A stretch of 64,000 bases of DNA from Archangium gephyra (lineage in GTDB: Bacteria; Myxococcota; Myxococcia; Myxococcales; Myxococcaceae): positions 3,294,501 to 3,358,500 of the forward strand of contig NZ_CP011509.1 in assembly GCF_001027285.1 (NCBI RefSeq), in the 5' to 3' direction. How positions within the stretch are numbered: the first letter of the stretch is position 1; every line of letters begins with the position of its first letter. Below are positions 1 to 64,000 of this stretch, in pieces. Both the position numbers and the translations under genes were made by a program. The notes beneath the pieces were generated by a model. It did not search any database. It was not told the DNA's origin and saw only the letters and a list, made by a program, of their open reading frames with translations.

Positions 1-1
1 C

Positions 2-34
2 GAGCTGTTCGCCTACGCCACGGGCAATCCGTGA
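2..34 (+). CDS. possible C-terminal end of a gene entering from the left
   Basis: An open frame from the window edge reads ELFAYATGNP and stops. It is too short to identify. It is listed because a hairpin follows it and the next gene converges on it, which is how a gene end would look here. It could equally be chance. Confidence 0.25.
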   Translation, partial: ELFAYATGNP

Positions 35-69
35 CACTCCTATCGATTGCTGGTGGCGCCAGCCGAGCT

Positions 70-90
70 GGAGCCTTCCAGCCAGGCTCC
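70..90. terminator. hairpin between convergent genes
   Basis: A perfect 7-bp stem (GGAGCCT / AGGCTCC) with a 7-nt loop sits just past the stop codon of the large conflict-system gene. There is no T-tract, so an intrinsic terminator is only a possibility. Confidence 0.35.
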
Positions 91-94
91 TACG

Positions 95-3000
95 TCACCT
101 GCTCTCCAGCGGGCGCAACTGAGCGAAGGACTGCAGTATGCGGTGGGGATGCGCACCGCCCCGAACGCCGAAGATTCTCTTCTCAATGGCATTTGACTCG
201 CGGAGCAGTTGCGTGGCCTCGGCGTTCTTTTGCTGTGAGAACAGCACGTCGCTCAAACGATGCAGTGAGGCAGCCACGTTGGCGCGTTCGTGTGTACCGT
301 ACACCCTTTCTTGTATGGCGAGGGCTTCGCGGAAGGCCTGCTCGGCCTCTGCGTACCGGTCCTGGGAGGCCAGCACGAGGCCCAGGCCATGCAGCGAGAT
401 GGCTACGTTGGAGTGCGTGCGTGAGCCGTACACGTGCTCTTGAATGGCGAGGGCTTCGCGGAACATGTGTTCTGCCTCTTCGTACCGGCTCCGGCTCGAC
501 AGGACGTTGCCCAGACCACTGAGCGAGATGGCCACATGGGCGTGCTTCCGCGTGCCGTACACTCGCTCTTGAATGGCGAGGGCCTCGCGGAAGGCCTGCT
601 CGGCCTCTTTGTATCGGTCCTGGCTCGATAGCACGTTACCCAGGCTACTGAGCGAAGCTGCGACATGGGCGTGCTCCCGCGTGCCGTACACTCGCTCTTG
701 AATGGCGAGGGCCTCGTTGAAGACCCGCTCGGCCAGTGGGGCTCGACCCTGGAAGGCCAACACGATACCCAGGCCATGCAGCGAGACGGCCACGTTGGCG
801 TGCTCACGCGTGCCGTACACGCGCTCTTGAATGGCGAGGGCCTCGTTGAAGGCCCGCTCGGCCCCTTTGTATCGGTCCTGCAAGACCAACACGAGGCCCA
901 GGTCATGCAGAGAGATGGCCATGTCGGCATTCACGCGCGTGCGGTACAGGCGCTCTTGAATGGCGAGGGCGTCACGGAAGGTCCGCTCCGCCTCCGCGTA
1001 TTGCTCCTGGCTCAACAGCACGTTGCCCAGGCTGATCAGCGAGGCGACCGCGTTGGTATGCTCGAGAGTGCCGTATATCTGCTGTTGGATGAAGAGGGCT
1101 TCGCGGAAGGCCCGCTCCGCCTCCGCGTATCGTTTCTGTATCGACAGCACGTTGCCCAGGCCACTCAGCGCGGCGGTCCGGTTGGCGTGCCCGCTCTTTT
1201 CGATGGCGAGGGCCTCGTGGAAGGCCTGCTCTGCCTCCACGTATCTGTTTTGGCTCAACAACGCGTTGCCCCTGCGATTCAGCTCCGAGGCAGCGTCCGC
1301 GTCGCTTGGGAACTGCGTCTGATTCATGAGCGTCTGGAGGGATTCAGCCACTTGCCGTGCCAGGGTCACGGCCTTTGCAGGCGAGTCAATGCCTTCATCC
1401 AGCGCCTCGAGCATCCGGCGAATCCGCTCCTGCCCCGAGTTGAGCGCATTCGAACGGACCTGTTTGTATATGCTGTCGGAAATGCCTCCCGTTCCTCTCA
1501 GGGGAAGCACGAGTTTCTTTGCTGCACGCGCGCGCTCGAAGAGCGCGTAGGTGCTTCCGCTTCCTCCTATGAGTACGACGGCGTCCGCCCGTTGAAGTGC
1601 CTTGTTGTATTTGCTTTGGGTTTTGCTGGAAACCGGCGTTACCTGGAAAAGGGGTTCAGGGTATCTGAGCCCTGTGTGCATGAGCGTCTTTGCGAAAGAA
1701 CTCAGGATTCGTTCATCCACACCGAGTTGATCCCCAACGAACAACCCATGACCAGCCCGGGCCAGCGTCTCTCCAAGAGCATCACAAATCCACGCAAGCG
1801 GCCGTTGTTCGTGCAAAGATTCCGCGCTGCCCGCGACAAGCACCCAGAGACCCGAGGGGGCCCAGTCGATCGAGATTGACGCCTCCGGTCCGGATACCTC
1901 CAGCGGCCAGCTTCGAGCGATCTGCGGAAGCTCGATCTTGTAGTTGCCACGCCGTAACTCGAAAGGCTTTGAGCTTTGGCTGGCCTTGATCTCCAGGATC
2001 TGGCCCTCACCGGATATCTTCGCCGTCAGTCCGTAATAGATACGGTGGAAGTGAATCCGTACACGCGAGGGGGGCGGCGTGAGCCGGAAGAGGAGGAAGT
2101 CCTTGCCGGGTTCATGACCCCACTTGAACTCTGGTACCTGGGGCTCCTCGGACGGGTGCTCCGCCATTCGGAGCGTCACGAATCGCTGCAAGGAGGAAGC
2201 CGTGATGTCGCCCTGGTTGTCCGCGGCGCGCCCGGACAGACCCTCAAGGAGGGCCGCCATGAAGAGGCCCGGGGGTTGACCTGCTTCTGCGTAGGCGTGC
2301 TCGCCTGGTGACGTGGAGAAACCAAAGAAGAAGCTGCCAGCAGAAGGCGGAAGGGGGGCGAGCAGGTCCTCGAGCTTGGGAAACCGATCTGCCTCGGGCA
2401 GTTCGGTTTCTCTTGTTCGTGAGCAGTCCATCAGGAGGACGACTTCCTGGAACAGGCCCGAGCGGAGGAACCATCTCGCCCATTGGGGCCCATCGACATG
2501 AACGGCTCGCCCCATACTGAAGTCCGCGAGGAACAGCACCGGCCCTTGCCCTGGCGGTTCCGCTCCATGCCCGGACAAGAAGAGGTAGAGGCGCCTTCCC
2601 ACAGGGGCATCGTCTCGAAGCCCCGAGAGCTTCTGGATCATCTGGCGGAACTGTTCTTCGAGTTCCGCTGCTGTTGGCGAGCGCAGTTGCAACACCTGGG
2701 ACTCGGGGAGCCCTCCTCCTTCCTGCGAGACGAGCCAGGTGGCGAAGGTGTCTGCTTCGCTTTCCGTAGTCCACAGACGTGCGAGCGCTTGATAGTGGTC
2801 AACCCCCATGACGATCGCCCAGTCCTCGGGGTGGGGTGCGGCCACGGGCTCCTGCGGGGTCTCCGCTTTCTCTTCCTCGGCGGGAAGGGCCTGGAGCGTG
2901 GTGGTGAGGCGCTGGGCGAGGTCGGCGTATGCGCCTCCCAGGCGTTGGAGCACGTGCGCGGCGATGGTCGCGAAGGCGCGGTGCTGCTCCACGAAGGGGG

Positions 3001-4477
3001 TGACATCCTTCGTCGAGTCGACGAGGAACGCGCGGAAGTCCCGGGCCTGGCCGAGCCGGTCCACGATGAAATCCGAGACACGCAGCAGAACGTTTCGGGC
3101 GCTGCCTGCCGGGAGCGAGTCGAGGAGCCGCTCCCGCACGCCCGGCCAGAAGTCATAGAGCTTCTCCTCCGGGTCGGTCGAAGCCGCCTGTCCCGGAGGC
3201 TCCCGGAGCAGGCCCCCGAGGAACACCTCGGCGAGATGCTCCTGCCTCGCCTCCGGTACCAGGGTCTCCCGGATGAGGTTCATCACCGACAGGCTGACGG
3301 GGACGGCCGCCAGCAGCCCCGCCAGCTTCCGAGCGGGGAGCGAGGCCGTGGAGAGGAATCGCTCGATACGTTCCTGTGCGGAAGGCGAAGAATCAGGCCC
3401 CGCGCTTACGGGGGAGAGGGCCTGCGCCGGCCGGAGCTCGAAGCCCTGAACGGTGGCACTGCCACCGGCCACCAGATTCGCCCACGCCGCCAGGGATGCC
3501 TGCTCCAGCGTCACCACGGGCACGACGGGCGCCGCCTCGCCTGCTTCCTGGACACTCCCGCTGTCCTCCTCCTCCAGCAGTCGTGCATTGGGTGCGCCGC
3601 GAAACGGCGCCCGGAGGAGCACATCGGGTCCATTGCGCAGGGCCGTACGTCCCCAGTATTGCTCGGGCAGAACCTGCACCACGACGACCGGCCCCGCGCG
3701 TCCCCACAGCTCGAGCAACTTGGGGACCTCACCGGTGTGCCATCGCCGGGAGACGCAGTCGGACACCACCATCACCAGACGCCGGCCCTCCGGATCGATC
3801 AGCTCGTCCGGCACGCTCTCGACGAGCGGTTCTTCTCCCGTGCCGAGCCCCGCGAGCAGGCGCAGCTCGCCCTCGCTCGAATCCGTGGGGAGACGCCACA
3901 CCCGCACGTTCCGGAAGGCACCGTGGAACTGCAGGAGGTCCCTCAGCTCGGCCACCGTCTGGCGCCAGAGCGCCATGGACGTGCCGGTGTCGACTACGAG
4001 GGCCAGGTCGAGCCACCGCACCTGCTCGGGACGCAGCACCGGCAGCCACACGCGCGTTTCCGCGATCTGTTCCGCCGAGGCCGTCTCGTCGATGACCTGT
4101 GCCCGCCGGGAGTGGACGCGCCTGTGGAGCGGACGCAGCGCGCGGCCGAGCCCCAGCGGGTCCGGTAGCGCGGGGGCCGCCGGGACTCGAAGGGGCACGC
4201 CCTGCAGGGAGGCTCGCTGCTCACCCGGGAGCACCAGGGGTGCTGGTGGCGGCATGGGCGCGGGTGCGTCCCCCGTGGCTTCTGGCGCGGAGGTCCGTGG
4301 TGCCGCGGGCTCCGTCCTGGGTGCCGGCTCCTCACCGGAGGCAGACGCCTCCGAGGCGGGCGTGGGGGCTGGAGCCTGCTCGGGCAGGAAGCGCGCCAGC
4401 CAGAGGGCATCCGCGAGCTCCTCCACGGTGAGGTCGAGGCGCGTGGCCTCGAGCGCGCGTATGAGCCGGTCGATCAT
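95..4477 (-). CDS. vWA / caspase-like / SLOG-like / TPR conflict-system protein (SAV_2336 N-terminal type)
   Basis: Predicted core of a vWA-MoxR-VMAP conflict system, 1460 aa. Residues 1-35 (LTVEELADALWLARFLPEQ) match the N-terminus of SAV_2336-type proteins, followed by a Pro/Ala linker. A vWA-like domain lies at about 150-300, with DTGTSM at 163-168 as a MIDAS-like motif. A caspase/metacaspase-like domain at about 550-800 has LSGHG (His637) and LLMDCSR (Cys685), so both catalytic residues are present. A beta-rich linker follows (about 800-875). Residues 880-1050 look like a SLOG/TIR-like nucleotide-binding fold, with VLIGGSGSTYALFERA and VLPLRGTGG. About nine kinesin-light-chain-type TPRs (43-residue period) fill 1064-1437. 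No signal peptide is seen, so it is probably cytoplasmic. The start codon overlaps the stop of the MoxR gene by 4 bp. Known of the family: such systems couple NTP-dependent sensing to lethal effectors. Inferred: the TPRs and SLOG sense a signal and the caspase cleaves targets. Confidence 0.85.
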   Translation of the reverse strand: MIDRLIRALEATRLDLTVEELADALWLARFLPEQAPAPTPASEASASGEEPAPRTEPAAPRTSAPEATGDAPAPMPPPAPLVLPGEQRASLQGVPLRVPAAPALPDPLGLGRALRPLHRRVHSRRAQVIDETASAEQIAETRVWLPVLRPEQVRWLDLALVVDTGTSMALWRQTVAELRDLLQFHGAFRNVRVWRLPTDSSEGELRLLAGLGTGEEPLVESVPDELIDPEGRRLVMVVSDCVSRRWHTGEVPKLLELWGRAGPVVVVQVLPEQYWGRTALRNGPDVLLRAPFRGAPNARLLEEEDSGSVQEAGEAAPVVPVVTLEQASLAAWANLVAGGSATVQGFELRPAQALSPVSAGPDSSPSAQERIERFLSTASLPARKLAGLLAAVPVSLSVMNLIRETLVPEARQEHLAEVFLGGLLREPPGQAASTDPEEKLYDFWPGVRERLLDSLPAGSARNVLLRVSDFIVDRLGQARDFRAFLVDSTKDVTPFVEQHRAFATIAAHVLQRLGGAYADLAQRLTTTLQALPAEEEKAETPQEPVAAPHPEDWAIVMGVDHYQALARLWTTESEADTFATWLVSQEGGGLPESQVLQLRSPTAAELEEQFRQMIQKLSGLRDDAPVGRRLYLFLSGHGAEPPGQGPVLFLADFSMGRAVHVDGPQWARWFLRSGLFQEVVLLMDCSRTRETELPEADRFPKLEDLLAPLPPSAGSFFFGFSTSPGEHAYAEAGQPPGLFMAALLEGLSGRAADNQGDITASSLQRFVTLRMAEHPSEEPQVPEFKWGHEPGKDFLLFRLTPPPSRVRIHFHRIYYGLTAKISGEGQILEIKASQSSKPFELRRGNYKIELPQIARSWPLEVSGPEASISIDWAPSGLWVLVAGSAESLHEQRPLAWICDALGETLARAGHGLFVGDQLGVDERILSSFAKTLMHTGLRYPEPLFQVTPVSSKTQSKYNKALQRADAVVLIGGSGSTYALFERARAAKKLVLPLRGTGGISDSIYKQVRSNALNSGQERIRRMLEALDEGIDSPAKAVTLARQVAESLQTLMNQTQFPSDADAASELNRRGNALLSQNRYVEAEQAFHEALAIEKSGHANRTAALSGLGNVLSIQKRYAEAERAFREALFIQQQIYGTLEHTNAVASLISLGNVLLSQEQYAEAERTFRDALAIQERLYRTRVNADMAISLHDLGLVLVLQDRYKGAERAFNEALAIQERVYGTREHANVAVSLHGLGIVLAFQGRAPLAERVFNEALAIQERVYGTREHAHVAASLSSLGNVLSSQDRYKEAEQAFREALAIQERVYGTRKHAHVAISLSGLGNVLSSRSRYEEAEHMFREALAIQEHVYGSRTHSNVAISLHGLGLVLASQDRYAEAEQAFREALAIQERVYGTHERANVAASLHRLSDVLFSQQKNAEATQLLRESNAIEKRIFGVRGGAHPHRILQSFAQLRPLESR
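167..1288 (-). repeat. tandem 129-bp coding repeats (TPR array)
   Basis: About nine in-frame units with a strict 129-bp (43-codon) period encode the C-terminal TPRs of the conflict-system protein. The shared string GCCGTA plus CTCTTGAATGGCGAGGGC recurs at 425, 554 and 683. Similarity at the DNA level, not only the protein level, implies recent duplication or homogenisation. Confidence 0.9.
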
Positions 4478-5451
4478 GACGCGCTGCGGAGGTTCTTGAG
4501 CAGGGAGTCAATGACGTTCTTCTGGTCGCCCCCCTTCTCCTTCAAGCGGGTCACCATATAGACGGCATTGAGGAGCTGATCCGTGGCGAGCACCTCGCTC
4601 TTGGGTGCATTGAGGAACCGGGTGATGAGGGGCGCGGCCTCCGCGAGCACCTCCTCTCCCAGATGCGCCTTGACGATGGCCATGAGCCGTTGCTCGTCCG
4701 GTGCGTTGATCCTCAGCTGGAGGCAGCGGCGCAGGAAGGCGGGTGGGAACTCCCGCTCGCCGTTGCTCGTGAGGAACACGATGGGGAAGGCCGTGCTGCG
4801 GACCCTACCCCCCGGGATGGAGACCGGCTCCCCCTCGTCGGCTGGCCGCACCTTCACCCCCTTGGCCTCCTGCCCCAGACGGACCAGCTCCGGGATTTCG
4901 AACTCCCCCTCCTCGAAGACGTGCAGCAGATCATTGGGCAGATCGATGTCGCTCTTGTCGATCTCATCGATGAGCAGCACGCGCGGCCGCTTGCCTGGCA
5001 GCAGGGCCGTTCCCAGGGGCCCGAGCCGCAGGAACTGCCCGATGTCGGGCGTCTGGGCTTTCGTGCTCCGGCTCTGGGTGGGTTTGGGTGTCCCCGTCTG
5101 CTTCTGGGCCAGGGAGGCCGCCTGGAGCCGCCCCACCGCGTCGTAACGGTAGAGGCCCTCCTGAAGCGTGGAGCGCGTGTTGATGGGCCACACCAGCACG
5201 GGCCCCAGTTTCAGCTCGCGGGCCACGGCGTGCGCGAGCGAGGACTTGCCCGTTCCGGGCTTGCCGGTGATGAGCAGCGGGCGCCGGAGGTAGAGCGCCG
5301 CGTTGACCATCTTGATCTCCTCCTCGCTCGGCCGGTACCGCTCGCCCCGGCGGGCCTTCTGGCTGTAGTCCCTCCAGCTCGGTGGGTCGGGGAGATCGTC
5401 GATACGGTCGTGCGGCTTCTCCTGCCCTCTGAAGATTCGCCAGTCGTCCAT
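4474..5451 (-). CDS. MoxR-like AAA+ ATPase of the VMAP conflict system
   Basis: AAA+ ATPase of 325 aa. Walker A is GKPGTGKS (63-70), Walker B is LLIDEIDK (159-166), a sensor-1-like LTSN lies at 227-230, and an arginine-rich FLRRC segment at 239-243. The N-terminal WRIFRG segment resembles MoxR proteins found with VMAP systems. MoxR ATPases usually act as chaperone-like partners of vWA proteins, and here the vWA protein is the next gene, coupled by an ATGA overlap. The EAD1/VMAP gene lies 14 bp upstream. Inferred role: the ATP-dependent switch that loads or licenses the effector protein. No key residue is missing. Confidence 0.9.
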   Translation of the reverse strand: MDDWRIFRGQEKPHDRIDDLPDPPSWRDYSQKARRGERYRPSEEEIKMVNAALYLRRPLLITGKPGTGKSSLAHAVARELKLGPVLVWPINTRSTLQEGLYRYDAVGRLQAASLAQKQTGTPKPTQSRSTKAQTPDIGQFLRLGPLGTALLPGKRPRVLLIDEIDKSDIDLPNDLLHVFEEGEFEIPELVRLGQEAKGVKVRPADEGEPVSIPGGRVRSTAFPIVFLTSNGEREFPPAFLRRCLQLRINAPDEQRLMAIVKAHLGEEVLAEAAPLITRFLNAPKSEVLATDQLLNAVYMVTRLKEKGGDQKNVIDSLLKNLRSAS

Positions 5452-5465
5452 GAATCGTCTCCCTG

Positions 5466-6911
5466 TCAGCCCACGGTGGGGGCGGTGAGGACCGATTCAT
5501 TCTCCGCGTCGGGAGGCAATCGGTCGGGGTCATCCCACAAGAGGGTGATGTGTTCCTCGAGGACCAGGGGCCTGCTGGGCTGCTGGCGCGCCTTGTGGAC
5601 GCGCTCCGGCAGTTCGATGAGCCGGCCCTCCAGGAGCTTCTTGAAGTAGCGCTTCGCCTTCTCCTGCGTCACGTCTTCCCGCCGCAGGGTCAGCACGGCG
5701 GGGGCGCCCGCGTCGACGCTGCGTTGGAGCAGCTTCGACTCGCAGCGCGCCGGAATGACGACGCAGAGGATGCGGGTGTGTCCCAGCCGCTCGGCGAGGT
5801 TCTCGCCCATGTCCCGGGGAAGGACCCATTCCACGGGTGACTCCTCGGGCATGCCCTGGTGCTGCTTGAGCTGCTCCCACTTGTTCCGCCACAGACCCCA
5901 GCCCCTCCACCGTGCTTCGTAGAGGCGCTCGAAGGGGCGGACGACGAGCGGATACTGGAAGCCCAGCCTGACTCTGTCCTCTTCCTCTCCGAGGGTGAGG
6001 GGCCACGCGTCCACGTTCTGCGAGAGGAGCTTGTGGCGCAGGCAGACCTCGATGGTCATCCGATCCTGGGCCTGCCAGAGAGCGAACGTCACCTTCGGCT
6101 CGTGCAGCACCTGGACCAGCAGCTCGGGCAGCTTGCCCAGCGTGGTGGGGGTGCGATCGAGGATGCGCTCGGGAATGGGTGAGAGGGGCTTCTGATCCTC
6201 GTCCATGGACCAGAGCCAGACCGTGACGAAGAGCTCATCCTCCGGAAGACCGGCATCACTCTTCTTCGACTCGCACTTCACGAAGAGGCGAAGTGTGTGG
6301 GGGCGAGGTTTCTTGGCGGACGAGGGGAGGGCGGTGGCCTTCGCTTCTTCCGGGAGCCACGTCTGGAGCTGCCGGGCGGTGGTCCCACCCACCTCGCGTG
6401 CGAGCTGCTGGATGAACAGCAGGAGGGGATGCGGCCCGGCTGTCTGGGCTTGTGCGCTGGAGAGGCTGTCCACGAGGCGCGCGAAGGTCATGGTCGGCCT
6501 GTTCTCCACGCCCAGGGCCGGCGGCAATATCCAGCCGGGAGGCGCGCTGAGCTTCGCGAGCTGCTCGAGCTGCCGGCTCTCCAGGGGCGCTTTCTCGACG
6601 AGCTTCTCGAGCTGTTGGAGCTGCTCGGTCGTGAAGAGGGGGAGCAACTCCTTCTCGAGCTTCAGAAGGGCCGCGTTTCCAGGGTTCTCCCGCCGGGCCT
6701 GCCGCAGCAGCAGCACGAGCCAGCCCTGGGATTCGGCCCGATCCAGGAGGGCGGCGATCGTCTTGTCGAGGCCGCTCTCCGCGGCGAATCGATTGAGTTG
6801 GAGCCCGAGCCGGTACCGGATGAGCTGCTTGAGTGCATCCCAGCTGGGAAATGCCTCACCGAGCGCGTCGGCGAAATCCTTGAGCTGTGCCCCATCCAGG
6901 ACCAGGTCCAT
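5466..6911 (-). CDS. EAD1 plus VMAP-C domain protein
   Basis: 481-aa protein and first gene of the three-gene conflict operon. Residues 1-80 (MDLVLDGAQLKDFADALGEAF, then a short helical bundle) match effector-associated domain 1 (EAD1). Residues about 160-480 match the VMAP C-terminal domain: YPLVVRPFERLYEARWR at about 319-336 and LLWDDPDRLPP near 457-467. In the family, VMAP proteins either carry an effector or use an EAD to recruit one by like-with-like contacts. This copy carries only the EAD, so it should act as an adaptor. No signal peptide or transmembrane segment is seen. The assignment rests on remembered motifs, not on a search. Confidence 0.8.
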   Translation of the reverse strand: MDLVLDGAQLKDFADALGEAFPSWDALKQLIRYRLGLQLNRFAAESGLDKTIAALLDRAESQGWLVLLLRQARRENPGNAALLKLEKELLPLFTTEQLQQLEKLVEKAPLESRQLEQLAKLSAPPGWILPPALGVENRPTMTFARLVDSLSSAQAQTAGPHPLLLFIQQLAREVGGTTARQLQTWLPEEAKATALPSSAKKPRPHTLRLFVKCESKKSDAGLPEDELFVTVWLWSMDEDQKPLSPIPERILDRTPTTLGKLPELLVQVLHEPKVTFALWQAQDRMTIEVCLRHKLLSQNVDAWPLTLGEEEDRVRLGFQYPLVVRPFERLYEARWRGWGLWRNKWEQLKQHQGMPEESPVEWVLPRDMGENLAERLGHTRILCVVIPARCESKLLQRSVDAGAPAVLTLRREDVTQEKAKRYFKKLLEGRLIELPERVHKARQQPSRPLVLEEHITLLWDDPDRLPPDAENESVLTAPTVG

Positions 6912-6931
6912 TCAGGTACTCGCTGGGGTCC

Positions 6932-7054
6932 ATGGCCCCCCTTCCCCGTGCACGGGGGGAACGTAACAGAACCCCGGCGCTCTCGCCGCAGTTCAATGCC
7001 CATGGGCCGTTCAGCGCGTTCACCTTCGAGCTGCTCGCGAGGTATGACGGTTGA
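6932..7054 (+). other. short open frame, possible gene remnant
   Basis: A 40-codon frame ends with PQFNAHGPFSAFTFELLARYDG, which has the texture of a genuine protein C-terminus and codon use like its neighbours. There is no convincing ribosome-binding site and the 5' part is unlike protein. It may be the stump of a deleted gene on the opposite strand to its neighbours, or chance. I cannot name the family. Confidence 0.2.
6944..6957. promoter_or_regulatory. perfect 14-bp palindrome upstream of the conflict operon
   Basis: CCCCGTGCACGGGG is a perfect palindrome about 35 bp upstream of the EAD1/VMAP start codon. It could be an operator, or a hairpin ending the cytochrome gene upstream. Nothing in the sequence decides between these. 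Confidence 0.3.
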
Positions 7055-7074
7055 CCGCCCCGCCGCTTCGCGCG

Positions 7075-8838
7075 TCAGCGTGAGGCGCTCTTCTCCGGGC
7101 CCATCCAGCCGGGGAGCACGGCTTCGGTAATTCCCGTCGCCCCGTCCTGCTCCAGGCGGGCCCTCACCTTCGGAGGCGCGCCGACCGTTACGTCTCTCCC
7201 ACGCTCGAAGCGCTGGGCCTTCACCAGCGCCAGCGTGGCCCGGTCCAGCAGCAGCGCCCGGCTCGGTGAGGGGACGAGCAGCACCGAGATGTCCTTCGTC
7301 AGCGCCTTCACCGCGTCGGGCCTCAGCGTCCCGTCCTTCCGGAAGAAGCGCGCCTGCACCTCGTCATTGGTGCCGTAGTCGTCTCCGGCTCCCACCTGCG
7401 CGAGCCAGTGGGCGTACTCGCCCTGTCCATCCGTGCGCCGGGGCTCGGGAATCCCCTTCAGCCCTCGCTGCCCCCAGTGGTACCAGCCCCCCTGCCACGC
7501 TGAGCCCGTGTCGAGCTTGCGCGCGAAGCTGAAGGTGCTGTCCGTGGTCGCTCCCACCCCGCCATGGCACCCGATGCAGGCGGTGGTCTCCTCGACGTTC
7601 TGCGGGCGCAGCTCCCCACCCGAGTCCTCGATGAAGCCCTGCATCAGCCAGCCGGTGCCCGTGCCCACCCCGCGCTCCACGTCCGCGAGCACGCGCTTGA
7701 GCTTGTCGGGTTGCTTCTCCTTCTCCCGGGCTTCCGCCTCGGCCGCTAGCTGGAGGTCGCTGTACGTCAACCAGCGGGTCTTCCTCATGTAACGCAATTC
7801 CTTCATGCGCGCGGCCATGCGGACCTGCCCGCCCTCCACATCGAGGTAGCGCAGGCTGTGGAGGAACTCGGTGCCTCGCGGGTAGAGCCCCGCCGCGGGC
7901 CAGCCGTCCTTCGCCCGGTCCAGGCCGGCCGCCTCTCCCACGTAGCCGAAGGGACGTCCTTGCTTCGGCGGCCACACGAAGGCCACGCGCCTCGCCGTGC
8001 CGAGCACCCCATCCCCGTCGAGATCCGAACCGAGCTCGCGCTCGTCCGTGGGCGGCAGCGGCACATCCACCCGGCGGAGGTACGCCTCCAGGATGGCGAG
8101 GTTGAGGCGGTACACGGCCGTGCTCTCGCGCCCGTCACGGTCGCGCCGGAACGCCGCGGGGAGGCGGATGAACACGTCTCCCGCGCTCCCGTTGGTCGGC
8201 CAGAACATGCCGGGGAAGGGCGCATAGGCGAACGCCCGCCAGCCCGTCATGGCCCCGTCCGGAGAACGGTCGAAACCCTCTGCGTCCGGCTGGAACCAGC
8301 AGTCCGGGGTGTAGCCCTCCCACCGGCCATTGCCGTTCCCATCCCAGGCCGCGGGAGGCTGCGCCAGCGCCGCGGCCAACCGGAGCCCGCCGCGCTCATC
8401 CACGTAGTTGCTCGCGCGCACCCAGGCCAGCAGCTCGGCGTCCGAGATGTTCACGGACGGCGGGGGCCGCACGAGGTTCGTCCAGCGGTTCTCCTCGGCG
8501 GCGCGTGCCACCGTGAGGACCGTCTGCACCTCGGCGTCCTCGACGTAGTTGGGCGCGCGCGGCGCCTGGTGACACGCGAAGCAGCCGTTGCGGGTGCGGC
8601 CACCGGGTGCTTCCTGGGTGACCGCGTAGCACTGGGCGGGCAGGTAGGCCGCCGGATTCGAGAGCCGGGGGGCCTCCCGCGTGTTCCCCGGCAGGGCCGC
8701 CGTGAGTGCCTCCCGCAGCTGCACGGTGGGCGCCGGGGGTGGTGGGGGCCGCGAATCGCCCGAGCGCCACACGACGGCCGCTCCGGCCACCAGCAAGCCG
8801 AGTACCCCGACAACTCCTGTCACCTTCCGGCGGTCCAT
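7075..8838 (-). CDS. di-haem cytochrome c family protein
   Basis: 587-aa exported protein with an uncleaved or cleavable N-terminal hydrophobic segment (about 8-24) followed by a Pro-rich stretch. Two c-type haem motifs are visible: CFACH (86-90) and CIGCH (421-425), so two covalent haems are expected in the periplasm. The segment SDLDGDGVLG near 272-281 resembles a calcium-binding loop. The substrate is unknown. The PhoX-like gene lies 93 bp upstream on the same strand, suggesting co-transcription. Family placement beyond cytochrome c is uncertain. Confidence 0.75.
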   Translation of the reverse strand: MDRRKVTGVVGVLGLLVAGAAVVWRSGDSRPPPPPAPTVQLREALTAALPGNTREAPRLSNPAAYLPAQCYAVTQEAPGGRTRNGCFACHQAPRAPNYVEDAEVQTVLTVARAAEENRWTNLVRPPPSVNISDAELLAWVRASNYVDERGGLRLAAALAQPPAAWDGNGNGRWEGYTPDCWFQPDAEGFDRSPDGAMTGWRAFAYAPFPGMFWPTNGSAGDVFIRLPAAFRRDRDGRESTAVYRLNLAILEAYLRRVDVPLPPTDERELGSDLDGDGVLGTARRVAFVWPPKQGRPFGYVGEAAGLDRAKDGWPAAGLYPRGTEFLHSLRYLDVEGGQVRMAARMKELRYMRKTRWLTYSDLQLAAEAEAREKEKQPDKLKRVLADVERGVGTGTGWLMQGFIEDSGGELRPQNVEETTACIGCHGGVGATTDSTFSFARKLDTGSAWQGGWYHWGQRGLKGIPEPRRTDGQGEYAHWLAQVGAGDDYGTNDEVQARFFRKDGTLRPDAVKALTKDISVLLVPSPSRALLLDRATLALVKAQRFERGRDVTVGAPPKVRARLEQDGATGITEAVLPGWMGPEKSASR

Positions 8839-8931
8839 GTCTTCTTCTGCTCTCTCGAGGAACGCCGTGGAGCCTCTCGGGAGTCTCCTCCCGGGTAGGC
8901 CCCACGGCTGTCTGGAGGATGGCGAGGGTGC

Positions 8932-10887
8932 TCAGTTCATCGCCGGGAACGGGCCGATGTAACCGGTGTACCCCTGCGCCCTGCTGACCTCGCCCTCCAG
9001 CTTCTCCACGTCGGACTCACCGTAGGGGTGCTGCACCTGGGCCTTGATGTAGGCGAAGCCGTTGATGTCCGGGTAGAAGTAGACGCCCGTCGTCTCCGAG
9101 CCGTAGGGCGCGGAGAAGATGCGGGTCAGCTCGCGGGTGACGACGTTGTAGGCCCACACCATGTCGTTCTGGTGGCCGTCCACGGTGTCCTCTCCGATGA
9201 GCAGCGTGTCATACCCGTTGATGAAGGACAGGTTGTCGGGATTGGCGATGCCATTCACGCTGCAGACGTTCGCGATCGCTGGCTTGGAGACCCCGGCGCT
9301 GTCCACGGTCGTGAAGGTCGGGTCGTAGAAGGGGCTGTTGCTCGGATAGAGGCTGGCGCCGGGCGCCTTCAGCCACACGCCCTCGACCAACGGCGCGGCG
9401 GACTCGACGACATAGTCACTGCCAAGCTCCACGTTGGGCGAGACGACCATCTCGTAGACCGCGCCACAGTCGTTGCGCGCGACCTGGACGTGATTGCCTC
9501 CGCCCAGATCCTTGCCCGTGGGGTCATGGACCATGCCGTGGTTCAGCTCGCTGAAGGCCACGTAGAGCCGGTGGGCGGCGACGTTGTACGTGATGCCCTC
9601 GGTCTTGCGGAACTCGGTGGTGCCGCCCACGTAGGCCGCGTACCGGCGGCTCTCCAGGCGCGAGGCCGCCAGCTCCTGGCCGGGCTTGAGCCGCAGGCAC
9701 TCGCGGCCCGTCTCCGTGTTGATGGCGCGGAACCCTTCGCCCGCTCGCGGGCAGGTGCCATCGCCATTCTGGGGCTCGGTCTCGAAGATGTGCGAGAACT
9801 GGATGCCGCCGTCGATCAGCGCCTTCACCTGCGCATCCGTCGCGCTCGGGCCCAGGGGCAGCCAGTAGATGTCCGCCCGGCCCGAGGCCGCGCCCGACGG
9901 CGTGGTCTGGAACCACCGCGCCGCGTAGAGCTGGCCCTCGGACAGGTCCCCCGGCCGCGCCGCCACGAACATGTAGAAGCCGTCGTTGCTGCCATCGTCA
10001 CTCAAATAGACGGTCTTCTGGTCCGGCATCACATAGGCGAGCTCGAGCGCTCGCCTGCCCGCCGCGTAGTGCTTGGTGACCGAGGTGGCACCCGAGCCGT
10101 CGACCGCTACCTCGACCACGTAGCCGTAGCGGTACGGGGAGTAGACGGCCTTGGCCTCCTCGAGGGTGGCGGTGGCCGGATCCAACCCCCAGTAGCGGAG
10201 CATCGAGCGCTCCTTCAGGGTGAGCGCGCCCACCGAGGCCACCCCCTCGAACACGCGAGCATCCTCCGGGTACTCCTCGCTGCTCAGGTTCGTGTTCCAG
10301 GGGGACACGCTGCCCGCGCAGGGAACCCAGTAGCCCTCCACGCCCGAGAAGTCGATGGGCCGGGTGCTCAGGGGCGTGAGCTTGCCGTCGGGCGCCTGGC
10401 GCAGCTCGGTGAGGTACATCGCCGCGGGGGTGATCTCGAACTGGGTGAGCTCGAAGAGCTTGTTGCCCGCCTTGATGAGCGCCGAGAAGTCATTGGTCGG
10501 CGAGATGAAGTCCGAGCCGTCCGTGTTCCTCACCGGGCTGCCGTTCTTCTGGATCATGCGCCCGTAGACGTGCTCGCCCAGGGGCTGGCCGGAGCGCAGC
10601 ACGGTCTCGTACTGGAGGGAGACCTCCCGCCCGTTCACCTTCGCCAGGGGGCTGGCGTAGACGGACCGCTTCTCCGCCTCGGTGCGCGCGGCGTTGACGG
10701 GCGTGAAGCTGAGCGACTTGCCCCTGCCCGCAGGGCCCTGGGGCCCCGGAGCGCCGGTGTCCCCCTTGGGACCCGTGTCGCCCGGTGCTCCTGACTCGCC
10801 CGTGCAAGCCGAGAGAGCGAGCGTGGTCAATGCCGCCCACATCAGGCGGCCCGTCCGGTGCCCCCGGCTCGAATAATTGAAGCTCAT
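8932..10887 (-). CDS. PhoX-like (DUF839) lipoprotein with collagen-like stretch
   Basis: 651-aa predicted lipoprotein. The start was set at MSFNYSSRG because a signal peptide with lipobox LSAC (Cys28) follows and GAGG lies just upstream; a longer upstream frame lacks these. Residues 30-54 are eight Gly-X-Y triplets (GESGAPGDTGPKGDTGAPG). The rest matches the PhoX/DUF839 fold: LRYWGLDPATATLEEA, VYLSDDGSNDGFYMF and NPDNLSFINGYDTLLIGEDT. PhoX enzymes are calcium/iron-dependent alkaline phosphatases, but many DUF839 proteins are of unknown activity and I did not verify metal ligands. Gly-X-Y stretches in bacterial surface proteins often act as spacers. Probably in an operon with the di-haem cytochrome. 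Confidence 0.75.
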   Translation of the reverse strand: MSFNYSSRGHRTGRLMWAALTTLALSACTGESGAPGDTGPKGDTGAPGPQGPAGRGKSLSFTPVNAARTEAEKRSVYASPLAKVNGREVSLQYETVLRSGQPLGEHVYGRMIQKNGSPVRNTDGSDFISPTNDFSALIKAGNKLFELTQFEITPAAMYLTELRQAPDGKLTPLSTRPIDFSGVEGYWVPCAGSVSPWNTNLSSEEYPEDARVFEGVASVGALTLKERSMLRYWGLDPATATLEEAKAVYSPYRYGYVVEVAVDGSGATSVTKHYAAGRRALELAYVMPDQKTVYLSDDGSNDGFYMFVAARPGDLSEGQLYAARWFQTTPSGAASGRADIYWLPLGPSATDAQVKALIDGGIQFSHIFETEPQNGDGTCPRAGEGFRAINTETGRECLRLKPGQELAASRLESRRYAAYVGGTTEFRKTEGITYNVAAHRLYVAFSELNHGMVHDPTGKDLGGGNHVQVARNDCGAVYEMVVSPNVELGSDYVVESAAPLVEGVWLKAPGASLYPSNSPFYDPTFTTVDSAGVSKPAIANVCSVNGIANPDNLSFINGYDTLLIGEDTVDGHQNDMVWAYNVVTRELTRIFSAPYGSETTGVYFYPDINGFAYIKAQVQHPYGESDVEKLEGEVSRAQGYTGYIGPFPAMN

Positions 10888-11016
10888 TGTGTCCTCGTGT
10901 GTGAGTTGGCCCCAGTCTATCCAATCCCTCCTGTCAGTCGTACGCTCGGGGTACGCCCACTCGGGTCCGTCTTTTCCACCCGAGGTCCTGGCGAACACTC
11001 ACACGAGGAGCTGTAC

Positions 11017-12261
11017 ATGACGGCCATCCCCATGGAAGTTGCCGACCCCTTTGGACTGCTGCACCCCGAGCGGAGGAAGGACCCCTATTCCGGCTACGCG
11101 CGGATGCTCCGGGAGGCACCCGTCCACTTCTGCGAGCCGTGGGGGGCCTGGCTGGTCTCGCGCTACGCGGACGTGAACGCGGGCTTCCGCGATCTGCGCC
11201 TGTTGTCGGCTCGGACGGGCCAGTTCTCCGCGGGGATGTCCGAGGAGGTCCGCAAGATGATGGAGCCGCTGGCTCGCAACCTGTCCTCCTGGACGCTCTT
11301 CCTCGATGCGCCCAGCCACACGCGCCTGCGCGGGCTCATCAGCAAGGCCTTCACGCCGCGCATGATGGAGGCGTTGCGTCCGCGCATCCAGGCGCTCGTG
11401 GGGGAGCTGCTGGACGCGGCGCGGGGCAAGGAGCGGATGGAGATCATCAGCGAGCTGGCCAACCCGCTGCCCGTCATCGTCATTGGCGAGCTGTTGGGGC
11501 TGCCCCGGGAGGATCGCTACCGGCTCAAGCGGTGGTCGGATCAACTGGCGGGCCTCATCGGCACGGGCCGTCCCACGCAGGAGCAGGTGACGGCGGGCCT
11601 GAACGCCATCCTCGAGTTCGAGGCCTACTTCCGGACGCTCATCGCCCAGCGGCGCACCGCGCCGACGAACGATCTGCTGAGCGCGCTGGTGCACGCGGAG
11701 GAGAAGGGCAATCTGCTGAGCGAGCAGGAGCTGCTGTCCACCTGCACCATGCTGCTGTTCGGCGGCCATGAGACGACCACGAACCTGATTGGCAACGGGC
11801 TGCTGGCGTTGCTGCGCCACCCGGAGCAGTGGGAGCTGTTGTGCGCCTCTCCGGAGCTGCTGCCCGACGCGGTGGAGGAGTTCCTCCGCTACGATCCGCC
11901 GGTGCAGTTCACGAACCGGGAGGCCGCGGTGGACATGGAGATTGGCGGCCAGGCCATCCGCAAGGGAGAGCGGGTGATGCTGATGATGGCGGCGGCGAAC
12001 CGGGACCCCGCGCACTTCAAGGATCCGGACCGGCTGGACGTGCGGCGCGAGGAGCTGCGCCACATGACGCTGGGCATGGGCCCGCACTACTGCCTGGGCG
12101 CGGCGCTGGGGCGGATCGAGGCGCAGGAGACCTTCGCCGCGCTGATGCGCCGCTTCCCGCGCCTGAAGCTGGAGCCCGGGGCCACGCTGGACTGGGTGGA
12201 CAGCGCGGGCTTCCGCGGGCTCCTGTCTCTGCCGGTCGTCCTGGGAGCGGAGGCCCGATAG
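11017..12261 (+). CDS. cytochrome P450 (bacterial class I type)
   Basis: Soluble 414-aa P450 mono-oxygenase. The I-helix oxygen-activation motif is GGHETT (249-254), the K-helix ExxR is E288-R291, and the haem-binding loop is LGMGPHYCLG with Cys359 as thiolate ligand; the usual leading Phe of that loop is Leu. The start is MTAIPMEV, with GAGGAG 7 nt upstream. No ferredoxin or reductase gene is adjacent, so electrons must come from elsewhere. It is transcribed divergently from the PhoX-like gene. Substrate unknown. Confidence 0.92.
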   Translation: MTAIPMEVADPFGLLHPERRKDPYSGYARMLREAPVHFCEPWGAWLVSRYADVNAGFRDLRLLSARTGQFSAGMSEEVRKMMEPLARNLSSWTLFLDAPSHTRLRGLISKAFTPRMMEALRPRIQALVGELLDAARGKERMEIISELANPLPVIVIGELLGLPREDRYRLKRWSDQLAGLIGTGRPTQEQVTAGLNAILEFEAYFRTLIAQRRTAPTNDLLSALVHAEEKGNLLSEQELLSTCTMLLFGGHETTTNLIGNGLLALLRHPEQWELLCASPELLPDAVEEFLRYDPPVQFTNREAAVDMEIGGQAIRKGERVMLMMAAANRDPAHFKDPDRLDVRREELRHMTLGMGPHYCLGAALGRIEAQETFAALMRRFPRLKLEPGATLDWVDSAGFRGLLSLPVVLGAEAR

Positions 12262-12282
12262 GACTCCGCCCCCAGCCCGGTG

Positions 12283-12939
12283 CTACTCGGCGGTGAAGTA
12301 CAGGTTGTCGAGCAGCAGCTTGTCCGCCGGAGCGCCCGCTCCGGCGATGAGCTGGAACGGGGAGTTGACGGCGCCCGGCTGAAGGCCGCCCGCCGTGAAC
12401 TCCGTCAGCGGGATGGCCAGGTGGTGCCACGCGCCGTCGTTCTTGTACCCGTACTTCGCCACGTCCAGCTGCACGCTCTTGGCGGAGTCGCCCATCCCCA
12501 CCTTCACCGAGGCGAAGCCGGGGTCGGACGAGCGCAGGCTCACGTGCAGCGTCTTCCACGCGCGCAGGTCTCGCGTCGCGTCCCAGTGCACGCCGAACCC
12601 CAGCCACGCCTTGCCGGCGTGGACGGCGAGGTCCGCCGACTTGCCCTCCACGCGGGTAGGGGAGGGCTCCATGGTGACGGTGTTCTCGTACAGGTAGACG
12701 TGCGTGGTGGTGTTGTCCACGGGGATGTCGTCGGAGCGGCCCCCCTCGTAGAAGCCCACGCCCAGGCGGCGCTGCCCCGTCTGGTAGGGGAACGGGCCCG
12801 GGAGCACGTCCGGGTCGGGCTCCGTGCCACCGTCGGTGGGGAGCGACGGTCCCCCCTGGTTCTCGTAGTCCGACAGCCCCGGGTCCGGCCTGCACGCGGC
12901 CAGCAGGGCCAGCACCGCGTATCCAGCGAGCTTCCTCAT
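12283..12939 (-). CDS. lipoprotein with a carbohydrate-binding-like beta-sandwich
   Basis: 218-aa lipoprotein (lipobox LLAAC, Cys16) and last gene of the beta-glucan operon. A Pro/Asp-rich linker is followed by a single beta-sandwich-like domain (about 55-218) ending in KLLLDNLYFTAE. The pattern (SADLAVHAGKAWLGFGVHW, AWHHLAIPLTEF, LLLDNLYF) resembles galactose-binding-like modules such as the C-terminal domain of ExoP-type beta-glucan hydrolases. Inferred: binds glucan or oligosaccharide at the cell surface. Its stop is 21 bp from the convergent P450 stop. It overlaps the preceding gene by 4 bp. Confidence 0.7.
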   Translation of the reverse strand: MRKLAGYAVLALLAACRPDPGLSDYENQGGPSLPTDGGTEPDPDVLPGPFPYQTGQRRLGVGFYEGGRSDDIPVDNTTTHVYLYENTVTMEPSPTRVEGKSADLAVHAGKAWLGFGVHWDATRDLRAWKTLHVSLRSSDPGFASVKVGMGDSAKSVQLDVAKYGYKNDGAWHHLAIPLTEFTAGGLQPGAVNSPFQLIAGAGAPADKLLLDNLYFTAE

Positions 12940-13490
12940 GGCTTCACCGCCCTGTCCTGACCGTTCGTCAGCTTCACCAGCGTCCAGCCGCCCTGCACCG
13001 TGCCGCCCATCTCGGTGATGCCCTTGTACGCGGGCGTCACCAGGTCATAGGCGAACTTTCCCGTGGCGTCGTAGGTGACGGCGTCGGGGAAGTTGTCGAG
13101 CACGGACTGGTAGGCGCGGATGGCCTGGGCCTTCACCAGCGGCAGCTCCTCCTGGCTGGCCTCACCGTTCTGGTAGATGGCCAGCAGGGTGTTGCCCACG
13201 TAGAACTGGGCCTCGCCGCCGGGCTCCCGCGCGAGCAGCGTGGCCCACGAGTAGAACGCGGCCACGTGCGCGCCACTGGATTGGATCTTCCACTTCGTCT
13301 CCACGCCGGGCGTGGTCTGCGCGAAGGGGTTGTTCGGATCCTCCAGCACGGAGTTGTCCGGGTAGATGCCCACGTTGGGGCTGTAGAGCTGGAGCGTGAG
13401 GCCTTCCAGCGACTCGCCATACACGAAGCTGGCGGGCTCGTAGCACCCGGAGATGCCCACGGCCGCGGCCAGCACAAGCCACGTCTTCAT
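12936..13490 (-). CDS. small lipoprotein of the beta-glucan operon
   Basis: 184-aa lipoprotein beginning MKTWLVLAAAVGISGC (Cys16). I chose this start because the signal peptide begins there, although the frame opens ten codons earlier. The mature part (about 165 aa) looks mostly helical, with a TPR-like segment near 85-135, and matches no family I know. It lies 10 bp after the GH2-like/barrel gene and overlaps the next lipoprotein by ATGA, so it belongs to the operon. A partner for the outer-membrane barrel or for surface glucan binding is possible but unproven. Confidence 0.7.
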   Translation of the reverse strand: MKTWLVLAAAVGISGCYEPASFVYGESLEGLTLQLYSPNVGIYPDNSVLEDPNNPFAQTTPGVETKWKIQSSGAHVAAFYSWATLLAREPGGEAQFYVGNTLLAIYQNGEASQEELPLVKAQAIRAYQSVLDNFPDAVTYDATGKFAYDLVTPAYKGITEMGGTVQGGWTLVKLTNGQDRAVKP

Positions 13491-13500
13491 ACGGACTCCC

Positions 13501-16500
13501 TCAGAGCGACAGGATTGCATACGCGCCCACCTCGTACTCGCGGCCCATCAACCCCTCGGAGAGGGCCGCCGCGCTGAGGCCCTCCGAGTACTGGTCCAGC
13601 ATGCGGACGATTCCGCGCACACCGAAGCGGGTGGTCACCGCGCCGAGCACGGGCCGCTTGAGGCCATAGGACAGGTCTCCCGTGGCCTGGAGCGGGTAGG
13701 TGAGGTTGAACACACGGTGGTAGTCGTACGGACCCCAGTCGTTCAGGCGCAGCTGCGCCGAGAGCATCATCGTGTCCAGCAGCACGGAGCCGTCCACGCC
13801 GTAGCGCAGAATCTGCCGTGCGTCCTCGCCCGAGGACTGGTTGCTGCCCACCATGGCCGTGCCATACAGCTTCAGCCGCTTGGTGGGGTTGCCCACCAGG
13901 CGCAGCGTGGCCTCCCACTCGTCCGCGGCGGGAGGCGCCTTGCCGAAGGCGATGGTGGCGCCGTTGGCGAGGATGGCGATGCCCGCGTCACGCGACGTGG
14001 GCTGGTGCCGGTAGACCAGGTCCAGGCCCGCGGCGAAGGGGGCGTCCTCGCGCATGTCCCGGTCCCAGGACCAGAACCACGTGCCGGGCGTCGGGTCGAA
14101 GGTGAGCAGCAGCTCGGCGCCGAGCGTCTCGCGGTTGTCCAGCACGCTGAACGTGTCCGACAGCACGCTGCGCGGCTTGACGCCCGGGTAGTACTGCCCC
14201 GTCTCCGCCACGAAGGTGTCGTTGATGGTGGGGTTCGGCCCGATGAGGGGCTTCTGGTAGAGCACGTTGGGCGCTACCTGGAAGGTGCCCAGCTGGAACG
14301 TCATGCCCGCCTGGCCGGCGTAGTGGTTGCCGCGGCCGCTCTCGCGCAGGCTCCAGCCCGTCAGCACCGTGCGCTGCTCGGGGCCCGCGTCCGCCACCAG
14401 CCCGCGGAACGAGGCCTGGGCGAACATGCGCACCATGCCCAGGTCATAGGTGAAGCGCGCCTTGGCGCCGAGCGTGTCCAGGAACTGCACCTTGTCCCGG
14501 AGCACCTCGTAGCCGCTGTTGAGGTAGCTGGCGCCGGTGGTGGAGCGCGTCCAGATGAACTCCTCGCCGATGCGCTGCGGCGCCGCGAAGATGCCACCCA
14601 GCTCCAGGCCCATGGGGCCGCGCTGCCACTCGAGGCCCAGCGCCGTCCTGCGCGCCACGCGCTCGCGGATGACGGAGGCCGTCTGCTGCACCGCGCCCCG
14701 GGCCAGGTCCTCCTGGTGCACGAGCGTCAGCGTCACCGGGCCCACGCCCTTGCGGTACTTGGCCACGATGGAGGGGTTGGCGCCCCAGTAGAGCTCCGGG
14801 CCCACCGCCACCTTGAAGCCGTCCAGCGCCTTCTTGCCGCTGAACACGACGCCGAAGGGCGCGTTGCCGTGGTAGATGTCGATGTTCGGCCCGTAGTGCG
14901 CCTCACGGTACAGGTTGAAGAAGTCGCCTTCCTCGCCCCAGTGCGTGTGGCCGACGCGGTAGAAGCCCTCGAGGTTGAAGTCCTCCCGGTCCAGCTTGAA
15001 CTCGGCCTGGTACAGCGCGAAGCGCTCCAGTCCGAGGGGCTGGCCCACGGCGCCGGTGGGCGTGGCCGGGGCCGCGGTGCCGCCCACCGTCGTCGGCGCG
15101 GCCTGCGTGCCCCGGTTCTCGTAGAAGAGGTTGTAGAGCCGGTTCTGCGCCACGTTGCCCACGATGTTGAACGACGCACGCCCGTACACGCCGGAGGTGG
15201 GCTGCATCGCCAGATCGAAGAAGATGGACTCGGTGTGGTCCACCGTGTCCAGGTTGGGCCGCGTCGTGGCGATGCTCCCGCGCGACATGGAGCTGTCCAT
15301 CACCAGCCGCAGGTTGGCGACGCGCACCGCGCTCAACTCCTCCGTGCGGGCCAGCGCCACGGAGGACTCGTAGCCGCGGGACATCTCCGTCGGGCGGATG
15401 GACTCGAAGTGCTGGCGGATGGTGTCGGGGGTGGTGGTGGCGGCGTACGGATCCAGGCGGAAGGCCGCCTGCAGCACGTAGTAGGCCGTGCGAGGCTGCA
15501 CCCGGGCAATGCCCGCGTCGTCCTCGGGGCCCAGCGCGCTGATGCCGAACCACTCCTCGTTCATGTTGTTCTGGCCCTCGACGAAGTCGCTCGGGTAGCC
15601 AGCGTTGGGCCAGGACGCGGTGGCGTCGTGGACGGACAGGTTGGCCTCCTGTCCCATCTTCCACCAGCCATCCACCCACTGGAACACGAAGCCACCGAGC
15701 GCGTTCTGCGCGCGGCCCTGCCCGTAGCTCTGCGAGTAGATCTCCTCCCACTGCTTGCGCAGGTAGTCCGCCTGGGCCAGGTGGTCCTCGCGGCCGGCCC
15801 TCGCGTCATAGGCGTCCGCGCCGAACTCGGTGAACATCACCGGCTTGTTCAGCTTCTGGAGCACCACGTCGAACAAGTCCCGCGCGGACGCGCCGCGGTA
15901 GACGTTGGCGCCGAAGATGTCCAGCTCGGGGGCGAGGCGCGCGATGAGGTCCACGTACTGCGCGTCACCGTTGGCGATGGACACCGGGTGGTGGGTGTCG
16001 CGGGCCTTGATGGTGCGCACCGCCTCGCCCATGAGCGAGTAGAGGTGCTCGGCGCGGGCGGCGTCCTCCTGGCCGGGGAGCGCTTGAATCTCGTACCCCG
16101 TCCAGTGCAGGCCGTAGTTGTTCTCGTTGCCCAGCATCCACATCAGCACGCCGGGGGTGCCGTGGTACTGCTCCACCCGCTGCGCCAGGTCCGTGAGCAG
16201 CGCCTTGCGGTGCACCGGATTGGAGTAGTCCGTGTTCGGCGCCGAGACGCCGGCCACGAAGGTGCCGTAGCGGCCCATGAGCGGGTTCAGCACGGTGTAG
16301 ATGCCGTAGTTCTTGTAGATGTACTCCACCCAGCGCGGGGGGATGTCGTCGAACTGGCGGATGGCGTTGACGCCCATGTCGCGCAGCAGCGTCATCTCCC
16401 GCTTGAGCACCGCCTGGATGAAGTTGTCGGTCTGGTTCCACAGCGAGTAGCGGTAGTTCTCGCCAATGGGCGTGTAGCCCCAGTTCATGCCGCGGATGGG

Positions 16501-16707
16501 GAAGTCCCGTCCGTCCACCTGGAGCTTGAAGCCGCGATCATCGCGGTAGACGCGCACGGTCTGCATCGCCGCGGCGGAAGCCGGCGCCACCGTGGGCTGG
16601 AGGGACGGGGCGGGCGCGGCCACCGGAGCGTCCGCCACCGGCTCGGCGGCGGCGGGCGCCTGCGACAGCGTCACCGCCAGATACGTGACAAGGGTAAGGG
16701 AGCTCAT
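13501..16707 (-). CDS. GH2-like TIM-barrel glycosidase fused to a probable outer-membrane beta-barrel
   Basis: 1068 aa from MSSLTLVTYLAVTLSQAPAAA, a signal-peptide-like start; the upstream extension of the frame lacks such a signal. Residues 50-410 form a GH2_C-like TIM barrel: GMNWGY (73-78), acid/base Glu195 in WMLGNENNYG, and nucleophile Glu294 in VMFTEFGADAY. Residues about 440-1068 have alternating amphipathic strands (ARFTYDLGMVRMFAQASFRG, GMTFQLGTFQVAPNVLY) typical of outer-membrane barrels, ending GAYAILSL. The start overlaps the GH1 stop by 4 bp. Inferred: a surface-anchored glycosidase, or a combined glycosidase and porin, for beta-glucan breakdown. Substrate not determinable from sequence. 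Confidence 0.8.
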   Translation of the reverse strand: MSSLTLVTYLAVTLSQAPAAAEPVADAPVAAPAPSLQPTVAPASAAAMQTVRVYRDDRGFKLQVDGRDFPIRGMNWGYTPIGENYRYSLWNQTDNFIQAVLKREMTLLRDMGVNAIRQFDDIPPRWVEYIYKNYGIYTVLNPLMGRYGTFVAGVSAPNTDYSNPVHRKALLTDLAQRVEQYHGTPGVLMWMLGNENNYGLHWTGYEIQALPGQEDAARAEHLYSLMGEAVRTIKARDTHHPVSIANGDAQYVDLIARLAPELDIFGANVYRGASARDLFDVVLQKLNKPVMFTEFGADAYDARAGREDHLAQADYLRKQWEEIYSQSYGQGRAQNALGGFVFQWVDGWWKMGQEANLSVHDATASWPNAGYPSDFVEGQNNMNEEWFGISALGPEDDAGIARVQPRTAYYVLQAAFRLDPYAATTTPDTIRQHFESIRPTEMSRGYESSVALARTEELSAVRVANLRLVMDSSMSRGSIATTRPNLDTVDHTESIFFDLAMQPTSGVYGRASFNIVGNVAQNRLYNLFYENRGTQAAPTTVGGTAAPATPTGAVGQPLGLERFALYQAEFKLDREDFNLEGFYRVGHTHWGEEGDFFNLYREAHYGPNIDIYHGNAPFGVVFSGKKALDGFKVAVGPELYWGANPSIVAKYRKGVGPVTLTLVHQEDLARGAVQQTASVIRERVARRTALGLEWQRGPMGLELGGIFAAPQRIGEEFIWTRSTTGASYLNSGYEVLRDKVQFLDTLGAKARFTYDLGMVRMFAQASFRGLVADAGPEQRTVLTGWSLRESGRGNHYAGQAGMTFQLGTFQVAPNVLYQKPLIGPNPTINDTFVAETGQYYPGVKPRSVLSDTFSVLDNRETLGAELLLTFDPTPGTWFWSWDRDMREDAPFAAGLDLVYRHQPTSRDAGIAILANGATIAFGKAPPAADEWEATLRLVGNPTKRLKLYGTAMVGSNQSSGEDARQILRYGVDGSVLLDTMMLSAQLRLNDWGPYDYHRVFNLTYPLQATGDLSYGLKRPVLGAVTTRFGVRGIVRMLDQYSEGLSAAALSEGLMGREYEVGAYAILSL

Positions 16708-18077
16708 GCCGCTTTCTCCACGTCCAGGCTGTTTTGAGTGACCACGGCGCGGTAGAGGTGGGCGCTGTCCTTGGGAATCCGCTTCTGGGTGGCGTAGTCC
16801 ACGAAGATGAGCCCGAAGCGCTTCTGGTAGCCGAAGGCCCACTCGAAGTTGTCCATGAGGGACCAGGCGAAATAGCCCCCGAGCGGCACGCCCTGCCGGA
16901 TGGCCTCCAGGGACGCCTCCAGGTGCGTGCTCAGGTACGCGACGCGCTTGGTGTCACGCACGCGCCCGTCCGCGTCCGGACCGGTGGCGTAGGCGGCCCC
17001 GTTCTCGGTGATGTAGATGCACGGCGGGTGGTAGTCCTTGTGCAGGCGCGTGAGGAGGTGGGTGAGGCCGCCCGCGAACACCTCCCAGTCCATGTCCGTG
17101 CGCTCCGGCTCGGCGTGGACGGTGCGGGGAGCGTTCTTCTCCTCGGGGATGCGGTCGCTGCGGATGATGCCGCGCGAGTAGTAGTTCACGCCCAGGAAGT
17201 CGGTGGGGGTGGCGATGTCCTCCATGTCCCCCTTGCGGATGAAGTCCAGCGAGTCCGAGGAGATGCGGCCGGCCGCCAGGTGGTCCGCCACCACGTCCTT
17301 CGGGTAGCCGCGGCCGTAGAGCGGATCCAGGAACCAGCGGTTGAAGCTGCCGTCGAAGGCGCGCGTCGCGTCGAGGTCCTCGGGGCTGGGCGAGGCGGGC
17401 TGCGAGGGCACCAGGTTGAGGGTGATGCCCACCTCGGCGTTCTTCACGTTGGAGCGCAGCACGGGCACCGCCTGCCCATGCGACAGCAGCAGGTGGTGGG
17501 CCGTGGCGAGCATCTCGCCCCACTGGTTCTTGTGCCCGGGCGCGTGCTCGCCGTTGGCGTGGCCCAGGAAGCTGATGCACCAGGGCTCGTTGTGCGTAAT
17601 CCAGCGCTTCACGCGATCGCCGAGCACCTGGCTCACCACGTCGGTGTACTCGACGAAGGCGCTCACCGTGTCACGCGCGGGCCAGCCGCCCTTGTCCTGC
17701 AGGGCCTGCGGGAGATCCCAATGGTAGAGCGTGACGAAGGGCTCGATGCCCGCCTTCAGCAGGCCGTCCACGAGGCGCGAGTAGAAGTCCAGGCCCGCCT
17801 GGTTCACCTGGCCCCGGCCCGCCGGGAGGATGCGCGGCCACGCGATGGAGAACCGGTACGACTTGACGCCCAGCCAGCGCATCATCTCCACGTCATCGCG
17901 CCAGCGGTTGTAGTGGTCGCACGCGACGTTGCCGTCCGTGCCGTCGGCGATCTTGCCCGGCGTGGCGCAGAAGCGGTCCCAGATGGACTCGCCGCGCCCG
18001 TCGGCGGTGGTGGCGCCTTCGATCTGGAAGGCGGAAGTGGCCACGCCCCAGAGAAAGTCAGGAGGAAACTGCCGCAT
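16704..18077 (-). CDS. GH1 beta-glucosidase
   Basis: 457-aa family 1 glycoside hydrolase, complete. It opens with FPPDFLWGVATSAFQIEG, typical of the family. The acid/base is Glu164 in THNEP and the nucleophile Glu358 in YITENG; the sugar-binding motif WSLMDNFEWAFGY lies near 405-417. There is no signal peptide, so it should hydrolyse imported oligosaccharides in the cytoplasm. The start MRQFPP has AAAGGAG about 10 nt upstream. It overlaps the ABC ATPase gene by 20 bp, linking uptake and hydrolysis in one transcript. Confidence 0.95.
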   Translation of the reverse strand: MRQFPPDFLWGVATSAFQIEGATTADGRGESIWDRFCATPGKIADGTDGNVACDHYNRWRDDVEMMRWLGVKSYRFSIAWPRILPAGRGQVNQAGLDFYSRLVDGLLKAGIEPFVTLYHWDLPQALQDKGGWPARDTVSAFVEYTDVVSQVLGDRVKRWITHNEPWCISFLGHANGEHAPGHKNQWGEMLATAHHLLLSHGQAVPVLRSNVKNAEVGITLNLVPSQPASPSPEDLDATRAFDGSFNRWFLDPLYGRGYPKDVVADHLAAGRISSDSLDFIRKGDMEDIATPTDFLGVNYYSRGIIRSDRIPEEKNAPRTVHAEPERTDMDWEVFAGGLTHLLTRLHKDYHPPCIYITENGAAYATGPDADGRVRDTKRVAYLSTHLEASLEAIRQGVPLGGYFAWSLMDNFEWAFGYQKRFGLIFVDYATQKRIPKDSAHLYRAVVTQNSLDVEKAA

Positions 18078-19053
18078 CGTCAACGACTCCTTTCGAGGAT
18101 TCGAGGTGGCAGCGGACGAGGTGGTCCGCCGCGGGGTGGTGTTCGGGAGGGCGCGTGGAATGGCAACGCGCATCCGAGTGGGGACAACGGGGAGCGAAGG
18201 CACAGCCATTCGGGGGCACCGGACCCGCCGAGGCCTTCACGGGCAGCGGGGCCCGCAGGAAGTCCGCGCCATCCGGCACGGCCGAGCGCAGCAGCCGCGT
18301 GTACGGGTGCCGGGGGGCCGCGAGGACGTCCGCGGTCCGGCCCGACTCGACGACGCTGCCCGCGTACAGCACCATGACGCGGTCCGCGAGGTGCCGCGCG
18401 CTCGCCAGGTCATGGGTGATGAAGAGGATGCCGATGCCGCGCTCCTTCGTCAGGCCGCGCAGCAGCTGGAGCACCTCCCGCCGGGTGGACACGTCCAGCA
18501 TGGAGGTGGGCTCGTCCGCGATGATGACGTCCGGCTCCACGGCGAGGGCCCGCGCCACGGCCACGCGCTGGCGCTGGCCACCGGACAGCTCATGCGGGAA
18601 GCGCCGGGCGAAGGACTCCGCCGGCGTCAGTCCCACCGACTCGAGCAGCGCGTGGACGCGCGCCTGGAGCTCCGCCCGCGTGGCCCGCCCGTGGCGCAGC
18701 AGGGGCCGCTCCAGGTGGTGGGCCACGGTGTGCACGGGGTTGAGCGAGGCGAACGGATCCTGGAACACCATCTGCACGCGGCCGCGGTAGGCCAGCGAGG
18801 CGCCCTGCCGCTCTCCGGCGAGCACGTCCTCGCCGCCGAGCCGCAGACTCCCGCCATCCGGCGCGTCCAGCCGTGCCAGCACCCGGGCCAGCGTGCTCTT
18901 GCCGCTCCCGGACTCGCCCACGAGCGCGACGATCTCCCCGCGCTCCAGCGTGAAGGACACGCCATTGAGCAGCGTGCGCCGGGAGCGCGAGAGGAAGCCT
19001 CCCACGGGCACGCTGCGCGACAGTCCGGTGACTTCCAGCAGGGGAGGGCTCAT
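18058..19053 (-). CDS. oligopeptide/oligosaccharide-type ABC importer ATPase (OppF/DppF-like)
   Basis: 331-aa ABC ATPase. Walker A is GESGSGKST (46-54), the signature is LSGGQRQR (156-163) and Walker B is VIIADEP (176-182). The C-terminal oligo_HPY region with HPYTRLL and CAFAPRCPHSDARC is typical of Opp/Dpp ATPases; its Cys cluster may bind an iron-sulfur centre. It works with the fused permease-ATPase, the second permease and the binding lipoprotein. Because it is embedded among glycosidases, the cargo is more likely beta-glucan oligosaccharides than peptides, as known for some Opp-type sugar importers. Confidence 0.92.
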   Translation of the reverse strand: MSPPLLEVTGLSRSVPVGGFLSRSRRTLLNGVSFTLERGEIVALVGESGSGKSTLARVLARLDAPDGGSLRLGGEDVLAGERQGASLAYRGRVQMVFQDPFASLNPVHTVAHHLERPLLRHGRATRAELQARVHALLESVGLTPAESFARRFPHELSGGQRQRVAVARALAVEPDVIIADEPTSMLDVSTRREVLQLLRGLTKERGIGILFITHDLASARHLADRVMVLYAGSVVESGRTADVLAAPRHPYTRLLRSAVPDGADFLRAPLPVKASAGPVPPNGCAFAPRCPHSDARCHSTRPPEHHPAADHLVRCHLESSKGVVDDAAVSS

Positions 19054-20813
19054 CGGGGGCCTCCTGGGAGCGCGGCCCGGGCGGGCGCCGGCACGTCGTT
19101 GGCCGCGAGCGTGAGGTCCGGTGACGGCTCGGCCACGTCGCTGGCGCTGAGGTGGGGGAAGGACGACAGCAGCAGCCGCGTGTACGGGTGGCGGGCCCCG
19201 GTGCGCAGGCGCTCCGAGGTGTCCACCTCCACCAGCTTGCCGCCCTGGAGGATGCCCACGCGGTCGGAGAGCGCGAGCAGCAGCGGCAGGTCATGGGTGA
19301 TGAAGAGGACGGCGAAGCCCAGCCGATCCTTCAGCTCGATCATCCGCTGGAGCAGCTCCTTCTGCACCACCACGTCCAGCGCGGTGGTGGGCTCGTCCAT
19401 CACCACCAGCTTGGGTTCCAGCACGAGCGCGAGCGCGATGCCCACCCGCTGGCGCATGCCGCCCGAGAGCTGGTGCGGCCAGGCATTCACCAGCTCCGGC
19501 GACAGGCCCACCATGGCCAGCAGCTCCCGTGCCCGGGCATAGGAGGCCGTCCGCGAGGTGCGCCCGTGCGCCGCCAGCGTGTCGTGGAACTGCTCGCCCA
19601 GCGTGAGCACGGGGTTGAGCGCGCTCATGGCGCTCTGGAACACCATGGACACCTGGGACCAGCGGAAGGCGCGCAGCGCGTGGGCATCCAGGGCCGTGAC
19701 GTCCGTGCCGTTGAACAGGATGCGTCCCTGGGTGATGCGCGCGGCGGGCGGCAGCAGGCGCAGCAGCCCGAAGCCGATGGTGGACTTGCCGCTGCCGGAC
19801 TCGCCGGCCAGGCCGAACACCTCTCCGGGCGCGATGTCGAAGGACACCGTGTCCACCACGCGGGAGGGGCCACGCTCCGTCGCGTAGTCGATGCACAGCT
19901 CGCGCACGCTCAGCAGCACACCGGGCGCCTGGGGCTCGCCCTGCGCGGCCGTCACCACCGGGGTGATGGGGGCCACGGCCGGAGGGGCCTTGAGCGCCGG
20001 GTTGGTCAGCTCGTCGATGGCGGAGCTGAGCAGCGTCAGCGAGAAGCCGACCAGGGCGATGCACACGCCGGTGGGGACGAAGATCCACCACGAGCGCGTC
20101 AGCAGCGCCGCGTCATTGGAGGCCCAGTAGAGGTTGGTGCCCCACGTCACCGCGCCCACGTCTCCCAGGCCGAGGAACTCCAGGCCCACCTGGGCACCCA
20201 CCGCGTAGAGCGTGTTGCCGATGAAGGAGGAGCCGAGCAGCGAGGCCATGTTCGGCAGCAGCTCCCGGGCGATGATGCGGGCCCGGCTCTCGCCCGCCAC
20301 CAGCGCGGCGGCCACGAAGTCCCGGTTGCGCAGGGACAGCGCCTCGGCGCGGAAGACGCGGGCGTTCCACGCCCAGCCCGCCACCGTCAGCACGGCCACC
20401 ATGCGCAGCGGACCGGACGGCAGGTACGCGCCCAGGACGATGGCCAGCGGCAGTCCGGGAATGACGAGGAACACGTTGGTGGTGAGCGACAGCGCGTCAT
20501 CCACCCGGCGGCCCAGGTAGCCGGCCGTCACGCCGATGAGCGCGCCCACCAGGGTGACGAGCAGGCCCACGGCGAAGCCAATCGCGAGCGTCTCGCGCGC
20601 ACCCACCACCGTCTGCGCGAGCACGTCCTGTCCCTGGCCCGTCGTCCCGAAGAGGTGGGCGCTGGAAGGCGGCTGGTGGGGGCGGCCCGCCAGGTCGCTC
20701 GGGTCCATCACCAGCCAGGGCCCCACCAGGGCCAGGACGAGGAAGAACAGCAGGATGCTCCCACCCACCGCGGCCTTCCGGTGGCGGAGCAGGCGTCGGA
20801 TGGAGTCACGCAT
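19050..20813 (-). CDS. fused ABC permease (DppC-like) and ATPase (DppD-like)
   Basis: 587 aa. Residues 1-275 are a DppC-type inner-membrane permease with about six hydrophobic segments and the EAA-loop region DFVAAALVAGESRARII near 165-181. After an Ala/Pro linker (about 276-300) comes a complete ABC ATPase: Walker A GESGSGKST (337-345), signature LSGGMRQR (449-456), Walker B VVMDEPT (470-476). These two parts are usually separate genes. The fusion is in one frame with no sign of a sequencing artefact. ATGA overlap with the next ATPase gene; 8-bp overlap with the preceding permease. Confidence 0.93.
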   Translation of the reverse strand: MRDSIRRLLRHRKAAVGGSILLFFLVLALVGPWLVMDPSDLAGRPHQPPSSAHLFGTTGQGQDVLAQTVVGARETLAIGFAVGLLVTLVGALIGVTAGYLGRRVDDALSLTTNVFLVIPGLPLAIVLGAYLPSGPLRMVAVLTVAGWAWNARVFRAEALSLRNRDFVAAALVAGESRARIIARELLPNMASLLGSSFIGNTLYAVGAQVGLEFLGLGDVGAVTWGTNLYWASNDAALLTRSWWIFVPTGVCIALVGFSLTLLSSAIDELTNPALKAPPAVAPITPVVTAAQGEPQAPGVLLSVRELCIDYATERGPSRVVDTVSFDIAPGEVFGLAGESGSGKSTIGFGLLRLLPPAARITQGRILFNGTDVTALDAHALRAFRWSQVSMVFQSAMSALNPVLTLGEQFHDTLAAHGRTSRTASYARARELLAMVGLSPELVNAWPHQLSGGMRQRVGIALALVLEPKLVVMDEPTTALDVVVQKELLQRMIELKDRLGFAVLFITHDLPLLLALSDRVGILQGGKLVEVDTSERLRTGARHPYTRLLLSSFPHLSASDVAEPSPDLTLAANDVPAPARAALPGGPR

Positions 20814-21786
20814 GGGCGCGGGTCCTCGGGTCCAGCCAGAGGCAGAGCAGGTCCACTGCGAAGTTGGCGGCGAGCACCGCCAGGGTGATGACCAGGAAGA
20901 GCCCCTGCATGAGCGGGTAGTCCTGGTTGCGCACCGCGAGGATGAGCAGGTACCCGGTGCCGGGGTAGGAGAAGACGATCTCCGTCAGCAGCGAGCCGCT
21001 CAGTACGAAGCCCAGCGCCATGCCGAAGCCGGTGACGTTGGGCAGCAGCGCGTTGCGCGCGGCGTAGCGGAACATCACCTGGCGCGGGGGCAGCCCCTTG
21101 GCGTGGGCCAGCCGGAGGGTGTCCGTGCCCAGCGTGGCCACCATGGTGTTGCGCATGCTCAGCATCCACCCGCCCAGCGTGGCCACCACGATGGAGACGG
21201 CCGGGAGCACCGCGTGCCGGGCCACGTCCGCCACGAAGGTGAAGGACAGCCCCGGCTCCAGGTCATGCGAGTACGCGTGGCGCAGGGGGAACCAGCCGAG
21301 CCCGAAGCCGAAGAGGTACAGGGCCAGCATGGCCAGCCAGAAGTAGGGGAAGGCCCCGAGGAAGGCGAACGCGGGCGCCGCCACCGAGTCCAGCCACCCG
21401 CCGCGGTTCCACGCCGCGAACACCCCGAGCAGGGAGCCCACCACGAAGCTGACGATGACCGCGCACCCGGCCAGCCCCAGCGTCCACACCAGCCCCGTGC
21501 CGATGACCTCCGACACGCGGGACGGGTAGTACGCGTAGGACAGTCCCAGGTCTCCGGTGAGCAGGTGCTTGAGGTACGTGAAGTACTGCATGTACAGCGG
21601 CGCATCCGTGAAGCCGAAGGCGGCGCGCAGGGCGTCCATGGCCTCGGGCTGCACCCGGCCCTCGAAGCGCGCGAACATCGCGGAGGCGGGGTCTCCCGGG
21701 GCCAGCCGGGGGATGACGAAGTTCAGCGTGAGCGAGGCCCACGCGGCGATGAGATAGAAGCCGAGCCGCCGGAGGACGTAGTGCAT
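20806..21786 (-). CDS. ABC importer permease (DppB-like)
   Basis: 326-aa inner-membrane permease of the Opp/Dpp class. It begins MHYVLRRLGFYLIAAWASLTLNF, has the conserved PGDP at 30-33, about six transmembrane segments, and the EAA-type loop TDTLRLAHAKGLPPRQVMFRYAARNALLPN near 222-251. It pairs with the DppC-like half of the fused protein to form the channel. The stop overlaps the start of the fused gene by 8 bp, and its start lies 1 bp after the binding-protein gene. Confidence 0.93.
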   Translation of the reverse strand: MHYVLRRLGFYLIAAWASLTLNFVIPRLAPGDPASAMFARFEGRVQPEAMDALRAAFGFTDAPLYMQYFTYLKHLLTGDLGLSYAYYPSRVSEVIGTGLVWTLGLAGCAVIVSFVVGSLLGVFAAWNRGGWLDSVAAPAFAFLGAFPYFWLAMLALYLFGFGLGWFPLRHAYSHDLEPGLSFTFVADVARHAVLPAVSIVVATLGGWMLSMRNTMVATLGTDTLRLAHAKGLPPRQVMFRYAARNALLPNVTGFGMALGFVLSGSLLTEIVFSYPGTGYLLILAVRNQDYPLMQGLFLVITLAVLAANFAVDLLCLWLDPRTRAHA

Positions 21787-21787
21787 C

Positions 21788-23449
21788 TCAGGGCTCCCTC
21801 GGGGCGAGCGCCGTCAGCACCAGCAGGCTGTCGGGCTCGGCGTGGGGGGACAGGCGCGCGTAGGGATTCTGCGCGCTCGGAAAGCCGGTGAAGCGCTTGG
21901 AGCTGGCCTCGCCCCAGGAGGGGTTGGGGAAGAGGGGAATGGCCGGCGCCAGCTCGGAGAAGCGCCGCTGCACCCCGGCCATCAGCTCCTTCTGCTTCTC
22001 GGGCGAGCTCTCCGTCTCGAAGCGCGTCAGCAGGGCGTCCGCCTCCACGTCGCCGAAGCGGTGCCAGTTGGCCGCCGCCACCTCGCCCACCGGGCGCACC
22101 GTGCGCGGCGACAGCAGCCACTTGTAGAAGGTGTACGGCGTGGGCCCGTCCAGTGACCAGGCGATGGCGAGCTGGAACTCCCCCTTCTGCAGGCGCGCGT
22201 ACCAGGCGCCGAACTCGTACGTCTTCAGGTGGGCCTGGATGCCCAGCTTGCGCAGGTCGCGGGCCAGCACCTGCCCGGCGCGCACCCAGTCCGACCAGCC
22301 GCCCACCACCTCGAGCTCCAGCTCCAGCGGCTGTCCGTCCGGCATGCGCCGCAGGCCGTCCGGGCCGCGCGTGAGGCCCGCCTCGTCCATCAGCCGGTTG
22401 GCGGCCGCCTCGTCATGGCGCACCCACGCGCCGCTGGCGGCCTCGGCGTCCCGCCAGCCCGTATAGGAGTCATTGAGGGCCGTGGCATCCGCCGGGCGCG
22501 TGTAGCCGTACATGGCGATGTCCACCAGCCGCTCCCGGTCCAGCGCCATGCTCAGCGCCTTGCGCACGCGCACGTCGTTGAAGGGCGGCCGCGTGGTGTT
22601 GGGGTAGAGGAAGACGGTGCTGCCATAGAGCGGGAACCAGCGCGTGTGGTGCTCCGGATCGCGGGAGACGAAGGTGCGGTCCACCGCGGGCACGAAGTTG
22701 CCGGCCCAGTCCACCTCGCCCTCCACCAGCGCCAGGTTGGCCTGGTCATTGGTGGGGAAGGCCAGGAAGCGCAGCGCGGAGACGGCCGGCTTGCCGGGCT
22801 GCCAGTAGTTCGGGTTGCGCCCCAGCTCGTACACCTGGTTTCGGAAGACGTTCACCTGGGTGAAGGGCCCCGTGCCCACCGGCTCCGGGTTGGTGAACGT
22901 CACCGGATCCGCCACCTTCTCCCAGACGTGGCGCGGGACGATGGGCTGGTGCGCCAGCTCCGAGAAGCCGGGGATGTAGACGCGGGAGAACTGGAACGCC
23001 ACCGCGTGCGTCCCCTCCGCGCGCACGTCCTCCAGGAAGCGCCACGCGCCGCCCGCGTCCAGCGCGGGGTGCTTCTTGAGCAGCTGGAAGGTGAAGGCCA
23101 CGTCCCCGGCCGTGAAGGGCCGCCCGTCGCTCCAGCGCACGCCCTCGCGCAGGGTGAAGCGCAGCGTCCGGTGATCCTCGGACCAGGCGTGCGCCGTGGC
23201 CAGCCACGGTGTCCACTGGCCGGTGGAGGGGATGAACACCTCCATGCACTCGTAGACGCCGGCCCGCGTGGGCCAGCGAGACCCCGCCCCGGTGAAGAGC
23301 GGGTTGAAGTTGCGCACCCACGCGCTCTGCTGTTCCACGGAGACGAACAGCGTGCCCGGCTGACGCGGGCGGGGCTCCGAGGAGGTGCAGGAGGCCACCA
23401 GCAGCGCCACCAGCAGCACCACGGGCACCAGCAGGAGCGCGGACTTCAT
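21788..23449 (-). CDS. substrate-binding lipoprotein of the ABC importer (SBP family 5)
   Basis: 553-aa lipoprotein (lipobox LVASC, Cys21) of the DppA/OppA-type family 5 binding proteins. Family signatures visible are LATAHAWSEDHRTLRFTLREG with VRWSDGRPFTAGDVAFTF (about 80-120), NPEPVGTGPF, and NDVRVRKALSMALDRERLV. Family members bind peptides, but several bacterial ones bind cello- or laminari-oligosaccharides. The GH16/GH1 context favours a glucan oligosaccharide here. It overlaps the GH16 gene by ATGA. Confidence 0.92.
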   Translation of the reverse strand: MKSALLLVPVVLLVALLVASCTSSEPRPRQPGTLFVSVEQQSAWVRNFNPLFTGAGSRWPTRAGVYECMEVFIPSTGQWTPWLATAHAWSEDHRTLRFTLREGVRWSDGRPFTAGDVAFTFQLLKKHPALDAGGAWRFLEDVRAEGTHAVAFQFSRVYIPGFSELAHQPIVPRHVWEKVADPVTFTNPEPVGTGPFTQVNVFRNQVYELGRNPNYWQPGKPAVSALRFLAFPTNDQANLALVEGEVDWAGNFVPAVDRTFVSRDPEHHTRWFPLYGSTVFLYPNTTRPPFNDVRVRKALSMALDRERLVDIAMYGYTRPADATALNDSYTGWRDAEAASGAWVRHDEAAANRLMDEAGLTRGPDGLRRMPDGQPLELELEVVGGWSDWVRAGQVLARDLRKLGIQAHLKTYEFGAWYARLQKGEFQLAIAWSLDGPTPYTFYKWLLSPRTVRPVGEVAAANWHRFGDVEADALLTRFETESSPEKQKELMAGVQRRFSELAPAIPLFPNPSWGEASSKRFTGFPSAQNPYARLSPHAEPDSLLVLTALAPREP

Positions 23450-24291
23450 GGGGCCCTCGAGTAGACGCGGACGTAGTCCACCTTCATCTGCTGAGGGAAC
23501 ACGGTGGTGCTGTCCGGCGGCCCCACGAAGCCACCGCCCACCGCCACGTTGAGGATGATGAAGTGCGGATGGTCATACACCCACCGCGTCCCGGCGGGCA
23601 GGCGCGCGGGCGTCGCCTCGAAGAAGGTGACGCCGTCCAGCATCCAGCGGATGCGGTTCGGATCCCACTCCACGGCGTAGATGTGGAAGCCCTCGTAGAG
23701 CTTCCCGCCGCTGACGGCGTGCTCCAGGCCGAGGTTGTCCCCGCCCGAGTAGCCCGGCCCGTGCAGCGAGCCGCGGATGAGGGCGGGCAGCTGGCCCCGG
23801 TACTCCAGGATGTCGATCTCCCCGCACTCCGGCCAGCCCACCTCCCCGATGTTGCTGCCCAGCAGCCAGAACGCCGGCCAGATGCCGCGGCCCACGGGCA
23901 GCTGGATGCGTGCCTCGAACCGGCCATAGGCCTGCTCGAAGCGCCCGCTCGTGTTGATGCGCGCGGACGTGTAGCTGCGGCCCTGGTAGCTCTCCTTGCG
24001 CGCGGTGATGACGAGGTTGCCGGTGCCGTCCACCGAGACGTTCTCCGGCCTCGCGGTGTCGAACTCCAGCTGCTCGTTGCCCCAGCCGTGTCCTCCCACG
24101 TCGTGCACCCAGCGGTCCGCGGAGGGCGGGGTGCCCGCCGGCCCGTCGAACTCGTCCTGCCACACCAGCTCCCAGTCGGAGCCGGGCTGCGAGATGGGCG
24201 TCACGTCGGGCTTGTTGACCCGGTTGGCCGCCGGATCACATGCGAGTGTGCCGAGGACGGCGAGCCACGGGAGGAGACGGAGTCGGATCAT
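23446..24291 (-). CDS. GH16 endo-beta-1,3(4)-glucanase lipoprotein (laminarinase-like)
   Basis: 281-aa lipoprotein (lipobox GTLAC, Cys18) with a single GH16 jelly-roll domain. The catalytic ExDxxE is GEIDILE, with Glu158 (nucleophile), Asp160 and Glu163 (acid/base). WVHDVGGHGWGNEQLEF, ARIQLPVGRGIWPAFWLL and HFIILNVAVGG are typical of bacterial laminarinases and lichenases. It should cut long beta-glucans at the cell surface to feed the ABC importer. No carbohydrate-binding module is attached; one is present in the divergent di-haem protein. ATGA overlaps at both ends couple it to the regulator and the binding protein. Confidence 0.95.
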   Translation of the reverse strand: MIRLRLLPWLAVLGTLACDPAANRVNKPDVTPISQPGSDWELVWQDEFDGPAGTPPSADRWVHDVGGHGWGNEQLEFDTARPENVSVDGTGNLVITARKESYQGRSYTSARINTSGRFEQAYGRFEARIQLPVGRGIWPAFWLLGSNIGEVGWPECGEIDILEYRGQLPALIRGSLHGPGYSGGDNLGLEHAVSGGKLYEGFHIYAVEWDPNRIRWMLDGVTFFEATPARLPAGTRWVYDHPHFIILNVAVGGGFVGPPDSTTVFPQQMKVDYVRVYSRAP

Positions 24292-25517
24292 GCTGTCTTC
24301 CGGACGTGTTGAAGGGGAAAGAGGGAGCGGTCGCGCAGCGCCGCCTGGAGCACGAGGGTGGCCGCGCCGACCGCGATGGCCCGGTCTCCCAGCGCGGAGG
24401 TGACGATGCGCGTCTCCGCCATGGAGGTGGACAGCGCCCGCTTGCGCACGGACGCGCGCAATGGATCCAGCAGCAGGTCTCCCACCGAGGAGATCTCACC
24501 GCCGAGCACGACGATGGCCGGGTTGAGCAGGTTGAGCAGACCCGCCACGGCGATGCCCAGGTAGTGCCCCAGGCTGTCGATGACCTGCCGGGCGGCCGGC
24601 TCGCCCGCGCGCGCGCCTTCCACCAGCTCGCGAACCGTGGGCGCACGGCGGCCCTTCTGGCCCATCAGCTCCCGGGCGCGCTCCACCAACGGCACGGTGC
24701 CAATGAGGGTGACGAGGCACCCGCGCAGCCCGCACACGCACTGCTGGCCGGCGGGATCCACGGCGATGTGGCTGATCTCACCCGCGGTGCCGCCCGAGCC
24801 CCGGTAGACGTCTCCGTGGATGATGAAGCCGGCGCCAATACCCGTGCCCAGCTTGATGTACGTCAGATCCTCGCCCCCGACGCCCGCGCCCCAGTAGCGC
24901 TCCGACAGCGCGCCCAGGTTGGCGTCGTTGTCCACCAGCACCGGCAGGTGGAAGGCGGACTTGAGCGAGTCCTGCACGTCGTAATCGCGCCACGCCGGCA
25001 CGATGAGCGGGGACAGCTTGCCCGGGGTGGACGGGTGGACGGGGCTCGGCACGGCCACGCCCATGCCCAGCACGGAGCGGCGCGGCACGCGCTCGGCGTC
25101 CAGGCACTCCTGCACCAGTTCCTTCACCTTCTGGAGCGTGCCCCGGGGGTCCTCGCGCACCGCATGGGGGGTGTGCCGGTGGGCGCGCACGCGCCCGCGC
25201 AGGTCCGTCAGGACGACCGTCACGTGCGTGGCACCCATCTCCACGCCGATGATGCTGAAGGCATCGTCACAGAAGCCGATGAGGGTAGGGCGGCGGCCCC
25301 CACGCGACACCCCGGCGCCGATGTTGCGCACCAGGCCGGAGTGCTCCAGGTCCGCGACGATGGCGGACACCGTCGACGGGCTCAGCTCCGTGCGCCGGGC
25401 GATCTCCGCCCGCGACAGCTGCTGCTCGCGCCAGATCATGTTCAGCAACAGGCTGCTGTTCTGCGCGCGCATGCCCGCCGCGTCGACCGTCGTCGTTTCC
25501 GCCGTTCCCACTTTCAT
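24288..25517 (-). CDS. ROK-family transcriptional regulator
   Basis: 409-aa regulator. An N-terminal winged helix-turn-helix (about 18-80; SRAEIARRTELSPSTVSAIVADLE) precedes a ROK sugar-kinase-like domain with DNDANLGAL (Asp198), GEISHI (His250) and the zinc motif CVCGLRGC (260-267). The start MKVGTAE was chosen over one six codons earlier because it makes an ATGA overlap with the upstream lipoprotein gene, as across the rest of the operon. ROK regulators are usually sugar-released repressors. Inferred: it senses a glucose- or beta-glucoside-type sugar and controls this operon through the palindrome near 26130-26149. Confidence 0.92.
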   Translation of the reverse strand: MKVGTAETTTVDAAGMRAQNSSLLLNMIWREQQLSRAEIARRTELSPSTVSAIVADLEHSGLVRNIGAGVSRGGRRPTLIGFCDDAFSIIGVEMGATHVTVVLTDLRGRVRAHRHTPHAVREDPRGTLQKVKELVQECLDAERVPRRSVLGMGVAVPSPVHPSTPGKLSPLIVPAWRDYDVQDSLKSAFHLPVLVDNDANLGALSERYWGAGVGGEDLTYIKLGTGIGAGFIIHGDVYRGSGGTAGEISHIAVDPAGQQCVCGLRGCLVTLIGTVPLVERARELMGQKGRRAPTVRELVEGARAGEPAARQVIDSLGHYLGIAVAGLLNLLNPAIVVLGGEISSVGDLLLDPLRASVRKRALSTSMAETRIVTSALGDRAIAVGAATLVLQAALRDRSLFPLQHVRKTA

Positions 25518-25909
25518 CGTGCGCTCACGCTCCATTCGGCCGCGCGGGAGCTGTGGGAGGGGGCGCCGAAGCCACCCACCACCTTCCCGTATGCGACGCG
25601 GCTGGCGCCGATTGTGTCCTGCTTCGGCTCCCTCGTGAGCGGGACTTCCTCCACTTTCAGCCCGAAGCCCTCCATGGCCGGCCCCATGCCCACCAGGAAG
25701 GGGGCCTTCTCGTGATCCGTTGCGCCCCAGGCGGAGAAAGACACCGGGGGTGCGCCTTTCGGGCGCTCGGAACCCGCCGGAGAGCTCATCCGCGTGCCGG
25801 GATTCGGCCGGGGCTTCTCAGCGGGGGCGCACGCGCCGAGCAGGCCCAGCACCGCGAACACTCCCGCGGCTGCCCAGGTCCACTCGAAGTGCTTGTGCCG
25901 CCGCTGCAT
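25514..25909 (-). CDS. small lipoprotein, first gene of the beta-glucan operon
   Basis: 131-aa protein with a lipoprotein signal (hydrophobic 12-26, LLGAC, Cys27) and a low-complexity Pro/Ser/Gly tail of about 100 aa. No known family. GGAGGGGAG lies 3-4 nt upstream of the start codon, a strong Shine-Dalgarno sequence. It overlaps the ROK gene by ATGA. As the leading gene it may mainly secure translation of the regulator, but a surface role is possible. Confidence 0.65.
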   Translation of the reverse strand: MQRRHKHFEWTWAAAGVFAVLGLLGACAPAEKPRPNPGTRMSSPAGSERPKGAPPVSFSAWGATDHEKAPFLVGMGPAMEGFGLKVEEVPLTREPKQDTIGASRVAYGKVVGGFGAPSHSSRAAEWSVSAR

Positions 25910-26372
25910 GGCTCCCCTCCGCTACTGGATGGCTTCGTACGCACGACGAAGAAACTGGATGCCGCCGGAAACCCGGCAGGCGTTGCGCGCCGCGTCACCG
26001 TGGACGCTCCGCGTCAGAGGAAAACAGCCCCTGACACACGTCCGGTCCGGCTGACCGCGCCTCCGGCTCCCTCCCCCTCCCTTCACCCACGCACCCAAGT
26101 TCGTTCGAGTGATGAAGAAAGTACCAGCCACTTGCTAGTGATTGCAAGTATCCCGGTGGTTGCAGGTGGGGGAGCTGCGCGCATCCGCGCATGACGCGCC
26201 GCGCCGCGCCGTCAGCCGCGAAATGCGGCCACTGTTACAAACTCAACATTATTAGGTGGGTTTACCGAACTCTATAGGAATTCGGGCCTACGAGCCTAAC
26301 ATGGGGACTTCCTTCGGACGGTGGAGTTTCTCATGTGCCCGTGCGGAGGACTCGACCGGAGAGAAAAACCAT
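25910..26372. promoter_or_regulatory. 463-bp divergent control region of the beta-glucan locus
   Basis: No protein gene is convincing here. It separates the 11-gene operon from the CBM56/di-haem gene. The left half is GC-rich leader DNA. Positions 26100-26150 carry a palindrome inside a leftward promoter, and 26230-26290 is unusually AT-rich (ACAAACTCAACATTATTAG), likely the rightward promoter zone, although I see no clean -35/-10 pair there. Confidence 0.6.
26118..26149 (-). promoter_or_regulatory. predicted promoter and ROK operator of the beta-glucan operon
   Basis: Reading leftward, TTGCAA (26147-26142) and TACTTT (26123-26118) are 18 bp apart, a fair sigma70-type pair. A 6-bp inverted repeat, ACTTGC at 26130-26135 and GCAAGT at 26144-26149 with an 8-bp spacer, overlaps the -35 box and promoter spacer. 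A repressor bound there would block RNA polymerase. Assignment to the ROK protein is inference from location. Confidence 0.5.
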
Positions 26373-28622
26373 ATGCGAAACAAAGCTGCAGGATTGGCAG
26401 TGGGATTGGTGGTCGCCACGCTGCTGGCGGGAGTGGCCTTCGCCGCGGCGACGTACGGGGTCCAGGCCTCGGGCTCGTCGGCGATCTTCTATGTGAACAC
26501 CACCTCGTGGGCGGACATCCACTACAAGGTCAACAACGGTGGCCAGCTCAACGTGCGGATGACGGTCGCCAATGGCCGCAACGAGTTCACGCTGACGAAC
26601 CTGACCTCGGGCACCTTCGTCGACTACTCGTACACGTACTGGGATGTGGCGTGTAACTGCGCCCAGGACACCACGTGGGCGCGCTACACGCATGGCACCA
26701 CGGGCGGCGGCACGGACGCGGGCACGGGCGGTGGCACGGACGCGGGCACGGGCGGCGGCGGTGGCGGCGACACGGGCACCATCGTGCCCCTGTACAACAG
26801 CGGCACGGCGCTGGAAGCGGCCACGGTGCAGGACACGGCCACGGCGATCATCACCCGCGTTGGCGATCGCGTCCGGGACCGTCACGCGCGTGAGGACCAG
26901 TACCAGGCGTACGACCACTACCTGTCGCTCTACTTCGAGAACCGCACGCACTGGATCGAGATCGTGGACCAGGTGGCCAAGGGCGGCAGCCAGGTCATCG
27001 TCAACCTCTACACGCTCTACCCGTACGACAGCCCGGACTTCCGCGCGTTCTTCCGCGGCCTCAACACGGAGGCCGAGTACTTCCACAACGCGGACTTCAT
27101 CCGGGTGAACGACTACCAGCACACCGCCAGCGTCAACTTCAACGCCAAGGAGGGCCGCGCCATCCGCATCGGTGACCGGATGGAGCTCGAGGTCGGTGTC
27201 TTCCTGCGCCAGCCCGTGAACGGGCGCTTCAACTACTACTCCACCATCATGCTGTACATGGTGGGCACCGGCGGCATCGTGCCGCTCGAGGTCTCCGGCG
27301 CCGTGCAGGACTCCTTCCCGATGCCGGCCATTGGCCAGAGCGGTGGCCGCACCACCGGCAACCAGCACCTGTCCAACGAGCCGAGGAACCACTTCCTGCA
27401 GATGGCGCTGAACATGGCGCCGGTCAACGCGCAGCCCTTCGTCGAGGGCCGCCGCATCCACCACACCGACTTCGGGGATGGCAGCCACTCCGAGCCGAAC
27501 AACCCGGCCCTCACGGCCCAGGCGAACAAGCTCGGGCCCAACTACATCGCGCGCTCCTGCATCGCCTGCCACGTGCAGAACGGCCGCGGCCTGCCGCCCG
27601 CCGTCAACACCTCGCTGAGCAACTACACCGTGAAGGTGGGCCGCGTCAGCGGTACCGCCGTGACTGCGGATCCCTCCCTCGGCTACCGCATCCAGCCGCG
27701 CAGCACCAGCGGCACGCCCGAGGGTGACGTGCGCATCTCGGGTTGGACCACCACCAGCGGCACCTTCACCGACGGCACGGCCTACCAGCTGCGCAAGCCG
27801 GCCTACAGCTTCCTGAACGTCACGCCCACGAACTACTCGGCGCGCATCACCCCGCAGCTGGTGGGCATGGGCCTGCTGGAGGCGATTCCCGAGACGACCA
27901 TCGCCGGCCTGGCGGACCCCACCGACAGCAACGGTGACGGCATCTCCGGGCGCATGCAGACCGTGACGGATCCGGAGACGGGCGCCACGCGCCTGGGCCG
28001 CTTCGGCTGGAAGGCGGGCGCGGCGAAGGTGCGTCACCAGATCGCCGACGCGTTCCGCAACGACATGGGCGTCACCAACCCCGTCTTCACGACGCTGGAC
28101 TGCGGCACGTCGCAGGCGGGCTGCGCGGGCACCAGCACGGAGCTGAACAACACGGACCTCGACAAGCTCACCCGTTACATCGCCCTGCTCGGCGTCCCGG
28201 CGCGCCGTGACTACCGCGACACCCAGGCCCTCCAGGGCGAGACGCTGTTCCGCAACGCGGGCTGCGCGAAGTGCCACACGGAGTCGCTGACCACGAGCGC
28301 GTACCACCCGAACGCGGAGCTGCGCAACCAGGCCATCCGCCCGTACACGGACCTGCTGCTGCACGACATGGGCACGGGCCTCGCGGACAACCTGCCGGAA
28401 GGCCAGGCCTCCGGAGCCGAGTGGCGCACGCCTCCCCTGTGGGGCATCGGCCTGACGGCGGGCGTCAGCGGCGGCGAGGCCTACCTGCACGACGGCCGCG
28501 CGCGCAACCTGACCGAGGCCATCCTCTGGCACGGCGGTGAGGCGCAGGCCGCGCAGCAGGCCTTCGTCCGCATGACGAGCACCGAGCGCGCCGCGCTGTT
28601 GCGGTTCCTGCAGTCGCTGTAA
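26373..28622 (+). CDS. secreted CBM56-like module fused to a di-haem oxidoreductase
   Basis: 749 aa with a Sec signal peptide (MRNKAAGLAVGLVVATLLAGVAFA). Residues about 27-97 (ASGSSAIFYVNTTSWADIHY, then NVRMTVANGRNEF) match CBM56, a beta-1,3-glucan-binding module. A Gly/Thr/Asp linker (105-134) leads to a beta-rich segment (about 140-310) and a di-haem oxidoreductase region of the DHOR (thiol oxidoreductase-like) type, with CIACH (396-400) and CAKCH (631-635) and the TPPLWGIGL motif near 687-695. The start was set at the signal peptide; the frame opens 39 codons earlier. Divergent from the beta-glucan operon. Inferred: redox partner acting on or near beta-1,3-glucan, either oxidising it or supplying electrons to an oxidative enzyme. 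No such oxidase is in the window. Confidence 0.85.
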   Translation: MRNKAAGLAVGLVVATLLAGVAFAAATYGVQASGSSAIFYVNTTSWADIHYKVNNGGQLNVRMTVANGRNEFTLTNLTSGTFVDYSYTYWDVACNCAQDTTWARYTHGTTGGGTDAGTGGGTDAGTGGGGGGDTGTIVPLYNSGTALEAATVQDTATAIITRVGDRVRDRHAREDQYQAYDHYLSLYFENRTHWIEIVDQVAKGGSQVIVNLYTLYPYDSPDFRAFFRGLNTEAEYFHNADFIRVNDYQHTASVNFNAKEGRAIRIGDRMELEVGVFLRQPVNGRFNYYSTIMLYMVGTGGIVPLEVSGAVQDSFPMPAIGQSGGRTTGNQHLSNEPRNHFLQMALNMAPVNAQPFVEGRRIHHTDFGDGSHSEPNNPALTAQANKLGPNYIARSCIACHVQNGRGLPPAVNTSLSNYTVKVGRVSGTAVTADPSLGYRIQPRSTSGTPEGDVRISGWTTTSGTFTDGTAYQLRKPAYSFLNVTPTNYSARITPQLVGMGLLEAIPETTIAGLADPTDSNGDGISGRMQTVTDPETGATRLGRFGWKAGAAKVRHQIADAFRNDMGVTNPVFTTLDCGTSQAGCAGTSTELNNTDLDKLTRYIALLGVPARRDYRDTQALQGETLFRNAGCAKCHTESLTTSAYHPNAELRNQAIRPYTDLLLHDMGTGLADNLPEGQASGAEWRTPPLWGIGLTAGVSGGEAYLHDGRARNLTEAILWHGGEAQAAQQAFVRMTSTERAALLRFLQSL

Positions 28623-28644
28623 CGCCGTCCACGCAGTGTTGTTC

Positions 28645-28676
28645 GGGGGACCGCACCGTCATGGGGGCGGTCCCCC
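28645..28676 (+). terminator. strong hairpin after the CBM56/di-haem gene
   Basis: Perfect 10-bp stem, GGGGGACCGC / GCGGTCCCCC, with a 12-nt loop, 23 bp after the stop codon. No T-run follows, but the stem is GC-rich and well placed to end this transcript before the P450 gene. Confidence 0.6.
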
Positions 28677-28707
28677 TGGAGCAACCCTCCGGGTGTACGT
28701 TGCGGGC

Positions 28708-30015
28708 ATGAACCGCCTGCCGCCCGGTCCAAGGAACAATCTCCTCGTCTCGCTGAAGTATCTCCGAGAGCCCTACGCGACCCTGCTCGAGACGGGGCGG
28801 CGGTACGGAGACACCTTCGCGTGGCCGGGCTTCGCCGGGAAGATGGTGGTCACCGGACATCCCGAGGGGGTCCGGACGCTGTTCACGGCCGATCCCGACA
28901 CCTTCCTCGCGCTCGGTGCGGAGATGCTCGCGCCCATCCTCGGCGAGAGCAACCTCATCCTGCTCAGCGGCGAGCGCCACCGGGCCATGCGCAAGCTCCA
29001 GCTGCCGCCCTTCCATGGTGCGCGCATGCGGGCCTATGGGCAGCTGATGCTCGACGCCGCCCGGGAGCACGCCGCCCGGTGGACGCGCGGCCGGCCCATC
29101 CCGGTCCATCGGACGATGCAGGAGATCTCCCTGCAGGTCATCCTCGAGGCGGTCCTCGGCCTGCGGGAGCCGGCGGAGCGGGAGTCCTTCAAGACGACCG
29201 TGCTGGAGGTCATCGCCGCCCTCAAGCCGTCCTTCATGTTCATCAAGGCGCTGCGCCGGCCGTTGCTGGGCCTGAGTGCCTGGGCGCGCTTCCAGCGGAA
29301 ACGGGAGGAGATCACCGCGCTGTTCGCGGACGTGCTGCGCGCGCGCCGCGCCTCGCCGGAGCCGCACGAGGACATCCTGAGCCTGCTGCTCTCCGCCCGG
29401 TATGACGACGGCCACGCGCTCACCGACGACGAGCTGCTGACGCAGATGCTGAACCTGATCGTCGCCGGTCACGAGACCACCGCGAGCTCGCTGGCCTGGG
29501 CCTTCCACTTCATCCACCGCGAGCCGGCCGTGAAGGCGCGGCTTGTGGAGGAGCTGCGGGGCCTGCCGGAGCCCCTCGAGCCGGAGGCCGTCTCGCGCCT
29601 GCCCTACCTGGAGGCGGTCTGCTCCGAGGCGCTGCGTCTCAACCCCGTGGCGCCCATCATCGGCCGGACGCTGCGCGAGGGCCTCACGCTCCAGGGCTAC
29701 GAGTTGCCGCCGGGAATGGACGTGGGGATCTCCATCCTCCAGGTCCACCGGCGTCCCGAGCTCTACCCGGAGCCCGAGCGTTTCCGCCCCGAGCGCTTCC
29801 TCGAGCGCGGCTACTCCCCGTTCGAGTATCTCCCCTTCGGCGGTGGTGCGCGCCGGTGTATCGGCGCGGCCTTCGCGCTCTACGAGATGAAGCTGGTGCT
29901 GGCGGCCATCCTGAGGACGTACGACCTGCTCCCCGCGAGTGATGCGCCCGTGGGGGTGTCGGTACGGAACACGACCGTCGGGCCTCGCGGGGAGGTGGGA
30001 CTGTTGCTCGCGTGA
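28708..30015 (+). CDS. cytochrome P450 (CYP102/CYP4-like class)
   Basis: 435-aa P450 starting MNRLPPGPRNN, the Pro-rich hinge typical of this class. The I-helix is AGHETT (253-258), ExxR is E307-R310, the PERF region is PEPERFRPERF near 354-364, and the haem loop is FGGGARRCIG with Cys384. No membrane anchor precedes the hinge, so it is soluble. It differs strongly from the other P450 in this window, which has a GMGPHYCLG loop. Convergent with the next gene, with stops 9 bp apart. Substrate unknown. Confidence 0.92.
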   Translation: MNRLPPGPRNNLLVSLKYLREPYATLLETGRRYGDTFAWPGFAGKMVVTGHPEGVRTLFTADPDTFLALGAEMLAPILGESNLILLSGERHRAMRKLQLPPFHGARMRAYGQLMLDAAREHAARWTRGRPIPVHRTMQEISLQVILEAVLGLREPAERESFKTTVLEVIAALKPSFMFIKALRRPLLGLSAWARFQRKREEITALFADVLRARRASPEPHEDILSLLLSARYDDGHALTDDELLTQMLNLIVAGHETTASSLAWAFHFIHREPAVKARLVEELRGLPEPLEPEAVSRLPYLEAVCSEALRLNPVAPIIGRTLREGLTLQGYELPPGMDVGISILQVHRRPELYPEPERFRPERFLERGYSPFEYLPFGGGARRCIGAAFALYEMKLVLAAILRTYDLLPASDAPVGVSVRNTTVGPRGEVGLLLA

Positions 30016-30024
30016 GGCCGGGGG

Positions 30025-30909
30025 CTACGGCTGGGTGAAGCCCGACAGCCACTGCAGGTTGGGGTCCGCGGACCAGCCATAGGTGCCGTTGAGCCACTTC
30101 TGGTCCAGGCTGTTCTGGCTGCCCGAGCAGCCGCCGGTCGCGCGCATGTAGCAGTGGTCCGCGTTGCCGTCCGAGACCTCCGCGTGCTTCACGATGTACC
30201 AGCCGCTGCCGTCACTGGCGAGGCAGGAGGGCGTCGTGCAGCCGCGGCCCGTCAGCTCCTGGAGCTGGGCACGCACGTTGAGCTCGCTGCTGCCCAGGAA
30301 GCCATCCGCCTCGCCATTCACCGCCCGGAGCCGGGCGCTCGACAGCGTCCGCTTGCCATTGGCCACGCAGGCGCGGAGATCATAGGTGGAGTACTGCACG
30401 CCCGCGCCCAGTCCATACGCGGCCTGGACCCGGGTGTCGTAATTCTTGGCGAGAATGGACAGGATGGAGCCCTGGCTGAAGCCAGCCACGACGATGCCCT
30501 TGGAGCAGTCCGCGGTGGCGCGGGAGCAGAGGGCCCCGACCGCGCTGCTCGCCGTGGCCGAATCGAAGACACACTTCGCGCGGGCCGTCAGCGTGGAGCA
30601 GGCCCCAAAGGTGGAGTTCGGATACTGGACGGTGGCCGCCACATAGCCACGGCCCGCCATCTCCTCCACCGCGGCCAGCGCCGAGGCGTTGTTGTACGTC
30701 TCCGACGTGCCCACCAGGTAGATGAAGACCGGGTAGCGGCTCGTCGAGGACGGCTCCTTGCCCTGGATGCTGTACGTCGTCCCGCAGGTGCCGCTGCCGC
30801 CCTTGTACGTCGTCGTGAAGCTGGTCAGGGTTTGAGCCAGGGCCGGCGCACTCCAGGCCGTGGACAGCAACAGACCCATGACAATCTTTGCAACCACCGT
30901 CCTCTTCAT
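30025..30909 (-). CDS. secreted serine hydrolase (alpha/beta fold)
   Basis: 294 aa with a cleavable signal peptide (ending APALAQ). The nucleophile elbow is GFSQGS (Ser145). The likely triad partners are Asp in NGEADGF near 209 and His in NADHCY near 264. Seven or more Cys residues point to disulfides in an extracellular enzyme. The fold resembles cutinase/dienelactone-hydrolase-like esterases. GAGGAG lies 5 nt upstream and a clear promoter precedes it. Substrate unknown; ester or lipid hydrolysis is the best guess. Confidence 0.78.
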   Translation of the reverse strand: MKRTVVAKIVMGLLLSTAWSAPALAQTLTSFTTTYKGGSGTCGTTYSIQGKEPSSTSRYPVFIYLVGTSETYNNASALAAVEEMAGRGYVAATVQYPNSTFGACSTLTARAKCVFDSATASSAVGALCSRATADCSKGIVVAGFSQGSILSILAKNYDTRVQAAYGLGAGVQYSTYDLRACVANGKRTLSSARLRAVNGEADGFLGSSELNVRAQLQELTGRGCTTPSCLASDGSGWYIVKHAEVSDGNADHCYMRATGGCSGSQNSLDQKWLNGTYGWSADPNLQWLSGFTQP

Positions 30910-30966
30910 GGCTTCTCCTCGCGGCTCGCGGCCAGACTGGCTGCGCGAATGTCTCGCTGTCTGAGA

Positions 30967-30995
30967 AATCTAGAAGAAGAAAAGTCTTACGTCAA
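30967..30995 (-). promoter_or_regulatory. predicted sigma70-type promoter of the secreted hydrolase
   Basis: Reading leftward, TTGACG (30995-30990) and TAGATT (30972-30967) are separated by exactly 17 bp in an AT-rich island. The expected start lies about 50 nt upstream of the start codon. Confidence 0.65.
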
Positions 30996-31065
30996 TGGGG
31001 AAAACCTTACAGGCCATACAGGCCAGGAATTCCGCTAGGCGAAACACGTCACTCCGCGTATGGGT

Positions 31066-32262
31066 TCAAACCCTCTCCAGGATGACGGCAATGCCCTGGC
31101 CCACGCCAATGCACATGCTGACGAGCGCGTAGCGGCCACCACTGGCCTGGAGCTGGTGGGCGGCCGTCAGGGCCAGGCGCGCACCCGAGGCGCCCAGCGG
31201 GTGGCCCACGGCGATGGCGCCTCCGTTCGGGTTCACCCGGCTGTCGTCCTCGCTCAGCTCCAGCAACTGGAGGCAGCCGAGCACCTGGACGGCGAAGGCC
31301 TCGTTGAGCTCGATGACGTCCATGTCCGCGAGCCTCAGGCCGGCGCGCTCCAGGGCCTTGCGCGAGGCGGGCACGGGCCCCAACCCCATGGTGCGCGGCG
31401 GCACGCCCGCGACGGCCGCGGACACGATGCGGGCCATGGGCTCGCGGCCGGCCCGCTCGCCCACGCCCAGGGTGCCCACCAGCAGGGCCGCGGCCCCATC
31501 ATTGATACCGGAGGCATTGCCCGCGGTGACGACGCCGTCCTCGGCCAGCGGCTGCAACGCCGCCAGCTTGTCGAGCGTGGTGTCCGGGCGCGGGTGCTCG
31601 TCCACCGCCACCTGGGTGACCGTGCCCCGCCGGCCCGGGAGCTCCACCGGCACCAGCTCACTGGAGAAGAAGCCCCGGGCGAGGGCGGCCGCGTACTTGC
31701 GCTGGGAGGCCAGGGCGAAGCGGTCGCTCGGCTCGCGCCCGATGCCCAGGTCCCTGGCGAGGTGCTCCGCCGTCTCCGGCATCGTGTCGCCGCCGAAGCT
31801 CGCGATGAGGCGCGGATTGGGGAAGCGCGCGCCCATCGTCGTGTCGAAGACGCGCGCGTCGCGGCTGTAGGCCGACTCGGCCTTGGCCATGACGAAGGGC
31901 GCCCGGCTCATGCTCTCCACGCCGCCCGTGACGAACAGCTCTCCCTGTCCCGCCATGACGGCGCGCCCCGCGTCCAGCACCGCCGCCAGCCCGCTGCCGC
32001 ACAGGCGATTGACCGTCATGCCCCCGGTCTCGACGGGCAGTCCGGCGAGCAGCGCCGCATGCCGGGCCACGTTCCTGCTGTCCTCGCCCGCCTGGTTGGT
32101 GCAGCCGATGATGACGTCCTCGACCTGGCCGGGCTCGAAGGGGCCGCGGGCGAGCAGGGCCTGGATGACCCCGGCGAGCAGGTCATCCGGCCGAACCGGC
32201 GCCAGCGCTCCAGCGTGACGGCCGAAGGGCGTCCGCAGACCCCCATAGATGTAGGCGCTCAT
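31066..32262 (-). CDS. acetyl-CoA/3-ketoadipyl-CoA-type thiolase
   Basis: 398-aa thiolase, full length from MSAYIYGG. The acyl-accepting Cys is Cys88 in NRLCGSG. The other signatures are NEAFA, GGAIAVGHPLGASGAR and the second catalytic Cys in MCIGVGQG near the C-terminus. The N-terminus (YIYGGLRTPFGRHAGAL) resembles PcaF-type beta-ketoadipyl-CoA thiolases, which act on aromatic-ring breakdown products, but no other ring-cleavage gene is in the window. An acetoacetyl-CoA or beta-oxidation thiolase is the alternative. Divergent from an IclR regulator, with shared operator-like sites. Confidence 0.9.
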   Translation of the reverse strand: MSAYIYGGLRTPFGRHAGALAPVRPDDLLAGVIQALLARGPFEPGQVEDVIIGCTNQAGEDSRNVARHAALLAGLPVETGGMTVNRLCGSGLAAVLDAGRAVMAGQGELFVTGGVESMSRAPFVMAKAESAYSRDARVFDTTMGARFPNPRLIASFGGDTMPETAEHLARDLGIGREPSDRFALASQRKYAAALARGFFSSELVPVELPGRRGTVTQVAVDEHPRPDTTLDKLAALQPLAEDGVVTAGNASGINDGAAALLVGTLGVGERAGREPMARIVSAAVAGVPPRTMGLGPVPASRKALERAGLRLADMDVIELNEAFAVQVLGCLQLLELSEDDSRVNPNGGAIAVGHPLGASGARLALTAAHQLQASGGRYALVSMCIGVGQGIAVILERV

Positions 32263-32270
32263 GAAGCCCG

Positions 32271-32296
32271 TTTCGCTGTGCGAAATGGAGTTTCGC
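32271..32296. promoter_or_regulatory. IclR-type operator, three half-sites
   Basis: TTTCGC (32271-32276), GCGAAA (32280-32285) and TTTCGC (32291-32296) form a perfect inverted repeat with a 3-bp centre plus a third half-site. The two direct copies are 20 bp apart, about two helical turns. IclR-family regulators such as PcaR/PobR recognise similar TTCGC/GCGAA motifs. The site lies between the thiolase start and its promoter. Confidence 0.65.
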
Positions 32297-32301
32297 AAAC
32301 C

Positions 32302-32339
32302 TTGACCCTCTATCTACCGGTTGTTTATCGTCCTGACAA
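32302..32339. promoter_or_regulatory. overlapping divergent promoters of thiolase and IclR genes
   Basis: Leftward: TTGTCA (32339-32334) and TAGATA (32316-32311), 17 bp apart, a strong match for the thiolase gene. Rightward: TTGACC (32302-32307) and TTTATC (32324-32329), 16 bp apart, for the IclR gene. The two elements interdigitate, so polymerase can occupy only one at a time. Confidence 0.6.
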
Positions 32340-32359
32340 TCCCGCTTTTCAGGTTCTCC

Positions 32360-33211
32360 ATGTCCCGCATCTCCGACTCCTCCGCTCCTCCGAATGAAGC
32401 CGGTGTGGCCCTGGTGGAGTCGCTGGAGCAGGTGGGCGAGGAGGAGGTGAAGGACCGGCAGTTCGTCACGGCGCTGGCGCGTGGGCTGGAGATCCTGCGG
32501 GCCTTCACGCCGCAGCGGCCGATGCTCGGCAACCAGGAGCTGGCGGCGAGCACGGGCCTGCCCAAGCCGACCATCTCCCGGCTGACCCACACGCTCACGC
32601 GGCTGGGCTACCTCACGTATTCGGAGCGGCTGGGGAAGTACCAGCTCGGCACCCAGGTGCTGGCGCTCGGCTTCGCGGCGCTCACCAACATGGGCGTGCG
32701 CGACGTGGCGCGGCCGTTGATGCAGGAGCTGGCCGACTACGCCAACGTCCCGGTGTCCCTGGGGAGCAGGGATCGGCTGAACGTGGTGTACGTCGAGCAC
32801 TGCCGCTCCCCGGCGGCGGTGACGCTGCGGCTGGATGTCGGCTCACGCATTCCGCTGGCCACCACGGCCATGGGACGGGCCCTGCTCGCCGCCCTGCCCG
32901 AGGCGGAGCGGCGCTACCTGATGGGCTACATGGCGAAGCGCGAGCCGGAGAAGTGGCCGCGCATCCAGGCGGGCATCGAGCAGGCGCTCGAGGAGTACCA
33001 GACCCACGGCTTCACGCTCTCCGTCGGCGACTGGGACAAGGACGTGAACGCGGTGGGCGTGCCCTTCGTGCCTCCCGATGGAAGCGGAATCCTGGCCTTC
33101 AACTGTGGCGGGCCGGGCTTCCTGGTGTCCCGCGAGCGGCTGCTGCTCGACCTGGGCCCCCGCTTGGTGGACCTCGCCCGCAACGTCGAAGCGGCCCTGG
33201 CGCGCCGCTGA
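32360..33211 (+). CDS. IclR-family transcriptional regulator
   Basis: 283-aa regulator. An N-terminal winged helix (about 35-95: ALARGLEILRAF, GNQELAASTGLPKPTISRLTHTL) precedes an IclR effector domain (about 110-280) with PLATTAMGRALLAALPE and VGVPFVPPDGSGILAFNCGGP. The start was placed at MSRISDSS. PcaR/PobR-type members control aromatic catabolism, which fits the neighbouring thiolase. Likely regulates both genes through the TTTCGC sites. A 22-bp gap to the next gene suggests an operon. Confidence 0.9.
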   Translation: MSRISDSSAPPNEAGVALVESLEQVGEEEVKDRQFVTALARGLEILRAFTPQRPMLGNQELAASTGLPKPTISRLTHTLTRLGYLTYSERLGKYQLGTQVLALGFAALTNMGVRDVARPLMQELADYANVPVSLGSRDRLNVVYVEHCRSPAAVTLRLDVGSRIPLATTAMGRALLAALPEAERRYLMGYMAKREPEKWPRIQAGIEQALEEYQTHGFTLSVGDWDKDVNAVGVPFVPPDGSGILAFNCGGPGFLVSRERLLLDLGPRLVDLARNVEAALARR

Positions 33212-33233
33212 GTTTTCATTTCTGGGAGAACCC

Positions 33234-34193
33234 ATGTCCCTGTTCATCGGAGTCCTCGCCGGTCTCGTCATCCTCGTACTCGCCCTGCGGCAGTGGCTGC
33301 TGCATCGGGAGGGCGAACCGAGCAGGAGCGAGCCCTTCGACGGTGACGTCTACGTGGTGGGCAAGGCGGCCATCGCCGAGCGCCGTTGCGAGCAGCCGCA
33401 CACCACGGTCCTCTGCATGCACGGCTTCGTGGCCGACATGCGCTACTTCACGGACCACTACAGCGACCCCGGCATCCAGCTCATCCTGCTGACGAGCTGC
33501 GACTACCACGTGCCCATCACCCAGCCGAGGTACACGTCCGCGCCCTGGGTGAAGGTGCCCACCGCGCCGGAAGGCAGCATCCCCTACGACGCCGCCGTGC
33601 TGGTGCAGGCCCTGGAGCACCTGCCGAGGACCGGGAACATCCGCGTCCATGGCCACTCGCGAGGGGGCGCCGTCATCCTGGAGGCCGCGGCGATGCGGCC
33701 CGAGCTGTTCGCTCGGGTGGAGGTGGTGTTGGAGGCGCCCGTGCTTCCCGAGGCGCGCCCCTACGTGAGCGTGAGCGCCGCCCAGCTCTGGTTGCTGTCG
33801 TTCCTGATTCCCCTGTGGCGCCGGGAGCCCATCTCCCAGCGCAACCGGGGCGCCTGGGGCCCGCTGGAGAACGAGCGGAAGCGCGAGCTCATCATGGCCT
33901 TCCCGTTCAACCCCAAGCGGGTCGCCACCATGGTGTCCAACCTGAGAGGCATTGACGACTGGATGAAGGGACGCGACGTGTCCCTCTACCGGAACGTCCC
34001 GCGCGGCACGGTGCTGGTCCCGGGCAAGGACCGGGTGCTGGACTCGCACTCCATGCTGGGGAGCGCGCAGCGGGCGGGACCCGGGCTGAACGTGGTCAAG
34101 CTGGACGGCTGCAGCCACTTCGTCCTGTGGGACCGCCCTGATGCGATGCCCTCCCTGGCCCTGCCTGCTGAGCGTGCTGCCGTGCGTGGGTGA
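33234..34193 (+). CDS. membrane-anchored alpha/beta hydrolase
   Basis: 319 aa. An N-terminal hydrophobic helix (about 3-21) probably anchors it to the membrane. The oxyanion segment is CMHGF near 61-65 and the nucleophile Ser142 in GHSRGG. Late Asp and His candidates are in PGKDRV and GCSHFV (about 262-290). GGGAG lies just upstream of the start. It follows the IclR regulator closely and may be co-transcribed. Esterase or lipase activity is likely; substrate unknown. Confidence 0.82.
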   Translation: MSLFIGVLAGLVILVLALRQWLLHREGEPSRSEPFDGDVYVVGKAAIAERRCEQPHTTVLCMHGFVADMRYFTDHYSDPGIQLILLTSCDYHVPITQPRYTSAPWVKVPTAPEGSIPYDAAVLVQALEHLPRTGNIRVHGHSRGGAVILEAAAMRPELFARVEVVLEAPVLPEARPYVSVSAAQLWLLSFLIPLWRREPISQRNRGAWGPLENERKRELIMAFPFNPKRVATMVSNLRGIDDWMKGRDVSLYRNVPRGTVLVPGKDRVLDSHSMLGSAQRAGPGLNVVKLDGCSHFVLWDRPDAMPSLALPAERAAVRG

Positions 34194-34251
34194 GCACTCC
34201 CGTGGCGGTTCGTGGCAATCTCCGCGGCCCGTGCCGACGCCCTCCGCACCG

Positions 34252-35682
34252 ATGACTCCTTCCTCACCCCCCCAGCCCGTCGCGTGGGAGCGGAGAATCG
34301 CCGTCCTGGGCGCGCTGCTCGCCATCGCGGTGGTGGCGCTCAAGCGGGGCCGGCAGCACCCGGACGAGGTCTTCCAATTCCTGGAGCCGGCCCATGGGCT
34401 GGCCTTCGGGTATTGGCTCCCGGCCTGGGAGTGGGTGGAGGGCCTGCGCAATTGGGCCGTGCCCGGAGTGCTTGGAGGGGTGCTCGCGCTGTGCGGACGG
34501 ATGGGGCTCGAGCATCCGTGGGCGCTGGCCTCGGTGGTGTGGGTCTGCTGTGCCGCCGCGCAGGCCTGGGGCACCGTGGCGCTGTTCCGGCTCGTCGAGG
34601 AGCGGGATGGCCGTGAGGCCGCGCTCCTGGCCTCGGCCGTCCACGTCACCTGGGGCGGGTGGCTCCTCTATGCCGCGAGGCCCCTGGCGGACTCGCTGAG
34701 CGTGGCCCCGTTGCTCGGCGCGCTCCTGTGGGCCTGGCGCGCCCGGGCCCGGGACGGCCTGCGCGAGGGCTTCTGGAGTGGTGTGCTGCTGGGCCTGGCC
34801 TTCGTGGTGCGCTACCCCTCGGCGGTGTTCGGTGTGCCCATCGCCGTGAGCCTGCTCATGGCGCGGCGCTGGCGCTCGCTGGCGGGCGGAGCGTTGGGCG
34901 TGGGCGCGGTGCTCCTGGGGCTCGGCCTGCTCGACTGGCTCACCTGGGGCGCGCCCTGGCACACGCTCTGGAAGTACTTCGAGTTCAACATCCTCATCGG
35001 AGGCTCGGAGAAGTTCGGCACGCAGCCCGCGTGGTGGTACCTGCCCAAGCTGTTGGGCATGGTGCCGCTGCTGCTCGTCTGGCACTTCGGGCGAGGGCTG
35101 GCCCGGCGAGATGTGCTCGGGGGCTCCTTCGTCTTCTACCTCGGGGTGATGTCGCTGCTCGCGCACAAGGAGCTCCGCTTCCTGGCGCCGCTGCTGCCGC
35201 TCTTCGTGGTCCTCGCCGCGGGCCCGGCCTGGCGCACCCTCTCTCCGTGGATTCGCTCCCGGAAGGTGATGGGCGGGCTCGTGGGGGCGTACGCGCTCTC
35301 CTCCCTGGCGGCGGCCACCGTGCAGATGCCGAACGCGTTGGCCACGGATCAGATCGACGCGCTCGTCTTCGCCGGGCGGGATGCCTCACTCACCGGGCTC
35401 ATCGTCGCGGGCCAGCAGGAATGGAATGTCAGCGGCCGTTTCTACCTGCGCCGTGACGTGCCACTGCTCGTGCGCCCCGACAATCTGGTGCGGGAACTGG
35501 ACGGCGCGCTCACGGAGACACAGTTCTCGCACGTGCTCGTGAACGGAGCGGCACTCGGGGAGCGGCAGGTGGAGGCCGCCGGATTCTGCGTCCTGCGGCG
35601 GTGGGGCAAGGTGGTGCTCTGGAAGCGCTGCCCCTCCGCGCGTGGCTCCGGGGCACTGCTCACGTCACCTTCCGGGCCGTGA
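34252..35682 (+). CDS. GT22-like (Alg9/GPI mannosyltransferase-like) polytopic glycosyltransferase
   Basis: 476-aa protein with about ten hydrophobic segments. Near the N-terminus is HPDEVFQFLEPAHGLAFG (His36-Asp38-Glu39), and further on AHKELRFLAPLLPL; both are hallmarks of the GT22 family, which in eukaryotes transfers mannose from dolichol-phosphate-mannose onto GPI and N-glycan precursors. Bacterial members are less known and presumably use a polyprenyl-phosphate sugar. I placed the start at MTPSSPPQPV; the frame opens 37 codons earlier. No other GPI-like gene is present. The product glycan is unknown. Confidence 0.8.
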   Translation: MTPSSPPQPVAWERRIAVLGALLAIAVVALKRGRQHPDEVFQFLEPAHGLAFGYWLPAWEWVEGLRNWAVPGVLGGVLALCGRMGLEHPWALASVVWVCCAAAQAWGTVALFRLVEERDGREAALLASAVHVTWGGWLLYAARPLADSLSVAPLLGALLWAWRARARDGLREGFWSGVLLGLAFVVRYPSAVFGVPIAVSLLMARRWRSLAGGALGVGAVLLGLGLLDWLTWGAPWHTLWKYFEFNILIGGSEKFGTQPAWWYLPKLLGMVPLLLVWHFGRGLARRDVLGGSFVFYLGVMSLLAHKELRFLAPLLPLFVVLAAGPAWRTLSPWIRSRKVMGGLVGAYALSSLAAATVQMPNALATDQIDALVFAGRDASLTGLIVAGQQEWNVSGRFYLRRDVPLLVRPDNLVRELDGALTETQFSHVLVNGAALGERQVEAAGFCVLRRWGKVVLWKRCPSARGSGALLTSPSGP

Positions 35683-35721
35683 AGGTGACGCAGGCGCTCG
35701 GGGTATGAACCGGAGCGCCTG
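35663..35721. terminator. two tandem hairpins between convergent genes
   Basis: The first stem is CGTCACCTTC / GAAGGTGACG (10 bp, 8-nt loop, spanning the GT22 stop codon). The second is CAGGCGCTC / GAGCGCCTG (9 bp, 13-nt loop). Their place between two converging genes suggests a bidirectional terminator. No T-tract is seen. Confidence 0.55.
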
Positions 35722-35729
35722 GAACCGGC

Positions 35730-36986
35730 TCACTGCACGAAGGTGAGCGCGCCCGCGGGCAGCGGGGTGCCCGAGGGCCACAGCACGTAGGCCGAGCGGC
35801 GGGAGTGGTCCCACGCCTTCAGCAGCTCCTCGCGCTTGTACGTCACGTTCACCAGCTCGTCGTTCGGGAAGGCGGGATCGTTGCAGATGACGTCCCCCTC
35901 CGGCGTGAAGCCCTTCACCACGATGAGGTGCCCGTCCGAGCGCTCGATGGGCGAGCCGCTCAACTCCCCCTTCTCGTAGGCGATGCTGATGCTGACGGGA
36001 ATCCCCTCGGCGATGAGCCGCTCCACCTGCGCGAACGAGTCGAAGCGCGCCACCAGCCCGTGCAGCGCCCCGTCCCCGATCGCCGAGCCATAGGCGGTGT
36101 TGAAGGGCCAGTTGCCCGTGCCGTCGTACACCGTGTCATACGTGTACTCGGCCGCCACGGGCACCGGCACCACGAGCTCGTTGCGGCCCAGCTTCTGGCC
36201 CCAGTACGCCAGGATCATCGACACCGAGGTGGGCGAGCACCAGACGCCTCCCTTGGGCGGGTAGAGCATCTGCGAGCGGCCCGGCACCTCCAGCACCGTG
36301 CCCCAGGCGCGCTTGTCCGAGGGCTCCTCCGCGGCCTTGCGGCTCGAGTCCGTCATCGCCGCCGTCAGTGCACGCACGCGCGGGCTCACCCCGGGCTTGG
36401 AGGAGAAGAGCCACACCTTCATGCGCAGCCCATCCGCCTTCTTCTTGAGCACCAGCGTGTCGGTGAAGACCTTGCCGCGCTCGTCCTCCTGCCGGTCCTT
36501 GCTGTGTCGCGCCACGGTGCCGTTGTCGAAGGCCCAGACGCCGAAGTCGTAGTCCTTCGTCCACTCGCCCTCGACGCGCGCGGCGAGCGTCAGCCGCACC
36601 CACGTGCCCGGCGGCGTCAGCACGTCGAACGAGGGCACCACGTTGTCGAAGCCACCCGTGATGGTGTGCTCCTCCGAGGCCGCGTTGCCGAAGACGTAGC
36701 TGCCCGCGGGCAGCGGCGCCTGCGCGTTGGGCGGCGTGTGGCTGGGGAACGGATCCGCCTCGGAGCGGGCCGTGGCCGCGTCGAGCTCGAGCGCCCCCTC
36801 GGCGGTGAGCGCGGTGCCCTCGCGGGTGAAGCGCTCGAAGTCACGCGTCAGCGCGCTCTTCCTCCAGATCTTCGCCACCGGGCCTTGCTCCTCGGGTGTG
36901 GGCCGGGCCTGCCACGCGCAGGCCGTCAGCGTGGATGCCAATAGGACCAGAAACAGCGGATGCCGGGTCTTCGTCGGGGTCATCAT
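35730..36986 (-). CDS. lipoprotein with a C39-like papain-fold peptidase domain
   Basis: 418-aa lipoprotein (lipobox STLTAC, Cys23). Residues about 95-210 form a beta-rich domain. Residues about 235-400 are a C39_2-like cysteine peptidase: Cys250 in GGVWCSPTSVSMILAYWG, His353 in SDGHLIVVKGF and Asp370 in CNDPAF. It probably acts in the periplasm or at the cell surface. The start is the first of two adjacent Met codons before the signal peptide. It follows the M20 peptidase gene by 40 bp on the same strand, so the two may be co-expressed. Confidence 0.83.
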   Translation of the reverse strand: MMTPTKTRHPLFLVLLASTLTACAWQARPTPEEQGPVAKIWRKSALTRDFERFTREGTALTAEGALELDAATARSEADPFPSHTPPNAQAPLPAGSYVFGNAASEEHTITGGFDNVVPSFDVLTPPGTWVRLTLAARVEGEWTKDYDFGVWAFDNGTVARHSKDRQEDERGKVFTDTLVLKKKADGLRMKVWLFSSKPGVSPRVRALTAAMTDSSRKAAEEPSDKRAWGTVLEVPGRSQMLYPPKGGVWCSPTSVSMILAYWGQKLGRNELVVPVPVAAEYTYDTVYDGTGNWPFNTAYGSAIGDGALHGLVARFDSFAQVERLIAEGIPVSISIAYEKGELSGSPIERSDGHLIVVKGFTPEGDVICNDPAFPNDELVNVTYKREELLKAWDHSRRSAYVLWPSGTPLPAGALTFVQ

Positions 36987-37026
36987 GAGGCTCGCTCGGG
37001 TGCTGCCGGGGAAGGGGTCCAAGGGC

Positions 37027-38436
37027 TCACTTCGCCAGCTCGGACAGGAGTTGGTAGACGAACTCGGCGCCGGGCTGGAGCGAGGCCGAGGGGATGCGCT
37101 CATTGGGCGCGTGGGCCGTGCGCGCGTCGTCCGGCGTGAGGGCGAACAGGTCGATGCCGTAGGCGTGGATGCCCGCCCGGCGCAGTTCGGTGGACTCGGT
37201 GGTGCCGGTGGACATGCGCGGGAAGACGGGGGCGCCCGGCCACACCTTCTTCGCGGCGGCGGTGGCGGCGCGGAACATCGCGTTGTCTCCCACCGGCGAG
37301 GCGGGTGAGTCCGGCGGCGTCATGTTCAGCTCCACCTGGATGTCCTTGTCCGCCACGGCCTCGACGAGCCGGGCCCGGAACGCCTGGATGTCCTCGTCCG
37401 GGAGCAGCCGGCAGTTGATGGTGGCCTCGGCGGTGGCGGGGATGACGTTGGGCCGGGTGCCTGCGTTGAAGACGGTGGGCACGCAGGTGGTGCGCAGCAC
37501 GGCGGCCAGGGCCGGCTCCAGCCGGGCGATGGCATCCACCGCCTCCTGGGGCGGGCTGTCCGGCGAGGCCGCGAGCCGCTTCAGCGCCTCGCCCAGCTCG
37601 CCGCCCGTCACCTTCACGCGGCCCTCCACGTTCAGCCGGGTGACAGGGGTGAGCCGGGTGGGGAAGGTGAGCGAGCCGACGCGGGCCACCGCCGCCGCCA
37701 GCCGCACCATCGGGTTGGGCGCGGCAGGTGGGACGGAGGAGTGTCCGCCGGGGCCGGTGGCCTTCAGCGTCACGTTGCGCGACACCCGCTCCGCTGCCTG
37801 GAGGTTGACGAAGCGCACCCGGCTCCGGTCCTCGGACAGCTCCGTGAGACCTCCCTCGTTGATGGCGAGCTCCGCCTCGCGCAGCTCGGGGTGGTGCTCC
37901 AACAGCTTGTCGATGCCGGCCTTGCCGCCCGCCTCCTCGTCCGCGCTGAGCACCAGCACCACGTCGCGCTTCAGCTTCACCTTGTCACTCGTGAGCCTGC
38001 GCAACGCCAGCACGCTGGCCGCGGCCATTCCCTTGTTGTCCTGGACGCCGCGTCCGTAGAGGAAGCCATCGCGCTCGGTGAGCACCCACGGATCCGACGC
38101 CCACTCCTCGCGTCTGGCCGGGACCGTGTCCAGGTGGGCGAGCACCAGCACGGGGCGCGCGCCGCCAGTACCCTTCAGCCGCGCGATCAGGTGGGCGCGT
38201 CCGGGCACGGGCTCGAAGAGCTGGGACTCGATGCCGGCCTCACGCAGCCAGCGCGCGGCCACCTCGGCGGCGGCGGTCTCGTTGCCCGGCGGGTTGGAGG
38301 TGTCCACGGCGATGAGCTCGGTGAGCAGCGCGCGCATCTCCTCGGCCGCCCGGGGCGGGGCGCTTCGGGACGGTGCGGCGGCGTGGCCGCAACCCGGCAC
38401 GGCCAGGAGGGCGAGAGCGAAGAACAGGGGGCGCAT
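37027..38436 (-). CDS. M20-family metallopeptidase lipoprotein
   Basis: 469-aa zinc peptidase with lipobox VPGC (Cys16). Metal ligands and catalytic residues are all visible: HLDTVP (His101, Asp103), GVQDNKG (Asp133) and DEEAGG (catalytic Glu167, ligand Glu168). A dimerisation domain (about 220-330) interrupts the catalytic domain, as is usual. M20 enzymes release amino acids from peptides or acylated amino acids; surface or periplasmic location points to nutrient peptides. Divergent from the dipeptide epimerase gene. Confidence 0.92.
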   Translation of the reverse strand: MRPLFFALALLAVPGCGHAAAPSRSAPPRAAEEMRALLTELIAVDTSNPPGNETAAAEVAARWLREAGIESQLFEPVPGRAHLIARLKGTGGARPVLVLAHLDTVPARREEWASDPWVLTERDGFLYGRGVQDNKGMAAASVLALRRLTSDKVKLKRDVVLVLSADEEAGGKAGIDKLLEHHPELREAELAINEGGLTELSEDRSRVRFVNLQAAERVSRNVTLKATGPGGHSSVPPAAPNPMVRLAAAVARVGSLTFPTRLTPVTRLNVEGRVKVTGGELGEALKRLAASPDSPPQEAVDAIARLEPALAAVLRTTCVPTVFNAGTRPNVIPATAEATINCRLLPDEDIQAFRARLVEAVADKDIQVELNMTPPDSPASPVGDNAMFRAATAAAKKVWPGAPVFPRMSTGTTESTELRRAGIHAYGIDLFALTPDDARTAHAPNERIPSASLQPGAEFVYQLLSELAK

Positions 38437-38482
38437 GCCGCCAGTCTATGGTAAGCGCCGCACTCCCTGGGAGGCTCATCGC

Positions 38483-39508
38483 ATGTCACTTCCGATGGAT
38501 GTCCGAGTCATCGAGCTACCCCTCCGCCACGCCTGGACGATCTCGCGGGGGACCAGCACTTCGAAGCGCAACGTCATCGTCGAGCTGCGTGAGGGCAACC
38601 TCGTAGGCCGCGGCGAGGCCGCCCCCAACGTGCGCTACGGCGAGTCCGCCGAGACGGTGACGGCCGCGCTCGAGAAGCTCGCCCCGGCGCTCGATGGCGA
38701 CCCGCGTCATTTCCGCCTCCTGTCCGAGCGCATCGAGGAGGCCCTGCCGGGCAACCACGCGGCGAAGGCGGCGCTGGACATCGCGCTGCACGACCTGGCG
38801 GGCAAGCGCCTCGGGGTGCCGCTCTACCGGATGCTGGGCTTGGATCCCTCGCGCATGCCCATCACGTCGTTCTCCATCGGCATCGACGATCCGGCGGCCA
38901 TGGCCCAGAAGGTGCGGGAGGCCGAGCCGTACCCGGTGTTGAAGATCAAACTGGGCGCGCAGTCGGTGCGCGAGATGTTCGGCGCGGTGCGGGCCGCCAC
39001 GCCCAAGACGGTGCGGGTGGATGCCAACGAGGCGTGGACGCCGGACGAGGCGTTGAAGCACATCGAGTGGCTGGCGACGCAGGGCGTGGAGCTGGTGGAG
39101 CAGCCGTTGCCCGCGGCGGATGTCGAGGGCGCGAAGTGGTTGCGCCAGCGCTCGCCGCTGCCGCTGGTGGCGGACGAGGCGTTGATGATGGCCTCGGACG
39201 TGCCGAAGCTGGCCGAGGGCTACCACGGCATCAACGTGAAGCTGCAGAAGTGCGGCGGCATCCGCGAGGCGCTGCGCATCATCGAGACGGCGCGCTCCTG
39301 CGGGTTGAAGATCATGCTGGGGTGCATGGTGGAGACGTCGGTGGGCATCGCCGCGGGCGCGCACCTGGGGCCCCTGGTGGACTGGCTGGACCTGGACGGC
39401 AACCTGCTCATCTCGGCGGAGCCCTTCCAGGGGCATCCCGTGGTGGACGGGCACATCCGCCTGGGTGAGGGACACGGACTGGGCGTGGAGCCGCGGTCCG
39501 CTCCATGA
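38483..39508 (+). CDS. dipeptide epimerase (enolase superfamily)
   Basis: 341 aa, full length. The enolase-superfamily acid/base lysines are KIK (154 and 156) and Lys253 in NVKLQKCGG. Metal ligands are Asp180 (RVDANEAW), Glu206 (LVEQP) and Asp231 (VADEA). The pattern is that of L-Ala-D/L-Glu-type dipeptide epimerases, which help recycle murein or degrade peptides. GGGAGG lies 8 nt upstream of the chosen start. The stop overlaps the DUF819 start by ATGA, suggesting a transport-linked function. Exact dipeptide specificity cannot be read from sequence. Confidence 0.9.
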   Translation: MSLPMDVRVIELPLRHAWTISRGTSTSKRNVIVELREGNLVGRGEAAPNVRYGESAETVTAALEKLAPALDGDPRHFRLLSERIEEALPGNHAAKAALDIALHDLAGKRLGVPLYRMLGLDPSRMPITSFSIGIDDPAAMAQKVREAEPYPVLKIKLGAQSVREMFGAVRAATPKTVRVDANEAWTPDEALKHIEWLATQGVELVEQPLPAADVEGAKWLRQRSPLPLVADEALMMASDVPKLAEGYHGINVKLQKCGGIREALRIIETARSCGLKIMLGCMVETSVGIAAGAHLGPLVDWLDLDGNLLISAEPFQGHPVVDGHIRLGEGHGLGVEPRSAP

Positions 39509-40707
39509 CGGAGCCGCTCGTCCAGAGCCCGATGGCGGTGCTCACGGTGCTGCTGGCCGTGCTGGCGCTGCTCTTCTACGCCGAGCGGCACCCGGTGGTG
39601 GGGCGCGTCTTCAAGGTCCTGCCCATCCTCGTGCTCGTCTATTTCGTCCCCACGCTGCTGTCGAACACGGGCGTCATCCCCACGAAGTCGGAGCTCTACG
39701 GCTTCGTGTCGGCGTACCTGCTGCCGACGAGCCTGGTGCTCCAGGTGCTGTCGATGGATCTGCCGGCCATCTCCCGGCTGGGGCGCAGCGCGGTGGTGCT
39801 CTTCCTGGCGGGGACGGTGGGCATCATCCTCGGAGGGCCCATCGCGTATCTGCTGCTGGGCTGGCTGGTGCCGGCGGAGCTCGGAGACCAGGCCTGGAAG
39901 GGGCTGGCGGCGCTCAGCGGCTCGTGGATCGGCGGCAGCGCCAACTTCGTGGCCATCGGGCAGAGCATCGGCACGCACGACAACACCCTGAGCATGTTGG
40001 TGGTCGTGGACGTGGGCGTGTCGAACATGTGGACGGCGGTGCTGCTCTACTTCGCTGGCCGCGAGCTGGCCATGGACACGCGCATGGGCGCGGACCGGCG
40101 GGCCATCGACGTGGTGCGCGAGCAGATGGAGCGCTTCCAGGCCTCGGTGCTCCGGCCCGCGAGCCTGACGGACCTGGTGTGGATCCTCACCCTCGGGTTC
40201 GGCACGACGGTGGCGTGCACGGCGGTGGCGAAGCTCCTGCCGGACATCGGCACCATCATCACGGGCTTCACCTGGGTGGTGCTCCTGGTGACGACGGTGG
40301 GCGTCGCGATGTCCTTCACCCCCCTGCGCAAGCTGGAGGGCGCCGGGGCCAGCCGGGTGGGCATGCTGTTCCTCTACGTGCTGGTGATGACCATTGGCGC
40401 CCGGGCCGACTTCCGGCGGCTGATGGACGCGCCCGCGCTGGTGGCGGTGGGCATGGTGTGGATGGCCATCCACGCGGCCTTCATCCTGGGGACGCGGCGG
40501 CTGCTGCGTGCGCCCATCTTCTTCGCGGCCGTGGGCTCGCAGGCCAACGTGGGCGGAGCGGCCTCGGCGTCCGTGGTTGCGGCGGCCTTCCACCCGTCGC
40601 TCGCGCCCGTGGGCGTCATGCTGGCGGTGGCCGGCTACGTGCTGGGCACCTATGGCGGACTGGTGTGCGCGGTGCTGCTGGAGCAGGTGTACCGGATCCT
40701 CCACTGA
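39505..40707 (+). CDS. DUF819 family polytopic membrane protein
   Basis: 400-aa inner-membrane protein with about ten transmembrane segments. LSGSWIGGSANFVAIGQSIG near 135-155 and GSQANVGGAASASVVAAAFHPSLAPVG near 345-371 are the paired half-repeat motifs of the DUF819 family, thought to be a transporter-like fold. ATGA coupling to the dipeptide epimerase suggests it handles the same dipeptide or its products. Transport activity is inference. Confidence 0.88.
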   Translation: MTEPLVQSPMAVLTVLLAVLALLFYAERHPVVGRVFKVLPILVLVYFVPTLLSNTGVIPTKSELYGFVSAYLLPTSLVLQVLSMDLPAISRLGRSAVVLFLAGTVGIILGGPIAYLLLGWLVPAELGDQAWKGLAALSGSWIGGSANFVAIGQSIGTHDNTLSMLVVVDVGVSNMWTAVLLYFAGRELAMDTRMGADRRAIDVVREQMERFQASVLRPASLTDLVWILTLGFGTTVACTAVAKLLPDIGTIITGFTWVVLLVTTVGVAMSFTPLRKLEGAGASRVGMLFLYVLVMTIGARADFRRLMDAPALVAVGMVWMAIHAAFILGTRRLLRAPIFFAAVGSQANVGGAASASVVAAAFHPSLAPVGVMLAVAGYVLGTYGGLVCAVLLEQVYRILH

Positions 40708-40731
40708 GATTCGCGGCCTGAAGCCCGTGGA

Positions 40732-41736
40732 TCACCGGCGGCGACCGCGATCCCGTGTCTCCTCGATGAGCCGCACCGCCTCGTGGGTTCCGTTGACGTA
40801 GGAGGGCACGGGCCGCTCGGGGCATGACGTGGACCCGCCGCGCAGCAGCTCCTTCACACGCTCGAGGGCTTCGTCGAGCGTGGAGATGCGCTTGGAATCC
40901 CGGAGCCGCAGCGCCTGCCGGTCATAGAGCCGGGGCCGGGCGATGGCCACCAGCGGTGTTCCCGTGGCGCGCGCCTCCTGGACGGTGTTGTAGCCGCCCG
41001 CGCCCACCAGGACGTCGATGCCTCGCATCACCGACAGCGCGGGCCAGAGCCTCGGCGGAGTGCTGGGCGACAGCAGCCGGACGAGCGCGCGCGGGCCGGG
41101 CATGCGCTGGAGCCTCTCCGCGAGCGCGGCGGACTCGTCCACCTCTTCAGCGCGGCCACAGGCCAGCACGGCCACCACGGGCACCGTCTCCTCTCCGGCG
41201 GGGACGCCCAGCTTGCTGCGTGCGGTGGGGACATCCAGCAGCTCCCCGGCATCGAGCAGGAGCCACGGCGGCGTGCTCGCGGCGCGCGGGTGGTGGGCGA
41301 AGGGCGCGGGCTCGCCGGGGACGAGCAACCGGTCGAAGGTGTCGATGAACCGCGCCAGCCCGAAGCGCTCCACGTAGTCCGGGTGCAGGTCCCGGTGCAC
41401 GAGCACCTTGCACGCCTTCACCTCGGGCAGCAGCGGTGCGAGCTCTCCGCCGAGCCCGCGCGGGAAGGTGTCCACGACGAGCACCTCGGGACGGACCCGG
41501 TCGAGCAGCCGCTCGATGGCCTCGCGCACGGCGTGCTTGTCGAGCTCCGCGCCGAGCCGGTGGACGTTGCCCTCGCCCAGCTCGGCCTCCAGCGCCAGCC
41601 CGGGAGCGAAGGGGCTGTTCGTGACGAGCTCCACCCGGTGGCCTCTCCGCCGGGCCGCGCGACCGAGCGCCATGGCCCGCGTGAGGTGCCCCATGCCTCC
41701 GCCGAGCGCGTACAGGAGCCAGCGTTCTCCGCTCAT
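40732..41736 (-). CDS. MurG-like GT-B glycosyltransferase
   Basis: 334 aa. The N-terminal GGGMGHLTRAMALG (12-25) is the Gly-rich loop of MurG/GT28-type enzymes, and GAGGYNTVQEA (245-255) is the nucleotide-sugar region of the second Rossmann half, followed by RPRLYDRQALR. The length is near that of MurG, but the acceptor-side motifs of true MurG are not evident, so it is probably another sugar transferase. It shares direction and a 3-bp gap with the zinc-finger-like gene. Acceptor unknown. Confidence 0.8.
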   Translation of the reverse strand: MSGERWLLYALGGGMGHLTRAMALGRAARRRGHRVELVTNSPFAPGLALEAELGEGNVHRLGAELDKHAVREAIERLLDRVRPEVLVVDTFPRGLGGELAPLLPEVKACKVLVHRDLHPDYVERFGLARFIDTFDRLLVPGEPAPFAHHPRAASTPPWLLLDAGELLDVPTARSKLGVPAGEETVPVVAVLACGRAEEVDESAALAERLQRMPGPRALVRLLSPSTPPRLWPALSVMRGIDVLVGAGGYNTVQEARATGTPLVAIARPRLYDRQALRLRDSKRISTLDEALERVKELLRGGSTSCPERPVPSYVNGTHEAVRLIEETRDRGRRR

Positions 41737-41739
41737 GGC

Positions 41740-42159
41740 TCAGCTTCCGCCCATGTCCTCCTCGAACTCGTCCTGGTCCCGGGCGCGCTGGCGCAGAGGC
41801 AGGCCATCGGCCTCGGTGAAGTCGTTGGGATCGTTGGAGTCGTTGAGGGCGTCATGGCCCCAGTAGCCATGGCCGTAGTAGCCGTAGCCCCGGTAGTAGT
41901 AGCTGGAATAGAGGTAGGGATCCGAGTCCACGCCCTCGGGAGCGCGGCGGAACTTCGCCGCTCCGGCCTCTTCCTTGCGGGTGGCCTTGAAGCACGCGGT
42001 GCAGATCTGCTGCTGGTTCCACGGATGCGAGTGCTCGGCGCAGATGGGCTTGTCACACTGCCCGCACCGCTGGGTGGCGGGCCGGGGGCAGTCATGCGCG
42101 AAGAGGAAGCCGGCTCTCTCCTGACAGGCACTGGGCATCTCGCGAGAGGGAGGGGACAT
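41740..42159 (-). CDS. small zinc-finger-like protein with Tyr/Gly-rich segment
   Basis: 139 aa. Residues 22-56 have a CxxC...CxxH...CxxC pattern (CGQCDKPICAEHSHPW, CTACF) resembling a B-box-type zinc finger. Residues 79-102 are Tyr/Gly-rich (SSYYYRGYGYYGHGYWGHD), followed by an acidic tail. No signal peptide. No named family known to me. Three bp separate it from the MurG-like gene, so it is likely co-translated. Confidence 0.65.
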   Translation of the reverse strand: MSPPSREMPSACQERAGFLFAHDCPRPATQRCGQCDKPICAEHSHPWNQQQICTACFKATRKEEAGAAKFRRAPEGVDSDPYLYSSYYYRGYGYYGHGYWGHDALNDSNDPNDFTEADGLPLRQRARDQDEFEEDMGGS

Positions 42160-42193
42160 AGGTGCTTGCGATTTCCTGGAGGCGCCGCGTGGC

Positions 42194-43147
42194 TCACGCG
42201 CGCGAGTGCACGGCCTTCTTGTCGAGGGCTCGTGACAGGTTGAGGATCTGGTAGAGGCTCAGCAACGCCGTGGCCACCACCCTTTGGCCGTTCAAGGGCG
42301 CGGCCTCGGTGCTCCTGTTGCCGGGGCTGCTCCCGGGGCTCGGAGGGGGCTCGCTATGACCGGCGACCCACGGAATGCGCAGGTGGAGCGTCATGTCGAC
42401 GCGGTCCGCCTCCACGGTGAGGTTCTTGATCTGGGTGCCCGTGATCATCTGCACGGCGCCTCTGGCGCTGGAGCCGAGCCGTTCGAGGTGCTGGTACCGC
42501 TCGGGCTTCACGCGGAGCCGCACGCGCAGGAACGCAGCCGACAGCTGCTTGCTCTTGGACTTCATCTTTCCCCGGGCGTTGGTCTTCGTCCGGTTGCGCA
42601 GCTGGACGCGCTCGGTCATCTCCAGGCGGAAGTGCGTCCCATCCAGCAGCCGCCCCTGCAGGGAGAGCCACGGATCCAGATAGTGCTTCACCGTCCAACC
42701 ACTCCGGGTGCTGCCCTCGTTCTGGTACTTGTCCGAGTGCGTCGCCGGACGCAGGTCGAGCTCGAGCGTCACCGGCTCGTCTGGAGAGATGTCGGCCTGG
42801 AGCAGCCACACCACGCGCCAGGTCAGCTCGTAGCGCCGGTTCTCCAGGTTGAGCCGCTGGTAGCGGCTGCGCAGGATGAAGGCGGTGATGCCCACGAGCG
42901 CCAGCACCGTTCCGCCCCAGGCCAGCGGCATCCCGATACCTTCGCCGCTCATCCCGAGCATGCCCACGAACAAGCAGAGCACGCCGGCGGCCAGGGTGAC
43001 TCTGCCCACGGTCGTGGCCCGGGCCTGCTTCTTCTCATGGTGGGCATCGAGCTGTCCCAGCTGCTGGAGCTCCTCGAGCACCTGGGGGCAGGGGACGGTG
43101 GCGCGGTAGATGGGCTCGTTGCTGAACTGCTCGAGGTTGACGGCCAA
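42194..43147 (-). CDS. uncharacterised protein with two transmembrane segments
   Basis: Two adjacent hydrophobic segments (about 45-95 of this form) follow a short soluble N-terminus. The remaining 200 or so residues are beta-rich with LELDLRP and QLRNRTKTNARGK. No known family. The start is uncertain: a TTG gives NLEQFSNEPIY near the N-terminus and avoids overlap with the divergent GT4 gene, while an ATG 42 codons upstream (end 43273) would overlap that gene's start. I prefer the TTG, with moderate confidence. Confidence 0.6.
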   Translation of the reverse strand: MAVNLEQFSNEPIYRATVPCPQVLEELQQLGQLDAHHEKKQARATTVGRVTLAAGVLCLFVGMLGMSGEGIGMPLAWGGTVLALVGITAFILRSRYQRLNLENRRYELTWRVVWLLQADISPDEPVTLELDLRPATHSDKYQNEGSTRSGWTVKHYLDPWLSLQGRLLDGTHFRLEMTERVQLRNRTKTNARGKMKSKSKQLSAAFLRVRLRVKPERYQHLERLGSSARGAVQMITGTQIKNLTVEADRVDMTLHLRIPWVAGHSEPPPSPGSSPGNRSTEAAPLNGQRVVATALLSLYQILNLSRALDKKAVHSRA

Positions 43148-43253
43148 GGTCCGCTCTCGGAGTGAAAGGGAGCAGGAGCGTAGGAGTCCACCCTCGCACC
43201 GGTCAATCAGGGGGTTGGTGCCGAGCACTCCCAGGCGGGATACTGCGTGGGCC

Positions 43254-44468
43254 GTGTCCTCCTTCGGAATCATCTACGCGTCCTTCGACCGATTCCCCGC
43301 GCCCAAGGGAGCGGCGGTCCACATCCGCGCCTTCGTCGAGGCGCTCGGCGGGGCCTTTGGCGGGTTGGATCTGCTGGCCATCGGAGGCGAGGCGGGCGAG
43401 CCGCCACCCGAGGGCGTCCGATTCCATCCGATGCGGGCCCAGGGGCCGGATCTCATCCAGCAGGCCATGTGCTTCCGCGGTGAGCTCGCGGCATGGTGGC
43501 GGGGGCGGGAGCGGGCGTCCGTGGTGCATGTGCGCTCCATCTTCGAGGGCTACCCCATCGCCCGGCGCAAGGAGCAGCTCACCCGGCACCTGGTGTTCGA
43601 GGTGAATGGCCTGCCCTCCATCGAGCTGAAGTACCACGCGCCAGCGGTGGCCGAGGACGACGAGCTGCTGCGCAAGCTGGTGGCGCAGGAGGACGTGTGT
43701 CTGGAGAAGGCGGATCTGCTCCTCACGCCGAGCGCGGTGACGGCGCGCCACCTGGAGTCACGCGGCGTGGCGCCGGGCCGCATCCGTGTCATCCCCAACG
43801 GGGTGGACACGGGACTCTTCACCTACCAGCCGCCGAGGCCCTGGGCGGAGCGGCCCGTGCGCCTGCTCTACAGCGGGACGATGACCTCGTGGCAGGGCGT
43901 GCACCATGCCATCGAGGCGTGCCGCCTGCTGCGCCGCGACGTTCCGGTGCTGCTCACCCTGGTGGGCCCCACGCGCAGGGAGCAGCGCCGCGAGCTGCTG
44001 GACCTGTGCGGTGAGCTGGTGGGCGAGGGCGCGGTGGAGGTGCTCGACGCGTTGCCGCAGGCGGAGCTGGCGCGGCTCCACCATGCCTGTGACGTGGTGC
44101 TGGTGCCGCTGCCGCCCAACGACCGCAATCTCGTGCAGGGGTGCTGCCCGCTGAAGCTGCTGGAGGCGATGGCCTCGGGCACGCCGGTGGTGGCGAGCGA
44201 TCTGCCCGTGGTGCGCGCGGTGGCGGAGCATGGGGTGCACGCGCTCCTCGTGCGCCCGGGCTCACCCAAGGCCATCGCCGAGGCGGTGCGCGCGTTGAAG
44301 GCGGACCCGGCGCTCGGCGTCCGGATGAGCGAGCAGGGGAGGGCGCATGTCGAACGCGACTTCACCTGGGCCCGGGCGCAGGAGTCGCTGGTGGCGGCCT
44401 ACGAGGAGGCCTTCGGGATGGTGCGGTCCAGCACGCGCTGGAGCGCCTCGGCCTCGGCCCGCGCCTGA
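43254..44468 (+). CDS. GT4-family glycosyltransferase
   Basis: 404-aa retaining GT-B transferase. The acceptor-side start is GIIYASFDRFPAPKGAAVHIRAF. The donor-side motifs are IPNGVDTGLFT (about 182-192) and KLLEAMASGTPVVASDLPVVRAV (about 300-322), where Glu303 of the E-x7-E type element lies. I chose a GTG start (VSSFGIIYASF) because family similarity begins there. Its 3' end overlaps the convergent GT4 gene by 70 bp. Role is probably capsule, LPS or glycan assembly; donor and acceptor unknown. Confidence 0.85.
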   Translation: MSSFGIIYASFDRFPAPKGAAVHIRAFVEALGGAFGGLDLLAIGGEAGEPPPEGVRFHPMRAQGPDLIQQAMCFRGELAAWWRGRERASVVHVRSIFEGYPIARRKEQLTRHLVFEVNGLPSIELKYHAPAVAEDDELLRKLVAQEDVCLEKADLLLTPSAVTARHLESRGVAPGRIRVIPNGVDTGLFTYQPPRPWAERPVRLLYSGTMTSWQGVHHAIEACRLLRRDVPVLLTLVGPTRREQRRELLDLCGELVGEGAVEVLDALPQAELARLHHACDVVLVPLPPNDRNLVQGCCPLKLLEAMASGTPVVASDLPVVRAVAEHGVHALLVRPGSPKAIAEAVRALKADPALGVRMSEQGRAHVERDFTWARAQESLVAAYEEAFGMVRSSTRWSASASARA

Positions 44469-45589
44469 AAGCGCTCCTCGATGCGGGCACGGGCCGCGGC
44501 GCCGATGGCGGCCCTGCGCTCCTCGGACAGGCTCAGCACGTCGACGACTGCCTGTCCCAGGTGGTTGAGGAGCGCCTTGGGCACGAGGAAACCGTTGTGC
44601 CCGGAGTCGATGGCCTCGGGGATGCCGCCCGCGTCGCTGGCGACGACCACGCGGGCACACGCCATGGCCTCGAGCATCGCGTTGGGCATGCCATCCCAGA
44701 GCGAGGGCTGGAGGTAGACGTCGCACAGCCGCAGGTGGGCGGCCACGTCCTCGGGCGCATCGAGCCGGCCGGTGACGAGCACGCGCGCGGCATCCTCGGG
44801 GTGCTCGGCGCGGAAGGTGGTGAGGTGCTCCTGCTCGCGGGAGCGCACCTCGCCGATGACGAGCAGACAGGCGGGCCGCACCTTGCGCACCTCGGAGAGG
44901 GCGGACAGGAGGAAGGGGACGCCCTTCTTGTGGCGCAGCTCTCCGGAGAAGCCGAGCACGAGCTCTCCGGGCGCGATGCCGAGGCGCTCGCGCAGCGCGG
45001 GGTCCGCCGGGCCGGGGTGGAAGAGGGTGGTGTCCACGGCGTTGGGGATGACCTCGATGCCCGGGTCGCATCCGAGCAGCATGGCCATCTTGCGTCCGAG
45101 GTCTCCCGAGGCGGCGGTGAGGACGGTGGCGCGCTGGAGGGTCCAGAGGAGGCGGGCGAAGTCACCCGGGGGGAACATGGCCTGGTCCACGTCGTTGCCG
45201 CGGGCGCTGACGGTGGAGGGGATGCCGGCGAGCCCGGCGAAGGTGACGGCCATGAAGCCCGGGGGCGAGAGGTAGTGCCCCCAGACGAGCTGGTAGTGGT
45301 GCCGCGAGTGCAGGAAGTCGAGCACGTCGAGCGTGTGCTGCATGGAGGTGTCCGTCTGGCCGAAGAGGCCGAGCCGGTGCAGCGTGGCCCCGCGTGCGGA
45401 GGCGGCGACCTCGCCCGCGTCGAGCGTCTGGAGGGCGCCGGGGGGCAGGGTCCGGGTCCAGGTGAGCACGTCCACCTGGGCATCGAGCCGGGCCAGGGAG
45501 CCCGCGGTACGTGCGCCGCTGCGCGCGAGTCCTCCCAGGTCAGGAGGGAAGCGTTCCGCGATGAGGAGGATGCGTGGGCCGCTCGGCAT
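44399..45589 (-). CDS. GT4-family glycosyltransferase
   Basis: 396-aa GT-B transferase. It begins PRILLIAERFPPDLGGLARSGART, then VIPNAVDTTLFHPG, GFSGELRHKKG and PNAMLEAMACARVVVASDAGG, typical of GT4. The start was placed at MPSGPRILL; an in-frame Met 20 codons upstream is possible. Convergent with the other GT4 gene, with 70 bp of shared coding sequence. The two GT4 proteins are clearly different and not a recent duplication. Confidence 0.85.
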   Translation of the reverse strand: MPSGPRILLIAERFPPDLGGLARSGARTAGSLARLDAQVDVLTWTRTLPPGALQTLDAGEVAASARGATLHRLGLFGQTDTSMQHTLDVLDFLHSRHHYQLVWGHYLSPPGFMAVTFAGLAGIPSTVSARGNDVDQAMFPPGDFARLLWTLQRATVLTAASGDLGRKMAMLLGCDPGIEVIPNAVDTTLFHPGPADPALRERLGIAPGELVLGFSGELRHKKGVPFLLSALSEVRKVRPACLLVIGEVRSREQEHLTTFRAEHPEDAARVLVTGRLDAPEDVAAHLRLCDVYLQPSLWDGMPNAMLEAMACARVVVASDAGGIPEAIDSGHNGFLVPKALLNHLGQAVVDVLSLSEERRAAIGAAARARIEERFQARAEAEALQRVLDRTIPKASS

Positions 45590-45681
45590 GGGGCGGCATC
45601 CTACCCCCGGGCGAGGGAGGTCCGATCCAGAACACGGGCCTGCCGGCAATGAGGGGCGAGACAGGTGACAGGGGGTCGAAC

Positions 45682-46764
45682 ATGCGCAGGTGGATGCTGT
45701 TGCCCGTGGGTTGTCTGGTGGTGCTGGCCGGCTGTGGCGTCTTCTCCTCGCGGGACGTGGCGGCGAGTGGCAACGTCACCTGCTTCCGCACCTCGGTGGA
45801 CCGGGTGAAGTGCTGGGGGGGTTACCACTACAGGGACTTCTGGGGGAGTTCCCGCTTCTACGGCGACAGCGCGCCGGACAGCGTGCCGGGGGTGGCGGAC
45901 GTGACGCGGCTCGCGATCGGACAGCGCAACGGCTGCTCGCTCGACACGAAGGGCAAGGTGGAGTGCTGGGTGCCGGATCATGACCTGGAGCTGAAACAGG
46001 TCTCCGGGCTGCCCAAGGCCGAGGACCTCGCGGGTGGGGAGCACCAGGGGTGTGCCCGTGTCGAGGGCGGCCGGGTGTACTGCTGGGATTGGAAGAGCGG
46101 TGCCAATGACCAGGATTTCGTGGCCACCGAGGTCGAGGGCCTCTCCGGCGTCGTCCAGCTCGCCATGGGTGGGCTGCACACGTGCGCGAGGATGGAGGAT
46201 GGGACGGTGCGCTGCTGGGGGGACAACACGGACGGGCAGCTCGGTGTCAGCGACATGGGCCGTGTGACCACCCCCACGCCTGTGCCGGGCCTGGAGGGCG
46301 TGGCCGAGCTCGCGCTGGGGACGGTGCACACGTGCGCGAGGATGGAGGATGGGACGGTGCGCTGCTGGGGAAACAACTCGGCGGGGCAGCTCGGCGGCAG
46401 TGGGCCAGCCACGTCCACGCCGACGCCCGTGGTGGGCCTGGAGAACGTGGCCGGGCTGGCGCTGGGCGAGAAGCACACCTGTGTCCGCTTCGAGAATGGC
46501 ACGGTGAGCTGCTGGGGCGGCAACGAGCACGGGCAGCTCGGTGATGGCACCACGTCCTCGCGCTCCTCCCCGGCTCCGGTCAAGGAACTCTCGGACGTGG
46601 TGAAGCTCACCTGCGGCGACAACCACGCCTGCGCCCAGCTCGAGGACGGGGGCATCCGTTGCTGGGGCGATGGCGCGCAGGGACAGATCGGTGACGGCGA
46701 ATTCAAGGACCGCACCCGGCCGACGTCGGTGAACACGGCCTCCTCTACCCTGATCGAGGAGTGA
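45682..46764 (+). CDS. RCC1-repeat lipoprotein
   Basis: 360-aa lipoprotein (lipobox LAGC, Cys18) with about six RCC1-type repeats of about 50 aa forming a probable seven-bladed propeller (GLHTCARMEDGTVRCWGDNTDGQLG and three close variants). Each blade has a Cys pair (HTCAR...RCWG), suggesting disulfides in the envelope. Such proteins are numerous in myxobacteria; the binding partner is unknown. GGGGG precedes the start at a short distance. Confidence 0.85.
   Translation: MRRWMLLPVGCLVVLAGCGVFSSRDVAASGNVTCFRTSVDRVKCWGGYHYRDFWGSSRFYGDSAPDSVPGVADVTRLAIGQRNGCSLDTKGKVECWVPDHDLELKQVSGLPKAEDLAGGEHQGCARVEGGRVYCWDWKSGANDQDFVATEVEGLSGVVQLAMGGLHTCARMEDGTVRCWGDNTDGQLGVSDMGRVTTPTPVPGLEGVAELALGTVHTCARMEDGTVRCWGNNSAGQLGGSGPATSTPTPVVGLENVAGLALGEKHTCVRFENGTVSCWGGNEHGQLGDGTTSSRSSPAPVKELSDVVKLTCGDNHACAQLEDGGIRCWGDGAQGQIGDGEFKDRTRPTSVNTASSTLIEE
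46175..46370 (+). repeat. duplicated 46-bp segment within RCC1 repeats
   Basis: An identical 46-bp string beginning TGCACACGTGCGCGAGGATG occurs at 46175-46220 and 46325-46370, exactly 150 bp (50 codons) apart. Identity at wobble positions implies recent duplication or conversion of a blade. Confidence 0.85.
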
Positions 46765-46767
46765 CCC

Positions 46768-46801
46768 GCACCGCCCGCTCAGGCCATGGGCGCGGCGGTG
46801 C
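46768..46801. terminator. hairpin between convergent RCC1 and symporter genes
   Basis: 8-bp perfect stem, GCACCGCC / GGCGGTGC, with an 18-nt loop, spanning the short gap and the symporter stop. No T-tract. Confidence 0.4.
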
Positions 46802-48140
46802 TGCCCTGTGACCCCTGGGCCTTGGGCTGGCGCAGCACCGAGGCCGCCACGCCGCTCAAGCCAATCAGTCCCACGATGTTGGGGAACACCTGCAGGCCAT
46901 TCATCAGGTCTCCCCAGGCCCAGATGGTCTCCACCTTGCCGATGGCGCCGAAGACGACCAGGCCGCAGTAGATCCACCGGTAGGGTTTGGTGATGCGCAG
47001 GCCGAAGGCGTACTCGAGGAACTGCTCGCCGTAATACGCCCAGCCGATCAGCGTGGTGTAGCCGAACAAGAAGGCGCAGAAGGCCACCACCCACCCGCCC
47101 ACCGTGGGAATCGCCGTGTTGAACGCCTGCGCCACCACCGCCGTGCTCGTGAGCCCGGACGTCCACGCACCGCTCGCCAGAATCACCAGCGCGCTGATGG
47201 TCGAGGTGACGCACGAGACGATGAACACCTCCATCACCGCTTGGAGCCCCTGCTTCACCGGTGCATCCGTCTGCGCCGTGCCGTACGCCACCGCCGCCGT
47301 GCCATACCCCGCCTCGTTGGCGTAGATGCCCCGGGCGATCCCGTAGCGCATCGCCGTCATCATCCCCACGCCGAGCGCACCGCCCCCAGCGGCCTCCATG
47401 GAGAACGCCTCGCGCAGGATGAGCGCGAACACCGACGGCAACTGCGCCGCGTGCGTGAGGATGACGATGAGCCCTCCCACCAGGTACAGCCCCACCTTCA
47501 ACGGCGCGAGCTTCTCCGCCGCGCGGCCAATGCTCTTCACGCCGCCAATCACCACCAGCCACGTGAGCACCGCGAGCCCCAGGCCCGAGTACAGCGGGGG
47601 AATGTTGAACTGGCTCTGCCACACCACGGCGATGGAGTTGGGCTGGGTGAAGGGCGTCGTCGTGAGCGCGGCCACTCCCGCGATGGCCGCGTAGAGCCAC
47701 GCGAGCTTCGGCGAGCCCAGCCCGTCCTTCAGGTAGTGCATGGGACCCGCCGACAGCCGGTCCCCGTTCACCTTGCGGTACTGGATGCCCAGCACGGCCT
47801 CGCAGAACTTGATGGCCGTGGCGAAGAAGCCGTACACCCAGATCCAGAACAGCGCGCCCGGCCCGCCGCTCACGATGGCCGTGGCCACGCCCGCGATGTT
47901 GCCCGTACCAATCGACGCGCCGAGCGCCGTCATGAAGGCCTGGAAGGGGCTCAGCGTCCCAGCGCCGCTCGCCTGGGCCGGCACCATGGCCCTCAACCCC
48001 TCCCGGAAGCGCATCACCTGAACGAACCGCAGCCGGATCGTCAGGAACACACCAGTTCCCAGCAAGAGGGCCATCGTCCAGGGGCCCCACACGGCATTAC
48101 TGGCTACGTCGATCGCGTTGCGGATGGGTTCGGGCAGCAT
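46779..48140 (-). CDS. sodium:alanine symporter (AGCS family)
   Basis: 453-aa inner-membrane protein with about eleven hydrophobic segments. The AGCS signatures ALGASIGTGNIAGVATAI (about 72-89) and GIYANEAGYGTAAVAYGTA (about 270-288) are present, with GALFWIWVYGFF between them. It imports alanine or glycine with sodium. It fits the peptide- and amino-acid-scavenging genes nearby and is divergent from the M14 peptidase gene across 62 bp. Confidence 0.95.
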   Translation of the reverse strand: MLPEPIRNAIDVASNAVWGPWTMALLLGTGVFLTIRLRFVQVMRFREGLRAMVPAQASGAGTLSPFQAFMTALGASIGTGNIAGVATAIVSGGPGALFWIWVYGFFATAIKFCEAVLGIQYRKVNGDRLSAGPMHYLKDGLGSPKLAWLYAAIAGVAALTTTPFTQPNSIAVVWQSQFNIPPLYSGLGLAVLTWLVVIGGVKSIGRAAEKLAPLKVGLYLVGGLIVILTHAAQLPSVFALILREAFSMEAAGGGALGVGMMTAMRYGIARGIYANEAGYGTAAVAYGTAQTDAPVKQGLQAVMEVFIVSCVTSTISALVILASGAWTSGLTSTAVVAQAFNTAIPTVGGWVVAFCAFLFGYTTLIGWAYYGEQFLEYAFGLRITKPYRWIYCGLVVFGAIGKVETIWAWGDLMNGLQVFPNIVGLIGLSGVAASVLRQPKAQGSQGSTAAPMA

Positions 48141-48202
48141 GGAGTCCCGTCATAATCCCTTCCGCGCCTCCGGGGCACCCACCGGATAAAGAGAGGACCA
48201 TC

Positions 48203-49489
48203 GTGACCGCCCCCGCCACACCCCAGGAGCTCTTCGCCCTCTGGGCCGACGTCCGCCTCCAGGGCCTGCCGCCTCCCGCGCTCGTCCGCCACCCCCACGT
48301 ACAGTCACAGCTCCGCCGGCTCCACCAGTCGGCGCCGGACCTCTTCCAGGTGGAAGAGGTAGGACGCTCCGTGGAAGGCCGCCCGCTCCACCTCGTCCGC
48401 GTGGGCTCCGGCCCCCGCCACATCCTCCTCTGGTCCCAGATGCACGGGGACGAGCCCACCGCCACCACGGCCCTGTTGGACCTCTTCGAGTTCCTCCGTC
48501 TCCACCGCGCCCACCCCCGCGTGGCCCGGCTGCTCTCCGCGCTCACCCTGCACGCCGTGCCCATGCTCAACCCCGACGGCGCCGAGCGCTTCCAGCGCCG
48601 CAACGCACAGGGCATCGACGTCAACCGCGACGCGCTCGCGCTCCAGACGCCCGAGGGCCGCACCCTCAAGGCGCTCCGCGACAGGCTCCAGCCGTCGCTC
48701 GGCTTCAACCTCCACAACCAGAGCTGGCGCACGGCGGTGGGCGACGGCTCGCGCCGGCCCGCTTCCATCTCCCTGCTCGCCCCTCCCTTCGACGCGTCGC
48801 GTAGCGACAACCCGGGCCGGGTGCTCGCCAAGAAGGTCTGCGCCGTCATCCGCGACGCCCTCGAGCCGCTCGCTCCCGGGCAGATCGGCCGCTACGACGA
48901 CTCCTTCGAGACCCGCGCCTTCGGCGACAACCTGGTGCGCTGGGGCACGCCCACCGTGCTCATCGAGACCGGCCCGTGGCCCTCGGCCGAGCCCGACGAG
49001 CCGCTGCTCCGGCTCAACTTCGTGGCCCTGGTGTCCGCCCTGGAGGCCCTCTCCACGGGCGCGGTGGAGCACGCGAACCTCGAGCGCTACGAGTCCATCC
49101 CCCTCAATGACAGCAAGGGCATGCTGCACCTCGTCATCCGCGGCGCCCACGTCTTCGGCGAGGCGGGGGATGCCTTCCTCGCGGACGTGGGCGTGGCCGC
49201 GGCCCAGGCGGTGCGCACCCGCGAGGGCTCGGCCTCTGTCGTGCTCTCGGGCTCCATCGAGGAGCTGGGCGACCTGCGCGTCTACGGCGCCGTGGAGGAG
49301 GTGGATGGCACCGGGCTCACCGCCGCGCCGCTGCCTTCCCGGGACGTGAAGGTGGGGGACACGCTGCCGCCGCCGCCCCGGAGTGAGCTCTCCCTGCGGG
49401 TGGGCCTGCCCGCGGAGCTGATGTTGCTGCGACCCGTGGAGCCTCAAGGGAATTACCGCGTGGAGCGAATCCTTCGCTACGAGCGCTGA
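48203..49489 (+). CDS. M14-like zinc carboxypeptidase
   Basis: 428 aa from a GTG codon with GAGAGGA upstream. The zinc ligands are His81 and Glu84 in QMHGDEP and His171 in FNLHNQ; the likely catalytic Glu is in VLIETGPW near 255. A C-terminal beta-rich domain (about 290-428) follows the peptidase domain. There is no signal peptide, so it should act in the cytoplasm, perhaps on murein peptides or small peptides. Confidence 0.87.
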   Translation: MTAPATPQELFALWADVRLQGLPPPALVRHPHVQSQLRRLHQSAPDLFQVEEVGRSVEGRPLHLVRVGSGPRHILLWSQMHGDEPTATTALLDLFEFLRLHRAHPRVARLLSALTLHAVPMLNPDGAERFQRRNAQGIDVNRDALALQTPEGRTLKALRDRLQPSLGFNLHNQSWRTAVGDGSRRPASISLLAPPFDASRSDNPGRVLAKKVCAVIRDALEPLAPGQIGRYDDSFETRAFGDNLVRWGTPTVLIETGPWPSAEPDEPLLRLNFVALVSALEALSTGAVEHANLERYESIPLNDSKGMLHLVIRGAHVFGEAGDAFLADVGVAAAQAVRTREGSASVVLSGSIEELGDLRVYGAVEEVDGTGLTAAPLPSRDVKVGDTLPPPPRSELSLRVGLPAELMLLRPVEPQGNYRVERILRYER

Positions 49490-49533
49490 ATTCCCAACTT
49501 TCGAAAATGTGACTAAGGTGTGACCCACTTCCC

Positions 49534-49541
49534 AGGAGGGG
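49534..49541 (+). promoter_or_regulatory. ribosome-binding site fixing the TTG start of the TonB receptor
   Basis: AGGAGGGG lies 8 nt upstream of a TTG codon. This favours the TTG over a GTG ten codons earlier, which has no Shine-Dalgarno sequence and would place extra residues before the signal peptide. Confidence 0.65.
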
Positions 49542-49549
49542 TCAGCACC

Positions 49550-52500
49550 TTGTCTTCGCACGTTCGACTTGCTCGCGCGTGGTGTGTCCTGCTGTTGCTG
49601 CTCGGGTCCAGCGCATGGGCCCAGGGTACGGCGGTCATCACCGGCAAAATCATCAACTCGGCCGACAAGAAGCCACTGCAGGACGCGGTGGTGACGGCCA
49701 CGTCTCCGAGCCTTCAGGGCGAGCAGACGGTGGTCTCCGATGCCAGCGGCCAGTACCGCATTCCGCAGCTGCCGCCGGGCACGTACACCATCCGGGTGGA
49801 CATGGAGGGCTTCCGCCCCTTCTCGCGCGGTGACATCCAGCTGCGCCTCGACCGCACCATCCGTTTCAACGTGGAGATGCTGCCCGAGGGCGGCCTGAGC
49901 GAGGAGATCACCGTCACGGCCGCTCCGCCGACGGTGGACGTGGGCTCGAGCGCGTCGGGTCTGAACATCGACGCCGCCATCCTGCGCAACCTCGCGGTGA
50001 GCCGGCCGGGCTCCAAGGGCTCGGCCTCGCGTTCCTTCGAGTCCCTCGCCGAGATGGCGCCGGGCGCGCAGGAGGACACCTACGGCGTGAGCATCAACGG
50101 TGGCACCTCGCCGGAGAACCAGTTCGTGGTGGATGGCCTGTCGGTGAACGACCCGGCCGTGGGCACCATCGGCACGCCGCTCTCGGTGGAGTTCGTCAAG
50201 GAGGTCAACGTCATCACCGGTGGCTACATGCCCGAGTACGGCCGCTCCACGGGCGGCGTGATGAACGTGGTCACCAAGTCCGGCTCCAACGAGTTCCACG
50301 GCTCCGTGTTCGGCAACGTGGCTCCGGGCGTCCTGCAGACGGCCGGTCCGGTCATCCAGCAGGCCGGCAGCGTCATCTCCGCCCAGGGCAAGCCGTGGAA
50401 CCAGGGGGACTTCGGCTTCGAGCTCGGTGGCCCCATCCTCAAGGACAAGCTGTGGTTCTACGCGGGTGTGGCGCCGTCCTTCAATCGCATCCAGGTGTCG
50501 CGGCAGCTCAGCGTCCTGGACATCTGCACGGCGAAGGATGACGCGAACGGGTGCAGCGCCGTGGGTGCTGCCCGCATCGACCCGAAGACGCGCTTCCAGA
50601 TCGCCACGCCCATCGAGGGCGCCCGGACGGATCGCTTCGCGGACGAGCGGACCGTGCAGTACATCGGCAAGCTGACCTACCACTTCAACCAGGACCACAA
50701 CCTGTCGCTGTCGGTGTACGGCACGCCCACCTGGTCGGGTGGGGCCGGCCGCTACTCCTTCAGCCGCGATGGTGCGCCCGAGGTGTGCAGCGGGCTGTCC
50801 TGCACCGCGTATGTCCAGGGCGCCTATGAGGCCATCGCCACCCAGCGCACGGGTGGCGCGATGGACATCGTCGCCAAGCAGGCCTCCTCCTTCTTCGACA
50901 AGAAGCTGCTGGTGGACGCGACGGTCGGCTGGCACCACCAGAACGCCTCCACCCTCCCGACGGACGGCTCGGGGCTCGACACCGGCGTGGGCCTCTCCGC
51001 GCAGTCCAACATCGCCTGGCGGCGCTCGCGCAGCGTGAGCGGCGGCAAGACGGTGCGCGACTACCACAGCATCACCGAGTTCGAGCAGCTCGAGGATCCC
51101 TCCGTCTGTGACTCGCCCGCGGGCATGCCCGCGGGGATGTACGCGACCCGCTGCCCCGTCGCCTCGTACGCCAGCGGTGGCCCCGGCACCATCAGCATCT
51201 CGTCGCTGGACCGCTACCAGGGCAAGGCGGTGGCCACGTACCTGCTCGAGGCGCTCGGCCACCACGTCGTCAAGGCTGGCATCGATGCCGAGGGCGCGAG
51301 CTTCTACAACAAGCGCGCGCGCACCGGCGGCACGCCCTGGCAGGAGTGCACCAGTGGCGCGTGCTTCTTCACGCTCAACCAGTACGGCTACCTGGATGGC
51401 CCGGACACCATCGTGCCGCTGCCCTTCAAGGAAGGCACCTCCACCTCGGCGACGGTGGGCGGCTTCGTCCAGGACAGCTGGTCCATCATGGACAAGGTGA
51501 CGGTCAACGTGGGCGTGCGCTACGACTCGCAGACCATCTGGGGCCTGGATGGCAAGAGGGGCCTGAACCTGCCCAACCAGTGGTCGCCCCGCGTCGGCGT
51601 CATCTACGACTTCACCCAGCAGGGCCGCTCGAAGCTCTTCGTCAACTACGCGCGCTTCTACGAGAACGTCCCGCTGGACATGGCGGACCTGTCCTTCCCC
51701 CAGCAGCAGCTGCTGTCGGCCACGTACAACGCGCCCAAGTGCGACCCGAGGGATCCCGCGGACCTCGCCGTGGGTGGCGACTGCAACGTGAACTCCAACC
51801 GCCAGGCCATCGGCAATCCGGAGAACCCCAACCAGTTCTGGAGCGCCGAGGGTGGTGACCGGGTGCCGGTGGACCCGAACATCCGCGCCCAGTCCAGCGA
51901 TGAGTTCGTCCTGGGTGCCGAGTACGAGGTGCTGCTCGGGCGCGTGGGCCTCTCGTACACCAAGCGCTACCTCAACGACGTCATCGAGGACATGAGCCGC
52001 GACGACGGCACCACCTTCTTCCTGGGCAATCCGGGCAAGGGCTTCTCCACGGACTTCCCGCTGGCCCGCCGCGACTACGACGCGGTGAACGCCTACTACA
52101 CCAAGAGCTTCTCGGACGGGTGGCTGGCGCAGGTCAGCTACACGTGGTCCTCGCTGCGCGGCAACTACTCGGGCCTCTTCCGCGCGGACACCGGGCAGAT
52201 CTCCCCCAACCTGACGCGCGACTTCGATCTGCTGTCGCTCACCGTCAACCGCGACGGCCCGCTGCCGGGTGACCGCACGCACGCCTTCAAGGTCTTCGGC
52301 GCCAAGGAGTTCCGGCTGGCCAAGGACCTGAGCCTCGACATCGGCGGCGGCTGGCGCAGCCGCTCGGGCGCGCCGCTCAACTACCTGGGCTTCCACCCCC
52401 GCCGCAGTGGCGCGGAGACGTTCATCCTGCCGCGCGGCAGCGCGGGCCGCCTGCCCTGGGTCCACAACACGGACGGCCACCTGGGCGTCACCAAGAAGCT

Positions 52501-52807
52501 GGCGGGCAACTACGCGCTCAGCCTCTCCGTGGACGTCTTCAACATCTTCAACTTCCAGGAGGTGACGGCGCGGGATCAGGTCTTCACCACCACGCGCGTG
52601 CACCCCATCGAGGTGAACGGCAAGCCGGCGGACCTGGAGGCCTGCCGCACGGACTCGCCCAGCCCCGACTGCCGCGTCTACGTCACCACGGCGCCGCTGG
52701 ACAAGCCGGTGGCCATCACCAACGCGGACATCAACCCCAACTTCAAGAAGCCCATCGCGTACCAGGCGCCCCGCTCCATCCGCTTCGGCATGAAGCTGAG
52801 CTTCTGA
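49550..52807 (+). CDS. TonB-dependent outer-membrane receptor with carboxypeptidase-like regulatory domain
   Basis: 1085 aa. A signal peptide (ending SSAWAQG) is followed by a carboxypeptidase-regulatory-like (CarboxypepD_reg) domain (about 28-110: ITGKIINSADKKPLQDAVV, GTYTIRVDMEGF), a plug (about 120-245: SINGGTSPENQFVVDGLSV, YGRSTGGVMNVVTKSG) and a large barrel ending SIRFGMKLSF with a terminal Phe. I see no TonB box with confidence. Substrate unknown; this architecture is common for carbohydrate or peptide import in myxobacteria and Bacteroidota. The lipoprotein gene follows 23 bp later and is a likely partner. Confidence 0.93.
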   Translation: MSSHVRLARAWCVLLLLLGSSAWAQGTAVITGKIINSADKKPLQDAVVTATSPSLQGEQTVVSDASGQYRIPQLPPGTYTIRVDMEGFRPFSRGDIQLRLDRTIRFNVEMLPEGGLSEEITVTAAPPTVDVGSSASGLNIDAAILRNLAVSRPGSKGSASRSFESLAEMAPGAQEDTYGVSINGGTSPENQFVVDGLSVNDPAVGTIGTPLSVEFVKEVNVITGGYMPEYGRSTGGVMNVVTKSGSNEFHGSVFGNVAPGVLQTAGPVIQQAGSVISAQGKPWNQGDFGFELGGPILKDKLWFYAGVAPSFNRIQVSRQLSVLDICTAKDDANGCSAVGAARIDPKTRFQIATPIEGARTDRFADERTVQYIGKLTYHFNQDHNLSLSVYGTPTWSGGAGRYSFSRDGAPEVCSGLSCTAYVQGAYEAIATQRTGGAMDIVAKQASSFFDKKLLVDATVGWHHQNASTLPTDGSGLDTGVGLSAQSNIAWRRSRSVSGGKTVRDYHSITEFEQLEDPSVCDSPAGMPAGMYATRCPVASYASGGPGTISISSLDRYQGKAVATYLLEALGHHVVKAGIDAEGASFYNKRARTGGTPWQECTSGACFFTLNQYGYLDGPDTIVPLPFKEGTSTSATVGGFVQDSWSIMDKVTVNVGVRYDSQTIWGLDGKRGLNLPNQWSPRVGVIYDFTQQGRSKLFVNYARFYENVPLDMADLSFPQQQLLSATYNAPKCDPRDPADLAVGGDCNVNSNRQAIGNPENPNQFWSAEGGDRVPVDPNIRAQSSDEFVLGAEYEVLLGRVGLSYTKRYLNDVIEDMSRDDGTTFFLGNPGKGFSTDFPLARRDYDAVNAYYTKSFSDGWLAQVSYTWSSLRGNYSGLFRADTGQISPNLTRDFDLLSLTVNRDGPLPGDRTHAFKVFGAKEFRLAKDLSLDIGGGWRSRSGAPLNYLGFHPRRSGAETFILPRGSAGRLPWVHNTDGHLGVTKKLAGNYALSLSVDVFNIFNFQEVTARDQVFTTTRVHPIEVNGKPADLEACRTDSPSPDCRVYVTTAPLDKPVAITNADINPNFKKPIAYQAPRSIRFGMKLSF

Positions 52808-52830
52808 GACTCGCACCTGGGAGAAACTCC

Positions 52831-53625
52831 ATGACTCTTCGACTGATTGGATTGGGTACGGGGGTGGTGCTGCTCGCCTCCACCCTGGGCGCCTGTGATG
52901 CCCAGCAGCAGGACCCGCAGTGCGTGGTGGCGCGTGCCGTGTCGGACGGCTCCACCGGCTCGTTCGCCACCAGCTTCACGCTGGTGCCGGGAGAGGACCC
53001 GGCGGCCTCGTGCGCGCGCCTCAAGCCGGAAGTGGTGGGCCTGCAGAAGTACTTCAGCCAGAACCCGGCCGCGACGGACAGGGATCCGAACGTGAAGGAC
53101 CGGGTGGGCATCCGCTCCCAGCCCTGGTGGGTGGTGAGCAAGAAGTACACGGTGGATCCGGACGCGGCGGTCCTGCGCTACGCCGTGGGTGACCTGACGA
53201 CGGACGCTCCGGGCCCGGACAACTACTGCGAGGTCCCGAGCTTCGACGGCCCCACCCGCGTGGAGCTGCGCTCGGCCGTCGTGGGCGAGCCGGGCCTGAG
53301 CCTCACCTACGCCTGGTCCAACGTGCGCATCTACAACACGCCGGACATCCCGGGCACGTTGTTCGTCGCGGACCTGACCTACGCGGAGAACACCTGCCTG
53401 ACCAAATACAAGGTGAAGGGCATCTGGCCGGTGGTGACCTGCTCGAAGACCATCAAGGTGGATGGGAAGGATCAGGTGGTGCCGGATGAGACGAAGTGCG
53501 ACCCGAAGGCGGATCCCTCCGTGGGCCGCCTGCGCGGCTCGGGCATCAACCCGAGCTTCGACGTGAAGTGCGATCCGGACGCGCTCATCTGCGTGCTGAA
53601 GGATCCCTCCGCCGCGTTCCCGTAG
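52831..53625 (+). CDS. lipoprotein partner of the TonB receptor
   Basis: 264-aa lipoprotein (lipobox LGAC, Cys22) with a GGGAG sequence upstream. Several Cys residues (about 10) suggest disulfides. No recognised domain. It directly follows the receptor gene in the same direction, so I infer a surface or periplasmic accessory to that receptor, perhaps a substrate-binding lid. That is positional inference only. Confidence 0.75.
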   Translation: MTLRLIGLGTGVVLLASTLGACDAQQQDPQCVVARAVSDGSTGSFATSFTLVPGEDPAASCARLKPEVVGLQKYFSQNPAATDRDPNVKDRVGIRSQPWWVVSKKYTVDPDAAVLRYAVGDLTTDAPGPDNYCEVPSFDGPTRVELRSAVVGEPGLSLTYAWSNVRIYNTPDIPGTLFVADLTYAENTCLTKYKVKGIWPVVTCSKTIKVDGKDQVVPDETKCDPKADPSVGRLRGSGINPSFDVKCDPDALICVLKDPSAAFP

Positions 53626-53640
53626 CCGTCAGGCCGGCGC

Positions 53641-53676
53641 CTCCGCGTCCTCCCCTCGGCAGGTGGGGACGCGGAG
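53641..53676. terminator. hairpin between convergent genes
   Basis: Perfect 10-bp stem, CTCCGCGTCC / GGACGCGGAG, with a 16-nt loop, between the receptor-operon lipoprotein and the convergent HEAT-like gene. Likely bidirectional terminator; no T-tract. Confidence 0.6.
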
Positions 53677-53686
53677 TGCCCGGGCC

Positions 53687-55096
53687 CTAGTCGCAGGCCC
53701 CCCATTGGTAGCGGATGGGGGCCACCAGGTGCATGCCGTCCGCCCGGGCCTCCCACAGCTCGAAACCGCCGGGGCCGAAGCTGGTGGAGAGCACCCAATA
53801 GGGATGCCCCTCCAGCATCATCGCTCCCAACGGCTTGCGGACGTTGTCCTCCCGCTCCATCTCCTCCGAGATGACGAGGCACTCGCGCGAGGACTGGATG
53901 ATGCGCATCGCCGACTCGTTCCCGCGCAGCCAGAAGAGGGACCTGCACAGGTGGGAGAGCGGCTCGGCGCCATTCGTGGCGCGCAGCTCGCGCTCCTGCC
54001 GCGCGTAGCAGATCCACTCGGTGCCGGTGACCGGCGAGCACTGCGCGCGCTCGTCCGAGGGGCGCCGGGCCCGGGTCCAGGCGGTGGAGGGCTCCTCGGC
54101 ACTCGCCGCCTGGTTGCGAAGCTGTTCCTTGAGCAGCTTGAGCTCCGCGGCACTCTGCAGCTTCAGGGCGTCCTTCACGGCGGCCTGGAGCTTGTCGGGC
54201 CCCTGCTGGAGGCGCTGGAACTCCAGCTTCCTGGAGGCCGCGAGGCCCTCGAACACGCTCTCCGCCTCGCCCGTCGCCCGCAGGGCCCAGAAGCGCGTAT
54301 CGCAACCCGAGGGGACCAGGACGGACGTCTTCTCCGTCTGGAGCGTCCGCGCCTTGGGGGTCAGGACGAACCATTGGGAGGGGGCCGTCAACGGCCCGGC
54401 GAGCGGCTCCCAGCGCCCCTTCCGGTACACCAGCCGGGGCTCGACCACCTTCTGCTCATCACCCGAGGAATCCAGGGTCGCGAGCACCAGCTCCTTCGTC
54501 ACATCCTCTTCCTGGGCGTTCTGGCCGAACAGCGGCTGGAGGTATTCCCGGCATTGGAGGAGTCCCCCTTTCAGCTCACGCTGGATGTCGCCCCCGCGCT
54601 GGCCCGCCGCCGTGAGGAGCGCCGCCGCGAGCTGCCGGACGACAGGCGTGGGGTGCCCGAGCAGCCGCCGCGCCTCCTCCACGGTGGCCGGGGTCTTCGC
54701 GGCGCGTTCCAGGTAGAGGGCATTGCCGTCGTTGCAGGTGAGCAGGGTGGCCGCCAGGTCCGCCGCGGCCTTGTTCTTCGAGCCCAGCGCGCGGAACAGC
54801 CGCACCAGGCGCTCCTCGGGAGGGTCGAGCTCGGAGAGGAGCTGATCCCGCCTGGACGCGGTGACGTTCGGGTCGGGCGTGCCCAGGATGGTGATGGCGG
54901 CGTCCGGGCCGAGCGCGGAGAGGGCCTGCCGCGTCGGCTCGTCCTTGTCCGACACATACCGGCGGAAGAGCTCGGCGGCGTCAGGCTTGGGTGACTCCGG
55001 TCCGGCGGCCCCGGCGGGAAGGCTCAGCCCGAGCGCGAGCAGCAGGGCCCGCCAGGCCCGCCCGGTCGTGAAACCTCGATGGGAATGGGAGTGCAT
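53687..55096 (-). CDS. secreted protein with HEAT-like helical repeats
   Basis: 469 aa with a signal peptide (MHSHSHRGFTTGRAWRALLLALGLSLPAGAAG region; hydrophobic 17-31). Residues about 40-170 look like helical (HEAT-like) repeats (AALLTAAGQRG, ARRLLGHPTPVVRQLAAALL); the rest is mixed with several Cys residues. No known family. Divergent from tex across 73 bp. Confidence 0.65.
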   Translation of the reverse strand: MHSHSHRGFTTGRAWRALLLALGLSLPAGAAGPESPKPDAAELFRRYVSDKDEPTRQALSALGPDAAITILGTPDPNVTASRRDQLLSELDPPEERLVRLFRALGSKNKAAADLAATLLTCNDGNALYLERAAKTPATVEEARRLLGHPTPVVRQLAAALLTAAGQRGGDIQRELKGGLLQCREYLQPLFGQNAQEEDVTKELVLATLDSSGDEQKVVEPRLVYRKGRWEPLAGPLTAPSQWFVLTPKARTLQTEKTSVLVPSGCDTRFWALRATGEAESVFEGLAASRKLEFQRLQQGPDKLQAAVKDALKLQSAAELKLLKEQLRNQAASAEEPSTAWTRARRPSDERAQCSPVTGTEWICYARQERELRATNGAEPLSHLCRSLFWLRGNESAMRIIQSSRECLVISEEMEREDNVRKPLGAMMLEGHPYWVLSTSFGPGGFELWEARADGMHLVAPIRYQWGACD

Positions 55097-55169
55097 GAGG
55101 GATTCTTATCCCCGCCCCACCCGGGGGGACTCGCCATTTCGTGTGGGATGGTGTAGGGTTTTTGGTGCC

Positions 55170-57482
<2,313 letters not shown>

Positions 57483-57556
57483 GAGCGCGAGCCCCGCGGC
57501 CCCCAAGAGCGCCGGGCTCGTATATTCTCGGGCCTCCCCGAATTCGCGGGAGCGCC

Positions 57557-58747
57557 ATGAAACGACTGCTGCCAGGAGTGTTCGGCCTCGCGCTGCTGTG
57601 CTGCGGCATGGCCGTGGCGCAGGCGAAGGAGCCCATCGTCCTGGGGCTGCACGCGGACATGAGCTCCGGCTCGGCGCTGGCCGGGGAGGCCATCCGCCGG
57701 GGGGCCCTGCTCGCCATCTCGGAGCTCAACGCGCAGGGCGGCCTGCTGGGAGGCCGGAAGCTGGAGCTGGTGGTGAGGGACCACCACGGCGTGCCCACGC
57801 GGGCCACGGAGCAGCTGCCGGAGCTGGCGAGCACGCCCCACCTGGTGGCCCTGCTGTCGGGGCTCCATGGCCCTCCCGTCGTCCAGAACCTGCGGTTCCT
57901 CCATGAGCACCAGCTCCTCGTCGTGAGCCCCTGGGCGGCGACCACCGGCGTGGTCCACCACCAGTGGTCGCCCAGCTACACCTTCCGGGTCTCGGTGAAC
58001 GATCAGCAGATGGCCGAGTACCTGATCGCCCAGGCGCTCGCGCGGGGCCACACGCGGCTGGGGCTCATCCTGGAGAAGACCGGGTGGGGCCGCAGCAACA
58101 GCAAGGCCTTCACCGAGGCCCTGGCCCGGCGCCAGATGGCGCCCGTGGCCGAGCAGTGGATCAACTGGGCGGATGTGGATGGGGAGGAGCAGCTGGCGGC
58201 GGTGGAGCGCTCGGGGGCGGATGCCCTCCTGCTGGCGGCCAACGCACCCGAGAGCGCCGCTGTCGTGAGGGCCCTGATGCGCAGGCCCGCGGACAAGCGG
58301 CTTCCCATCTACGCGCACGGGGGCATCAGCGGACCGGACTTCGTGCGCCAGTCCGGAGCGCTGCTCTCCCAGGTGGACCTGCACGTGGTGCAGACCTTCT
58401 CCTTCATCGGCAACCCGGGCGCGCGCGCGAAGGCGGTCGCCGCGAAGTACCACGCGCTGTTCGGCACCCGGTCCGAGGAGGAGATCTTCGGACCGGCGGG
58501 CACGGCCCAGGCCTATGACGCCGTCTGGCTGCTCGCGCTCGCCATCCAGAAGGCGAAGTCCACCGAGCGGGCCCGGGTGCGTGACGCGCTGGAGCACCTG
58601 GGCCCCTACGAAGGCCTGGTGCGCACCTACCAGCCCGCCTTCTCTCCGTCCCGTCACGAGGCGCTGAGTCCCTCGGACTACAAGATGGCCACTTTCAACC
58701 CACGCGGCGTGCTGGTACTCGCCCAGCCGGTAGGGACCCCACCGTGA
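57557..58747 (+). CDS. periplasmic ligand-binding protein (LivJ/branched-chain type) of a sensing operon
   Basis: 396 aa with a signal peptide (ending AVAQA). It is a type I periplasmic binding fold of the branched-chain amino-acid class (IVLGLHADMSSGSALAGEAIRRGALLAISELNAQGG, VVRDHHGVPTRATEQ). No permease or ATPase gene is adjacent. Instead it overlaps a sensor kinase gene by GTGA, so it probably presents a ligand to that kinase rather than feeding a transporter. The ligand is unknown. Confidence 0.9.
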   Translation: MKRLLPGVFGLALLCCGMAVAQAKEPIVLGLHADMSSGSALAGEAIRRGALLAISELNAQGGLLGGRKLELVVRDHHGVPTRATEQLPELASTPHLVALLSGLHGPPVVQNLRFLHEHQLLVVSPWAATTGVVHHQWSPSYTFRVSVNDQQMAEYLIAQALARGHTRLGLILEKTGWGRSNSKAFTEALARRQMAPVAEQWINWADVDGEEQLAAVERSGADALLLAANAPESAAVVRALMRRPADKRLPIYAHGGISGPDFVRQSGALLSQVDLHVVQTFSFIGNPGARAKAVAAKYHALFGTRSEEEIFGPAGTAQAYDAVWLLALAIQKAKSTERARVRDALEHLGPYEGLVRTYQPAFSPSRHEALSPSDYKMATFNPRGVLVLAQPVGTPP

Positions 58748-60885
58748 ACCTGCTCCGGAGCTTCCAAGGCAAGCTCCTCCTCTTCTTCCTGCTCGTCGAC
58801 GTGGTCATGGTGGGCGTCCTCGTCGCCACCGTGTCGCGTGGCGCGCATTGGGCGCTCGAGACGGCGAGCCGGGAGCATCTGCTCGACCTGGCCCGCTTCG
58901 CCTCGGACGGCATCGACGATCAGCTCCAGGTGCGGTGGAACGCGGCGCAGTCGCTCGCCTCCAACCCGTTCATGACCAACAGCGTCATCGATACGCTGGG
59001 CCGCAGCGACTACCTCGAGCCCCTCATGCAGCGGCTGAGTCTGCCGGGCAAGGGGGGCGAGGAGAGCGATCTCTGGCTGCTCGACTTCATGGGGCGCGTC
59101 ATCGCCCGTAACGGCCGGAGCGAGAGCGTGGACTCCTTCGCGCAGGCGCCCTGGTGGCCGAAGGTCCGCGACGGCCAGCCCCAGGCCCTGGTCGTCTCCG
59201 AGTCGGGGGTGCCGCAGGTGCTCTTCGCCTTTCCCGTCGTCTATCAGCGGCACACCGAGGGGGCCCTGGTGGCCCGGTTCGATCTGTCGTTCGTGGGGGG
59301 AGGCGCCGCGCGGCAGGGACTCGAGGTGGTGCTGATGGACGGGGAGCGGCTGCTGGCCGGCTACCTGCCGCCCCAGGTGGTGGGGGAGCTGAAGCCGTTG
59401 TCCTCCGGGGCCGGCGCGCCCAACACCGCCCTCATCGACGGGATGTTCTACCTGGTGGTGCCGGTGGAGGGCTTCGCGCGGCAGCATGGCTTTGGCTGGT
59501 CCCTGGTCCTCTCCGTACCGGCCGAGCGCATCTCCGGTCCGGTGGAGGTGCTGCGCCAGCGGATGATCCAGGGCGGGGTGGTGACGGCCGCGCTGCTGAT
59601 CCTGCTCATCTTCTGGCGCACGCGGCTGCTGATGCGTCCGCTCCACCAACTCCAGGTCTCCATGCGGCGCATCATCGACGGGGGAGACCTGAGCGAGCGC
59701 ATCCAGGTGCGCACCGGGGACGAGCTGAGTGCCATCGCGGGCACCTTCAACCTGATGCTCGAGCGGCTGGCCCACCGGGGCGCCGAGCTGGAGCGCTCGC
59801 GGGAGCACCTGTCGCTGCTGGCGCAGATCACCTCCTCCTCGCCCAACGCCATCCTCATGGTGGGCGCGGAGGGCTGGGTGCTGGTGTGCAACGAGGCGGC
59901 GGAGAAGCTCTTCGGGTGGCCGCGGCTGGAGATGCTGGGGACCTCCTTCCTGGAGCGGATGGTGCCCGAGGACTCGCGCGAGCTCGTCACCGGGCTGCTC
60001 GAGCGCGCCAAGGAGGGCGAGCCCGTGGAGGCGGAGCTCTCGCTCGTCACGCGGCAGGCGGGCCCCATCCCCGTGCAGCTGACGCTGTCGCGCGTGCTCG
60101 ACGCGGCGGGGTCGGTGCTGGGGCACGTGTGCATCGCCAGGGACCTGCGCGAGGTGAAGCGGCTGCGCGAGTCGCTGGTGCAGTCGGAGAAGATGGCGGC
60201 GGTGGGCACGCTCGTGGCCGGCCTGTCGCACGAGCTGAACAACCCGCTCGGCATCATCCTCGGCTTCGCGCAGGCGCAGCTGATGAGGCCCTCGCTGGAC
60301 AATGGGACGCGCACGGCCTTCGAGTGCATCGAGACGCACACCCAACGCTGTGCCCGGCTGGTGCGCACGCTGCTGGACTTCTCGCGCAGGAGCGGCCCGG
60401 CGCGCGAGCGCATCGAGGTGGGGCGCATGCTCGAGCGCGTGCACGAGCTGGCCAGTGGCCAGGCCGAGCGGGGCCAGGTGCGGTTGAAGATCATCGAATC
60501 CCCGGCGGACCTTCCCGGGCTGGAGGCCAACGTGCCGGAGATGGAGTCGGCGTTGCTGAACCTGGTGGGCAACGCGCTGGATGCGACGCAGCCGGGCGGG
60601 ACGGTGTCCATCGGGGCGCGCGTCTCCCCGGCGCGAGATGGCCTGGAGCTGTTCGTGACGGACACCGGGAGCGGCATGGCGCCGGACGTGCGCCAGCGCA
60701 TCTTCGATCCCTTCTTCACCACCAAGCCGGTGGGACAGGGGACGGGCCTGGGCCTGTCCATCACCCGCAGCATCGTCGAGTCGTACGGTGGCCGCATCGA
60801 CGTGGAGACAGCGCCCGGGGCCGGCACCACGATGCGGCTGTGGTTCCCGATGACGCTGGTGCACCCCATGGAGGTGTCCGCGTGA
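58744..60885 (+). CDS. membrane sensor histidine kinase (HAMP-PAS-HisKA-HATPase)
   Basis: 713 aa from a GTG start coupled to the binding-protein gene. Transmembrane helices lie near 11-30 and 275-293, flanking a periplasmic sensor domain (about 31-270). Then HAMP (295-347), PAS (about 360-470), HisKA with phospho-accepting His497 in LSHELNNP, and HATPase (about 590-707) with DTGSGM and TGLGLSI. The periplasmic domain probably reads the upstream binding protein. Its partner is the next gene, overlapping by GTGA. Confidence 0.94.
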   Translation: MNLLRSFQGKLLLFFLLVDVVMVGVLVATVSRGAHWALETASREHLLDLARFASDGIDDQLQVRWNAAQSLASNPFMTNSVIDTLGRSDYLEPLMQRLSLPGKGGEESDLWLLDFMGRVIARNGRSESVDSFAQAPWWPKVRDGQPQALVVSESGVPQVLFAFPVVYQRHTEGALVARFDLSFVGGGAARQGLEVVLMDGERLLAGYLPPQVVGELKPLSSGAGAPNTALIDGMFYLVVPVEGFARQHGFGWSLVLSVPAERISGPVEVLRQRMIQGGVVTAALLILLIFWRTRLLMRPLHQLQVSMRRIIDGGDLSERIQVRTGDELSAIAGTFNLMLERLAHRGAELERSREHLSLLAQITSSSPNAILMVGAEGWVLVCNEAAEKLFGWPRLEMLGTSFLERMVPEDSRELVTGLLERAKEGEPVEAELSLVTRQAGPIPVQLTLSRVLDAAGSVLGHVCIARDLREVKRLRESLVQSEKMAAVGTLVAGLSHELNNPLGIILGFAQAQLMRPSLDNGTRTAFECIETHTQRCARLVRTLLDFSRRSGPARERIEVGRMLERVHELASGQAERGQVRLKIIESPADLPGLEANVPEMESALLNLVGNALDATQPGGTVSIGARVSPARDGLELFVTDTGSGMAPDVRQRIFDPFFTTKPVGQGTGLGLSITRSIVESYGGRIDVETAPGAGTTMRLWFPMTLVHPMEVSA

Positions 60886-62498
60886 GCTCCCCCATGCCTG
60901 AGCAGATCCTCGTCGTGGACGATGAGCGGGACATGCGCCTGCTGCTGCGCTACCAGCTGGAGCAGGAGGGCTATGCCGTCATCGAGGCGTCCGACGGCAA
61001 GGCCGCCCTGAAGCTCCTGCGCGAGTGCACGCCCGGGTTGATCATCACCGACGTGCGCATGCCCTTCATGAGCGGGCTGGAGCTGCTGCGCGAGGCCAAG
61101 CTGGTCCTGCCCGCCACCGAGGTCATCGTCGCCACCGGCTACGCCGAGGTGGAGACGGCCATCGAGTGCATGCGGGCCGGAGCGTTCGATCTCATCCGCA
61201 AGCCGTTCAACATCCATGAGATGTACGCGTGCGTCACGCGCGCGCTCGACCGGTACCGGCTCAACGCCTCGGCGGACCTGGTGCGGGCCAGCCAGTCCTT
61301 CTTCGAGACGAACGAGTTCGATCGGATTCCCCAGTCCATCGCGGAGGGGAGCCGCACGCTGATGGCGGCGGACGCGGTGGTGCTGATGATGCAGGAGACG
61401 CAGGGGGGGCTCCAGGTGGCGCACGCGTGCGGCCTGTCCTCGGAGGACGAGGCACGGCTGCTGTGCGAGCTGGGCGAGCGGGTAGTGCGGGCGCTGGACT
61501 CGGACAGGACCCCGGCCTTGGCGGCCCCCGGCCTGGAGGATCGGCGGCTCGGCTCCATCCAGGCGTTGGGGAAGGGCGCCTCGCTCATCCTCCATCCCCT
61601 GTTGGTGGGGGAGCGGGTGCTGGGCGTGCTGACCCTGCTGCGCAGGGATGGGCTGCGCATGTTCGGCAGGAAGGAGCTGGATCGCGCGGCGATGCTGGCG
61701 AGCCATGTGGTGCTGGCGCTGGAGAACGGGCGCCTGGCCTTCCAGCTCGCGTCCTCCGAGCGGCTGGCGACGCTGGGGCAGGTGGCGGCCGGCATCGGGC
61801 ATGAGATCAACAACCCGGCGGCCTACGTGCTGAGCAACCTGGGCTACATCCAGGAGCAGGTGGTGGCGTTGCGCCAGGGCGAGCCGGTGGATCTGCAGGA
61901 GCTGGAGCAGGCCGTGCTGGACGCGCGGGAGGGAGCCCGGCGCATCAGCGACATCGTGCGCGACATGCGCTCGCTGGCGAAGACGGATGCGGAGGCCGGG
62001 GGGTGGTTCGAGCTCAACGAGGCCATCCGCTCGGCGCTGCGCATCGCCCAGATGGAGACGATGCGGCAGGCGAATGTCGAGACGGAGCTGCCCGGAGGGC
62101 TCGAGGTGAGGGGGAGCCCGGGCCCGGTGTCGCAGGTCTTCGTGAACCTGCTCGTCAACGCGGCCCAGGCGCTGGAGGCGGGGGTGGGGCCGCGCAAGGA
62201 GATCCGCGTCACCGCCCGGCGCGAGGCGGGCATGGCCGTCATCGAGGTCAGCGACACGGGGCCTGGAATCCCGGCCGAGGTGCTGTCCCGGCTCTTCCAG
62301 CCCTTCTTCACCACGAAGGGCTCGACGGGGACGGGACTGGGACTGTCCATCAGCCGGAACATCGTGCGCCGGTTCGGAGGCGACATCTCCGTGCGCAGCG
62401 TCCCGGGGGATGGGACGGTGTTCACCGTTTCGTTGCCGGCGCGTCCCGCGGAGGGGGAGGTGCAGGTTCCGGTGGTGCCGTCGCGTTCAGCGGGTTAA
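60882..62498 (+). CDS. response regulator-GAF-histidine kinase hybrid
   Basis: 538 aa. An N-terminal receiver (REC) domain carries phospho-acceptor Asp57 in IITDVRMP and Lys107 in RKP. A GAF-like domain lies at about 135-280. The kinase half has His307 in GIGHEINNPAAYVLSNLG and an HATPase with TGPGIP and TGLGLSI. No DNA-binding domain is present, so output must pass to another protein. The GTG start coupled to the upstream kinase was preferred; ATG at 60894 is an alternative. This is a two-step kinase relay fed by the membrane kinase. Confidence 0.93.
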   Translation: MSSPMPEQILVVDDERDMRLLLRYQLEQEGYAVIEASDGKAALKLLRECTPGLIITDVRMPFMSGLELLREAKLVLPATEVIVATGYAEVETAIECMRAGAFDLIRKPFNIHEMYACVTRALDRYRLNASADLVRASQSFFETNEFDRIPQSIAEGSRTLMAADAVVLMMQETQGGLQVAHACGLSSEDEARLLCELGERVVRALDSDRTPALAAPGLEDRRLGSIQALGKGASLILHPLLVGERVLGVLTLLRRDGLRMFGRKELDRAAMLASHVVLALENGRLAFQLASSERLATLGQVAAGIGHEINNPAAYVLSNLGYIQEQVVALRQGEPVDLQELEQAVLDAREGARRISDIVRDMRSLAKTDAEAGGWFELNEAIRSALRIAQMETMRQANVETELPGGLEVRGSPGPVSQVFVNLLVNAAQALEAGVGPRKEIRVTARREAGMAVIEVSDTGPGIPAEVLSRLFQPFFTTKGSTGTGLGLSISRNIVRRFGGDISVRSVPGDGTVFTVSLPARPAEGEVQVPVVPSRSAG

Positions 62499-62507
62499 TG
62501 CTGGCGC

Positions 62508-63512
62508 ATGAACTTCCGGCATCTCGGCAGCAGCGGTCTGATGGTCAGTGAGATCTCCTACGGGAACTGGCTGACCCATGGCTCCCAGGTCGAAGAGGTG
62601 GCGGCGCTCGCATGCGTCCGCGCCGCACTCGACGAGGGCATCACCACCTTCGACACCGCGGACGTCTACGCGGCCACGCGCGCCGAGGAGGTGCTCGGCC
62701 GCGCGCTCCAGGGCCAGCGCCGCGAGGGCCTGGAGATCTTCACCAAGGTGTACTGGCCGACCGGGCCGGGGCCGAATGACCGGGGCCTGTCGCGCAAGCA
62801 CATCCTGGAGTCCATCAACGGCTCGCTGCGGCGGCTGAAGACGGACTACGTGGACCTGTACCAGGCGCACCGCTACGACACCGAGACGCCGCTCGAGGAG
62901 ACGATGCAGGCGTTCGCGGATGTGGTGCGCCAGGGCAAGGCGCTCTACATCGGCGTGTCCGAGTGGACGGCGGAGCAGATCCGCGCGGGCGTGGCGATGG
63001 CGAAGCAGCTGGGCTTCCAGCTCATCTCCAGCCAGCCGCAGTATTCGATGTTGTGGCGGGTCATCGAGGGCGAGGTGATTCCGGCGTCGCAGGAGTTGGG
63101 GGTGGGGCAGATCGTCTGGTCGCCGATCGCGCAGGGCGTGCTGACGGGCAAGTACAAGCCGGGACAGAAGCCGCCGGAGGGGAGCCGGGCGACGGACGAC
63201 AAGGGCGGCTCGCGGTTCATCCAGCGCTTCATGACGGATGACGTGCTGACGCGGGTGCAGCAGTTGAAGCCGGTGGCGGACGGGGTGGGGCTGTCGCTGG
63301 CGCAGCTGGCGGTGGCGTGGGTGCTGCAGAACCCGAACGTCTCGTCGGCGATCATCGGCGCGTCCAGGCCGGATCAGGTGAAGGAGAACGTGAAGGCCGC
63401 CGGGGTGAAGCTGAGCGGGGACGTGATGAAGAAGATCGACGAGCTCCTCGGTCCCATCGTGGAGAGGGATCCAGCGAGGACGCGTCAGGGCGCCCCGGAA
63501 AAGCGTCCGTAA
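62508..63512 (+). CDS. aldo/keto reductase (Kv-beta-like)
   Basis: 334 aa. The tetrad is complete: Asp49 (TFDTAD), Tyr54, Lys80 (FTKVYW) and His121 (QAHRYD). SSQPQYSMLWR and WSPIAQGVLTGKY are typical of the Kv-beta subunit-like AKR6 class. It reduces an unknown carbonyl with NADPH. It follows the signalling operon by 9 bp but functional linkage is unclear. Confidence 0.93.
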   Translation: MNFRHLGSSGLMVSEISYGNWLTHGSQVEEVAALACVRAALDEGITTFDTADVYAATRAEEVLGRALQGQRREGLEIFTKVYWPTGPGPNDRGLSRKHILESINGSLRRLKTDYVDLYQAHRYDTETPLEETMQAFADVVRQGKALYIGVSEWTAEQIRAGVAMAKQLGFQLISSQPQYSMLWRVIEGEVIPASQELGVGQIVWSPIAQGVLTGKYKPGQKPPEGSRATDDKGGSRFIQRFMTDDVLTRVQQLKPVADGVGLSLAQLAVAWVLQNPNVSSAIIGASRPDQVKENVKAAGVKLSGDVMKKIDELLGPIVERDPARTRQGAPEKRP

Positions 63513-63538
63513 ACCAGTACCCGTCGATCCACGGTCCC

Positions 63539-63565
63539 CCCTCTCCCTCGCCCTCCGGGAGAGGG
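63539..63565. repeat. GGGAGAGGG-type dispersed intergenic repeat
   Basis: 9-bp inverted repeat (CCCTCTCCC / GGGAGAGGG), followed by a GGGGTGAGGGTGCCCGG tail. This pattern resembles a family of short intergenic repeats I know from many high-GC genomes. Could form a hairpin. Confidence 0.5.
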
Positions 63566-63596
63566 TCGGGGTGAGGGTGCCCGGACCCGTATTCCC

Positions 63597-63624
63597 ACCC
63601 GTGGCCCTCTACCGGGCCACGGGT
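63597..63624. terminator. hairpin between convergent genes
   Basis: 11-bp perfect stem, ACCCGTGGCCC / GGGCCACGGGT, with a 6-nt loop, between the aldo/keto reductase gene and the convergent partial gene. Likely bidirectional terminator; the following bases are TCCC, not a T-run. Confidence 0.6.
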
Positions 63625-63661
63625 TCCCATCACGCGAATCAACCCGGTGCACTCCCCGGAG

Positions 63662-64000
63662 CTACTCGCGCATCCGGTAGCGGCGGGAGGACTTGATGCC
63701 CGGCTCCAGCTCCAGCTCCAGCTCGAACGACGGTTCCGGCTCGACGAGTGCTTCCGGTGCGAGCGCCGCGGGAGCGGAGAGAATGCTGCTCACGGTGCTC
63801 GCGCTGGCGATGTCGACGAGGGACTCCAGGACGTAGGGCCGCGTGGCGTGGGAAGCGCTGGGGGTGAGGTAGGCGTAGACGATGATGGCGTACTTCTGGC
63901 CGACCTGGAGGATGCCGGGAGGAACGTCGACGGACGTCGAGGTCGTGTGGAGCGTGGCCACGTTGTACGGGGTGGTCCGCGTCCCGCTCACGGCGAGCCG
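63662..64000 (-). CDS. C-terminal part of a beta-sandwich (fibronectin-like) protein, continues off the window
   Basis: Open frame from the window edge to a TAG at 63662, 112 codons. The part seen has alternating strands (TSTSVDVPPGILQVGQKYAIIVYAYLT) resembling a fibronectin-type fold, then a low-complexity Glu/Leu/Pro tail. No catalytic residue can be judged. An ATG/GTG in this frame near the edge should not be taken as the start, since the frame is open to the edge. Confidence 0.6.
   Translation of the reverse strand, partial: RLAVSGTRTTPYNVATLHTTSTSVDVPPGILQVGQKYAIIVYAYLTPSASHATRPYVLESLVDIASASTVSSILSAPAALAPEALVEPEPSFELELELEPGIKSSRRYRMRE

Follow-up and report, generated by a model that had tools for sequence, protein, structure and literature searches.

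A CBM56-linked di-haem protein of Archangium gephyra as a possible oxidative helper in beta-1,3-glucan breakdown

Known CBM-linked cytochromes and CBM56 enzymes

Oxidative attack on polysaccharides is, to our knowledge, known mainly from copper LPMOs, and secreted proteins that link a carbohydrate-binding module (CBM) to a c-type cytochrome are also part of polysaccharide breakdown. For example, Cbp2D and Cbp2E of Cellvibrio japonicus are required for growth on insoluble cellulose (PMC12542752), TERTU_3803 of Teredinibacter is another CBM-linked c-type cytochrome protein (PMC10916295), and an isolated X183 domain is able to reduce an LPMO (PMC8981238). These cellulose-related proteins carry CBM2 or CBM10 with X183, X132 or X158 domains, and the accessible text of the sources reports neither a CBM56 nor a DHOR domain for them. 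The CBM56 module occurs in beta-1,3-glucanases (GH81 BH0236, GH64, GH16), and on a GH81 enzyme it increases activity on insoluble linear beta-1,3-glucan (PMC9609564).

Here, we describe a gene from a 64,000-nucleotide window of the Archangium gephyra genome (NZ_CP011509.1, positions 3,294,501 to 3,358,500), whose product shares the binding module and fold of the CBM56 glucanases but has a di-haem DHOR protein in place of the hydrolase. A first-pass annotation had called this pairing unusual, which it is, although CBM-linked c-type cytochromes such as Cbp2D and TERTU_3803 are precedents in kind. No paper joining CBM56 to a cytochrome was found in the literature searched. CBM-linked c-type cytochromes are already known, and what appears to be new is the CBM56-X-DHOR form, with a well supported address, beta-1,3-glucan, and a proposed chemistry that is plausible.

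Architecture of the protein

The reading frame at 26373-28622 (+) is open and codes for 749 residues (mature mass ~78 kDa without haem). There is an alternative in-frame GTG upstream at 26256; the ATG start has a GGAG ribosome site and is followed by a predicted Sec signal peptide (residues 1-24, 26373-26444), read from a hydrophobic stretch that runs to AFA/AAT and lacks a lipobox, so the protein is probably secreted. Both domains named by the first-pass annotation lie in this one chain, as the CBM56 and DHOR matches exceed their Pfam cut-offs and two CXXCH motifs are present.

The CBM56 module (PF22184) spans residues 29-100 (26457-26672) and scores 81.2 bits (E 6.5e-23; gathering cut-off 27). 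A sequence search of the PDB with the N-terminus returned the CBM56 glucanases 7quz (E 3.4e-16), 5t7a, 5h9x and 6a6c, the remaining matches being weak antibody-like ones. The modelled domain (pLDDT ~90) superposes on BhCBM56 5t7a with a TM score of 0.77 and an rmsd of 1.9 Å, and its identity to 7quz is 45%, so the fold expected for residues 27-97 agrees with that of solved CBM56s. Beta-1,3-glucan is a well supported binding address for the protein.

A Thr/Gly/Asp-rich linker with DAGTGGG repeats (26694-26780), whose repeats and length differ between orthologues, joins CBM56 to a region of ~190 residues that was absent from the first-pass description. This unnamed domain X (residues ~137-324, 26781-27344) is common to all long DHORs, has no sequence match in Pfam or the PDB, and contains the invariant residues R166, R170, H171, E174, R191 and D199. 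Modelled alone, it reached middling confidence (pLDDT 62, pTM 0.65), and the model suggests that X is probably an Ig-like beta-sandwich. Structural comparison (VIA) placed CBM56 5t7a first with a Z of 8.7, which is the background level for such models, as are the Z values of the other best matches, CrdA and P19. Matches of domain X to TauD were weak (E ~0.01) and were set aside as noise.

The di-haem domain

The DHOR domain (PF06537, also DUF1111; residues ~323-749, 27339-28619) scores 239.5 bits (E 7.5e-71; cut-off 22), with its best stretch at residues 489-749. With other members of the family it has in common a full domain match, the two CXXCH motifs, and invariant LLLHDMG, WRT.PLWG and LHDGRAR...WHGGE motifs; typical short members lack CBM56 and X. 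The haem motifs, CIACH at residues 396-400 (27558-27572) and CAKCH at 631-635 (28263-28277), are invariant among the aligned DHORs. A scan of viral contigs found two DHOR loci only.

The C-terminal half, which holds haem 2, is homologous to bacterial cytochrome c peroxidase (CCP) and MauG, as its profile matches the genome's own CCP/MauG proteins (hhalign probability 96.9%, E 1.8e-10). The aligned region keeps the MauG-type HDG histidine (H706) within an LHDG...WH motif (28485-28532), whose two histidines are both invariant. Fourteen residues past H706, all aligned DHORs have a histidine, H720, where the CCP of Pseudomonas aeruginosa has Met275, which we take to be a haem ligand. CCP and MauG-like proteins have Met and Tyr, respectively, at this spacing, so the invariant His720 sets the A. 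gephyra protein apart from both; it also differs from them in its extra domains and in an N-terminal half that cannot be aligned (CCP numbering, H261/M275, is that of 1eb7). Because His720 stands at the position of the CCP ligand, it is predicted to be the second ligand of haem 2, which would make this haem bis-His. On the haem 1 side the alignment with CCP stops at the motif, and the conserved Q556 and D564 are candidate distal residues only.

A profile search found no solved DHOR structure, an AlphaFold model of the full protein from a 20-sequence alignment had a pLDDT of 40 outside CBM56, and a confident full model was obtained for neither DHOR nor X. Peroxidase or oxidase activity of DHOR is proposed by analogy with its family.

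The same wider superfamily also includes extracellular oxygenases such as RoxA and the P. aeruginosa oleate dioxygenase (PMC6797691, PMC4496055), and the A. gephyra protein could in principle be a di-haem oxygenase of this type acting on a wall polymer or lipid. The RoxA-like profile PF21419 matches six places in the A. gephyra genome and the CBM56-X-DHOR protein is not among them, which makes this reading very improbable. RoxA has a hydrophobic O2 pocket formed by F301 and F317. Two of the genome's RoxA-like di-haem proteins (L117 and L118, at G000:C1:3747568 and 1467256) have PYLHNGSV motifs and are themselves candidate extracellular oxygenases.

Distribution in the Myxococcota

Of 195 Myxococcota genomes surveyed, 52 encode a CBM56, and by coordinates all 52 have a CBM56-X-DHOR protein. 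The complete architecture recurs, with 68-92% identity, in Archangium, Pyxidicoccus, Myxococcus and Corallococcus, and its retention across 52 genomes argues that the combination did not arise by chance. The 52 genomes contain 83 CBM56 copies, 63 of which are on X-DHOR proteins (52 N-terminal and 11 inserted). Among the other 20, four were read from sequence as CBM56-GH16 proteins, an assignment that Pfam confirmed for two, and five were read as C-terminal modules that follow fn3-like ones, with Pfam confirmation for one. Some myxobacterial proteins (L086-L093) are other enzymes, some of them unnamed, that bear fn3 and a C-terminal CBM56, and two X-DHOR copies (L071, L072) lie in tandem on one strand.

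The 12.49-Mb A. gephyra genome contains a single CBM56, that of the protein described here, and each of the 16 Corallococcus genomes likewise encodes just one, carried by the X-DHOR orthologue. A secretome study of Corallococcus silvisoli c25j21 on a cellulosic substrate or chitin reports a stand-alone CBM56 family protein (PMC10875029); given the Corallococcus distribution, this secreted protein is most likely the X-DHOR orthologue.

This distribution also bears on the suggestion of the first-pass annotation that the protein feeds electrons to a polysaccharide-oxidising enzyme. CBM-linked c-type cytochromes for which such a role is proposed, among them Cbp2D of Cellvibrio, are known (PMC8981238, PMC12542752, PMC10916295), and 43 of the 52 genomes with CBM56-X-DHOR encode an AA10 LPMO. 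However, AA10 (PF03067) is absent from the A. gephyra genome and from eight other carriers, one of which (G101) has the GH1-DHOR-GH16 cluster discussed below, so feeding of an LPMO is not supported in A. gephyra and is not a general explanation. A role as an electron shuttle to an LPMO or another oxidative enzyme is therefore very unlikely, and it ranks just above the RoxA-like reading.

Repeated gain of sugar-binding modules

Relatives of the protein carry sugar-binding modules in more than one position. In 11 paralogues a CBM56 interrupts the DHOR domain past haem motif 1; for example, in L060, L061, L094, L095 and L096 it is not N-terminal and directly follows this motif (CVACHVNNGRALPP...). 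A protein from another family of the phylum (L073) has a CBM6 insertion in this region of DHOR, ~35 alignment residues further on, and two others (L055, L056) have Ig-like, F5/8 type C (discoidin) and fn3 modules ahead of X-DHOR. In addition, a 1459-residue protein from a Pseudoalteromonas plasmid unites GH16, CBM6/35, CBM56 and X-DHOR in one chain.

In a tree of X-DHOR built without these modules, the members with N-terminal CBM56, inserted CBM56 and discoidin modules formed separate supported groups, and a single clade of all CBM56-bearing X-DHORs was rejected (p-AU 0.0013), with long branches in the tree and losses possible. When only CBM56 was used to build the tree, the inserted copies joined the CBM56s of GH16 enzymes (support 83/86) and were separate from the N-terminal copies. 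Both trees suggest that X-DHOR relatives gained sugar-binding modules several times.

The modules inserted beside haem site 1 could be taken to place glucan at the active haem, in which case the protein would be a CBM-guided, haem-based polysaccharide oxidase able to oxidise or cleave beta-1,3-glucan itself, as a counterpart of copper LPMOs. The first-pass annotation had likewise suggested that the protein may act oxidatively on bound glucan. We consider the stronger claim of a haem counterpart of LPMOs unlikely.

Gene neighbourhood

The gene is divergent from a minus-strand operon that encodes a GH16 beta-glucanase-like lipoprotein 2.1 kb upstream (23446-24291; PF00722, E 1.5e-23), a ROK-family regulator (24288-25535; PF00480), an Opp/Dpp-type ABC importer for oligopeptides or oligosaccharides (18058-23449; ATPases, permeases and SBP_bac_5, assigned with Pfam) and a GH1 beta-glucosidase (16704-18209; PF00232, E 1.1e-163). 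Since the A. gephyra genome has only four GH16 genes, we estimate the chance of finding one within 2.3 kb at the order of 0.2% (4 x 2 x 2.3 kb / 12.49 Mb). The first-pass annotation had used this operon to tie the protein to glucan. The operon is there, but it makes a weak argument for the substrate, as among the other orthologue loci examined it adjoins only that of A. violaceum Cb vi76 (L001). The Myxococcus and Corallococcus orthologues have other neighbours, conserved within each genus, and glycosidase neighbours are missing at most orthologue loci, so adjacency was rejected as conserved evidence.

Two further genes near this locus deserve mention. A cytochrome P450 gene (28708-30015, +) immediately follows the DHOR gene in the same orientation and is not conserved beside the orthologues examined. 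Adjoining GH1, 13501-16842 (-) encodes 1113 residues with a glycosidase-like N-terminal half (GNENNYG, FTEFGADAYDA) and a barrel-like C-terminal half, and has no Pfam match at 1e-5.

A stronger case from context than the operon in the window comes from L060, in another genus, where genes for a LacI regulator, GH1, an X-DHOR with inserted CBM56, a CBM56-GH16 protein, a binding protein, an ATPase and a permease follow one another on one strand with short gaps. The regulator and transporter families differ from those of the window operon, and the two clusters therefore look independent. Together with the repeated module gains and the GH16 fusion, the GH1-DHOR-GH16 cluster strengthens the link between the CBM56/di-haem pairing and beta-1,3-glucan.

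The catalytic domain may nevertheless act on something other than glucan, because a short relative lies between imelysins and no conserved neighbours were seen beside X-DHORs without modules. One possibility is an anchored peroxidase that CBM56 holds on the walls of fungi, oomycetes or plants and that would there remove H2O2 or oxidise phenolics or proteins. Pfam describes PF06537 as a putative peroxidase family, DUF1111 proteins have been named di-heme peroxidases (PMC3143127), the anchors of relatives vary and include discoidin modules, and orthologue neighbourhoods are not alike between genera, all of which would suit such an enzyme. The GH16 fusion and the GH1-DHOR-GH16 cluster implicate glucan itself, however, and an anchored peroxidase with a non-glucan substrate, although the most credible of the alternatives, seems to us rather unlikely.

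The short relative also raises the possibility that the protein serves to acquire iron or haem on a surface of glucan. The nearest short DHOR in the A. gephyra genome (L075, 6105-9700) is flanked by two imelysins, one confirmed by Pfam and the other read from sequence, and the pairing of DUF1111 with imelysin is a known iron-uptake setting (PMC3143127). Neither the gene in the window nor L060 was seen to adjoin imelysin or iron genes, and iron acquisition would leave the repeated gain of glucan modules unexplained, making this the least probable of the readings considered.

A proposed role in glucan breakdown

The reading we prefer, to which we give about an even chance of being correct, is that the protein is a secreted di-haem c-type peroxidase or oxidase, distantly related to CCP and MauG, that is docked on beta-1,3-glucan by CBM56 and assists in glucan or cell-wall breakdown. 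It builds on features that were computed, namely the domains, the two haem sites, the repeated gain of beta-glucan modules, the linkage and fusion to GH16/GH1 proteins, and the homology between the haem 2 half and CCP/MauG. CBM56 would dock the enzyme on beta-1,3-glucan, haem 2 (H635, with H720 as its predicted second ligand) would relay electrons to haem 1 (H400), and haem 1 would react with H2O2 or O2. The enzyme could then oxidise glucan, glucan oligosaccharides or further components of the glucan-rich wall near its anchor, and this oxidation may aid hydrolysis by GH16 and GH1 enzymes, for example in an attack on fungal or oomycete walls.

Fungal and algal walls have beta-1,3-glucan as their main fibre, and myxobacteria are predators that also meet fungal walls. 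As myxobacterial CBM56 is mostly found on haem enzymes, and sugar anchors appear to have been gained several times, these observations point, as a hypothesis, to an oxidative arm of beta-1,3-glucan breakdown. They also offer a substrate hypothesis for the DHOR family, in which CBM56-X-DHOR may be an oxidative aid to glucan degradation that has been overlooked.
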